Origin: Adineta ricciae
Taxonomy: Eukaryota; Rotifera; Eurotatoria; Adinetida; Adinetidae
Reading direction: 5' to 3'
DNA length: 64,000 bases
Assembly: GCA_905250025.1 (NCBI GenBank)
Contig: CAJNOJ010000110.1
Location: 248,001-312,000, forward strand
Part shown: piece by piece, positions 1-64,000 of the stretch
How the letters are laid out: each line of letters opens with the position of its first letter
Numbering within the stretch: the first letter of the stretch is position 1
Notes under the pieces: generated by a model
Told to the model about the DNA's origin: nothing
The model's input: the letters and a program-made list of their open reading frames with translations, nothing else
Databases searched by the model: none
Translations under genes and position numbers: made by a program

Positions 1-3000
1 TATTGAATTCACATCTGATCTCAAGTACAATCGATAATTTTCAATGTATCTCGGACGAACCTAATCAATCGATATCATTGAAATGGTCTATCGATTATCG
101 ATCTCATAGATTGATTAAAAACTACATTGTCTACTATTCTGATTTGACACAATCCAATGACGATTGTCTTCGCACACATCTTATTCCAATCGATACCATT
201 AAAATTGTTCGACATTTATCCAAGGATTTCTTCGAATACAAATTCAACACGTCTCTACTCAAACTCAACTACAATAAATATCATATCTTACGCTTTGATT
301 TAGCTATTATTGATCAAAATGAAAATCAATTAGCAATGACGTCCTCGTCGATTTATTCGACTTTTCCAAGAAAATCTGGTAAGCAGAGCACAAGAGTTCT
401 CTTTCTGATCGATTGATTTTCTGGTAGAAATTGATTATCAAGGATGCTACAAGATATCTTATCTGGTGTTCATAAGAGCACATACATATCGTTGTCTCCA
501 ATACATAGAAATTGACTTGTTTGATCTTTACATGTGGTAATCAATACATGCATATGTATAAGCGATTTCTTAGTCTGTTTCTTGTCGGGTAATGTCCTCT
601 GCATAACCATTTTTTATATTCTATTTGGATAATTGTTTACATTGATAACAGTTAAGTAGTAATATGTATGTGAAGGAGAAATGAATTATAGGCAGAAGAG
701 AATGATAATAATCAAGAAAAGGATTAATTATACGGTTTTCATCGTTTTTCTTTGTTTCTCGTCATGTATTATTATACCTCTTGGACAAGTTTAGTCGGCG
801 GTGATAAGCAATGAACAGGTGCTTGTTGAACGTGCGATTATTAGAAGACGTTTTGATCGCCTGATGAGCATCGATTTATCTTAAAAGGCGATCTACTGTA
901 TTTCTATACGTTGCATGCCATTGTTGTTAGTATATACAAAGAATAGAAAGCCTTGTGGCTAGTACAAGTCTGTCCTAGACAACATCGTTCAGTTGGCTAA
1001 ACAATCCATGAAGATAAATGACAGTTAGCAAGATGAAATAAATAATTCTAGAGTAATTAGGCGACCAGTGGTCGGCAATGATCTCTTTTTTTCTCCTTTT
1101 TTCCTGTTCTCTCTTTCGTTCTCTTGTAATTCATCGTCCACGTTCAACATCTTCATAGGACAATGCAATGATATTCAAACAATCATTCTCGTTTTCTTTC
1201 TCTCTCCTCGAGCCGACCAGACGATGATGATCGGATCGAGGTCGTGTTTCTCTATTCTCTATTTCCTTTTGCTTCGTCATTCTATTCTTTTTCTATACGT
1301 GTCAGAAAAGAAAGGAAAGAAATTTTCTTCGTTTTCTTTCACACTATCGAACAACTGTCCAGTTTGGCTATTTGGCTGCTTGTTTATTTGATCAATACGA
1401 AATCACTAAATGACCGATCGTTTTCAATTAAAAATAAACAATTAATCGCAATTGTCAAAATGATTTTTCGACTTCTTGTTTCCATTATCTTCGTTTTTAT
1501 CACCGCCAATCTCGCTCAAGTCCCCACCAACGTACGAATCGTTGCTACTGATAAAGACTTCATCCGCTTATCATGGTCTAAACCTGATCGTACACCAGCA
1601 GTTCATGGCTATACCATCAAATATCGTCCCATTCATTCGAATCAATCATGGATTGTTCGACAAACTGATGCAACGCAAATTCTTCTAAACGAACTTCGTC
1701 CAATTACAAAATATGAAATTATTCTACAAGCGTATGCAAATTCCTCCTATACAGACTCATCAGGACCATCAACGCGCATTGAAGCGATCACAGATGAAAC
1801 AGGTAATTTCCTGTTCAGTGGTTTTATTTCTGTCTAGACAACAGTCGCATATTTTATCGACTAAAATCGAAAGATATTCCGAATATGCGTGGAGTTGCGT
1901 ATGAATCGATGATACGATTAGCACCAAGAGAAAACTCATTACATGTGAATGTATCTAACTTAATACAACGATCGAGATTGATGATGATTTATTTCCGGTT
2001 GTGACTATTAAAGCTCTTCAATGGCTATTAGTGGAATGAGATCTCGTTGAACATTAAGTTCGATCCTGGGCAAAATCACATCATCAATCAATCCTTGTCG
2101 CTTTCGAGTTGAACGAATTTCAATCATTTGTATGGATATTCATACAAATCTGACTAGATAGATCGCCTAATTTTCTCGCGTCTAACACTATAATCCATCA
2201 TGTGGTTGAATGAAAGTCATTCGTCGTGTTGACAATCAAATCGATTGACACGTATAAAAAAAACATACGATTTCATTAATCATTTAGTATACATGCACAC
2301 ATGTCAAATATTAATGAAAAAAAGTGTCTTTTTATAGTAAAGACATCCTCTCGCCTAATAGATTGATTTAAATTTTGAAGAGATTTCTTTTCGAAAAAAA
2401 CTTCACTACGGATAGAATCGTTGTTAATGAAAACGTAGTATCTAAGGTTCTTTTTAATAATCCTGTATTGACATGAAACTTAATTGAATTAGTTAATAAT
2501 ATAAACGATTATTTAGTGTAAACATCGATGTACCAACTTCGAGCGGAGATTGAACAATCTGAAAAGAAGACAATGAAATACTTGCTTAACTTTCTTATTG
2601 AGATTCTTTCATGCGCGAAGGTGAGACAGGATAACACAATTTTCTTTTTCTTCATCAAACTTTCCAATGTCGATCCAATAGAGCAAACTTTTCATTCATG
2701 TAAAACATATGTACTCAATTTTATTAAAGAACTCTACATCTGCTTTGTTAGATCATCAGGTAACTGTGTGCGTGACTATTCGAGCAATGAGAAAAGAAAT
2801 ATGAAGAAACCTTTCATACACACAGGACATTTCTTGAAAGTAGAGGGGAAAAAATCCCTGTAGAATACATGCATTGCTCGTCATCATCATCGGCATTTAA
2901 CTTCTTTCTTTTTTCAATTACACCGAGTCGATTGAAAAAAAGAAGACGATGATGATGAAGAACAGACTCGATAGAGATATTAGTCGGTTTGATTACTGCC

Positions 3001-6000
3001 GACAAATGAGTTTAGTAAGAACATGGTTTCTGAAACTATGTCGAGCAGCGAGAGAGAGAGAAAGCGAACAAGAAAGGGAAGCGTAACTAAAAAATAGATG
3101 ACAAGTGGATTTGTAACGGAAGACAACGTTTCCAAGGTCGATTGCTTCTTTTTCTTTCCGTTTTACATATAAAAAAATATAAAAGAGCAAATAATTAGTT
3201 ATTTTCCACTTACAAATCAAGTCTGTCTTAATCGTAAATAAACTCTCGACAAGAAATCGTATCTATGGTCGATGTTTATTTCCTACAAACAAACGAATCA
3301 TTGTCAAATCTATGAAAACGTCTGATCAAGTTTTTTCTTCATTGATTTGATTATCAATCTGATTTGATTCGAAATGAAAATGAAAGTTTCAAGAGAGCAG
3401 CGCACTTGTGCTGCTAGTGGGATAAACTGTTCTCATATTCTGTAATGTATAGGAGAGATAGAGAGAGAGAGAAAGAGAAAGAGAAAAAACAAGAAAGAAA
3501 GGAAAAGGGAGAAGCAGTTCAGTTAGAAAGAAAGAAAAAAAATGCAAGCAATAGTCGTTTAGTAGTGTAGAAATTTTGAACACCAGCAAATTATTTCCGA
3601 TCGCAATGTGGTCATTCGTTATCATACTTTCAATTCTAGTTCCACTTGTCGCACCGATCAATGTCAGTGCACGTATGATCAATCAAACCACAGCGAATAT
3701 CTCGTGGATTTATCCGTTGGATTCCAATAATCCTGATGATATAGCATTACTCGGTGGAATGATCAAGGGATTCTATGTGATTGTCTTCGCACCGGATTCG
3801 ATTCAACCACCCATTGTTCATCGAAACTATGAAGGCACCATTGGTACTCAATACTGGGATATTGTTGGTAATTTAACACCTGGTACAACTTATCACGCTC
3901 AAGTGAAAGCATTTACCAAGAAAGGTGATGGCAAACCAAGTGTACCATACATATTCACAGTAGCCAAAGATGATTTCGGTAAGTGAATTAGTGAGGAGAA
4001 AAAAAATCGATCGATTATGAACTCACTTCATTTATATGTATATTCAACACTTAATAGATAGGAAAAATCAATAACGGGTATTGTTATGTAATTTTCCTGT
4101 TGATGAGTTATATATCGAGTAATAATTGTCTTGAAATATTCTTACGAAAAGATTTGTATATATCTTCAATGAAGATAAATGAGTAAGAGGCCGAATTCAG
4201 ATGGCGATATATCGATAAATTCAATTGAAAGAAAAAGAAACAAAACTAAGAATGCGTGTTTGTTATATAATTAATTTCATGAGCGGCTGGAGATGTTTGT
4301 ATCTAATTTATTAGTAGTGCTGCTGGGAAAACTTGTTTTTTTTCCTGCTTTTTTTTCTCGCTCCGATCAGTTTTTACATCAGATGCACACACATGTTATA
4401 AGGTCATTAGCAGCACTAGTAGTCGCAGTCAATGAACGTAAACAACTGGTCAAAGTATTGCCCAATTTAACATGCCGGATGTATTGTCGTTCTTACTTCC
4501 ATGTCGTACGTGACACTAGTATCGACATGCAACTTGTTCGAGTTCTCAAAATGTTTTAATAAGAGAAGAAATCATAACGGATTCACTGGCTAAATGTTGA
4601 TGATCTTTCAACACGAATGAATATCATTCTTATGAGTAGTACTTGATCATAAGGTCTTATCAACTGTCAACAAGAGAATAATGTTGATGAATATAACAAG
4701 GTTCTTTTACATATATATATGTATGTATATTACACTTGATGAACATCGTTCGATACTCTAAAGTGTTCATTCTAGCGTATTTAATGGATAGGACTAGACT
4801 TTTCTCTTTTTCTTTTTGCTCTAGCTAAAAACAGTTTTGTTGTAATAATAATGCGATCATCGATGAATGACATTGGATGAGAAATGAGAAAATGCATTGA
4901 TAAGTGAGATTACGCGGCGACAATGAGAAGAGAAAGAGGAAAAGTGATCTTTTGAATTAGTCCTATTAGAAATAACAAAGAAGAAAAGAATGGATAAACC
5001 AGCCTTGGGCATTCTTGACCGGATGATGGACAATGCTTGATAGAGTAAAGATTCAATCGAACAATAGACTGATCAGGACAATGATTGAATTTGGCACTCT
5101 TAGACAAATGTTACAGTCTAGCATATCCGATTTTTAGACTAGGATGTGTCTCATATCGAATATCTTCGTTTTTCCCTTCTCGCAATAGAGAAGTTGATTA
5201 GTCGGTGTATAGATATACTGTTGTTTCTTTTCGTGTGAAACTAGGAGAATGATTAACAAGTGTTGATTCACAGAACAGAGAGAGATTAAAAACTAGAATA
5301 CTTTTTCTTTCGCAAAATGAAATAATCAATAGTACGTTCGTTATTTGCTACATCATTGAAATAGACTTCTACTAGAATAATTAACTTGGATAAGGAATTT
5401 CATCATCATAATGAATTATTGATGACAACTTGAATGTTTTCTTGTCAAAACAAACATTTTTTTTTGTCCTCAGAACATCCATCACCAACCGATCTAGAAG
5501 CATATGTTGTCGATGCTAACACGTTAAGTGTCACATGGGATTTGCCTGGCGATCTACATAACATTGATAAAATCTATATTACTGTTACCGAACTCGGCGA
5601 AACGAATCGAACGATTCAAACACAATCGTTTGATAAGACAATTAAGAAATTTGATATTCAAATTAATGATAAAGACCCAAACAGTATTCATACAAACACA
5701 ACCGTTCAGTTTGCGGCGCGTTATTGCGATCACAGTGGTCAAAATTCGTCGACAATTGACTATCAACTTTATATCAATACATTAAGTGAGTTTTCTTTTT
5801 TCTTTTTTTTTTATGCAACTAATTGTGTCTGATGTTGACAGAGTGACATCCTGTTAGAGAAAACTTAGACACACATTTTCATCTATGTTGTCACCCTTAT
5901 TATACACGGCAAACGCAGAAGGACCAGTAATAGGCGCGGAGTGAGTAGAAAAGAGGGAGAGAAAAAGCCGAAGGTCTTCCAGATTGTTTGTTCAGTAAAA

Positions 6001-9000
6001 TATTCTACTAGATAGCTCAATCAAGCAAATATCTATGTATGACTAAAACTGCACGGAACATGCAAGAATTTGCCATTCCTTTCATTCTAACACGCATTAG
6101 GTTTTTACATCTCGCTCTCCCTTTCTATATTTGCGTGTTCGGGGGAAGACAAAAACTGTAAGCGGAGAATTAGATATCTCTTGTTTTTTTTTCTTTTTTT
6201 TTCATTCTACGGTATTAACTATCCTCAAGGATCATATGAATATAAAGGGAGAAAAAACGAGAGAAAAAAAGAAGGTTTCTTTCTTAACATTGCACAGATG
6301 GTAGTATTTATCGTTTTCTAAAGAGAACAAAAAAAAAGTCGAAGACGAAGAAGAACTCTCATGGATCCAATAACAGTTTTTTATATTCTTCTATTAACTT
6401 CCACTAATTTGAAACCAATTAATAATTCTATTGTGCGCTCCAGTATCTATTATGTTCAAACGCCTGGTTCATCAATTTGTAATTTTTAATTATGATTATG
6501 CATCTATTCATATGTTTTTTGTTTTCATCATAATTTAGATCCATCTCCGCGTGGTGTGAATGTTACTCGTATCAATGATACGGCAATCAAGGTGTCGTGG
6601 TCACCAATCTACTATCCACATGTCGAACGGTATTTGATTTACTACAATGACAAAGCGGAAAACAAACCAGAAAATAAATGGTCACTCTATACACCAACGA
6701 ATCAAAGTGCAACCACGGCGGTAATTGCTGGTCTTAAACCTGCTGCGATGTATAACGTACGCGTCAGTGCAGAATTTTCAAATATCAATATGAATGATCC
6801 ATCCCATGCAATCGGAACTAGTCCACGCGAAGGTTATCTATCAGATGTTCATGTTGCTGATATTTATCATCGTAAGTTCATTTGTCAAAATGATGCTCCT
6901 TCTTCATAAGCATGATTTGCCTAGGTACAAAGCATACCATTCAATATGATAGTCAATTAAGTCGACCCTATAATATGAGTTATACGGATCTGACATCAAG
7001 TAGTGTGAAATTACTCTTTTCTTTCAATGAATTGAATCTCGATCCCCGTCGACAAATTCAAAAACTCGAGGTACAGTTATTACGATTTTATGCAAATGTT
7101 TATTCATGTTGGTCTTTGTTACAGGTGCATTACGAAGGAATACAAAATTATATTGATGGGTTAGGAACAGCGCGTACAACAACCCATCACAATTCTGCTG
7201 GTCTTATTACGATTCCTCCCACGCAAGGTACACGCGAATGGTTAGTCACTGGCCTAGCGCCCAATACGCGTTACACTCTTAATTTAACCGGCACACTAAC
7301 GACTTCCGAACAATCATCAACAAAAATTTATAGTCAGCCTGCGACAATCCAGTTTTCGACAGACTACGATGTTCCACCGTACGTTGATCGACCGGATCTA
7401 GACCGGCGAACCATTTCGGGTGGAACTCATCAGCAAGTTTATCTTCGTTTACATCGTGCGTCAACCAAAAATGGTCCTATTGATCGTTACTATGTCGTTG
7501 TTTATCTGAACGACTCTGCCACGGCTTCATCATTCACACCACAAGAGGTAAAAAATCAAAGGAGAAAAAGCTGTCACATATCTAACGATTTTTTATTTGA
7601 AAATTCTAGGGCCGACGAGAATGTTGCTATACTGCTGCGGTATTCAATGAATCTCAATTACCGGAAATGTTTATTCTGGGCGATGGAAAGGAAACTCGAG
7701 ACTGGAATCCCTTCTCAGCCAACACCTACAATAATTCTCCAATAACTACTACCAGTCGAGTTCAACTTATTTCATGGGGTTTCAATCGTAAAGGAGAGAA
7801 TTTGATAGCATCGAGTCCAACGATTCTCGTCAATGCTCTATTCAAGTCACCGCAAACATCGAACGAAGAAACATTCAACAATCTTCTGCGAATCTTCGGA
7901 ATCATCTTTTTATTATTTTTATTTCTCATTATCGTCATATTTTTCTCATTGAAATTCAATCGAACCAAAAGAAAGTCGTTAACACCACCTCCGGAATGTG
8001 TACCGTTCGACCTAACTCCAAAAGTTCTAACAATGGAAATGCAAATGCCAATTTTACCTCCGACAATATCACCCGCTTCATCGGGCGAACCCGTGGAAAT
8101 ACGCCGTGTGCAACCCGTCACAAGTTATTCTCCCATACCAGTCGAAGAATTCTCTACACATCTCGAACATTTGAAAGCAGTCGATAATTACAAGTTTTCT
8201 CAAGAATACGAAGTGAGTAAACATGTTGACTGTTGTCAATCATTGTCTCAATAACAGAAAACAACACAACAACTAGAATGATTATCACGATAGTTCAGGA
8301 ATCGTTCGTCGAAGGATGAATAATTTCTTTAGACAAATATTAATTAACGAATATAAACATGTAAAAGAAAAGGATGTGCATTTCATGAGATGAAACAATC
8401 TTCCGAACTTCCGCTTTCATTCTACTCGACAATATGTTTTCTAAACAAATTGCTATTCTTGAACGCTAATGAGAATAAGACGATCTGATCTCAGACGAAG
8501 TTTTTGCCGTAAAACATGAGAAAGATAGTTCACTATTAGCCAACGTGTTGAAGCATTGATCAAATAAATCTTTTCAATTTCAGTCTATTGATCCGGGTGA
8601 ACAATTTTCGTGGGAAAATTCGAAACTTGAATGTAACAAAACGAAGAATCGCTATGCTAATGTGGTCGCCTATGATCATTCACGAGTAATCCTTCGTCCG
8701 ATCGACGGTGTTGCTGGTAGTGACTATATTAATGCGAATTATCTCGACGGTTATCGAAAACAAAATGCATACATAGCGACGCAGGGTCCGTTACCAAATA
8801 CTTTCGCTGACTTTTGGCGAATGATTTGGGAAACGAATTCCAATTGTATCGTAATGATGACTAAGCTAGAAGAACGCAATCGTCTGAAATGTGATCAATA
8901 TTGGCCCAGTCGAGGAATGGAAACTTATGGGCCTATTCAAGTTACACTGACTGATTTTATTGAACTCGCTTCATACAGTATCCGAATGTTTACAATCGCT

Positions 9001-10713
9001 TGGGTAATAGACAGTTGTTTTCATTTCAGAAGGTCAGAACAATGTTGTGAATATTTAGACTGGCCATCCAGAAAAACGAGAAATTCGTCATTGTCAATTT
9101 ACAGCATGGCCTGGTAAGAGTGAATCATTTGATTTTTGTCTCTTATTCTGAACTTATTCGATAGATCATGGAATACTAGAACATGCAACTGCATTTTTAA
9201 TGTTCGTTCGCCGAGTCAAAACACTCAATCTGTCGGAAAGTGGTCCGACGGTTGTACATTGTTCTGCTGGAGTTGGCCGAACTGGTTGTTTTATCGTGAT
9301 CGATGCGCTGTTAGAGAAACTCAAATACGAAAAAACAGTTGATATTTATGGGCATGTCACTCTTCTGCGCGCTCAACGGTAAGGAAACATTGTTCCCATC
9401 CATAATTGAAAACTTAACTTTCATTCTTTTGAAGAAACTATATTGTTCAAACTGAAGAGCAATATATTTTTATTTACGAAGCGATCCATGAAGCCATTCA
9501 GTCAGGATTTACCGAAGTTCCTGCACGAAACCTACTTACACATTTGCAGAGACTGCTTCAACCACTGAACGATAGTTCATTGACTGAAATGGAATTAGAA
9601 TTCAAGGTAAAAACAATTAAAAGATGCGAAATCCAATCCATTTTCTATGTTTGTTCTCCTATCATTTAGCGATTAGCAAATATTAAAGCTCAACCATCGA
9701 AGTTCATCAGTGCCAATCATCCCGCAAATAAGTTCAAAAATCGTCTTGTGAATATCCTACCATGTAAATCAATTTTTCTTCTTGAATTCAGTCCTTTCCA
9801 ACTTTCTATTGTCTCAATAGATGAAAATACTCGCGTGTGTCTATCTCCTATACGTGGAATCGACGGATCAGATTATATCAATGCATCCTATATCGATGTA
9901 AGTTGTTCATCGTTTAGGAGAAACATGTAATCATGATCGATTCTAGGGTTATCGTCTACGAAATGGCTATATCGCTACTCAGGGACCATTGAACGAAACC
10001 ATAGATGATTTCTGGCGAATGATATGGGAGCACAATGTAACGATAATTGTGATGCTGACGAAATTGAAAGAAATGGGAAGAGAGAAATGCGCTCAATATT
10101 GGCCTGTAGATCAATCAATGCGTTCAGGATATTTTATAATAGATCCTTCAGGAGAATATCATATGCAACAATATCTATTGAGTGAATTCAAACTAACTGA
10201 TACACGAGTAAGATTTTACGAATGAACAAAATTGGTTTTCCTAAGTTTGATCTTTCAGGATGGACAATCTCGAACAATTCGCCATTTTCTGTACACCGAA
10301 TGGCCAGAACAAGGTGTACCTAAAGTCGGAGAAGGATTTATTGATTTCATTGGACAAGTACATAAAACGAAAGAGGGCTTTGGTCAAGATGGACCGATTG
10401 TGGTCCATTGTTCAGCAGGTAAACGATCATCCTTGTTCAAACGATAAAAGTGAACTTTCGGCGTTATAGGTGTCGGAAGAACTGGAGTATTTCTAACGTT
10501 AAGTATCGTTCTCGAACGAATTCGATATGAAGGTGTAGTGGATGTATTTCAAACGGTGAAATTACTACGTACACAGCGACCAGCACTTGTTCAAACCGAG
10601 GTAAGCACGAAAATCGTTCTCTCTCCTATTGCATTTCTTTTCTTCAGGATCAATATCAATTCTGTTATCGTTCAGCATTGGAATATTTAAGTTCATTTGA
10701 TAATTTGATATGA
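1..10713 (+). CDS. LAR-type receptor protein tyrosine phosphatase (type IIa), 5' end outside window
   Basis: Single-pass receptor phosphatase that removes phosphate from tyrosines of cytoplasmic or junctional proteins. Exons by splice phase: <1-378, 1521-1802, 3640-3978, 5474-5785, 6539-6871, 6925-7070, 7125-7547, 7610-8212, 8584-9003, 9059-9113, 9165-9378, 9435-9606, 9670-9763, 9821-9897, 9947-10207, 10259-10418, 10470-10600, 10648-10713. The first exons each encode a fibronectin III unit. A hydrophobic segment near 7885-7950 spans the membrane. Domain D1 has KNRY, WPDHG (split by an intron) and [10 protein letters not shown], so it should be active. D2 has WPEQG and [10 protein letters not shown], and the [16 protein letters not shown] stretch typical of LAR/PTPRD/PTPRS D2, normally a weak or inactive domain. 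The Ig domains expected of LAR would lie upstream. An in-frame ATG at 1460 with a signal-peptide-like run is an alternative start. Family assignment is firm; the 5' structure is not. Confidence 0.94.
3453..3487 (+). repeat. Imperfect GA-rich repeat in an intron
   Basis: GAGA/GAAA tract in the third listed intron of the receptor phosphatase, about 150 bases before the exon at 3640. Confidence 0.75.
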
Positions 10714-11142
10714 TCTTAATTCCTAGTCAACACAGTGACTTGTAGCTACGAGTTTCTTTTTGATACGACGAGAATTTCATGTGATGTTTTACAAGAAAAT
10801 TATTATTACTATTATTATGTTAGAGCTTCTTTTCTTTTCTATCATCTGTGTAAATATCTGTTTGCGTTTTTGATACTATTTTTCTAACCAAATGAAGGTT
10901 CTGCCTTTCTCTTTTTTTTCGTGTCTTAATTATTGTGTGATGAATGCGGTTTTCTTTTGTGTATGTGTGGAAACTTTAATTATAAATTTCGATATTATCT
11001 TCATCAACCAATTGATTTGTATAGAATAGAACTGTTTATTCATAGGAATTTGTATGATATAATACAATCATTGAGAAAAGCTTTACTTCGAAAAATCGAA
11101 TAATAGTTTATGAGGTTTTACGTACAAAAGTCAAATGACACT
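10714..11142. other. Convergent 3' ends between phosphatase and small minus-strand gene
   Basis: T-rich, AT-rich sequence between two stop codons facing each other (10713 on + and 11143 on -). It most likely holds the two 3' UTRs. No open coding segment or RNA gene was seen. Confidence 0.6.
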
Positions 11143-11535
11143 TTATTGTTCACGCGATTCGACCTCTTCAACCAAACGCAAAACCCATTCGGGAACTTCT
11201 GGTGTGCGATAAGCAACGTAGTCTCCACGGGTAGTGTGGCAAATGACATAATCACCATTTTCGCTATTCTTCATGGTCACAGGACGTATGCGTTCAATGA
11301 CACCATCGGATGTACATTTGACCAAAGGTGCTGTATCCGCTTGTTTCTTTTGAATGGTCGGAAATGGCGATGACATACGAATGGATTGAGAAGATGAGAC
11401 TGAAGGTAATGATTCAATCAATGTTGACGCAGACGAGCTGAAATCATTGGAAGATGCATTGTCGACGTCAATACTAATACCCGAATCGTCATCGATATAG
11501 GGTGTAGAATAATTATTCAACGTTATTTTTGCCAT
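11143..11535 (-). CDS. Small orphan protein, 130 aa, single exon
   Basis: Unrecognised. ATG at 11535, stop at 11143. The N-terminal half is acidic and serine-rich (residues about 15-55, many S, D, N), suggesting disorder. The C-terminal part (about 70-130) is more ordered, with an alternating hydrophobic pattern around DYVICHTTRGDYVAYRTPEV and an acidic/amphipathic end. No signal peptide or TM segment. It lies tail-to-tail with the receptor phosphatase. Codon use resembles neighbouring exons and the frame stays open for nearly 400 bases, which supports it as coding. No function is proposed. Confidence 0.55.
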   Translation of the reverse strand: MAKITLNNYSTPYIDDDSGISIDVDNASSNDFSSSASTLIESLPSVSSSQSIRMSSPFPTIQKKQADTAPLVKCTSDGVIERIRPVTMKNSENGDYVICHTTRGDYVAYRTPEVPEWVLRLVEEVESREQ

Positions 11536-12475
11536 CTTTGTTAGATTTGTCTAAAAATAAGATTGAATGAATACAAAATCTATCGATAAAAGAAAAAAGA
11601 GTGTGCAAGCTGATGCCAATTTACAACTGCGTTATTCCTATTAGTCATTGTTTGATTCGAAGAAGAAAAAATACCAAGTTCCTACGCACGACTCTAATCA
11701 CAAGCGTTTTTATCACATTCCATAATTCTGTCAATATAGTGAAAGGAGAAAAAAAGAGAAAAAGAATGCGTCAGGTATTCTTTCCTATTTTAGTAAGAAA
11801 AATGACTCATTCGCAGCGCTGTTGTTGCGCATGACTCAGTTAATAATTCAATTCCATGTACTTATAGGAGAAAAAACGAACGAGGATAAGAAACCTTGTT
11901 TTGCTCATAAATAGAATAAAGCATGATAATATTTTCATACTCATCATGTAATAGTACATTGCATTAATGTCGAACAAGACATATTTTCATCGGGCAATCT
12001 ACGATTGACACATAAGAAATCATTTCTTATTTTTCTATGCAAACAAACCCATTCCTCTTTCTGTTACCTATCGAACGTTTGCCGTGTAGAAGAACCCATA
12101 TATTTTTAGAATTTATTAATTCAACCAGTTAAATCGACTGAATAGTACTGATGAGAGAAAGATTTTAAGAAAGCGGTGGGATTTTCATCTATGTTCTAAT
12201 TCTGTATTCAACGAATCGGATTTCTAATTTAATGTCTGAATGCATTTTGTGTTGTGAAAAATGAGCGTTTATTTCTTTGTCTGCACTAATTTTTCTTGAC
12301 CATATTAGCAGAATAAATCGACAAACAAAGTCATGTGCTCCAGTGGACTGATACAAATCAAATCAATTAATCATGCCATAACTGAAAAATCGTGTACGAT
12401 ATTTATTTTCTGTCATGACTTTAACTACAAAGACAAAAAGAATGTTGATGAGAAGTTTCTGTTTGCTGCTTCATG
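11536..12475. other. Intergenic, AT-rich
   Basis: Lies upstream of the small 130-aa gene and downstream of the GPCR stop codon (12476), so it probably carries the promoter of the former and the 3' UTR of the latter. I see no protein signature or RNA gene. Confidence 0.5.
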
Positions 12476-13930
12476 TCAGACGTTATTTATATTGGTATTA
12501 ATTGCCATCGGATCTGAGGAGGCGAGTAAAGACTCCTCTTTGAAAGAATTTTGTTTGATTGATGCTAATTGAATCTTTTCTAAAGTGTTCTTCTTCGTAT
12601 TGTGACCGTTCGATTTGCCATTCAAAGACGAATCTCGAGGCATTTGGTACGTCGACGCACGTTCAATATACCCATCACCATCTATAATCATATTACCACT
12701 CAATTGTTGATCATTGAAACATGAGCAGATTCTGAATAGACACGGGATTGTCTGCTGGAATTCTTTACGAAAATTATCATTCAACCAAGAATATAGAAAT
12801 GGATTATAAATTGTTGATGACATTGCAATAACATGCGTACTTAGAAATAAAGCTCGATAATGGTTGACATCTTGACGATGAAATTCATTCACCATATGAA
12901 CAATGTTCAATGGTAACCAACATATAGCGAAAATAACCACCATAGCAATCAACATACGGTTTGTACGTTTTTTGCGACATATTTCTACTTCTTCACGTAC
13001 ACGCGTACGTCCAAGTAATGAACGACGTGCTAACGCTACCCAAACTTTATAATAACTAAACGATATGACTGAAAATGGTATGAGGTATTGCAAAACTAAT
13101 GATGAAAAGTTAAAAAAACGTCGAGATGTATATTGTGGCCAATATTCCTAAGCAAAGAAAACGTTTCTTGGGATTGTACTTCGTCGTCATGAAGAACTTA
13201 CTTCACATTTTTCGCGATCTAATCGCATGTAAATAGCCAAGGGTAAAGAAATTGATATACCGACAATCCAAATCACAATAATCAATAATATACAAACACC
13301 TAAACGCATACGAGAACGAAACGGATGTACAATGACAAAATAGCGGTCGACAGCAATTGCTAATGAGGTCAATGTTGAAACATAAACTAGCAAGAAAATC
13401 AAATTCAATAAACATATTCATGTTGTCTCATTTCCTACCTGAAATTCCTAGCGACATTGGCACAATATGACATAGGATTTTCCCCAAATACCACGTATGT
13501 CCATAGGCTGATATCGGTGTAAATGGTACAGCTAAACAACACATCTAAAATGAACAGAGTTGTTTTTCGTGGGAGAGCGACGAGAGATGTTTCTTCATAC
13601 AAGAATGTCTGAAAGTGCTAAATTGGTAATGAAAACATTGGTCACCGTTTGCATGGCTTTGTTTCTACAGACAACATCTAGAAAGTAGACGGTTGTGTAT
13701 GAAGACAATGACAAATCGGAACTGTATAAACACTTACACACAACCAGTGCATTTCCGGTTATACCGAAGAAGAATATGAGAGCGTATAATGATATAAATG
13801 TTGCCATAATAATCGGCCGATTTTCTAAAGAAACTACTTTGTCTTCGACTGTACTTGTTGTTATTAATAAGCTTCTTGTTGTGTATGTTTCATTCATTTC
13901 TAACGGATTTTTACTGAGATTGAACGCCAT
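12476..13930 (-). CDS. NPY/NPF-like neuropeptide G-protein-coupled receptor
   Basis: Class A seven-TM receptor for a neuropeptide; signals at the plasma membrane through G proteins. Exons on the minus strand: 13930-13738, 13677-13601, 13544-13439, 13386-13202, 13147-12476; phases agree, giving about 410 aa. The N-terminus has NxS/T sequons. TM1 contains GNALVVYVV, TM2 TNLALSDIL followed by CCLAVPFTP, TM3 ends in DRY (AVDRYFVIVHP), TM6 has CWLP and TM7 NPFLY. The combination of TxTNxFITNLALSDIL, the LAVPFTP motif after TM2 and the W at HTWYLG is typical of the NPY/NPF receptor group (with GPR83-like relatives). The C-tail is long and serine-rich. Ligand identity is inferred only. An NPF-like peptide gene lies at 29.2 kb. 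Confidence 0.92.
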
Positions 13931-15848
13931 TAGTGCACAGACTAATCTATAACATGAGAAAAACCGTTGTTAACTTACGTGGGAAGCCTACGGAAAAAGA
14001 AAATGAGTCTTCATGTAGATTCCTGAATAATCATGCCGTCAGTGTAGCGTTTCCTCTTTTTTAATAAATATTTTTCTAGTCATTTTTTTTCTTTCTTCTT
14101 TTTTCCGTGCAATATCATGTTTGATGGAATGGTTTAGTAAATATACGTATGCATGCAAACGCGCCATCCTTTTACCATTGGACTATTTTTGATAGAATTC
14201 TTCTTCGTTTTTGCAAGGTTTCTTTGCCGTCTATTCTTCTTTAGGTTCTCTCTCTCTCTCTCTCTCTTCTTTCTTTTATTGCTGACATTAAATGTGATGA
14301 AAAAGAACAGAAAATACGAAGAGAACGACAAGATGAAGAGTTAGGAAGGGAAATGAAGGGTGGTTTATATCTCTCCTCCTGACAAACAGAATCGAGTATG
14401 AACGAGAAAGGGCAAAGCTCACCATTTGCATGCTTTACCGACACCCATGAGAATGCTTTATTCGAGATGAACATAACAGAAGATTGGCGGAATTAAAGCA
14501 AGATGTTATCTAATATTTTAATGACAGTCAGCACGAACTGATCATGTCATCGATTTATATAATTTCTCTTGTCTTTAAAACTGTAAAGATAAGATCGTTG
14601 AACAATCGACAAATCAGTTGTTAATATACTAAGTTACCTATTGTTGTTCGACACTTATCGAATATTGCCACGATTATATTCGGCGTATTTTCACGACAAA
14701 ATAAGATTGTTTATTAAAAATATTCATATTGTCGTGACACTGGCAAAGCTTAACATTTCATTGCATTCTTAAGTCTTATGCATGTGTATCAGTTGTTACA
14801 CAAAAAGAAAAGAATATTTAAGATTTGTTCTATGTTTTAACGTTCTATTTTTATCGAGAATACAAGACATAATATAATACTCACGTAAAGAAGAAAACAG
14901 AAGTCTTCAGTGCGTTGCCTTCTCTTGAGATAGTCAAAACATCGACTAAGCATGTTCTTCTTTCCATAGGAAAATTAACATATGCCTCATAATGATATTT
15001 TTATTCTTGCAAAGAAAACCTTCTTCTCATCCACAACTATGTCAATAAAGATAGATAAAAAGTTCATGCATTGTTAATTAATTGTGAATCAACAGAATAA
15101 ATATTGATAATCCTGTTTGTTCTACAAGCATTCGCTTGAGATAGAGTATCGATTTTTTAGATATAAATATATCTTTGAAAAAATAATTACCCGTAGATCA
15201 TGTCTACGTAGATATATAATTTAAGATCATGGAGAATTTCTATACTTAGACAATTGACTTATAGCGTCTACATGATTATGTATGTTTACATTAGGATCGG
15301 CAAATTAGAAGGCTGACAATCGAGATGAGGTAGAAACTGTGGGTTTCTTTTTCGCATGAAGATTTTTTATCTTGGAGAAATATCATAATTAATAAAATAA
15401 TGACACATGTGCAGAAAACAAGAAAATAAATGAAAAAGAGTGAAACTAATCGAGCATTCAGGTTGACATTGCCAACACGGACAATTATGTTAACTTCATG
15501 CCAAATTTTCTTGTGAGTCGCATCGATTTTTTAACAAAGTTTCTTTACAAAACAACTGAAAAGAGTAAAGACAACAATCTTAGTATTACTAACGGGATCA
15601 TTCTGTTTTCCTACGATAATCAAAAGATATTTATTTCAATGCGCGAACACGGACTGTTTAACAAGAGTAGATAAACGTATGTATATTCAGTTTATTTCAT
15701 TTCTATCTACAAAAAAAGTTTTGAAGTATTCATCAAATTTAAAAAAAAATATGCACGATTATACAGAAATAAAGCGTTTATATGATTACTACTTAGTTTT
15801 GAAGATTTCATATAAAGCAGAGAAGACGATGAAAGAATGATATTGATT
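13931..15848. other. Intergenic, AT-rich with a TC microsatellite
   Basis: Upstream region of the GPCR and downstream region of the SLC4 transporter. Apart from a TC repeat at 14247-14267 it is AT-rich sequence without recognisable exons. Confidence 0.5.
14247..14267 (+). repeat. (TC)n microsatellite
   Basis: Uninterrupted run of TC dinucleotides in the GPCR upstream region. Confidence 0.9.
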
Positions 15849-18800
15849 TCACACTGTCGGTTGACCAGTTTTCGATTTTTCTTCACGGTATCGGTCGAGC
15901 GATAAATCACGATGCATTAAATGTTCAGCTTCTTCCTAAAACACGAACAAGAGTATTTGGAAGGATGACTTCGGAATCGTAGTTTTCTTTAGTTTAATCT
16001 AGTGTTGATGTTAGTAAGTGAAAGCGAGAGGAAGGACGATCTAATAGTGAGTCGAATAACCTGTACTAAACATCAACGATAAATTCTTTGATTCAGTAGC
16101 TGTTAAATATAGTTCAGAAGGAGTAATTGATAAAATTCTCGGTCGATTCTGAAAACAACAATCAATGTTACTCGTTCAGAAGAATTATTTAGTTGCAGTG
16201 AGAGATATCGTGAGCTTTGGTTTGCAGGAGAGGGAAAAGAAGTGAGGGGGTTAAAGAAAGGAGTTTTACAATTATCTTTGCTGATGATGCGTCAGTAATA
16301 ACAATTAATGGATTAGATGTCTGATAAGACGTTCCATTCGGTTTGTAGCCATCGCTACGATGTCGTTTGAATACCTAGATGCAAGGAAACGGTTGATAAT
16401 ACATGCATTTTGTCATTTGTCTAGTTATCTGAGTTGATTTCATGCGATTTGTCTTTTGTCGATCTGAAAACACTGACCTCAGTGATATTTGATAGACTAT
16501 CTTCTACGATATCACGATTTATTCCATCAAAACTATGGAATGATGACGTATGAAAGGTATCAGGTAGTATCTGTATTATGAATTTGCGTACGAAAATGAT
16601 TTATGGTCGTCAATATGAAAGCGACTTACTGATTTCTTTTGAGCATTGACATCTTCCGAGATTTTCGGGATTCGTACATTTCGAGGTGCCGAAAATCGAC
16701 GAATTCGACCGACATTGGTACCAGGTAGAATATCATCAAGCCAATAAAGTTCTTCTTGCGTGAAAATTCTATCCATTAGTTTTCTCACGAAACATGTGGC
16801 TAATACCTAAGAAAGATTTGCTTATGTCTCACATTTTCCTACGATTTATTGAACTATACTAGTAACGGGAAACAGATAGCAACTGATTTGATGCTTTTCA
16901 CGGCAAACATGCCAGCTAATGCAACAACTTGAATCACAGTAAATAGATGAACACGTCCGATGCGTACGTGTCGTAGATATGGATGATCCGGTTGATGCTT
17001 TTGTGGCATAAAGAACAAGAGAATACGATCGAAAACCTAAGAATCCAAAAAGATTATCAATAGACACCAACAAGAATAAATCTCTGTCTGACTTGCATAT
17101 TCCGTAAAGCCGTTACACCCATGAACATGAAGACACCATAAAGAACCGGCATTGGAATGAACTAAATCAATCATCTATATTTAACGTGAGCTACTTCATA
17201 GCGGAGAACCTTTAACATATGACGTCGTTTGCATACAATCCTCAAAACTACTTCCACAACCAATTTATAGTAATACGCACTACTTGCTTCATGTCAAAAA
17301 TATCCTCTTGTTTTTCGTTCTCCTGCATGAATATATATATGAAGACGAAAAACAAAAGGACACTTCATCCGGGGACATTTTCTAAAGGTTATTCTTGACA
17401 TGAACTCATTACATAAGTAATCGCATGTTTTAAATTCAATTTAACACATACAAAGATATTTCCTCTCTGTTATTTACACATTTCCATAGGAAAAGAACAT
17501 TAGGAGGCTTCTGTGTTAGATGAATGTTCGATGAAATAACATGCTGCTTTACGCATCATTTGTGAGAATTATACTTTGAAGGAAAAGTAATTGTTGTGAT
17601 CCTGCTGTGTGATGCCGCCGAGTTCTCAGTTATACTCAAGGACAAAGTCTCATCGTACTATTTAGAACTAATCCAGGTCAAATCGAAAATTCCGCTCTCT
17701 CTATATGTAAAATGGCAACAACTTACACCTAGAATATGCGTGAAGAAAACACTTAAACCGGTAAGTATAGCCATTAGCAAGGCGCTAACACGTTGTTCAC
17801 TAGAATATGAAAAGTGAACATTCGATATTAACACTGAAGACAAGAACAACATACAGAATTCCTTCGAATTTTGGTTTTTCTCCCGGTGCGGAATTTTCAC
17901 TCATGATCTTCAATGCATTGACATGTGTCAAAGCTAACACTGTGGCGGCAACAAACCATGGTAAACCAAGTATGGATTGTATTAGAATTGTAATCGATAA
18001 AACAAATAAATCCAGATGATAGCCAAGTTTTTTCTAATTAAACAACAAAACTCTTATGATTCAAATTAATCTCAACTTGATTTACTTTTAATTTGAATTC
18101 TTTTCGATTGATTATCACCGCTGTTATTTGCTGATCCATGAAAATCAAGATCGTTGCTATCATAGCCGGAATGCTTGCTAAAGGTATCGTCCATAAAGCG
18201 TTCTTGCCAAAAAATGGAATCAACCATCCTCGATCGTGTGGCCGTGTTGGGATGATATCTGTTGGGACATGTAATTTCGGTGTATTCAGTCGTAAATACG
18301 CATCCCAAGAAGACATAAGAACAATAGCAATAAGAACAGCAAAATCACTGAGAATCGTTCGAATCTAAATGTCAAGAATGTATTGCGAAACTTCGATCAT
18401 AAAATTGCGCACTTTCGTTGGAAAGAATGTACTCTGGCGGAATTCTTGTAGTCCCATGCAGATGAAGAATGTAAACACAAATAGAAGTACAGAAAAGAAG
18501 AAGATATCAGCATGATAGACGGGCGTTGAACAACCGGAGCCAACAACAAAACCGCCTGCCTTTGTGCATACGATCTGCGAAGTTTTATTCAAGTTAGTTC
18601 CATTAAATAAATAATCGACAATATTCGTATCGTTGAGAGTTGTCTCATTGTATCCAATATCGGTGAATAAGCATGAACACGAGTAATCCAATAGTACATT
18701 AGGTCGGTAATTAACAGGATAAATTTTACGAATCTTCAAAATTTCACGAATGGCATCGTATATGAAGATCAATGCGACTAAAGATGCGAAACAATCTTCG

Positions 18801-21800
18801 GTGAACCGTGTAATGTACTTAACAAGAAAGCTAAGATTGAATGTAACGAATATCAGAAGAAATAAGAAGATCCACATGCCAATCCATAAACGAAATTCCA
18901 GATAATTAACCCGGTAGTCTCTGAAGAGAAATGTTAGAAAATAGTGCGTCAAATCAAAGTACTTACTTGCACATATGTTCAATAATTCGTTCGAGAATTA
19001 ACATGGGACCAGTAGCAGAGAGGATATTGAGAGGTTGACCAGCAAATAAACTAAATAAAATACCACTAATCGAAGCAGCAAGAATACATTCCATAGTAGC
19101 CTAGTAAAAGCAAACAAACAATGATTCATCAGTTCGTTAGAATATTCTTACCATATAATTTTCTGTTGCTGTCCCTAACATACCACCAAATGCCACTACC
19201 GAACAGAGACATACGAGGTAGAGATAAAGTGTAGCTGCTAAACATTGTAAACTAGCACAGTCAGTGAAATCGGATAGAAAAAATGGAAGTTTAGTGCGAA
19301 TATCCATTATTAGTCCATGAAATGGTCTAAACAAATCAAAAGTTACTGTGACAGAATTCATCTTCCATTTTTCTAACTGTTACCTTTTTGATGCGATTAA
19401 ATTCGGATCTGTATGAGGAGTTAAATCAATTTCTTCAACTTGTGCAACGATTTCCTCCGCCGTTTGTGCCTGTCGTTCTTCCTAGCAAAGACAAGGAAAG
19501 CTATTGGTTTCTACAGAATAATGTCCGATTTACTTTGCTCGTATATTTTGGTGGTGGTTCAATACGAATTGTTGGATCCCATTCGGATGGCGGAATGACA
19601 TAGGTGTCTTGCATGAATCTATCCATCATTTTGATAATTTCGCTGAAATCTCTTGCCACATAAGCAAATTCCCGACAAATATCGTCTGTTAAAATTGTCG
19701 CCATTGTTCGTCCTATTTGTAGTAATTGCTTTTCGCTGTCTTCAGGTCCAATAATGACAACAAGAAAACGCGTTGGAAGCTTGATTTCGAGCATGCCAGG
19801 AATATCAGTTGCTTTTTGTAAACGAACGAACACCACTGTTGGCTTACTAACAAAATCAACTGGACAAACGAGAATGGATGCACCTTCCGATTTACTATCG
19901 ATTTTCTTTTGTAATTTCACATTGTAGTCCTAAGTACAGGGAAATCATTTAGATTGTTATCAATGTCAGTAAGGAAGTTCTTGTTAATAACCGAAACCAT
20001 CATGCAATATTAGTGAAAATGTTATTTTCTTTAGTTTGACTTTACATTCATATCTCTTTCTATAGCAATTCGGTTTAGACTTTTCTGAAGATTCCTATTG
20101 AATTTTGTCCAATACTAAATTAAAATCGAGTTCGGCGTGTTTTCCCCCTTGGATCTTACTTTTGGTGATGAGGGTGATAAACTATTTGTATCTTCTTGAT
20201 CAGCTGGTGTTAAATCGGCCGAGCCTGATGGTTTTCCAGTTGAACGTGTTGCTAACACTTCAGCATCATCACCTAGAGAATTCATCAATTACTAATGAAG
20301 ATGACACAAAAAAATGAACCAAACCCGGTCGATTAAGATTATTGTTAATAACAAAACTAGGACTGGGATGAAGACCTTGCCTCGAGAGACTAACGGAACT
20401 AGCAGTTTTGGTCACAGAACGCTTTTCGTGATGATGAAAATGTGGTAAACCAAGTATCCATACAAGTTTCTGTGCATGTGCAGTAGATTGAAAATAGTTT
20501 TTTTCAATCATTGACTGAACAATAGCTTCTGAAAGATAGACAAGTCGATATCAGTACTGTCGACATGACATTGCGGGCAAAGTTACGTGAAATCGTTGGT
20601 AAATCGCTTGCTGTTGGATTAAGTAGAATAACACCCTCTTGAAGAAGATTTTTCAAATCTAATAAAGCGGATTGCATCAATGTAGCAACATGGGGTTTCG
20701 ACCATCGGCCAAGAACATTTTCTGCGATTTCTTCGAATCGCACCCATCTGGCATAGAGAATAAGAGAAAAGAACAAAATGCAATGAAATTCATCTTTACA
20801 CTCAAATATGTTACCGAGCCTTTTCTTTCCAATAGGCATAATCTGCGTCTTCCGATCGACGAAGTATATCCAACTGGCAAAATAATTGTGGAATTTCTTC
20901 GTCACATGATTGCAGAGGCTCCCGAGGTGACTATTAGAGACAAATACATAAAATCATCAACTGATGTGAGTATCAAGGAAAACCGATAGTTTTTCCACGA
21001 CTTTTTGAAATTGCAATCTTAACAACTGTTTGACAAAAAAAAACTTACCCTACCTCTGTTCTTTTTGGTAAATGAGCCTGCTGTACCATTGTGTCAGTGT
21101 CAGAGTGACGTCGATTTGCAGTGTCTATGAAAATCAAATGTAAATTTCATCGTCATTTGAAAAATCTAATCTTTCTATGTGAACAAAACAATAGCATACA
21201 AGTATCAGTCATCTCCTTGCAGTCGTCGTCGCCGATGTTCATAGTCTCCTCACAAGTGAAAAGAAACGCGTGAAATATGACATTAATATATTCATCGTTT
21301 TCTCTTCCTTTGCTGACTGCACTCTCATTTACTAAGTTTGCTATTAACTATTCCGCATATTAGAACAAAGAAGAAAAGAAGGAAGAGGAAAATCAATAAT
21401 CAGATTGATGTCAACAAGCACTGATCTCTATAAAATGGGTAAGAAATACTTGACAAATATTGTTCTAGATATGTGTATCAGTTTAATTATTACTTACTAC
21501 ACTAATCTTCTTGATCGAACAATGTCACGAAGTGGAATGAAACATTGAAAAAATAACAAGAACGTCTTAACTTAATGTCTATTACTTACATAAAAGCGTC
21601 CGCAAATGTCCTTGCCTTTATCGAAAGTTCGTCATGAAATTCAAATTATTCATTATTAACTCGACATTTTTTCTTTCGGCAAAAACCTTTTGAAGATATC
21701 TGTGTATGAAATTCTTCTTGCTGCATAATATTCGTGTCCATCATCGCTTGTTATGGGATGATTCAAACTTAATTTATTTAAGTTGTCTATTAGTGATGTC

Positions 21801-22543
21801 AACGACTCATAAGTATAATCAATCAAGCAATGTGATCTTTGAAAACGTAATTATGACATGACGCTTACATAGGTATGCATTAATCTTTCGATAGAAACTA
21901 CACCTACACGAACTGAATAATTACTCTTAGAAAAACGAAAAAATACAGTATTTTTCGATTGTTATCAACTCAGTCGATCGAAGGCTCGATTTAGGTCTTA
22001 ATATTTATTTGCGAACCTTGTATTTATGTTGTTAAACAATGAGAGACAACTTTGAAATGTACAAATTGGAGTAAATATCGTAGGCGCAAAAGTTGTGTAA
22101 ATAGGAACAGATTATCAATTATATTCGATCTTTTGCTTATTCTCACAAGGAAATGATATTGGCGTCTTTTAGAATTTGTCCTATCGGCGAATACTCTTCT
22201 AATTCAGGTTATTTACCCGTCTCAATATGATTATTTAAAAACTTGTCTTTGTAATTTAACACTGCTATTTTCATACGAAAATATACATTGTCTAATAATT
22301 TATCTTGCGACATCTGAAAAATAATTGAAATTTACTTTGCTGATATTTATCTTTGATGTATTCCCGGGCAGTAGCTATATCCAGACATTAACCACGTAGA
22401 GTGCAATCAAAACATGTCATCTATTCGTTTAGTTACTGACACTCATCAGAATACGCTATTAAGACTTATGTCGTATCATCAATATTCTTACCATGATGTA
22501 TATTTGATTTACCACTTACAGTTGTGCCACGTGAACGAGACAT
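15849..22543 (-). CDS. SLC4 family bicarbonate transporter, sodium bicarbonate cotransporter-like
   Basis: Membrane carrier moving HCO3- (probably with Na+) for pH control. About 1,120 aa in 22 exons from ATG 22543 (MSRSRGTT). Exon tops include 22543, 21248, 21124, 20930, 20747, 20528, 20272, 19929, 19481, 19326, 19100, 18920, 18364, 18033, 17799, 17161, 17036, 16806, 16570, 16374, 16148 and 15935. The cytoplasmic domain has ARWVRFEE, GRWSKPHVATL and PPSEWDPTIRIEPP. The membrane domain has RPFHGLIMDI, FGGMLGTATE, FAGQPLNILSATGP, LEFRLWIGMW, FLVKYITRFTED, FIPMPVLYGVFM and MPQKHQPDHPYLRHV. These match NBC/NDCBE members better than anion exchangers. The donor joining exons 21 and 22 does not keep phase by any GT I can find, so the last 30 or so residues (ending QPTV) are less certain. 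Ion coupling cannot be read from sequence. Confidence 0.94.
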
Positions 22544-23781
22544 GATAGTCTACTATTATTTCGATGTAAGTGGTCAATTTCTGAAATAGAGACTACATGC
22601 AAATTATTAGTGCATATTTCAAAACACCTTACTTGTCGTGTATTATTCTTTGTATTAGAGAAAAATAGATCCTACCTTGAGAGTTATAATTTTATATCCG
22701 GATATTTTTTTCTCTCTCTATTACCTGTTATCGACGATACAGGGTTATGATATAAGATTGCTCATTAATCGAACGAGCGATCATGTTATAAAAGTGAAGG
22801 ACCTATGCGCTAGTAAAGGGCAATCATTCAAGTAGAAAGGTAAAATCCGAGGATATAAAAAACTAAAGTCGTATTTTGTCTCACGCTCGATTTCTCTCGG
22901 TTTGAGCAATAAAATAGGCAATTGCAATAATCCAGCAAAAGGAACAAAAGCGACACGAGGTATCCTAGACATTTAGATACATTCGTACTGGTTATTAATC
23001 GTAAAATAATTTCATTTGGTATAATGCTTATTTCTCTTTACTTTTTATGAAACGAAAACGAATAATATGACTTTACTAACTGGCCGTTATCGCATAAGAT
23101 ATAATCAGTCGTACAAAATTTTGACATATCAAACAAGAATCTGTCGATGAAAATTACCCAATTGATAAGTGACGGTTTTTTTTTCTTCGTTCGCAATTAA
23201 TTGTGTCCAAAGTACAAATAACGAAACGTTTCTTTTTCTTCGCATCCGATTAATTCAGATGATACGTGACAAATTTTGCTTGGAAACGACTAAACTTACT
23301 CATCCGACAGTCGACTGCGGTGAGCAGACACAGGAAATATATATTGTCATTTTTTTTTGTTATATGACCTCATATTCTCAAAGCACGACTATTGCTCTAC
23401 CATACTATTTATTAATTACAAAGAAATGCATCTAAATGATGTAAGTTTATCAATATTAAAGAATTAACGGTGAATGTGGATTTCTTATCTCATGTAAATA
23501 CGTTTTCAAAGGGAAACTATCAGTATTTTTACTGTAATCAACATTCATTCTAAAAATAGCAGTCATACTGCGCCATCTTTTCTTGCATCGTTCGAACGTT
23601 TAGGATGGTACTCCAATCGATTGTGTCCATCATCGCGTCAAATATTTATTTCTTTTTATTGAGTGAAACTTTTACAAATAGTCATGAATTCAGGAAGAGC
23701 ATAAAGGCAACGTATATATATATCACGTCGATGAAAAATCAATGACAGCATAGTCACTCATTGTCTTCGTAGTTCAATAAA
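22544..23781. other. Intergenic, divergent promoter region
   Basis: AT-rich spacer between the SLC4 start (minus) and the DegT-like aminotransferase start (plus). It probably holds both promoters. A TATATATA run at about 23714-23723 lies some 60 bases before the ATG at 23782. No coding signature. Confidence 0.5.
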
Positions 23782-25449
23782 ATGAAAAATTATCTGGATA
23801 GCTATAAAAGTATCTTTCTCGATATAAATTTACGCGATTTTTGGACGATCTCTTCATTGATACGCAACGAACAACGTCTTCCATCGTATGAAGTGCTAAT
23901 TGACAACCTAACTCAGTTTTGGTTGGAGAAAAATCACTATAGCAAACATTACTATTTGCCTCTACTATGTGTGCGAACCGGTTTCGACTTATTCTTACGT
24001 GTCAATCAATTTCCTGAACAAAGTGAAATTATCATGTCTGCAATAAATATTCCATCTATGATCACATTAGTGCAATGTCATCGGCTGAAAGTTATCCCGT
24101 GCGATATTAGTCTAGATACATTAGAAATGAATCTAGATAACGTCAAACGTTTAATAACGTCGAAAACAGTTGCAATTGTGTACGCTCACATTTACGGTAG
24201 ATGTGTCGATGTCTCAAAATTAGTGGATCTAGCCTACGAAAGCAATATTTATTTTATCGAAGATTGCGCAGAGAGTTTTTCGGGATTTTGTTCGTGTTCA
24301 ACGAAAGACAACAAGTAAGATCTTCTTTTCTCCATTACAAACAAAACTATTCAAGGAAAAAAACTCAGCTTACCTCCTGCCTCGTAAGATGAGTTGTGTT
24401 GTTGATGAACTTGATCTTTTCTTCTCACACCATGCGACTCGATTGCAGAAAATTACAAATTAGTGTTCTCGTGTCACATGTATTTTGCTAATAATATGTG
24501 TAAAGATAGATTTTTACGTTTGAAGTACTCGAAGAAACACGACGTTTCACAAGAGTCATACTATGAATCAATCTATTCTAGGTCAACACTCGATATGTAC
24601 TGCCCAACAAATCTATTTGCTGATCATCATCCAACATGTTACACGGGACATCCACGTTCTCATTTGATTTTATACAGTTTTGGTGTTTTGAAATTTTGTA
24701 CATCATTAGGCGGTGGTATAGCTAAGATTTCCGATTATAATCTCTATCAGAAAATGCGAGACATATTCAATCAAGATCCAATTCAATCGATCGAACAATA
24801 TGCAACTAATGTGAAAAAATATTTTTATTTATTTTGGTTATTGAATGTTCCTTATGTAATCAAGCCATTGATGTATTTAGTGCGTTTATTTAAAATCAAT
24901 CACATGGAATTTGTTGTAAGTCGCCTTCGAGCATTTACAAAACCTCCTAAACCTGAAGAATTATTTCTCTCCTTACGTCGTCAACCGTGCCGTCCATTGC
25001 TTGCTTTTCTCGCGCACCGTTTTCAAACATACGATTATCAACATTTACAAATGCAAAAACAAAATGCCCTTTATGTTATCAATCAACTAAACAAAACACC
25101 TAATATTCAATTCATTGGCTTAGAATGTCCAATAAAGAACTTTTGGCTATTCCCAATCATTGTTTCGAAACCTGACATATTTGTTCGAATGCTTTCTGAA
25201 CATCATATTGATGCTTATCGTGGCACTACGCAATTAAATGTTATTACCAAACAATTAACTGATACAGATAATGTTCCAGTAAGTATAGATGATTGCCATA
25301 AATGTCCGAATGCTGAATATTTGATCGAGCATGTGATTTACCTACCTGTACATTGCTACGTACCAAAACAAGTGCTAGATCGCTTAATCAAAGTTGTGAA
25401 TCAGACAGCACGACAAATTGATCAATATCATTTAAGATCCAAATTATGA
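23782..25449 (+). CDS. DegT/DnrJ/EryC1/StrS-type PLP-dependent aminotransferase
   Basis: Fold-type I aminotransferase of a family that usually aminates nucleotide-linked keto-sugars or related compounds in bacteria. Two exons, 23782-24314 and 24582-25449, joined in phase 2 by a 267-nt GT-AG intron, give about 466 aa. Family signs: the FIEDCAESFSG block with the Asp that contacts the PLP ring nitrogen, and ILYSFGVLKFCTSLGGG, where the Lys is the expected PLP Schiff-base lysine. The segment between these blocks is about 30 residues longer than usual, so the exact intron borders are less sure. The substrate is unknown. The family is mainly prokaryotic, so horizontal transfer is a reasonable but untested inference; the intron argues against contamination. 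Confidence 0.85.
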
Positions 25450-26578
25450 ATCCGTTCTCTTCATCGATTTCTTTCGCTAATCTTGTTTCATTGTTGATGT
25501 TTTATGATCATTATTTTTTTATTGCCTTTCTTCCTTTTATTCTTCGCATATGATTTCAACATGGTGCTTCATAATGAGAAACAGAAAAAGAAAAAAAAAC
25601 ATACCGTCGATACTGTGATATGAGATTGTTTAATTTAATGATCTTTTATTGTATAATCTTCCGACCATTTCCTTTTGTACATATATAAAACATGTTATCG
25701 ATAAAGAGATGTTAAAGAAAAATGATACTTCTTCATCTGTATCCTATGTAATCGAACCCTTTTATTATTCAAGCATCTGACACCAAAATGCAATCATTTC
25801 TGACCCGGAAAACTTATTTTTATTCTTTCATTGAATTCTGCCACCTTCGCGTCACAAATAGCGGTTTTTATACAAAATTTCTATGCTGATTAGAGTCGCT
25901 TCACGCGGCCGGAACCATCGTGCCGGAACCCGAGGTTGCTGACGTTATGCACAAATAACAAAGAGACGAATCATCGTAAACATCAACGGCAATGTGAAAA
26001 CCTTATTATTTTCTTGAGATGCCGTCTTCACGAAAAAGGATTAGAGACGATTCGCTCTTCTGCAGGCAGTAAGCACGATCTGTGGAGGCAGTAACATTCC
26101 AACATAAGATCATGATAGAGGCAAGTTCAATAGGAAGGATGATCTTCCCTGTCAGCGCTAATACATCAGTGAGTAGGACAAATGCTTGCATAGAGACAAG
26201 TTTTACCTTCAGAAGTTAATTCGAGTGAAAATGCATTATCTCCGTACGATATGTAAATTGGAAGTGCTACCGACAATGCTCATCGGAATCTTGTTTCAAT
26301 CATTGATTGTATCGTGTTACATTAAACGGCTTAAAATTTTATCAAAATATCATATGACTAGGATGATCGAATAACAAAAATATGCTCGTAGAAAGATCAA
26401 TAAAGGCTTTGTTTGTGAACAGGAAGATTTGTGTCGATGGATTTAATTTTAAAAATGATACTAGGCTTTATTAGAAATCGGAATAGATAGTGTGGAGACT
26501 GATAGAGGCAGAATCGCTCGATAACCAACGCAACAGAGGAATAAAATGAATAACAACCGATGAGATTAAAAGTGGGCA
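25450..26578. other. Intergenic between convergent genes
   Basis: Spacer between the aminotransferase stop (25449, +) and the acetoacetyl-CoA synthetase stop (26579, -). AT-rich except for a short CG-containing patch at about 25905-25945 of unknown meaning. No exon or RNA gene recognised. Confidence 0.5.
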
Positions 26579-29500
26579 TTACCATTTGGTTAACTCGGGT
26601 ATATTTCGATAATAATCGAGACAAGTAGGGTTTGCCAATGAGCCAGTTGCGTGAATCGTTTGACCTTCAATGATACGACGAACCGGTACTTCCACTTTTT
26701 TCATGTTGATTGTGTACTAAAACACGAGAATAAGATTATTTGGTTTCGAGCTTTCCGTATGATGCAAATAGGATTTGGCAAAAGAACTCCTCTCGGATCG
26801 GATATGTCAAAGAAATATTTAATGGGGCGACTGATGATCGCTAATGCAAATTTAAAAGGTATAAAGAACGTGACATACAGCCCTCGATGATTGCCTATTT
26901 ACTATACAACCTTCAAAACGACTTTGTTTTCATCGTTTAGCAAAAGATTATGCTCGTACAAAATCCATTTAGGTGTCTCATTATTTATAGTTTTGTCAAA
27001 AGATGCCACTGTGCTCGTTCGAATGGTTAAAATAACCAACTTGTCAATCAAACAATGACTATTTCTACAGTGACGTAGGGGGAATGATGATCTAATCTGC
27101 TGATGTAATTTGACATTCCCAACGCATGAGCAAATCAATCGACTGGTTATATTTACAGGTATTTCTGGTACTTGAACGATGACTTCAGGCACATGTCTTG
27201 CTGATAGTTGTTGTCGTATTGCCGTTTTAATTCGATCAACCAATGATTTGTCTAGATGGTCAACGGTTGGGGGTAGCTAAAAGTAAAGAAATGAAACAGT
27301 CCTTGCCATCATGTTCTTTTCCCTCCCGAATGATTTTAACCGATTAAATTCATTAGTTAAGTGCAACGAACACCCACAGAATGTCAGTTAAGATAATTGT
27401 TTACTGCTTTTTAGAAGTCAACTCATGTCGTCTTTCTGACTTTCATTAGTAAGAATTAGGGAGGAGAAAAAGTTTGCTGTCAACATATCTTCTACAGCTA
27501 TTGCCTTCTTTTCATATCTATTAGAATTATTTTTCTTCTCATGAACTACTATCATCCGTTCATTTAGATTACGGAAATTTTCAATCCATCTAGAACAATG
27601 GCAATCATGATGTTTCTGAAACGGTAAGTTTGTTGTTTCATCGAATCCGGAGGAAACTTTTTGAAAATTAGATTTATTCTTTTTTTTTTCAAATTACGGA
27701 AATTTAAATCGTTACTTCCGCTTTTTATGCTATATAATGTATTATACAATGAGGAAGGTTCTTCTTTCACGAAGATTATTATTTTTCAGTAAAATATACT
27801 GTGCTTGGATTCTTAACAAATAGATCTAGTACTTGAGCACGTCACGTCAGTTGGTATTTGCTTATCACAGAAGTCAGACGCTAGCTGAAAAAGCATAAAA
27901 AACTCGTTAATTTTGATGTCCGTCGGTTGCGAAAGGTTTCGGTAAACGATATTATCTGCTAGCAAGCAATTATAGTTGATCTTAACACTCAATTGCTTTT
28001 CTTTCTTTTTTTCTTCTCTCCTACGTCTCATGTTCTCGCATGGTTTTATTCGCAAAATAGAAGTAATAAGTATCTTATTGGATAAAACTTTCTATTAAAA
28101 ATACGCTTTAATATCAATTAAGGAAAGCAGAGGTAGAGTATTCGTCCAACTCACATATTAATCTTTTTGTTGGATATGTCAGGCGTTCCTCTCTCTCTTT
28201 TACAAGAGTCAATAATAATTACAAACAAAAGGGCTTTTTTTGCGTGTGTGAGTGACATAAAAACAAAACAAATCAAATCAATGAGCACTCTGTAATTACT
28301 GAGTTGTGTAGTCGAACTGTTGTTAGCGTCATATTATTCTCCCATTTAACATAAAGTCATGCAGAATAAACGCAATCAAGCTTTCAAAAGCCGTGCTTAT
28401 TCATGCTTGCTTCTACTTATATTTAATAGTCTTCGAAGTTTTAGTTTTTTTTTTCTTCATCATCTTCTTTTATTCGAGAGTTTTTCTCGTTCGGTGTTCA
28501 TTACTATAACAAGTAGAATTTATAGCGAAAAGCTTCTGTCTCATTAACAAAGCAGATGATCTTTTAGATTAGTGGACTGAGTCTCAAGTCCAAGTTATAT
28601 GATAGAAATTTAATGTTTGAGAACATGAATTGATTTTCCAGTTCATAAACTCATAGTCAGAGAGCGATGAAACGTCTAATTTACATGTTGTCTATTAACG
28701 AACAGATGACTACATCTTCAAAGATATTTCCGGTGAGGATATTTTCTTATCTCGCATTTCCGTTCTCTCTCTCTCTCTCTCTCCGCATCGACGCAATACG
28801 AACAAACTCGCATAGACAAGTTTTGTACTTAAATCTCTCTATCATGCTTTGATAATGATATTGTGTTTTTTTTCCTGGTATAGTAAATCAAAATAGAATG
28901 ATCAATCATATGTAATTGATTAAATTTGATTTCTCGTTCGTTTGATATTTCTATCTATCTGTCCAGAAGATCGGTATAAGAAAATTCTATTAGAAACAAC
29001 ATCCCGATAACGTGACTCAAGCCCACGCTTCATTTGTTCTTTCTAATTCACGAATAGTCATCAAAAAAATACATGTATTCACATACACAGAGAAGATGAG
29101 ATTCATTTCCTGCGACATTTCTACTAGATGCTAGTTTCCTCAAGCTAATTGCGATCAAAGTAGGCGATTGTATTCATAGAAAAGGTTTTCCTTTCTTTTA
29201 TAAACGCATGTAGGAAGTTTAAACTAGGTTATTTTCTTCTTCAGAATGAACAATACGTGCATAATTCTCCTATTATTTATTGCGCTTGTTTCATGTGCTT
29301 TATCATCTTATCTTGATATTCCACCGCCACCCGAACGACCGTTACGTTTTAAAACCAAAGAACAAATTGAAACTTATCTCAAAGCTGTGAAGGATTACTA
29401 CGATGCATTTAAAATAAAACTTGTTCGTCGAGACAATTCAATTCACGATATTTATTCACATCTGAACAAATTGACAACCGACGATAGTAATGGTATGGAT

Positions 29501-32500
29501 GATACCGAAGACCGGCAAACAATCTATTATCTCGATCAGTCACCCATCAATTCTTATTTTCGGCGACGATATAAAGTCAAACGTTTGATGAATATTTAAA
29601 GGGAAAAAAAGAAGAAAAACTTTTGTATCATTCAAAATCTACCAAATAAAATCTTATTTGTTCGTCTCAATTCTATCTAGTTGAAAGAAAACAAGCAACA
29701 TCATGCATGTTTTATATCTTATTTAGATCGAACAAATTTTTACCTATTCGAATAAAGAATAAATATTCGTCAATTTGTTTCTCTTTCTCTCGTTCTTTCA
29801 TTCGTTTACATGTTCTACTTACCTTCAGGAACAGAACAACACGTTCATTACCACTTGTTGGATTCCGTTGAGCGACACACAAACTGTCAAGAATTTCACC
29901 ATTGAATTGATCGACAATAGAATAAATTTCAGCGGAACCGAAACGGATGCCATTAGGATTCAGTGTACCATCACTAAATCAATAACAACTAGAATTGTTT
30001 TTCATTCAGCAAAAGTCAGACAAAATACCTTCGGCCAAGCATAACAATACCGCGAGTAACTGGATTAATCAGACAGAAATCAGAATGATTCCATACACCT
30101 ATCGAACAAAAAGAATAACTTAGCGAAAGGCAATACCGCGCGAAAGATCACACCTGGATACTTATCGAAATAAGCACGATGGTACTTTTCACCCGTAGGG
30201 TCATTCCAAAAAGAAGCGGGCATCGAAGGAAATGGCTTGACGCAGACAAGTTCACCACTTTCACCTTCCAATTTTTTTCCTTTTCAATAACGAAGAAGAA
30301 TAACAACATTATTAAAAAGTTGTAAGAAAGGAAATAATAATACCATCTTCCGCCCAACATTCAATTGCCATGGCTAAATGAGGAGATTGTATTTCTCCTT
30401 GATGAACACTCAGAGTCGGATTCACACCGGCAAAACAAGAGCTATTACGATATCGATGAGTATATTTTTATGAACAAAATATTTCTTACATAATATCCGT
30501 TCCGCCCGTGATTGAACCCAATAATACGTCGGTTTTTATCTCCTTGTAAACATAGTCAAAGATACGGGCATGCAATGGGGAACCAGTCGATAGAATTGTA
30601 TGCACGGTATTGAGTTTGTTGTGCGTACGAGGCGTAACCTGCTGTTCTTCTAATGCTGCTAAGTAGCGTGCACTACAACCGAAGATGGTTACACTAAATT
30701 GAAAAAGTTTAATTTATTTCATAGAGAGACAAGTAGTTCTTACCCGATTTCATCAGCCAAATCCCAAAGTCGATAGCAATCAGGTACAATTGGCGAGCCA
30801 TCGTAGAGAACTATTGGCGTACCCAATGCAATCGATGAAATTAACTAAAGGAAATCATATGTAATTACTAGTGTATCACTACGACTCGTCATTTACCCAA
30901 TTCCACATCATCCAAGAAACCGCTAAAAATCAGCAAATATTGATATACACGGAACAAATACGAAAATTTCTTTACCTGTAAAGTAAAATAAAATATCTCC
31001 ATCTTTCATATTACTCTGTAACCGATGTTCCTTTAAATGATTTAATAACGTTCCGCCATGGCCATGCACGATACATTTTGGCGCACCAGTGGTACCAGAT
31101 GAATACATGTAAACACGCCGAAGAAAACAATCAGAATAAGTCGAACATTATAAAAAAGATACTTATAATAAATAAAGGATGATTGAATGGTACTTGTTCG
31201 AATTCTAATGGTCCTGTAGCATCACCAGGCAACGAAAGAAAATCATCAATTGTAATACTAAAACGTCTATGGATGAAAATTGACATGAAGATGATGATGA
31301 AAACCTGTTCGGGATGGTGCTGAGATCCATGGAATAATCGTGTACAAATGGAATGACGACGACAAATCGTAGTGATGGTAATGCTAGAATCGAAATGTGT
31401 TCACGTATATATTTCAATGTCGAATAATGATGATAGACGTACCGAGAACACTATCTTGAAGTTTAGCTAATGAGTCATGTGTTTTTCGATTGTAAACAAC
31501 AGCATTGCATCCGAAGATAACTTTGGGCTCGATCTGACTGAAACGTTCTGTAACACCCTGTGCATTTCAAATCAAATTAGAAAAGAAAAACAATCGACAA
31601 GATTTTTATTTACTAGAACGCCAAAATCTGCTGATGCAGCACTAAAGATTGCACCAAGACTAGCTGTTGCCAAACAGATGATCAGTGCTTCAGGACAATT
31701 TGGAAGATAAACTAACATCGAATGCGATGAACTTTGTATTTTTTTCACGAATATAAAAGATTTACCTGCAACACGATCACCGACTGTTACACCGATATGT
31801 TGAAGTGCAGCCCGATAACGACGAACTTGTTCATTCAGTTGAGCAAATGTCAACTTCTTAATCGACGCGTCACCCTCGCCTATAAAAGACAATCAAGATA
31901 TCAAATCGTTCCATAATCTTTCTTTTCATTAGATCAATGGGAGTAATTTACATAAGAACCTTCTGCTGTAGACTACAAGCTGAGTAGTAATCAGATTTCG
32001 AATTTTATGTAAAGAATATCGAGTTGTTACCTTTTATCTAACAATCGACTTGATTTCAAAAGAAACCAAACTATTTATCATACAAGAATACGTATCAACA
32101 ATAAAACTTACTGCACGAATAAATGGCCACTCGATCATCTTTGCAACGAAGAAGATTCTCAGCATAGTTCAAACGTGCACCAACAAACCAACGTGGAATT
32201 TCATCCATTCTCTTATTCTCTTCTAATACCTAAACAGTTCACATATAGACCAACTGTCTTTCAGTACACATGAACATACTTGTTCAAAAGGTGTAGAATG
32301 GATAACATCACTATAGGCCCAGAATGTTTCCCAAAACTTCGCAATATTATTTATTGACCATTCGTATAAATCCCAATAAGATTCTAAATTAATTGAGTGC
32401 TAGCAAATCATATCTTGAGTTATCAAAGTAAGTATTTGATACCTAATTTCACTTGATATTTATTCATAATAATCTCTCGAAACTCATCAATATTCGTAGT

Positions 32501-32536
32501 AACGCCCGAAGGCGGTGACCAAAGTTTATGCGACAT
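26579..32536 (-). CDS. Acetoacetyl-CoA synthetase (acetoacetate-CoA ligase)
   Basis: Cytosolic ANL-superfamily enzyme that activates acetoacetate with ATP and CoA for sterol and lipid synthesis. It starts at ATG 32536 ([11 protein letters not shown]) and ends with ELTKW and TAA at 26579. The N-terminal ACAS block includes [14 protein letters not shown] and [15 protein letters not shown]. The adenylation core has [14 protein letters not shown] (P-loop), [30 protein letters not shown] and [15 protein letters not shown]. The C-terminal lid has RHVPEVI and a catalytic-lysine region reading [12 protein letters not shown]. Most introns are short, but one spans 27277-29822 (2,546 nt, between VVLFLK and LPPTVDH) and contains an opposite-strand gene at 29246. 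Residue order and length (about 660 aa) match the eukaryotic AACS family. Confidence 0.95.
28764..28783 (+). repeat. (CT)n microsatellite
   Basis: Run of CT dinucleotides in the long AACS intron, about 460 bases before the peptide gene. Confidence 0.85.
29246..29599 (+). CDS. Putative NPF/NPY-like secreted neuropeptide precursor, 117 aa
   Basis: Small single-exon gene inside the largest AACS intron, on the opposite strand. Residues 1-20 form a signal peptide ([20 protein letters not shown]). They are followed by a proline-rich start, [11 protein letters not shown], then an amphipathic helix with [12 protein letters not shown], ending in a dibasic RR at about residue 61. The pattern P-P-x-RP-x-x-F ... 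YLxAxxxYY is that of invertebrate neuropeptide F and the PP-fold of NPY. The expected C-terminal RPRF-Gly amidation signal is missing: the peptide instead reads KIKLVRR. The remaining 55 residues are acidic and end in a basic stretch with RRRY. Similarity is by eye and short; a simple secreted protein is the alternative. A pyrimidine tract plus CAG just before the ATG may be a 5' UTR splice acceptor. Confidence 0.6.
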   Translation: MNNTCIILLLFIALVSCALSSYLDIPPPPERPLRFKTKEQIETYLKAVKDYYDAFKIKLVRRDNSIHDIYSHLNKLTTDDSNGMDDTEDRQTIYYLDQSPINSYFRRRYKVKRLMNI

Positions 32537-32695
32537 CTAAATCAAGAAAACAATAAGCAAGAACTTGTTAGCAAATTTTAGTATGTGACGCTTTTTAAAA
32601 AAAAAGAAAGAAACAACAAACATCAATATATAAGCAAAGACAAACAGACAGGTACATAAATCATGAAATATAGAGTACAATTCATGTTAAATAGG

Positions 32696-33328
32696 TTATT
32701 TATTTTTTTTATCAGTCTTCTTATCAGATTTTGCTTGTTGGTTATCTTCACTGTCGTCACTTGGTGACTCTTGATCGTCCGATTCTTGTTCGATCTCCTC
32801 TTCTTGTACTTTTTTCTTGGGTGTTTCGACTTTGACTGTTTTTTTCTGTGCACTCAAACGTTTTTCTCGTTGTGTTACTTGACGATGAATTATCAAGCGC
32901 GTTAATAACAGCAGACTAAAGACCAAGCCAGGTGCGATACGTTCAAATTTGTCGTGTAATGCATAATGTGTATAAACAGCACCCAACATAACTACGAGGA
33001 GAACAACATTTGCCACTTGTTTAAGTCGGCCAGGTACAAAGACGAGTACAGCTCCACCGATAAATTCCGCAAGTCCAACTGCTAGACGATAGTTTTTAGC
33101 AAATGGACGCCAGCCTGTTTGTGTATACAATGGAAATACATTGTTAACTCGACCGAATTCTCTTCTCTAAACGAGGAGAAAGTAAATGAATAAAATTTCT
33201 AATCCGGTTTCAATTACCATATCTTCATATACATCAGGAAAAAATTTGTCTGTGACTTTGAAATGTCCGACAAACATAAAGAATGCACCTAGAGTCAATG
33301 TCAATACAGTCAAAGCTATAGAACCCAT
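32696..33328 (-). CDS. TMEM35/NACHO-like membrane protein (DoxX-related)
   Basis: Four-TM endoplasmic reticulum protein. In vertebrates TMEM35A (NACHO) helps fold and assemble nicotinic acetylcholine receptors. Two exons, 33328-33218 and 33166-32696, separated by a 51-nt intron, encode about 194 aa. TM1 is in the N-terminal SIALTVLTLTLGAFFMFVGHFK. The most diagnostic part is AVGLAEFIGGAVLVFVPGR followed by QVANVVLLVVMLGAVYTHY and GLVFSLLLLTRLIIH, matching the TMEM35 VPGRPKDVAN region. The C-tail is long, charged and lysine/acid rich (about 60 residues), more extended than in vertebrate TMEM35A. It sits 73 bases downstream of Artemis on the same strand. Chaperone function is inferred from family only. 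Confidence 0.84.
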
Positions 33329-33400
33329 GATCTAGAAAAAAAAACAAATAAATTCGAAAAATTTATTATTCCTGAGAAGAAAAACAATTGAAATATTTGA

Positions 33401-35508
33401 TCAAAGTGCTTTACAAGTTTCTCTATCAAAATCATAATCAACTGTAGTGGACGATGTATCTGACAATGTACGTTCCCGATGTGTTAATGGCAATTCAATA
33501 GCCGAATCAAGAGTCGAAGTAATTGCATCTAATTTATTGTTCGAGCGTATTGAAGTAGGTCTATCTTCAGTTTGAATTCGTTTTGGAGAGGCTATCTGAC
33601 GTGTTGAAGATGGATTATCTTCAAGTTTCACTTCGATTGTTGTTTGAACTTGTGAATCAATGTCAAATTTCAGCTTTTCATCTTGAATTTTTGGTATTTC
33701 CAATGCCACGGCTAAATACAGAGAATGAGTGGTTAGAGTCGAATAGATTTATACTTACATCGTATTGTTTGTTTACAATCAGTTGTGGTTACTTTTCTGT
33801 TCGTTTCTTTCAATGAGTTTACTCGTTGTAGAAGTAGTTTGTCACCCTCGGTGTCGATATCTAAATCTAGGTCGTCGTCATCTGCTTCGTCTTTTCGTTG
33901 CTGTTGTTCTTTCATCATTTTTTTCTTTCGTTTCCTATCGACTTTCGTTTGGAATGATTCGTATCGATGTTTGATTTGTAACTGATGATTGATAGGTTTT
34001 CGTTGGATTTTTTCATTGATTTTTATCGTTGCCGTTGTTGACTTATTTGAATCTTGAATGTAATGGTCAATAATTTGAAAAAGACGCTTTGATGTTATTT
34101 GTGATGTAAGTGGGGCTGAGATAGGTGTGACACGTTTCGGTCTCAATGTTTTTAATACATCAGCAATTTCCGAAAATGATGAATGAAGAGAATAACATAG
34201 GCGATAACTTAAATATTTATCTGAATAGGAAACATCAACGCCTTCACCACCATAATCTTGAAAGCCTATGAAGTAACGTTTGTTCGATGTTGAAACGCTT
34301 TGTTCGAAATTGGAATGATACTTATGGTACTCAACTAATAATTCACCTAAATATTGAGAAGAGTCGATCATAATCAAGAAAAAGTCCATGCCACTCCGTC
34401 TTACCAGCTGCAATTTGATCTGTAAACCACATAATTGATAAAAGCACACGTATAGGTTTATCACAATTACGAAAAAATGAACATGGCTGAGCGAAATTCG
34501 ATGCAGATGTGCGACAAGCATGCAATCGTGTGGTATTCGGATCTGTAGTTAAACATTCTTGGATAATTGGTATACACGAATAGAAATCATATTGTCCCTG
34601 TTCAACATGAATACGCATTCCAAGACCATCGTACAGCGCACGATAGATTTGCTCATAGCCAACACGTGCACTAGATGATACCGAGAAAAAGGTTAAAACA
34701 TTTAGGTGTTGGTTAAGACAAAAGATATTCTACCTAGTTTTAAAATAGATATTTGCTGTGTTTGATTTATCAGCAACTAAACCTTTAATCCACAGAATCA
34801 ATGCTTCACAACTGACTTCCCGCGTAGGTATATGTAAAATATCTGGCCGAAAAAATGTCATATCAATGTACAAATTATCAATTGGCTTGAAGACATGTGT
34901 TTTATCTTTATCATCTTCAGTTCGTCGCCGGTGAAGATGTGTTATACGTTTGGCTTGTCCGCGATAAAGCCGAAAATCGCCAGTAAACAGCACATTGCCA
35001 TGTTCACCTTCAATCCAGACCATCATTGAACCAGGACAATGTCCTGAACCGAAGCATGTGACTAAAATCGATTCACCAACATCAGGCGCACGAGAAGACA
35101 ATGTATTTTTCAAGCTGTCATTCGCTAAAAAGCAGATCACAATTTCATTGTCGATTAGATTTTTTCTCTTTTTTCCATTCTACCTGCCCCCTCTTTTTTC
35201 TTTGCTTGTACTGGATCGCTGGATTGAATTGTTAACGCAAACGGTTGATCGATTGGAACGGTCTTAAAATATGGGACTAGATGTCGATACGGTGCCATGG
35301 TGCTAAGCAATTGTTTGGAGATTTCTGACATATATATTGGTGCATTGATTTTTGAAACATATTTACCGAACTCTGGTCGTTCTAGACCAACAAGATGGTC
35401 CATGTGAATATGTGTAATGAAAAACATCGTACTAGTATAATTATGTGTTTCAAACGAATCGATAGATATAAGAGGATATTCCTCCAAAATTCCATGATAT
35501 GTACACAT
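33401..35508 (-). CDS. DCLRE1C: Artemis-type SNM1 nuclease (metallo-beta-lactamase/beta-CASP)
   Basis: Nuclear nuclease that opens hairpins and trims ends in non-homologous end joining. ATG at 35508 (MCTYHGILEEYPLISID) matches the Artemis N-terminus. Metal site motifs are present: THIHMDHL (motif 2), GSGHCPGSM (motif 3), FTGDFRL (motif 4) and LYIDMTFF. The beta-CASP part includes THVF to IWIKGL, TTRLHACR and CYSLHSSFSEI, with its conserved His. Exon joins at 35184, 34738 and near 34360 keep phase. The C-terminal 200 residues or so are basic then acidic and low-complexity, as in other Artemis proteins. All catalytic residues appear intact. In a desiccation-tolerant animal this repair role would be relevant, but that link is inference. 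Confidence 0.93.
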
Positions 35509-35898
35509 ACGGGGAGAATCTAGAAAGAAAATTCTATGATTTGGATGACTAACAAAATCATTGGAGATTTTACTAATAATTCTACTATAGCCACGTAGAA
35601 TAGATGTGGCAACAACGGAGATAGTCAGATCGATATGCCAATCATCCTTGTGTAGGCAGATACAACAAAGAATTGATCGTGTGATTTGATAATTAGATTA
35701 ACCAATACGTCTGTTAGTTTATTTTTTTCATGTAGATTATTAATATTCATGAATAAATTATGACAAAAGAAACGTTCTTTTTCTTAAAAATAATCTGAAT
35801 TAAATTACATACAGTAGCGACATCTGGAGGACATACATTGTGTCAAAATCAAACGGGATGCACACATGTACAAAAATAAAAGTTCTATCAGATCACAT

Positions 35899-38832
35899 TT
35901 AAGCTGTAGAAGATGTATTCATATCACGTTGATTGTTTGTCTCAATGGTTGGTAATATGGCTCCTTCGTTCACTACGCCAACTGATTGATTAGATGTAAC
36001 ATTTAAATTCAATTCAATAGATCTTTTTCGCTGCGTACCTTGTCCTGAAACAGAAAACTTCACAATTGAACATAGTCATAGTTTTCGTTTACCTTTCTTT
36101 TGTGGCAAGAAAAATAGAATGGAAATGGCCATGAACATATGCCACAGACTATGTATATACCAATAATTGTCATTTGTTTCAAAAAAAGCAAATAGAACAA
36201 GTCCCGTTATTGCAAATGCTAAGCCCAAGCAGATGCACACGAGGCGTTTTCTTGTCAATTGTAAACGACGTTTTTTAACCGATATTACAATCTATATAAA
36301 CATCAAAGTATAATATTCTCGTCTTCATCAACATTGAGAACATACCCATGTTAGAAGTGTAAAACTAAATGTAATGGATAAGAGCACAATGAATTGTATA
36401 TTGTCGAAACGATCACGGGAATTGATCACGACACATGTTAGAACACCTAACATGAATAGAAAGATTTTGATTGAACGAGGTATGAACGAAATTGTTATCA
36501 ATGTAACGATAAAGGAAGCATATGAACCAATAAAATCCGATAATTGTAAACCATCATATTTAAAAATACAAAATCGTCGTATTTCTTGATCACAAGCATG
36601 ATAAAACTATTTAATACGATGCGTTTTTGCAAACAGAAGCAGTTTTCGGTATTCAGACAACTTACAGTAGAAAAGACCATGTTAAAAAAGTAAACCAACG
36701 CTTCGATATATAAGCGATTGTAAATGGCAAACACAACCGCTGGAATAAACATTAGATTACTCAATGTTAAAAACAAAACGCTCGGTAGATATCGTGAAAC
36801 GTGTGAATAAGTACTATCGGTACAACCATAACCGCGGTAGCCTAAATGAAAATGGGAAAATTTAAGTTCAACCGTTATTCATCGATACTAACCAGCTAGA
36901 CAAATGCAAGCTGAAAATATATTCTGTTGCGATATCATTATGCGACATACGCCATAGATTCCACATTGTTGTCGAGTACATTGTGATGATAGGACTTGAA
37001 AATTAACTAACATTGTTGCATTATCACATTGATTGTTTGAACTAAGATTAGTCAGGTTATTTTAAGAAAATCTATTCGGGATTGTCTTACTTATTACAAG
37101 CATATTCTAATGTTAGGTACCAGAGACCCATTTCAGGATACGGCAATGATCTGACGGTGAGCGAGTTCTGCTGTAGGAGTATTTTATAATCATTTTCACA
37201 CGATCGATGTCGTCGCGGTTGATTTTTTGATAAACAGCCGAGAATACTGACATTCATATTCGATATATTGAAAGACTAACAAGAAAAAGAGAAAGAGATT
37301 TCATATATGATTCACTCACAACCTGTTTTACCTTTAGTTGTGTGTCAAAATCGAAATGAATTGTTCCACCAATATTTTTATCATCAACAATGAATTCATA
37401 CGAATAGATCGAAGCATTGTGCTGATTAAGTACAATGGAATGAGTACTACTATTTGTATGTAAAGGTACATATATAAAATCATAGTAGAAATTGCGAACA
37501 ATTCGTCGAGTTGGATACGACTGAATATCTTGGATGTCATCTTGGAAACGAATAAGCATATCACCAGCGATAGATGTATTTTGGTATGTTGAATTGTTCA
37601 CTGTTATTTGAAAGTATATCCAAAGAAATGCAGCTAACTGATCGATTTCCATTACACATGAAGAATTTTGACAAGCTAAACAATGATATAATCTGATACA
37701 AACAAAGCGTTTTTTTTCTCGAAAACGAACTTGTTCGATAATCGTATTGAAACAAACTTGGCAGAGCATTAATGCGTGCGAATATCGTGATCGCGCAGTC
37801 CGATGTCCAATTAGAAAGAACAATTAATCGAGTGTTTCTTGTTGTTGTATAGTATCTAGATAAAGAATACATCTATTCAATATAAATATTAATAACGGAA
37901 CAGAGCAAGCCAGTGAATCGTCATTCTCAACGACTGAGTTTTCAAATTCAATCAGAAAAAGTCTGAAGGACGTGTTAGGTTATTCATGCGGAATAGAGAA
38001 GCACGAAGTGTAAAATATTTACGATGTGTAAACGAATGTTGTATTATTAGACAAAATAATTGATAGTGGCTGATCGATAGTTAGTGTTAGTAAAACAGGT
38101 ACTGCTTGATAATCAAGCCAACTTGTTAAATAAAGGTTACAGTCACTGGAAGATATCTTAAGATTGGATAGTCCAATAGAAAAAAACGAAATAGTCATCT
38201 TCAGATCTGTTGCATACCTTAGATTTCGAGTTCATTGGTAATTTTTCTATAAATATCTGAAAATACTCGTTAATAAGATGAAAGCTTTCCATGGAAAAGC
38301 GTTTCTTACCATAGCGAACCATGTTCCGATCAAAGGATTTTCTAATTGAACTGTTCCGTTGGAAATGGTTCGATTGAATATCATTACCAACAAATCATGA
38401 CGTGAAGATATATACGATTCAGGAAATGATTCATTAAGTGGACTAATCAATGGATAAGCACCGTATTGAAGATCACTATATAAAGAAAGTAACGATTATC
38501 TTGCAAAGATCAGCTCGTAGTAACATACAAATGAATCTTAGGGAAATAATTGGAACACTTTCCCTCGGTACTGATAGTAACAGACCAATTGGCTAGAGTT
38601 GTTGGTCCATAGATATTAAATTTAAGAAATTTGACATTCGAGTAATCAACATATTCATAGAGACCAATCTTCGAATAGTACTGACCGATATCATGACCTG
38701 AACAATTCAACAATTGTATACAGACGATGAATGAAACGATGTAAGCTATCAAAGATGTTACCTACCAATGGAAAGTTCACTCGTCGTCGAACACAAGCAA
38801 TATAGAAAAAAGACTGATAGGGAGACAATCAT
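35899..38832 (-). CDS. PGAP6/TMEM8-like membrane protein (CREST superfamily)
   Basis: Members of this family are GPI-specific phospholipase A2-like hydrolases that act on GPI-anchored proteins. ATG at 38832 opens a signal peptide (MIVSLSVFFLYCLCSTTS). A long extracellular part follows, with NxS/T sites and the pattern of ISPLNESFPESY ... NPLIGTWFAMV seen in TMEM8 N-termini. A seven-TM CREST module closes the protein: YIEALVYFFNMVFST joined to FYHACDQ, then GLQLSDFIGSY, and FFETNDNYWYIHSLWHMFM. The Ser, His and Asp positions of the CREST core (ST...YHACD, SDF, HSLWH) are all visible. Introns are mostly about 50-60 nt. The C-tail is short and polar. Membership is clear; whether it is closer to PGAP6 or TMEM8B cannot be decided by eye. 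Confidence 0.85.
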
Positions 38833-39114
38833 TCTGGAAAGACATCCGGATAGTAGTTGTTCATTCTCGTGTATTATTTGATCTAAAATATTAATTATAG
38901 GATTAAAAAAAGGAACGAAACAAGATTGTTAACTTGTTGCTTTTCTTTCTTTCTTTCTCTCATTTACATAAATTGCTATTTTCCTTTAAAAAAATTCACA
39001 GTACCAAGAGGCAAAACATGTGTTTTGCAACAAATATAGCAAACAATAAATAAATGTACGTGTATGGAAACAAAACGAATAGAGAAAAGAAAACGGTTTC
39101 TATTAAATAATAAA

Positions 39115-39119
<5 letters not shown>

Positions 39120-39147
<28 letters not shown>
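39120..39147 (+). repeat. (GA)n microsatellite
   Basis: Uninterrupted GA run between the PGAP6-like start and the OSBP stop. Confidence 0.9.
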
Positions 39148-39149
<2 letters not shown>

Positions 39150-39203
39150 CCCAAATAAAAAGAAAAACAAATAGATGATTTGAATAATTAATAATTTCCT
39201 TCT

Positions 39204-42200
39204 TTAGAATATATCATCACATCTTGACCAATCTTGTTTTGCTTTACATTCCCAATATTCGTTTGTATAGACGTACATGTCTGATTCCGTCAGTGGATCG
39301 TATTGCTTTTTGAACCATTTCGATTTATATAGATCATGTCCACCTGCTTCGTTTTCGCGTTGTCTTCGTACTTGACGTTGTTTTTCTTCCAAACGAAGTT
39401 TTTCTTGGTTCGCTTCATCCCAACGTGCCTCTTCCATCAAACGTTGATCTGGACGACGACGAGTATCAGTTGGGGCAACACCTGGCTCATCTTCATTTAA
39501 TTCAATCGCCAATTCAGTGAAATTATACATCTTTTCTAAATATGCTGGTGGCATTCGGCGTTGCCATAAAACTTTCATGTTATGCGTTTCCATATGATGA
39601 GAATGTGTATGACGAGACGAAGGCGATTCAACAGGACCACCTTCAATCTTTTCCGTCCATGTGCCTAGGAAAAACAACGATGAAGACATTTCTCATAAGC
39701 ATCTGTTCATTACCAGATAAAACCCATCGAGCTTGCGAATTGGAATCTGTGACAACACCGGTAACTTTATGTGGAACATCTTTCGAAAAATAGCTATATT
39801 GAAAATATTTCAATTTACAAACATCTTTTGTTGTATGATTGATAATATCCATCTCTCCAACCTATAATGAGGTAATATTCAAATGTGCATTCGTTCGAAT
39901 TGAAATTCTACACATACATTATCAATCCAGAGCTTGCCAACGATGATATTATTTACTAATGTAGTTACTTTCTTCCAGGTAAAATGATTACCAGTATTTT
40001 TAAATATTAGATGAGAGTAGCCTGAAAGAGACATGTCACTTTTCTTTTTTGATTATCAACATAGCCTTTTTTATCTTACCTAATGGGGTTACGCTCAGAT
40101 ATTGCCCTCGAAATTTCGATCCCATGGTAAATTCTTGATACATAGTCCATCCTTGGCCTTCCGCATGTGTTGCCAAAGCTGGTGGATGATGACTAACTTG
40201 CTCTACAAGATCCATCAAGCTTGAACACAAAACTAGAGCTTAGAATCTTTACCTGCTAATGCTCTCCAGCCTAGATCATCTGTTCTATCACATTCATACG
40301 TTTCACCAAGCAATGGATTGAAAGGTTTATTAACTCGCGTTGCTGTAGTTGAATACGATGAAACAGTGAATGCAGCAACATAGGCTAGTTGTTCCCAGTT
40401 ATCATCTATTTTGGCAGCTATGTCAAGAACAGAACTGTACTCGAGTTCTTCCGTTATACGTTGCAACATTGATAGAGGTTCACTAAAGTTAACGGGTACT
40501 GGTATTTTAGATAGATCTTTTCCCACACTATTTTTTATGATACTCCATAGATTAATACTAAATGAGAAAAGAAATTTGTTGTTCATCTAACGAAGAAAAG
40601 TAGCAATAAGATAACAAACCTGAAATTGGGTCGTTCAGGGATACGGTCACGACGTTTTCGTTTCGATCCGGTTGTCGTAACAGTATTTTCAGTAGGTTTC
40701 ATGACAGTTGTTGATGGAACATTTGTAGATGTTTCAGGTTGCTTTGATCCTGAATATGATTGAGACGATGAGCACCTTTTTGTCGAAAAATGCTTCAACC
40801 TACTTTTAACAATCACGACGGGTAATTTCTCTTGTTTACGTTCTTCAGATTCACTTTCATCATCATTGTCGCCGTTGTCGTCATCACACGAGCTAACATC
40901 GCCATCGACAATTTTACCTGATTGTTTTTCATTAGCTGATGTATGTTGAAGTCTAAAGGAAATGATATCGAATTCGTTCTCATCAGACTAACGTAGGGCA
41001 CATACGGAATACGAAAGACACTTTCCGCATCATGAAATTCGTCACTGTCTGATGAGCAACTATCTTCATTTGGAGTACGAGGATCCGGAGATTTTGCAAC
41101 AGTTTTATCCATCCGCGATGCACGCTGAATCTGTTTTTCTAATTTTGCACTTTGAGAGGCGACCTGTTCACACATACGTTCCATACGCACACGTGCATCG
41201 CGCTCAGATTGAACTGCCTTTTGCCATTTACGACCTTGGCCTTGAATTAATTGTACTAACTCTTGACAAGCGTTCAACATTGCTTAAAAAACGAAAGTTA
41301 GTAGAAGAGAAAAAGCAGCAAATTTGTCTTCGTTTACCCGTGGACGTAATTCGAAACAAGGTTGCGCGTTCATTGACACTCTTGATTGTATTAATCGTTC
41401 CTTCTGATTTATCGATTTGTTCCAAATCACCGAGGGTGCGGTGAAGTGCTTGATAATGTCGATTAATCAAATCCATACACATTTTAAGATCTTCTAACTT
41501 GGCATCGAATGTTTTATTCATCGTCGCTAGTTCTGTTCGTTCAATTGCATTAGGCGACTGTTTTCTGGGTTTGGGTGAACTAACTTGCACTGGCTGTTGT
41601 TTATTAGTATCGTCAGCAGTCGAAATCTCCTCATCCGAATCATGATATTGTTTTCGAACTTTCAATGCTTTCTGTTTTGCTAATTCTAACGCACTCATCC
41701 AACGTTGTTTATCGTTTTCATTTGATGTACGTAAATGTAGTACAGTTGAACCGTTCGAAATAACAAAATGACAGGAATCATTTGATGATAAGTGTGCCGA
41801 CTCTAGATAAACTGTGCCGCGGCAAGTATGAGTCATTTCATCTTGCGAACGATAGTATGATAGTATGCCAGCTTGTAAAACAAACCAGCGTTTTTGATAA
41901 CCTTTCAAATACTAAAAAAGGAAAGTGTCACTGAATACAAAGAAAGTCTTTGACGTGTTACATTTGTCCATTTGTACAACCAACCACGAAATTCATCTTT
42001 TCCATTCGCAGCGGATGGTGTTGTCGATTGCATATGTTGTTGCTGCGGAGACTGCATTGGTGGTGGAACAATGCCAGTGCCTATCGCACTTAGATTAGGC
42101 GAACTAGTTGTATTCTGCATCTTAGAAACTATTGCCGAATTATTCGAACGTAATAAAGTTGACGGATCGTCTAAATTGTTTGATGAAAAGAAACTTATGC

Positions 42201-42481
42201 AAATAATTCAATTTACCAAGATCTTTCTTGGTAGAATTTATAGATAGTTGTGACGAGTAGTTTAATTGTGAATTTGATATATCTGATACATAAACATTAT
42301 CAGGAATGTTCAAATCCGAGGTGCTATCAGTATGGTTATTGTCTGAGTCTAAAAGAGAAGCAAAAATTAGCTTTTCATTCTCATTGATTAATTCAAATGA
42401 GCAACTGCGATAATTATTATTATCGACATAATTAAACAACAAAATGAGTCGAGGAAGTCTTCTTGTGCGTTTGTCATTCAT
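39204..42481 (-). CDS. Oxysterol-binding protein (OSBP-type: PH + FFAT-like + ORD)
   Basis: Lipid-transfer protein that exchanges sterol and PI4P at ER-Golgi contacts. The N-terminus extends to ATG 42481, joined by a 55-nt intron (about 42162-42216) to the exon with MQNTTSSPNLS. The PH domain starts at FRGWLYKWTN and runs through YLKGYQKRWFVLQAG to RWMSALELAK. A coiled region with KWQKAVQSERDAR follows, then SDEFHDAESVF, which resembles an FFAT motif for VAP binding. The lipid-binding domain holds NKPFNPLLGETYE, the signature EQVSHHPP and the C-terminal KWFKKQYDP region. Domain order and length match OSBP1/2 and not the short ORPs. A start at 42120 is possible if the first exon is not used. 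Confidence 0.95.
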
Positions 42482-44127
42482 TTCCCTTTATTTTACTGAC
42501 TTAGTCAATGTACTCATTATGACGACAAACAGCATGGGTGACTGTGCGTAAAGAACGTAATATTAACGCATATTCCCAAATAGAAAGAACAACATATGAG
42601 TGTGTTGAAATCGAAAAGATAAAGATGTGACTAGATGTGGTTCACTAGTTGATCGAAGGAAAAACAAAATATGTCTATAGACGACGCATTTTAAATCAAT
42701 ATTACACTTGAAATCAAATAGAAAGGGAGAAATAATAAGAGCAATATTAGCACGTACGATGATGATGATGATGAGTAGGATCGAGTGTGTATCGCTTATG
42801 TCGTCTTCCGATGAATGGTGGTCGACATCTCGAAACAATCTTGCGCATACGATGTGGCATCTTTTTCAAGTTACGTTATCAACGACAAAAAGAAATGAAG
42901 AAAACGAAGAAGAAGAGAAAGAGTCAAAGACTATACGACAGAAATGAAGAAAAATAGATCAAGACAAATAACAAGTGAGTCGACTGAGATAGAGTAAGAA
43001 GACGGTTGTATGGAAGAACGGCTCGAAAAGCATAGAACATGTTCTTCTTCGTTCTTTTTCTTGTTCTTCTTCTCATTTCATTGTAAAAAATACCTTGCAA
43101 CATTTGGAAGTCTCTCAAACATGGGCCAGTACTTTAAACGAAAAAAACAAGATTACAAAGTACACATATTAAGATAGTCGAAACATGCTGATAGGTGGCA
43201 GTATGACGCAATTCATTCAGAAAGCGTATTCTCTCCATTCACCTATCTTGAGAATATTTCTTTCGTTTAACATTGTACATCTATCGAGAAAAAGCAATCA
43301 AATCTCATCTCCGAAGATTTCTTGTCGAGTATTTTCATTAACAAAGAAGAAGTAAAAAATGATCCGATTAGTTCTCTAGGACCAATCCCAAGTGAATAAA
43401 ACACGTACAATCTACTTGAGTAGAATGACAATGTCAGAAGTCTTTCACTTACCTACTTTCTTCGTCGGACACAGTAGAAAGAAAAATAATCAAATGACTT
43501 TTACAAAAATAATGACTACAATGATCTAGAAGGAAGAAAACGAAGTTATCAATTTATAAAACCTGATTTTGAATTCAAAAGTGATAAATGATCAATGTGC
43601 AAATCAGATTCAGTTCAGCTAAATGATTAATCATTAATCTTGACTTGAACATCTAATTTTCTCCATTATTATAAAACCAATCTTCTCAGAAGAAAAACTT
43701 GTGAGTACAGGTGTTTTTCATCAATCGACATCGATATGCTTCCACCACATATCTAATGACAAAATAAATATAAATATAAATTACAAGAAGGTAATGATAT
43801 GTAAGTCATACTTACACTCTGTGTTTGAGATGTTTTGAATCTCAATTCATCGTCTCATCGTGTGAGTTCTTCGTCGGTTTCAATCGAGTAGAGATTTATC
43901 TAAAAATGTTGAATTTTGTTTTTAAATATCTGATAAGTTTTCTTCTGAGCATATAGCAAAATGTCACGCTGGATTAACATTGTGTTGTGTTTTTTTTAAA
44001 AAGAAAAACCAGACAAGAAAAAGAAAGAAATGTGAACACCGGAAAGAGCAACAAAAAGAAAATGATGAAGGTGCGTGAGTCTGTTTCTCTTTTCATATTT
44101 ATATACAGATGTTTTTGATTATATAAG
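42482..44127. other. Intergenic, AT-rich
   Basis: Lies upstream of OSBP and downstream of the AS3MT-like gene, so it contains the OSBP promoter and the methyltransferase 3' UTR. GATGAT and GAAGAA tracts occur around 42760-42920. No supported exon. Confidence 0.5.
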
Positions 44128-46565
44128 TTATTCTTTTGGTATCATTGTCGTTGTTGTTATTGTTGTTGTTTTTCGAGAGACTCCACCATTATTAGTGTCA
44201 TCATTATCCTGTGCCTGCAAAAGAAAAAAAAAGAAAATTAAAAACTAATGATCTGTTAAGCATTGCACATTTATTTTTAGATTTATATCAACAATATCTT
44301 ATGTATTGAAGCTGAAGGAACACCTAGGATATACAATTAGAAGTATTTGTCTTCAGGCAGAAGGCTACAACTTATTCATCACCGTTGTCCGCCTTGAAAT
44401 GCTATTCGTGAGAAGATTAAACAAATGACATAGGCAACGAAGCTTTAACGAGACGAATACTTCGTATCAAAACAGAACAGTATCTTCTCTAACGTTCCCC
44501 ACAGATGAAATTCATAATCTATCTAAAACAGAAGTGTTCTTATGTTTTCCGAAGACTTGATGATCGATCTATTATGTTTTTGTTTTGTTCTTCAGTCGAC
44601 AGGCAAAGCGAGCAAACCGAACACAAGACTTCAGTGCAACACTTCTCTAGTTTTGCAACTTGATGACATGCAGTGGTAAGGTATTCACTTCAAAAAATCA
44701 TGCTGACCTTTATAGAAAATCGAACTTCTCTTATCAGTAATCCCTAATGAATCAATGGGAGTTTTTTTTAACAATACGTGGAATTCCGAAAAGATGAAAA
44801 CATCTTACCGCTGGTATTTCTTCGACTGTTTCAATAACTGTAACGGTTTCTGCGTCTGCAATTGGATCGAAAGTAAAATTTTCTTTATATCGCGACAGAC
44901 TCAGTGCAAATGCAATAGACGGATCGTCTACAACTAAGAGTTCTCCCAGCTAAAACAAAACAGTAATGTTTACGTTTAGTAAAAATTATTCGATTTACTT
45001 TGAATTGCAATGAATGATCGAAGAAAAATTCATCTTCGGCACTGACTAAAGGTGTTTCATATGTTAATTGATAGGGAATATTGAATGGTGTGACCTCTGC
45101 TTCGACGTGGGGCAACTTAAAGCATCGAAATATTGCTGAGACAAATTTCGTTTTGCCAATTGCCTTTTGAATATCGTCGTTTGTTACGACATATGGTTTA
45201 GCAGTAACAAGACGTGGTTGCGTAAAACCTGCTTCGGTAGCGTATAAAATTAAATCCTCCCAGCGAAGTGCACCACCAATATATTCGCCTAAAGATTTTT
45301 GCCAGTCATTGCATACATTATTCTAATAAGAGAATGTTCGTTCTTACCAGATAATAACTCTTGATATTCTGCGGGTATTGGTCGATTGACGTAAACGTCA
45401 GAAAAGTAAAATTCTCCGCCCGGCTACAGAGAAAACAAAGTTGAATATTTTTGATTATTCAATGTACAACTATGTCAATGCTCACCTTGAGAATCTTGCA
45501 AGCACCTTCAATAATTGCCTTTTTATCTCTTCGATAATTAACAACACTATTCGATCTAGATACGAATAAAGATACAGTGAAGTAACCAAAGCTAGTTTTC
45601 GTCACGTACACAACTACATCAACGGAATTTTCTTTCAGTTTCGTATCTTCTAATCGATCGATTTCGCCTTCGATGAATTCCACATTGGTTTTCGATAATC
45701 CAAATTTTTTCGCATGGTAATGCACATGTTGACGAGCAAAATCCAACTATAGAACAAAAAGAGCATAGCAAATTATTTGTGTTACCAAACTAGCACACAT
45801 TTTAATGATATACTTCCTTTTTTCAGTCGTAAACTTGTGAGAAAGAAAATTCCGATTTTTAGTAGTAATCAACAATGTTTATGTTTTCTAGTAGCAAGGT
45901 CACAAAGTAAGCGAAGGATCGGTTTCCAAGGAAACATCGATACATTTGAAATCTAATATGAACTCAACAGTTTTCTCATCTTTTTTCCTTACATACTGGT
46001 CATATTCATTGATGCCTTCAACATTTCTATGTCTGCTTATCAACTTGTTTAGAACGGAACTTTGCTTCTAGAGGAAGGGCTATCTCTTCGTCTTTGTTTT
46101 GTCTGTCATGATAGATTGATTAACAGTTCCTTTTCCAAGTTCATTTCAAACTATTTCTTATAGTTACTTGTTCTTTGTCTGAATCCACACCAAAAACATG
46201 ACCGTTTTCTCCGACAAGTTTGGATAAGATAAAAACATCGCGACCCACGCCGCAGCCAAGATCGACAACCGTACAGCCTTCTAGTTTCGGAGGAAATAGG
46301 ACAAAATTCGATTGATGGGATCTAAATAAACATGACACAAGTCAGATAGAAATCTCATTTAGTCGAAAACGAACTTTGCTATGACATCAGGATGTATTTG
46401 ATCAATAATAGCATTCAGTATACTTGGCGTTTTTAGAAGTTTCGGTTTAACATTAGAAAAACCATCCATTTCGGATCCATCATCTTCCTCTTCATTAACA
46501 CTATAAGTAGTTTCGGTATCATCTTGTTCATTCACAGGAGATTTGGGCTCCGTCGATGACGACAT
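44128..46565 (-). CDS. AS3MT/ArsM-like SAM methyltransferase lacking the conserved cysteines
   Basis: SAM-dependent methyltransferase with the architecture of arsenite methyltransferase. ATG 46565, then an acidic N-terminus (MSSSTEPKSPVNEQDD), SAM motif I TVVDLGCGVGRDVFILSKLVG, GHVFGVDSDKEQ, VEFIEGEIDRLED, SNSVVN, PGGEFYFSDVY, GEYIGGALRW and RLVTAKPYVV. At positions where AS3MT has RDC, SNCVxN and GECLGG, this protein has RDV, SNS and GEY, so the three arsenic-binding cysteines are gone. It probably methylates something else or has lost activity. The last exon encodes a threonine/asparagine-rich tail to the stop at 44128. The join near 45323-45347 does not keep frame by normal splicing (see findings). 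Confidence 0.83.
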
Positions 46566-47896
46566 TGTTTTTTTTGCGCAATTGATCTATATCAAAATAT
46601 AATTAATACAATTTCTTCTTTCTTAGGAGAACGGTGAGTGGGCTAGGATTAATCTGATGACAAAAGAAAAGCTTGTTACAGTCGCGAGAAATGCAAAATC
46701 GGATATATTTTTTCCAAAAATACACTTCTTGAGAACATATTCTTCTTCGTCTGATGTTATTTATCAACCAATCTTCGATGTTCGAGTGACATCTATAAAC
46801 ATAATAAAATTTGTTTATTAAAATAACCAAACAACTTACTGAAGAAAATGCAATGATTTTTATATGAAAACATTCTTTCATTCAGAAAACGGCTTTTGAA
46901 GAAGAAGTTATACTATTGGTGGGATATCATCAATTGTTTACTGTTATTTTTTTTTCTCTATTCATCTTTTGTCAGCTCCATCAACAATTCATACCAATTA
47001 TGATTCGCGTTACTCAACCAGACCTTTTCAAACTAAGAAATCTCTGTTAACAATAAAAGAATTGTCCACTTTTACATAGCGTTTATTTCCGCAAAGTAAG
47101 AACAACAATCCCTTCTAATATTTAATCTTGTTTTTCTACTTGAACCATTAATATTACGTCGCCGTAGCATTGAGAATGACAGGTCATAATTGAAATGGAA
47201 TATTGCCTAGTTCTAATTTTCATTAGCATTGTTCGCGGAGAAAATCCTCTTCAACATTAAAACAATTCTTTTCTTTTGTTGATTTCCTCTATTAGCCTGT
47301 TCAATATGTCCTAATGACTGACACGTCGACATCGAGCCCAAATTAAACTGAAATTCTTTCTTCTTCTCTATTGCATTCGTTCACAGAAAAGGAAAGAAAA
47401 ATCAAACATGTTAACTATTGGTCATTTCATCATGTTCTATAATCGACCTGACAAAAAGAAAAAGCGCACATACATATAGGTCATAGCTCGTTCAAACGAG
47501 ACATTGCAGAAATATCTAACACGCGAAACATACTTCCTTCTGACGTAAAAATTTTCTTCTAAAATGTGAAATGACCTATGACAGATTTATTTAAAGTTAT
47601 TTTTTGCTCAGTTCGTCCTCAGTTGCAATGCTTTGTTTCATATTACACGAACGGCGTCAATTTTCAATTAGTTAGCGGTAATTTTGTAACACGCGTCAGT
47701 AAATGAATAGATTTTTTACAATAATCCATTGAGTTTTGCAGAGAAACAATGAAATGCAGATACATTTAACTCTTGCAGATGACATTTTCAATTACACGAT
47801 TCTATTTTATACACTCAGATCGAAAGGTCTATTGTCTGTTCATGTTTCGAGAGTCTAGAAATGCGATTTATTGTCGAATCATTCATTTTTTCAGAT
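46566..47896. other. Intergenic, divergent promoters
   Basis: Spacer between the AS3MT-like start (minus) and the Misato start (plus). It is AT-rich without a recognisable exon; it probably carries both promoters. Confidence 0.5.
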
Positions 47897-49162
47897 ATGG
47901 TACGCGAAATTGTGACTTTACAAATCGGTAACTATGCAAATAACGTCGGTGTACATTTTTGGAATCAGCTGGACATCGAGCAGTCGCATCAAAACACGTT
48001 AATTGATTACAATACATATTTTACATTTAACCAAAGAACAAATCTTCCATCACCACGTGTTTTAATCATCGATTATCGAAATGCTTTTGGTAATCTATTG
48101 GATGAAAACGAATATACCCATCGTTCCGAAAGAAACGATCCATCAATTGAAGTTATTCAACGTTCAGTGGAGAAAAATTCCTGGTCCAATAGATTAAGAA
48201 CGCGTGCGAAATTTCATCCGAAATCCTTGCTTCCATTAGTTGACTATTGGTATTCGCCAAATCCGGAAGAAAATCACTTCGATATCTATCCAGTTGGCGA
48301 ACAAGTCTTTAAGAAAATGTTTGATCAAACAGAACATTCCTTACATTATCTACTAGAATCGTGTGACTGCTTACAAAGTTTTCGCTGTTTGTATGACATT
48401 AATAATAGTTTTTCTGGTTTATTTACGTCGATTCAAGATTACCTTTATGACGAATGCCCGAAACAACCGATGTGGTCTTTTGGTCTTGGAAATTCCTCTT
48501 CCGAATTAAATCTTTTGTCGTCTTTGGTTCATTCAATGAACGAAAATCAAATGCCAACGGTGCCATGTTTAGACTCATTGGATACGGATAACTTAGCCCT
48601 AGCAATTCAACATTCGTTAATATCATCGGATGTTACGCTGGATCTCCTTGCTGATCGTTTGTGTCCGATGAAGAAGAATCTGTTGAATTTAGTTTGGAAG
48701 ATTCCATTGGAATTGAAACATCGAACGTTGTTTTATTATTTGGAAAATTCGGCAAATGAAAATGTATTTCCAATGACTAATCCAATCGGTTGCCATTATT
48801 TTCTTCGCGGAATCCAACAGAAACAGTTATACGATCATGCATTGTATAATTTCAACAATATCGAAACATCTGCTGATTTAATCGCTACATATCTACGTGA
48901 GCAATATAGCTCGAAAATGTTCATATCGACAAATTCGTGGACAGAAAAATACGATTGTATGTCATTGTTAACTGGTTTAATCAATGACAACAATTCTTCA
49001 TTTGAGTTTTTCGATAAGTTATTAATCAAAATGAAAAAGATGAATTATAAGTTACTCTCGAAACGTTGGGAAGAAAATGACTTCGATGAGCAAATGTACG
49101 AACACTTAATGAATGAATTAAGTAATATGCATGAACAGTATCAATTGGATAAAATGGAATAA
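47897..49162 (+). CDS. Misato/DML1 family tubulin-like protein, single exon
   Basis: Misato (MSTO1) is a divergent tubulin/FtsZ-related protein involved in mitochondrial distribution, morphology and fusion. ATG 47897 gives MVREIVTLQIGNYANNVGVHFWNQ, matching the family N-terminus ([22 protein letters not shown]-like). An in-frame ATG at 47861 precedes a TTTTTTCAG tract and is a poorer start. Other family features: PRVLIIDYR, the LLESCDCLQSFRCLYDINNSFSG block (tubulin-like domain) and WSFGL. About 421 aa, shorter than human MSTO1 (about 570). No introns, unlike nearly every other gene here. Confidence 0.86.
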   Translation: MVREIVTLQIGNYANNVGVHFWNQLDIEQSHQNTLIDYNTYFTFNQRTNLPSPRVLIIDYRNAFGNLLDENEYTHRSERNDPSIEVIQRSVEKNSWSNRLRTRAKFHPKSLLPLVDYWYSPNPEENHFDIYPVGEQVFKKMFDQTEHSLHYLLESCDCLQSFRCLYDINNSFSGLFTSIQDYLYDECPKQPMWSFGLGNSSSELNLLSSLVHSMNENQMPTVPCLDSLDTDNLALAIQHSLISSDVTLDLLADRLCPMKKNLLNLVWKIPLELKHRTLFYYLENSANENVFPMTNPIGCHYFLRGIQQKQLYDHALYNFNNIETSADLIATYLREQYSSKMFISTNSWTEKYDCMSLLTGLINDNNSSFEFFDKLLIKMKKMNYKLLSKRWEENDFDEQMYEHLMNELSNMHEQYQLDKME

Positions 49163-50846
49163 TATCCTCGGTGTTCTGTTGTTGTTGTTGTTTTTTTACA
49201 TGCATTTATAAGATCTGCACTAAAGTGTTTGCTTTCTTTTTTTTATCATTTTAGATTGAATATTTTTTATATTTGAATGTGCGTGTGTTATCCAGTCGGG
49301 GACGGTCAAGTTTTCTAGTCGTCGAACAATTTCATAAAGGTAATTGCTCATCAAAAGTCCTTTTCCTTCTCCATTTTCATCAAACTATTGTTCATGAAAC
49401 TTCCTTGTAGTGACTTCGATCGGACGAGATTGATTGATAAAAAAACGATGTCATGACATTGATTTCGTGCTCAGAAGTCCTACTAGTATTAGTTGGATCA
49501 AGCTGTCTAGGAATTGAACGTTGAAAGATTCGTGTGATGTAGGACTAACGAACTCGTAGCGAGAAAAACATCACGAATAGAACGTGAAAAGTATAGATGA
49601 GTTGGGTGTGAGAGCGGCAAATATAGAGAGAGAGAAGAAAAAAAAACATAATAGTAATAATCGACGATAAGGACAACGCCTGATCAACATATCATTTCGT
49701 CGAGGAGGAAGAAGAAAAACTCATCAAACACTCCGACGGATTTCAAGAATTCTTTATTCGATAGCTTGGAGGCTTCGATCATGATATTCAAATTCTTGTT
49801 TTATCTAAGATCAGTCATGAGAAAAACAATAAATTTAATCTCTGATACTTTGTCCACAAAATAACAGCGTGAATTTGGATTCTTTAGAAAGAGCAAAAAA
49901 AAATAGATGAACACACGTTTCTATTAAATTTGAATAAATAGTTCTACATTTGCTATTCTATCAGTATAATAGTTTAAATAAATATCACACCTTTCTCTTG
50001 TGCTAATTCATAATGAAAAGAAAAATGAAAGTAAAAACGACTTTGTCAGATCCATTGAGCAGATGGTTATAACTATTCTCTCTTATGCATTGAGAAGAGA
50101 AGACAACGAGGAGCGAAAGGGGAGAGCAATTTCTATGAACAGCTGATAGAATATTTCTTTTCCTGCCCTTGGCTCGCTCAGTTTTTTTTTCTCGACAATA
50201 TATGTGGAGAGATAAAAGAAGAAAAACTAAATGACACGAATAGAGAGAACTCGTAACAATATTGATGATGATTGTGGCGTTAAATGAAGCGGGCCGAGAG
50301 ACATATAAACAAAGAAGAGAGTATTGTTACTGGACGTGTGTGTGTGTGCTGATTGAAAAGCAGGACATAAAAGAAAAAGACAACGATCAGCGTTAATAGC
50401 GAGTCTGTTGCTTTGAAACTCGATCCTTTATCTATCTAGTGACTCTAGTATTGTAGAAATATGTTGAACAAGTAGTTTCCTTCTTCTTCTTCATCCTCTT
50501 CGTCGTCGTCGTCGCCGTCGTTTTTCCCCTTCTTTTGTCATTCGTTGAGAACATCTTGCGGAGAAAGAAAAAGAAACCGGCATCTCAAAGCGTGAGCAAA
50601 CAATGTTGATGTTGTGTAGTTCAATCGCACTCGTCCTTATTCTTTTCTAATTGTGTAGTAAGTATATGCGCGCACACACACACACAGTCAGAGAGTATTT
50701 CATACAATAAATAAAATAATTTATCATCTAGTTGGGAGAAAGTCTAATAGCACAGTTACCTTTAAAAAAGAATCAAAATATCTCTTTTGGATGTTTTTGT
50801 GTTTTCTAGGTCTTTCTTAATCTCGAGCTGATATTCGTCTACTCCA
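49163..50846. other. Upstream region of CPEB with simple repeats
   Basis: AT-rich spacer after Misato and before the CPEB ATG. It contains simple repeats: GT at about 50336-50348, TCG/TCC-type triplets at 50485-50520 and CA at about 50673-50686. A TTTTCTAG tract about 35 bases before the ATG may be the acceptor of a 5' UTR intron. Confidence 0.5.
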
Positions 50847-53222
50847 ATGAGTAACGAAGCCTCGACAACTAAACTTGTACTTCCTGTCAATACAGGCAAT
50901 AGTACATCGACAACACCAACGTCATCAGCATCACCACCAATTGGCCTGAACAATGACCAACAAATCGGCATCAATGGTAATGGTCTTGTTAATGATGGTA
51001 AATTAGCATCACATCATTATCAAAATGGTGTACTTCCTGATCTTCAATCGACATTCCAAGATTCATCATGGAGTCACGTTATTGATCCATTAAGTGGAGC
51101 CACCGGTGATCATCCGTTTGATGTACCACATAATGGTAGTCGAATGTTTGAACCGCAAACATCATTACCGACACCACTCATGACGATGCAACAACAAATG
51201 TCGTACCAACAAGTAAAGAGTTCTATGAATTTTTGTTTTCACATGATTTCGATTTTTGTTTAAAGGAAGTACAAAGACGACCAATCACTGCAGCACATCA
51301 TTTTTCAGCACAAAATATTCGAGGCGGAAACAATGGTCTATCTATGCCTTCAAATGGACGATGGAATAGTCAAACATCATCGATCGGACCACCACCCCAT
51401 CTTCAACAACAACCGCAATCGCCAACATGGAATACATCATCTATTTCACATGGTTTTCCAATAACATCGTATGCTTCACTTCATTGACGAATGTATAAAG
51501 TTTATAGGTTATTTTTGTTTATTCTTTAAAAGATCTCGTCGTCCGGTGTCGTCATTACCTAATTCGAATATTCCAATATCTCAACCGAAAAAAGGACAAA
51601 ACAATTTCTTTCCATTTCTTCCGTCATCGACAGCAGCAACCGCAGGTCAAAACCAACCAATTCGACCCACGCCAGTCATGGGTAGTTTTCTTTCGGCAAC
51701 TAATGGACAAACATCATCGCAAATGATCAATGGTGATATGGGACAAAATTTTCCACCGATCAATGTAGAAACAAATTCTCTACTTCATTTCCTTACTCAT
51801 TTCGCGTCTATTTCTCGTTTAGTCCGGTGATGCATATGATATGAGTTCATTTCAACAGCTGATGGATATGATGCGAAATGCTTCAAATGATGGAACAAAG
51901 CGTGTCTATAATGAGGAAGGCGGAATGGGTAGTATGCTTGATACAGAAGGTCTAATGTCCGTTGGTGGGCCAACATCATCGTCATCAACAACAGGTTTAT
52001 TTAACTCATCACCACGTGCAATGCAAATGGATATGAATAAAGAAGAGCGTTTTTCACGCAAAGTTTTTGTTGGCGGTTTACCACCGGATATCGACGAAGG
52101 TAGAATTTCGATTGTTTTGATTCTTCAGTAAAGTGTGATTGTGTAATTTAGAGGAAATTATCGCGCATTTTCAACGATTCGGTCCGTTGATTGTCGATTG
52201 GCCACATAAACAAGAAAGCAAATCGTATTTTCCACCAAAAGGCTATGCTTTTCTTATTTTTACATACGAACGATCTGTGCAAGAATTAATTGATGAATGT
52301 GTAATCGATGACTCGAAACTTTACATGTGTGTATCAAGCCCAAGCATGAAGGATAAAGCTGTACAAATACGCCCGTGGTTATTAGCCGATTCGGATTTCG
52401 TCATGGATGGCACACAACCACTTGATCCAAGAAAAACCATTTTTGTCGGCGGTGTTCCACGGCCGTTACGCGCAGGTAAAGAAAATGTTATGTTAGGACT
52501 TGTTTTTCTTCGTCAACAAACGTGTCTCGAAATTGCAGTAAAGAATAGGGACTTAGGTGTCTACGAACATTGTATAACATTGCTCGAAAGACTAATAATG
52601 TTGTTTTGAGGTTGATACCGTAGAGTTAGAGAGCCTGCCATTATTTTCGTGCAGCTAAAAATAAGCAAATGTGGGTTATACAAAATTCGTTGATCTCTGT
52701 CAAAATAGCTTTGGTTCCAACGATTAGTCATTGAATTACATAATCACTTTTGTTTTTAGTTGAGTTGGCTATGATAATGGATCGTCTGTATGGTGGCGTT
52801 TGTTATGCTGGCATCGACACTGACCCGGAGTTGAAATATCCAAAAGGCGCCGGTCGTGTTGCCTTCTCAAACCAACAAAGTTACATTGCTGCAATATCTG
52901 CTCGTTTTGTACAATTACAACATGGAGACATCGATAAACGAGTTCGTCGCTCATGATAATTTTTCCTATTCATTTATTTCTCATAAAAATTCTGTAGGTT
53001 GAAGTTAAACCGTATGTCCTCGATGATCAATTATGCGATGAATGTGCAGGTGCACGTTGTGGCGGAAAATTTGCTCCGTTCTTCTGTGCAAACGTGACCT
53101 GTTTACAATATTATTGTGAAGCATGTTGGACATCAATTCATGCTCGTTCAGGTCGAGAATATCATAAACCTTTGGTAAAAGAAGGCGCTGATCGTCCTCG
53201 TACATTACCGTTTCGTTGGTAG
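50847..53222 (+). CDS. Cytoplasmic polyadenylation element-binding protein (CPEB2-4/Orb2 type)
   Basis: RNA-binding translational regulator that binds U-rich CPE sites in 3' UTRs. ATG 50847; the N-terminal 300 residues or so are low-complexity, rich in S, T, N, Q and P, as in CPEB2-4. RRM1 carries KVFVGGLPPDIDE and GYAFLIFTYE; RRM2 carries KTIFVGGVPRPL and GAGRVAFSNQQSY. The C-terminal ZZ zinc domain has CDECAG, GKFAPFFC and CEACWTSIHAR. Exon joins keep phase at 51211/51268, 51469/51532, 51767/51826, 52100/52152, 52475/52760 and about 52940/52999. The last donor reads GTTCGT, weaker than the others. The stop is TAG at 53220-53222 after RTLPFRW, the usual CPEB end. Confidence 0.96.
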
Positions 53223-55264
53223 AGTAGAGAAGATGGTGATTTCGAAGGAAGATTACTACTAATCCATATATTCTTATTCTGATTGTTGTTTTCATTTTGT
53301 GTACATTCGTTTTTTTTTTTCATTCTTTCCTCTTTTGTGAACGTTGCGCATATGTTTGTCTACTCTTTCCATAAGACCTAGCGCATTTTTTTCGGATAAA
53401 TGTTGTTAGTGGGGATAAAACGTTGGATGATCTCGTATTGTTTTCTGATAATTGTTTGAAAAAAAAACCCAAAACACAGTTCCTTGTGTGTTTACTCGTC
53501 ATAGTTGATTCTATATATTTGTTTTCTTTTTTGTGCAATCTTTTCTTACATATATTGTGGGCTTTTTGTTAAAAAACTGGAAAAAAAACACTCCAAAAAA
53601 AATTCTATTCGCCCTTTTTTCTCTTTTCGTGTATCCGTTTATTTTGTACACAAGTTTTATTTTGTATGATTTTTTTCTCCGCTCTCTCTTCATTCATCTC
53701 AGCCTGTCTTTTTTTTTCGGTTTTGTCATCGTCATTCTCTTTTTCTTTTGTTGGTGGAAAGCATTCTCGTTGTTCATCTTCGTTGTTCCTGTTGTCATTC
53801 ATACTTAACCCGTTCGTCACTCTTCTTTTTGATATTCGATTATATTTTTTGTTTATTTATTTTTTATTGTGTCATCATTACTTAGGCCGTGAAAAAAAAA
53901 CATCGCTGGTGAAAGAGCACATCGTACCGGTGGAGTTGCTCTTTTCATATTTTGTACCTTCAAATAAAACAGGCAATCTGGCGCGCAGATCTTCTTCTAT
54001 TAACCAAACGCTTGTTTGTGTTTCGTGGAGTCTTTTTCTCCTTCTTTTTTACATTATCATCACAAAGACATTTCTTGGTTGGTTTTGTTTTCTTCTATGT
54101 CTCTGATTCATGATTGATCGTTGTCGTTTTTTTAATTCGTACCTTTTTCTTGTTGTACTAAACTATTATTACCTATTTCTTTTCTTTTCTTTTTTGTTGG
54201 AATAAAAATTAAGAGAATCTGAAAAAAAACAAGAGAAACCTTATTGACTTCTGTTCTGCTGCTAGAAATCGTGGAAATTATACACACCACGTCTTGTCCA
54301 AATACGCATGTACAACTCAAGTATAGTTTTCGAATAGCAAAAAGAGCGTATGCATGGAATGTCATTTCCAGATTCTATCCGTCGTCTAGACACGACACCG
54401 CGTTGACCTTTTTTCGACCTGACTGTAATTTTGGACCGAGAAAAGCTTCATTTGCACTGCTATTTTGATTGGAATCATCTATGGAGGAAGATTTTGCATA
54501 CGTGAGAAATATTGGTTTTGATCTGTCTACGAAGAATTTTGTTGGAATGCTGCGCAGTTTGGAGGATATCATTTTAGTAATCGTGAAAACCATTTATTGC
54601 ATTTTAATGTATCCCATTTCCTTTTTCTTTTGCTCATCGCCTGCGTAACTTCGACATACGTAAACTTGGTAGTGATTTTGTTGAGCACATCAAGTAACGT
54701 AAATACCGTTATTGAATTAAACGTAGAAAATATAAAAATTAGCAAAAATAAACATCAGATGGATGATAGCAATGGTCCAATTAAAATAGTAAAGGAGAGA
54801 TATGTTATACATTAGATTTGTCTTTTGAGCACAGACAACCGCAGACAAAGAGAAAACTGATGATTATTAGTACATTGATGAGGTCTGCTAGGAAACCAAA
54901 TTCGTTCGCACCGTTTATAAGCATATACACATCTTACCATTCAGTATTTTCTAAAGTTAGCATGCGAGACATTTCCACTTTCCGAACGTTCCTCATAGTC
55001 AATAGATTTCAAAACTATTGTCGTTTGCTTTCGGAGGCTATATCTACGTTCGAAATGTAGTAACTGATTCGATACGATTAACACCAAAAGGTAGATGAAA
55101 AATATGTGACTGAGCAGTCTTTTCTTATTCATTGATAAAACTGAAAAACAACACCAGTTAAATGACGGCAAAATGAAAGCATAATGAAAAAAAACGTTAG
55201 TATTAGCAAAAACGATATATTCGGAAACATAGACAGCTAAACCAAAGAAAAGAATTTACAAAAA
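53223..55264. other. CPEB 3' region and intergenic DNA
   Basis: Very T-rich sequence, probably a long CPEB 3' UTR followed by intergenic DNA. Several open frames exist, but they are low-complexity F/L/S translations of T-rich DNA and lack family signatures. Confidence 0.5.
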
Positions 55265-56180
55265 AAATCACTTTTGTATAATTCCAAATGAATCAGATCC
55301 TCTAGCGTTTCTCCTTCAACGATTAGTAGATTGCAACCGATCGCGAAGCAAACCGCGTTCTAAACAAATGAAAATACGAAGATAGAAGAATTATCGACAT
55401 CAATCTTTTTCGCAATCGGAATCTCTCGGTCACAGTGAATATTACCTATCGAAAATACAAAAAATATTTCCATTAGTATTGTTAAGTGCACTTACAAGCT
55501 AATTTCTCTTCTTCCAATGATCGAACTTTGTTCGCCAATTTTGCATAGCTACAGCAGAAGAACATGGATCGATGATGGACAAGAAAATGTCAACTTACTG
55601 GTACGTCGGAAATAATTCACTGTTCTTCTATAACTCAAAACCCAAATTAATCGCTATTTGAAAACTTTTCATCGCTTCTAGATAAAAATAAATAGATCAA
55701 GAATGAAGAAAAGAATGAATTACTGGAGAAAAGGTTTATTTTGTAGCTAGCTTCGGCACATATGTTGATGTACATTATACTCTCTAAAATAATCTGGGCG
55801 ATAGTGAACCAAAAATGGTTTTAGACTCTTGCTAAAACAAATAAGGATCTGAAAATGGTACCGAAAAGAGGTTTAGTGAGGTACAGTTTTTTCACGGAGT
55901 ACGAATATCCTTTTCCATCTGGTTCACATCTTTATTCAAAGTTCGCTCAATCAACTTAAGAAAATGTACAGTTTGATAAAAAAAACAGAAACGTTTACTG
56001 CTTACTTGTATAGTTTCATTCTACTTTCTTTCGTGAAGTTTTATCATAAGAGTACGGTATCGTCCTGTTTCCTTGAAATTGACAGATTGTGTGAGATACA
56101 CATCAAAGACTGGTGTGAGTACCACAGAGGATGATTTTGAAGGAACAGGCCAAAACCTGAGAGTGTGGTCGTTCATGCTT
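55265..56180 (-). pseudogene. Unresolved multi-exon gene or decayed gene remnant
   Basis: Not recognised. On the minus strand a chain of exon-like pieces joins in phase: KNSELFPTY, YAKLANKVRSLEEEKLA, CNIHCDREIPIAKKID, then AVCFAIGCNLLIVEGETLED ending near 55265. Upstream lie HYRPDYFREYNVHQHM (about 55790-55830), LIERTLNKDVNQMEKDI (about 55930-55980) and an open stretch with TLRFWPVPSKSS (about 56060-56170). In-frame stops occur between several pieces, and not all can be explained as intron acceptors. Codon-like composition and matching splice phases suggest a real or recently decayed gene rather than chance. No function is proposed. Confidence 0.33.
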
Positions 56181-57710
56181 TTCTAGTTAATATGGCTAAA
56201 GTGGAGAAGAAACAATATACCGAAAAATTCGAACGAAAGATAAGAGAATGTGAAGAGAGCAGACGTGCATTGTGCACATATATATATCAATCGTGAGCAG
56301 ACTGGTCGATAATTCAGATTCTTGACTTAAATGTTCAATCACCAATCGTATTGCTCAATTCAGTTTTAATGCTGTTTCATTTTTCATAGTGTATCTGAAG
56401 CCTAAGTCACTTTTGAAGGCAACGATATATTCAACGAAAGTCGGCTAAGATAAAATGCATTCATAGTCAGTCCGTTTTTCGAATATTCTCAGCCTCAGCG
56501 TGATAGAAGGTATCGATTTTCAAAGCAAGGTAATCTAATAATTGAAAATTTTCCTTCGAAGCTGTGCAGGCGATTATTCGATCAAATGTTAACTGTTCGG
56601 TGAAATTTCATTTTTCTAAACAATATACCAAGAAATTATTACTGTAATCGAAAAATACATGGATTGATTATACGTGGTGCGCGCCACCGATGTTGTGATT
56701 TTCTTTTTTCTTCGTTCGTGTTCTTCTTTACTATGGCTTTTATTTCTTTGCTACCCTTTCTTCCATTCTCGTAGAAACACATGCGTATTTACACGTCTAA
56801 TTATGCACAAATTTCTAATAAAGGTGCTTACGACAAAAGAACATTGATTAATTACTCCTACGCCATTAGAAAGTGTACTCACTCATTAGTCGATAGCATA
56901 GTCATTATTTTTTTAGACTATTGTGCTTGTGCATCAGTAAAAATTCTTACTAGACGATCATTGTCAGCGAAGTCTCGACGGAATGCACAATTCAGCAACA
57001 ACTACAAAAGAAAATACATCAAAAGATCACCACTTGTCCAAAGTTCAGATAGCGTTTTTATACCAGAAAACGAAGAGGATCTTCTGTCATAAATAAAACA
57101 GATACGTCTGTATAGTCTAATTCTTACGTTCAATCAACAGATTCTATACTTGAAAATCTGACAACCCATCCGAGTATGGGAGTTGAGATCTGGCCACCAT
57201 TCCCATGCGCAACTATCAATTACTTATTGCCGGAACTGAAATATAATTGACAACATTCTTTTGAGCTAAGAGTTGGAAAAGATCTTTTTACCAAACTAAA
57301 AAATGGGACAGATTGCAAAGATCGTTTGGTTGCTACTGTTGATTGTTCGACATTTCTAAATAGTCGAAGTAGATCGAAGAAGGACCGAAGTTCGATTTAC
57401 TTGTTCGATGCGATCAATAGAGAGTCATTCGCATTGGATTCATCCATATAAATACCTTCTTCAGTTTTCATCTAGAAAGTGATCAATGTTCGATAGTCCC
57501 TTTACTGTTATATCTCTTATCATAACATTCAAACTAGAGTTCATCTTTGTTTCCTGCATTTTCTTTCCACCACCGAGGTGTGACATGTCATTCGATCTTG
57601 TCGTATTGTTCAACTAGGAATAGTTCTCGCAATTCGTCAAAGAAGAAACAAAAGTATTATTCGTGTGATTTAATTATTCAAGAAGCAAAGGAAAAGCAAG
57701 CGTGCAAGAG
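56181..57710. other. Intergenic, AT-rich
   Basis: Sequence between the unresolved minus-strand pieces and the synthetase stop. One open frame of 103 codons at 56781-57092 (+) has mixed composition, no signal peptide and no recognised domain; it is not annotated as a gene. Confidence 0.45.
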
Positions 57711-60700
57711 TCATTGTTCGACGACTTGTCTGGCCGGTACTCCCGACCAAACCGTGTTGAGAGCCAGTTGGTCGTTCTTCATGACGAGTGTGAAGGGTAG
57801 AAGACGATTTCGTCCATGAAGCGTTGATCCAGCGAGCACATTCGAATAACTCATCAATACACTCGACTGGTTCACAGTAACTGGCGCCAATTTGAACAAG
57901 CGTTGCTCAAATGTATGAGACTAAAATGAGTAAGAATGAAAATAACGGCATAGAATGAAAATCGTCTATTACCTGAAGCGACGCCCCAGAATGTAGACGG
58001 ACATGGTCGCCAATGGTGACCAGATGAGGATCAGTTAAACAACCGAGATTCGGCAGAATGACGTCTCGTCCAATGTGAGCACCGAGAGCGCGCAACAGAA
58101 AAACAAGATATTGTGTTTGTGAAAGGAACGGACCGACAAACATGTTCAGTTGAGACATAATCGTGCTGATAAACTGGTGCACGTGAGTAATTGTTTCCGA
58201 ATAGGTTAGAGTTGATTTTGTTCCCATGAGTGCAACTAAACAGTGGTACGCGACACACGAGATGATCACTTGAACAAATGGTGCGATAATAGTAGGGAGC
58301 AACGAATAAGTTGCGATGAATATAAATTTGCCGAACAAGAATACGGAGCAGTTCGCCATGAGGGTGTGCAAGAACGGGAAGGCGGGTAAAGACGCATCTT
58401 TGGTGAATGTCGTCGGATCCGGCATTACAAATGGCATTGGACGACTGGGAATTCCGAGTAGAACTGTATTGGCAACTGAACATTGCGTTTCTTCTGTGAC
58501 TCGAGTCAAATTACCGACGACTGTATTAGGCGCAAGCCGTACACCAGGCAAGAGCGTGCAAACATTGCCAAGGTTCGTAGCTGAGCCGAGAGTGATGATG
58601 TCAACATGACAATCGCCGGCTGATGTTACTTCAAATGGAGCAAGCGTAACTCCTGCAAAAGTTGTCGCGCTGCGTTCGATTTTAAGAAGATTCGACGGAA
58701 ATTGCAGAACAGGTTGAAATTCTGCCAGTTTCACATCGTGCTCAATGTGTGCACCCAACCAACGAAGAAGAACATTTGAGATGGCATTAAAAGAAGATAA
58801 AACTTCATATGAGTGATGAAACGATGAAATTAACAGTTGACGCAGCCACAGTTTGTGCAAGAAACTATAGCAGTTGATAGAATATTTGCCGGGTGTCAGA
58901 GGACCGACGATAAACTTCAGCGAGAACAAAACGACGAAGAGGCCAGTTATACTCCAAAACAGCCAGCTCAAAGCGAGAGCCATCGCCGCAGGCACCCACA
59001 AGGCCACGAAGAATCCATAGACAAGAGAGGCCAGAGCTAGTAGAGTACCATGAATGGTAGCAAGACAGAGAAGACACACCAGTTGATAGACGGTTTGGTG
59101 CCATGCAAAAGACCGATCTTTGATTGATGCATGTCCATTTGCCGACGAATAGCAACCTGTCACAACCGACATCGATTCCATGTGCACATAATCTTGCATT
59201 TTGACTTCACCGTAAAGAACACAACGAGTGCCAATGGAACAGTGCGATCCGATCGAAATCGGCTGAAGTTCGTACGCTTGATCATGATAGAGTAAACTTG
59301 ACACTATGGTGCCACTGCCGATGAACGTCGACTCACCCACATCGAGCAACCAAGGGGCGTCAATCCACGTCGAATAAATCTGCACTCCACGGCCGACGCG
59401 AGCACCGCACAGTCGAAGATAGGAATTGTAGAAAGACGTACCCAACAAGTGTTGCAACCAGTAGGAGTTGTTTATCGACCAGAGTCGCTCCAAAAACAGC
59501 CATCGATAGTATCGCCATGAGTATAACAGGTCAATGCGCTCCGACTCTTCGTTGGACCAAAATAGCAGACGTCGGCAAACGACATACGATAATAAATGGC
59601 TCACAGGTACAAGCAAACATGTCAACCGGTACGAAGAGTAGTATGCTATTAGTATTGGATATAGCCATTGACATATAAGAAACACAATGCCCACTGCCTC
59701 GATAAACAAGGATGGTGCTGGTCGGCGTTGATCTTCAATCAGCTGCGCTATCGTTTCTGTTCTCTGGACTTCTTTTTCTTCTTCATTTTCGTCTGGTTTA
59801 CCCACGAGCAACGGTTGAAGGGCTCGTGCCAGTTGCCGTACCGAAGGATTCTCGAGAAGAAGGCCGATCTCCATATTTGGGTAGACTTCCTGTCGAATCA
59901 AAGACAAAGCAAAAATTGCATCTATCGACGTTCCACCGAGCTGCCCGAAAGAAGCATTCACATTGAGTGCTTCAACGTGGAAAGCTCGAACAAAAACAGC
60001 CGCTAGAAGTTCTTCGAGCGGTGTTAGTGGACCACAATGTTCATTATTAAAAGTCGTCGATGGCGAAAAGTTTGGGATGGGAAGGAGTTGTCGATCCACT
60101 TTACCGTTAGCGTTGAGTGGTAGTTGTTTGAGCACGGTGAACACTGATGGAACCATGTACGAAGGGAGATGTGATTCACAGTGTTTGCGAAGTTCTTTCT
60201 CGTTAATGTTATCACTTTGCACATAAGCGACTAAGTGATCATCACCCCACTTGACGACCACGCAGCTCGTGATGAGTGACGATGCTTCGAGCACACATCG
60301 TTCGATTTCACCTGGTTCGAGACGTTGTCCACGTAGTTTGATCTGATGGTCTTTCCGACCAACATAGTAAAGCAAGTCATCCCTTTCGAGTCGGACCAGA
60401 TCACCAGTTCGGTAGAATAATTGGCCATCTATGTCGACGAGTGCTTTGTCTGTCAGATCCTTACGTCCGAGATAGCCAGCGAAAACACCTACGCCACCCA
60501 CCAGTAATTCACCGACTTCCCCGACTGTGACTGGCTGTGAGAACTCGTCCACAATCACACATTGGTAACCAGGAAGCAACCAACCGATCGGGATATTCCT
60601 CATCTCCGATGTCAACGCGATGACATGGTACGTAGCAACCAGTGTGGTTTCAGCGGGACCATATAAATTCCAAATGCGACACGTGCTCTCGACACTATTC

Positions 60701-61479
60701 TTCAACACGGCAATCAACTTCACAGGAAACGGCTCGCCTATCACAGAAGGAATGAAACAAGATGAGCATAGAGTCCAATTGCATGTCACTCACCAATGCA
60801 ACAGATAGATCTTAGTGATGATGCTGCGCATCTTTTGCCATTCTGTTGAAGATAGATGAAGAAAGCAGTCAATAACGTCGGCACCGCATGTATGTATGTT
60901 ACATGATGATCGACGAGCACTTGACCTAGGTATTCAAAGTCCATGGGTCCTTCTGGATGAAGCATAACCAGTGTGGCGCCCACAATCAGTGTTCCAATGA
61001 TATCTTCCACATGGATGTCGAATGAGCATCGAACGATTTGAGCAACTGTATCATTCTCACTGAATGTGCCCACTTCGACTAGAGAGCGAATGGCTTCTAG
61101 GAAATTTCGCTGACGCACTTGAACCTACAAGAATAATGAACATAGAGCGACAGGGTTGAAAATAGTATTCATTGCTGACCGCTTTTGGTGTTCCTGTAGA
61201 GCCACTAGTGAATATGATGTATCCAATGTTGTCGCCACTCACTGCAACGTGCGAGAGACGATCACGGTCGTTGTCGCTCACTCCGCTGCTCATATTCAGA
61301 ACTAGGTCCATGTCTAGTATTGCATGATGACCATCGAATATCTCTCGTGTGAATGCATGAACGAGAACAAGGCGACTATTAGTTTGTTCGACGAGAGTAT
61401 GCAGACGGTGAAGTGGATCTTGAGGTGACAGCGGACAATATACTGCACCAGCTATCTCGATCGCCATGATGCCGATGAT
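57711..61479 (-). CDS. NRPS-like synthetase, A-T-(TM + left-handed beta-helix) type, Pls (epsilon-poly-lysine synthetase)-like; 5' end missing
   Basis: Nonribosomal enzyme expected to adenylate an amino acid, load it on a phosphopantetheine carrier and polymerise it at a membrane. Exons 61479-61180, 61124-60794, 60737-57973 and 57920-57711, joined by 52-56-nt introns in phase, give about 1,200 aa. The A domain has FTSGSTGTPKAV (A3), SFDIHVED (A4), NLYGPAETT (A5), YRTGDLVR (A7), GRKDHQIKLRGQRLEPGEIE (A8) and NANGKVDR (A10). The carrier site is FGQLGGTSIDA. After it come about six TM segments alternating with three beta-helix (hexapeptide-like) blocks: GARVGRGVQIYS, GAHIEHDVKL and GAHIGRDVILPN. 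There is no ordinary condensation or thioesterase domain. This is the layout of bacterial Pls. DNA is visibly richer in G and C than its neighbours, and the main exon is 2.8 kb. Motifs A1-A2 are absent, so upstream exon(s) are missing. Confidence 0.92.
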
Positions 61480-62604
61480 CTAAGCAATGAAACAAATGGT
61501 GATTTCATATCAACGGTGTATCACTCTGGGATGAGAAAAACCGAAATTATTTTAGGGTTCCGTTGAGTGTGGGTGAGGATTTGAGTTTGGCGATGGGATG
61601 AGTCGAACTATCCAATGACATGTTGGAACAGATATGAATGTATTGCCTTGAAACATATCAATGTCATGTATAACGGTGAATTTATCTTTTTTCAAATTGC
61701 GAGCTGCTGGTGATATATGGTATGGATGGTGAATAAGTGGTTTCATCGTTAAGTGAAACGTACAGTGGTTGTGAATTAGTTTCTTCGAAATAGATTCACT
61801 TTTTAGATGGGTAAACAGCGTTTTGTGTAGTATCTTCATCACGAATATCGGCTACTGAGAGTGTTCGGAACGAACTGTGTGGAATAAAATTTAACATGGG
61901 TGAATAGGATTAATGAAAAATTAACATTGATGGAAGAAAAGGAAACTTCATTAACCCAAAATACATCATGTTCTATTTTTTTTTCTTGTCACTTATTTAG
62001 CTATCTTCAAAAGACAAAATATATTTAAAGTTGTTAAGTCAAAAGCTGTATGCGTTGCATATGACACGTTGTCTTTATTTGAAGTTTTTCGTATGAAAAA
62101 TTATCTATTACATTTTAATCTAAATCGACTGACAAAAGTCGAGTGTATTTCTTAGAGAAATCGGCGATATAAGGATTATAAAAGAATATAGGAAAGTATG
62201 TAGAACTGTACAGAGTAGAAAACAACAAGAATTGTTGTCAGGATATTTATACTTATGTTATTTATTTTTATATTGAAACCGTTAGCTTTTCATATTCAAG
62301 TTCGTGCTTGTATGCATATCACTTTAGTCTCACTATTTATCTATGTGGAAAGCGTCTGAAACGCACTGTTTTCATCACAATGTCACTATAACAGCAAACT
62401 GGTTGATTAATTAACCGCTGCTCACGGTATGATGCTTATTGACTACTCTACATAACCAGAATGTCCCTATTTCACAATAAGACACGCATTTATATAGACA
62501 ATAGGGGAGAGAGAGATGAGCCGGAGAAAGTATGACAGAGGTGACAGAAAAAAGAAGGGAAAAAGATGAACGATATTATTGTCATTACAGTCACTTTACC
62601 TGAA

Positions 62605-62890
62605 CTGCAAAACCCAGATAAAAAAATCCGGTTCGGAACTGGCCAGTTCCAGGGCCATCCGGAGATTTCATGCGAACAGTATTCCGGTTACTAGATCCTA
62701 TTACCGGATTTACCCGGTTTCTTTGGGAACCGACAAGAACCTGCCGTAGCCGACAGTCGGATACGATTCCTGCAAGGGGGAAAAAGCGGATCCGGGATTC
62801 TCGGATTTCATAGATTCTGACGGATTCCATGGATTCTGTGGCATCTTCTGTATTTGTTTTTGGATTCTAGAATCCGTTTTCTCCTCTGTC
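62605..62890. repeat. CCGG/GGATTC-rich patch with a perfect 16-bp palindrome
   Basis: This stretch repeats short units (CCGGA, CCGGTT, GGATTC/GAATCC) and contains the palindrome GGAACTGGCCAGTTCC at 62635-62650. Its composition is unlike the surrounding AT-rich DNA. It may be a fragment of a mobile element, but no ends or coding part were seen. Confidence 0.5.
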
Positions 62891-63214
62891 GTATACATCG
62901 GCTTTAGTCAATAGCGCAAGTATGGAAAATAAAATATTCTCTTCAATGTCTAGCGACGTAATAACAAGTAACGCTCATCCGTTGGACTCGCTGACCCTTT
63001 TCTGAAGGACTTTTCCGAATGCTGAACACATTCAGAGACTTCGAAAGAGAAAACACGCACTGCGATTGCTACTAGTGCTCAACTCAATCATGGCACTATG
63101 TCACACACTAGAATGAATAGAATTCAAAAGTCTTTTTAGAAATCAGACCGATTAGCCATTTGTCAGTGGATAATTCTCCAGCACTATCTATGTTGACTGA
63201 AAAATTCATCGCTC

Positions 63215-63592
63215 AACGGCTAGTCAGACGGCCACTCACGGCCAACCATTGACCTTTGTCATCTGTTTTTCTATTTTCATATCACGCGCATGGAAATTTT
63301 CATAAATGCTCTACTAAGTCACTCATAGACGGATGATATACAGTAGACTGCTTGAAAAGTTTGAACATTCGCCTGTGTCTTCCAGCGATAATCCGATTCT
63401 TTTCTCTCCTGCCAACAAAATGATACCTTGTCGAATATTTTCATTGAGAAATATCCATTCGTCAAATCCCTTTCAAAATTATCTGAAGCCTGGCAAGGTT
63501 ATTCTAAGCGTACACTTTAGGATTAATCTAACATTCAAACGGCTAGTCGTTCGTCGACCTCTCTTCGGTCGGCCACTCACGGCTAGCCGTTG
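63215..63592. repeat. Two copies of a short element with terminal inverted repeats
   Basis: Both copies start with AACGGCTAGTC (63215 and 63538) and share CGGCCACTCACGGC (63229-63242 and 63570-63583). The second copy ends in CTAGCCGTT (63583-63591), the exact inverse of AACGGCTAG (63538-63546), so it can form a stem-loop. The first copy is shorter, with a diverged right arm ending CCAACCATT. Confidence 0.6.
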
Positions 63593-64000
63593 CCATGCTG
63601 TCTCTGTTATTCCTTTCGCCTTTGATCAACTTCCAAACTGAACGGTTGGGTTTCCTTTTATTGTCGCTTCGACAGTCATGATCTTCTATTCATTCGACTA
63701 CCCAAAGAAACTAGATAAGAAAGTCTTATTATATGATTTGCTTCGAAACGAACATCTTTCATAGCGCTGCATGTGTTCAGAATACTGTTTGTATAGTCCA
63801 CGCGTCTGTAGTTACTAAGATAGAATTCCACCGACGGGTATATCGCTTTGAGAACTACTTCCACTAAATTCCCATGAAAGGACATCATGTACGTAGCCTA
63901 CAAAACAAAGATGATACTAAGCTCATATCACTTTTTCGGATTTCTTCAATTAGAAACATCATTATGCACAATACATTAGATCTTTTCGTGTAAGTTCTTG

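Follow-up and report, generated by a model that had tools for sequence, protein, structure and literature searches.

A putative terminal NRPS module with a Pls/PosA-type membrane domain in the rotifer Adineta ricciae

Gene structure at the C110 locus

The window, that is, the whole stretch of DNA analysed here, comprises 64,000 nucleotides of the Adineta ricciae genome (C110:248001-312000). The assembly contains 130 Mb in 1,033 contigs, and the contig in question, C110 (CAJNOJ010000110.1, 319 kb), extends 7.5 kb past the window end. Positions are those of the window unless they carry the prefix C110. The gene lies on the minus strand, where four exons span 61479 to 57711, with GT-AG sites at all joins. 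Once spliced, they give an uninterrupted frame of 1,201 codons and a closing stop codon. Exon 61180..61479, which starts at the acceptor TTGCTTAG of a 9.3 kb intron, encodes part of an adenylation (A) domain, including FTSGSTGTPKA (A-domain profile positions 68-168). It is followed by a 55 bp intron (61125..61179) and by exon 60794..61124, which continues the A domain and includes the FDIHVED motif, whose D, I and E are code positions 1-3. After a 56 bp intron (60738..60793), the largest exon (57973..60737) encodes the remainder of the A domain, the carrier (T) domain (59809..60054), with its GGTS phosphopantetheine site (GGTSIDAI at 59914-59937), and most of a Pls-type region of membrane segments and hexapeptide blocks. 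This TIGR02353-homologous terminal region (57717..59730) is interrupted by one intron of 52 bp (57921..57972); the tails of paralogs are split at the same profile position, while the true Pls copies on contigs C12 and C383 are unsplit. The last exon (57711..57920) completes the third hexapeptide block and supplies SHTFEQR, half of a conserved QxH..E.R motif, as well as the stop codon. All three introns follow the GT-AG rule.

Eight of the 10 neighbouring frames scanned match a Pfam family, including tyrosine phosphatase (two), rhodopsin-type GPCR, bicarbonate transporter, PH, Misato and RRM_7, and no Pfam family was matched by the other two. The gene has a GC content of 0.47, versus 0.35 in the first 57 kb of the window. 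TGTGGG arrays are present in the genome; as a telomeric mark of bdelloids they carry no weight, given that the reversed control is itself a rotation of this repeat.

Each of the Pfam profiles AMP-binding, AMP-binding_C, PP-binding and Hexapep matched above its cut-off. The A and T motifs reported by the first-pass annotation are, thus, genuine by Pfam and TIGR01733 homology, except that the A domain in the window is incomplete. It lacks model positions 1-38 of 409, which is why it scores 299.3 bits with TIGR01733 and does not reach the cut-off of 317.4. The missing part was found beyond the window, in a minus-strand frame at C110:319491-318799 that encodes the final third of a condensation domain and then the start of the A domain, and closes with the donor ATG|GTAAGT. 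With this 5′ exon added, the A domain is whole (PF00501, 222.2 bits, positions 6-384 of 384). Instead of the four exon joins annotated earlier, there are, therefore, three within the coordinates 57711 to 61479 and one to the 5′ exon. The absence of a condensation domain, also proposed at that stage, is true inside the window and does not extend to the gene. The contig end falls within this condensation domain, leaving the active-site half beyond it, and the PF00668 match of the exon (positions 305-435, 25.7 bits, E 6e-6) does not reach the cut-off of 30.6. The same stretch is 51% identical to the paralog on C297, whose condensation domain exceeds the PF00668 cut-off.

The 5′ exon and the window exons are separated by an intron at a site where eight paralogous modules (six loci) carry an intron of 52-66 bp. 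In C110, this intron measures 9,319 bp (C110:309480-318798; its window part is 61480..64000) and contains high-copy repeats. One of them occupies 62960..64000 and continues past the window, with more repeats outside. Its edge near 62960 is sharp, and at least 39 other places in the genome begin there too, with 90-95% identity (best candidates scored). A mobile-element gene in the long intron was considered; the open frames inspected there are short, and the repeats were characterised by their copy number. Taken together, the condensation-domain exon and the intron site shared with the paralogs suggest that a condensation domain is joined to A and T in the C110 gene, which would make it a terminal C-A-T module of a nonribosomal synthetase (NRPS) rather than a stand-alone Pls.

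A family of terminal modules in the rotifer genome

A main-exon search of the genome retrieved at least 50 places, and PF00668 at least 82. We mapped domains on the family loci using in-house profiles and found at least 13 terminal modules of the window type on 12 contigs (C110, C145, C247 with two, C297, C363, C368, C43, C509, C548, C615, C644 and C926). One further tail end lies on C297, beyond the 13 counted. For 10 of the 13, condensation-domain sequence precedes the module on its own strand; in eight of these it was detected by PF00668 or is the 5′ exon itself, and in two (C615 and C926) it was detected by tblastn alone. The remaining three are located at a contig end (C43), represent a tandem copy (the second module on C247) or have none that we could find (C509). 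Further A-T modules precede six of the 13 terminal modules (C247, C297, C363, C368, C548 and C644). Judging from their order and strand, these upstream modules probably share one transcript with the tail. On C297, several C-A-T modules in a row lead into the same tail, the final condensation domain containing HHSAFDG. The terminal carriers are of the GGTS type in 11 out of 13 cases (the other two being GGSS and GASS), and the internal ones are GGHS in four out of eight (the others being GAHS, GGSS and, twice, HGTS). A thioesterase (PF00975) was detected at nine places in the genome and at none on the 12 terminal-module contigs. This, and a reading frame that ends right after the tail, bears out the earlier claim that the gene has no thioesterase.

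Some members of the family are decaying. C509 carries a broken extra copy, with seven TGA and two TAA codons in the match and a partial tail, and most of the terminal A domain is missing from C644. Single stops in other main-exon matches were not counted, as they may represent intron read-through. Given this background, and an intron that is 9,319 bp long and filled with repeats where eight paralogous modules have 52-66 bp, the C110 gene could itself be a dying copy, split by repeat insertions into its first intron, which could impair splicing, so that the full protein is no longer made. We consider this unlikely. The frame runs through 1,201 codons without a stop, its GT-AG sites are intact and long introns can be spliced. 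Moreover, when the gene is compared with its two nearest paralogs, C926 and C297, dN/dS is low (dN 0.32-0.34, dS 2.0-3.2); although dS is near saturation, these values make purifying selection likely.

A divergent Pls-type tail on an NRPS-lineage module

The terminal region of the C110 gene matched TIGR02353 with 154.9 bits (E 2.7e-45), residues 619-1195 aligning to positions 79-695 of 695, and failed the curated cut-off of 423.1 bits. Weak TIGR02353 matches (E up to 0.001) occur in 13 out of 14 control genomes, one of which has a match above the cut-off; single weak exon matches therefore prove little alone. With a profile built solely from 36 Pls tails of external origin, including one from a viral-filed contig, the tail scored 245 bits, and the highest score among 315 shuffled or reversed controls was 5.6 bits. 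On this profile evidence, the C-terminal half of the protein is homologous to the Pls/PosA terminal domain, with its membrane segments and hexapeptide blocks. The first-pass annotation had recognised a Pls/TIGR02353 layout and proposed an HMM search. The homology of the tail holds, as do the AMP-binding and PP-binding matches above cut-off, while the score below the curated cut-off and the condensation-domain end upstream depart from that layout. The beta-helix blocks it had placed in the C-terminal half are confirmed by Hexapep above its cut-off and by TIGR02353 homology. Of its roughly six membrane segments, five are clear by hydropathy, and a sixth is predicted from homology.

Identity to the Pls/PosA tails compared is about 16-27%, and the columns conserved between the window-type family and Pls tails number 25 by an in-house criterion, few of the tail. 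In the motif QTHLFEDRVMK, each of Q, H, E, R and K is kept in 11 out of 13 tails, the missing cells being gaps in our piecewise assembly of the copies. Enzymes with a hexapeptide fold commonly transfer acyl groups to amines, taking them from CoA or a carrier protein, and the joining of amino acids is ascribed to the tail of Pls. A tail lacking catalysis altogether, serving as a membrane anchor or exporter while another enzyme or hydrolysis releases the product, would fit the very long branch of the window-type tails, the loss of many residues conserved in Pls and the disappearance of the E-I/V/L-S-T motif of the second block. We regard this as unlikely, given that a pure anchor would hardly need the QxH..E.R..K site and the several structural glycines that have been retained across about three changes per column. 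According to PMC10522769, the Pls tail itself had no structural information as of 2023.

The relationships of the tails were assessed in a quick tree of 51 rows, which gave a long-branch warning, and in a careful tree of the 35 rows left after 16 had been dropped, including L006, L009 and C145. In the latter, 12 window-type tails stood apart (100/100, branch 2.02), and those from C12 and C383 were placed with the other Pls tails. The tail phylogeny proposed in the first-pass annotation sets the window-type tails apart from the Pls tails. This placement argues for an old or fast-evolving sister of the Pls tail, not a recent copy of the genome's own Pls.

The A domains were analysed in a tree of 60 rows: 36 of 89 Pls loci (one on a viral-filed contig), seven NRPS and 17 from the rotifer genome. 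The C110 gene and 14 other A domains of its own genome, internal and terminal mixed, formed one clade (100/100), and the 36 outside Pls together with C12 and C383 formed a separate branch (100/99), with the C110 gene outside it. The tree leaves the bacterial NRPS from which the family came unindicated. Viral origin was considered and rejected, as one out of 19 pattern matches in viral contigs was a relative, and this one groups with bacterial Pls.

The code read from the A domain of C110 is D I E T C I L L V K, in which position 4 derives from our in-house alignment and may be shifted relative to the numbering of PMC10522769. The Asp of code position 1 and the Glu of position 3, which that paper calls conserved in CHPA synthetases, are both present in the C110 gene. 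At pocket positions 5-8, however, it carries C, I, L and L, residues that the 36 external Pls codes do not show there. Among the nine readable terminal modules, position 3 is E in C110, C297 and C926, Q in C43, C363 and C615, K in C368, R in C548 and S in C145. Since this position varies, a fixed diamine substrate for the window-type modules is not supported. No substrate could be named from the C110 code, with Asp and Glu kept and the other positions differing from Pls.

The genome does contain true Pls/PosA-type genes. The TIGR02353 cut-off was passed at four places, two on C12 and two on C383 (546-558 bits), and a fifth, on C356, scored 371 bits with a TGA in the match. One copy from C12 and one from C383 were read, and both have the A-T-tail order; neither contig is among the PF00668 matches listed. 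The pocket code of C12 is D M E T N G S V A K (that of C383 falls in an unread stretch), and the code given for the poly-ornithine synthetase PosA in PMC10522769 is D M E H N G T V S K. On this comparison the C12 gene has an ornithine-type pocket, and animal poly-ornithine can be put forward as a separate prediction for the PosA-like genes on C12 and C383.

We also searched bacterial genomes of the phyla of four bacterial loci, including the four starting genomes, which had been chosen as carriers. TIGR02353 matches (E up to 1e-40) were found in 15 of 296, 27 of 398, 3 of 292 and 6 of 395 genomes (51 out of 1,381), with the best two or three candidates per genome scored. At the 59 bacterial places listed, the longest open frame was 1,480 aa, the size of an A-T-tail protein, which leaves no room for a second module, with the proviso that this test misses genes split over several frames. 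Open frames at the 81 loci kept from the genome and viral scans did not exceed 1,442 aa. The genome scan kept 80 loci among the 597 matches listed, and the plasmid records sampled were 8 of 45 with tail matches and 7 of 861 with A-domain matches.

These results bear on the original interpretation of the locus as a stand-alone A-T synthetase of the Pls kind making a cationic homopolymer. That proposal accounts for the A, T and Pls-type tail seen in the window and for the conserved Asp and Glu of the code. It is at odds with the condensation-domain exon upstream, the missed TIGR02353 cut-off, the A domain lying off the Pls branch and among the genome's own NRPS (a phylogeny that the first-pass annotation had itself suggested), the non-Pls residues at pocket positions 5-8 and the variability of position 3 among paralogs. 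We, thus, judge it quite improbable for the C110 gene; it fits the genes on C12 and C383 better, because their four places pass the cut-off. Bacterial contamination or misassembly, which the raised GC and the contig end inside the gene might suggest, is hardly credible in the face of spliceosomal GT-AG introns, a 319 kb contig on which the neighbouring genes are of animal type, and 12 more intron-split terminal modules on 11 other contigs: as the first-pass annotation had maintained, the C110 gene sits among animal genes, in an animal genome.

A proposed route of peptide release and its relation to known systems

The interpretation we favour, with a probability of roughly 0.6, is that the C110 gene encodes the terminal C-A-T module of an NRPS in which a divergent Pls/PosA-type membrane domain replaces the thioesterase. 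What the data show directly is how the domains are arranged along C110, that intron sites are held in common with the paralogs, that the tail is homologous and belongs to a family of paralogous genes, and that the A domain is akin to the other NRPS modules of the genome. That the tail acts as a membrane acyltransferase in place of a thioesterase is the most likely function, its mechanism being deduced from sequence. Upstream modules, which would lie beyond the C110 end and are seen in paralogs, would build a peptide on their carrier domains. The last carrier, usually of the GGTS type, would hand the peptidyl thioester to the membrane tail. This tail, like hexapeptide-fold acyltransferases and Pls, may use its QxH..E.R site to transfer the peptide to an amine acceptor at the membrane. 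The peptide would then be released as an amide or conjugate, or several copies would be joined, and synthesis, and perhaps export, would be kept at the membrane.

A broader and more tentative proposal, to which we give less than even odds, is that these genes represent a new class of NRPS termination, in which multimodular lines pass their peptide to a Pls-type membrane acyltransferase, the tail and the NRPS having been fused in an animal lineage and the fusion multiplied to at least a dozen genes. The acyltransferase would then couple the peptide to an amine, and peptide units would possibly be polymerised or fixed to a membrane or cell-surface acceptor. According to PMC10531068 and PMC11258130, NRPS are considered rare in animals, and the products of the many bdelloid ones are an open question. 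If a dozen bdelloid NRPS end in a membrane transfer domain and not in a thioesterase, the usual rules, which predict cyclised or hydrolysed peptides, would give the wrong products, and what is made may instead be conjugates or polymers assembled at the membrane.

A literature search of titles and abstracts found no description of a C-A-T architecture with a Pls-type tail and no paper linking rotifers with poly-lysine. The main text of PMC11258130 has no mention of transmembrane, hexapeptide, poly-lysine, thioesterase or terminal domain, and that of PMC10531068 none of transmembrane, hexapeptide, membrane or terminal domain. The bdelloid NRPS and NRPS-PKS clusters treated in these two papers likewise form a large animal family with many C and A domains; unlike for the C110 gene, no membrane tail is described for them in the main-text passages.

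The C110 gene shares with the Pls/PosA family a carrier and, after it, a membrane region containing three hexapeptide blocks, together with the QxH..E.R..K residues and the Asp and Glu of the code. It differs from that family in the condensation domain ahead, an A domain of NRPS lineage, the varied pockets of its paralogs and a tail of about 16-27% identity that scores below the curated TIGR02353 cut-off. Eukaryotic genes with a Pls tail have precedents: Epls is reported from fungi (PMC7179176), and homologues of CHPA synthetases from fungi, Alveolata, Amoebozoa and 'some species from Metazoa' (PMC10522769). The C12 and C383 genes resemble these, which are described as A-T-tail homopolymer synthetases and not as multimodular NRPS. 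Finally, NRPS ending in a thioesterase (PF00975) have a multimodular C-A-T line like that seen in the paralog C297, whereas the C110 family ends in a membrane and hexapeptide domain.

First intron and base composition of the window gene

The first intron of the synthetase gene at 57711-61479 is enlarged, spanning window positions 61480-64000 and positions 1-6790 of L105, the stretch of contig C110 past the window end. It measures 9.3 kb and contains high-copy repeats, whereas the intron at this site is 52-66 bp long in eight paralogous modules. The GC content of the gene's exons is 0.47, compared with 0.31-0.41 in 12 other copies of the same genome (10 window-type and two Pls). Elsewhere in the window, a fragment of another AMP-binding enzyme, identified with the PF00501 test only, lies at 31575-31892; it is probably part of an acetoacetyl-CoA synthetase.

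Other synthetase genes of the genome

A cytochrome P450-like frame, identified by eye, is located immediately downstream of the window-type synthetase on C297 (13212-11686). Very long NRPS frames with thioesterase matches were detected at C114:194972-219494 and C768:8906-16960, reaching 3571 and 4163 aa, respectively. Being uninterrupted, they differ from the intron-rich window-type family, and they are perhaps recent acquisitions.

Pls/PosA-family genes and a third tail type

Four places scored above the curated TIGR02353 cut-off: C12:713391-717342, C12:685052-687121, C383:7518-11188 and C383:34446-36515. Judged by sequence, these matches in an animal genome belong to the true Pls/PosA family. 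Of the two C12 places, the gene at the one that was read has an ornithine-type pocket near that of PosA. Pls-type genes are also carried by an IMG/VR contig filed as viral (L089) and by a Thaumarchaeota (archaeal) contig (L021).

The C233 stretch 18416-21525 encodes a carrier domain and, after it, a frame of 851 aa with membrane and hexapeptide parts; a second frame of this type lies 10 kb away (28639-30843). They represent a third type in this genome, the 851-aa frame bearing only a weak likeness to TIGR02353.
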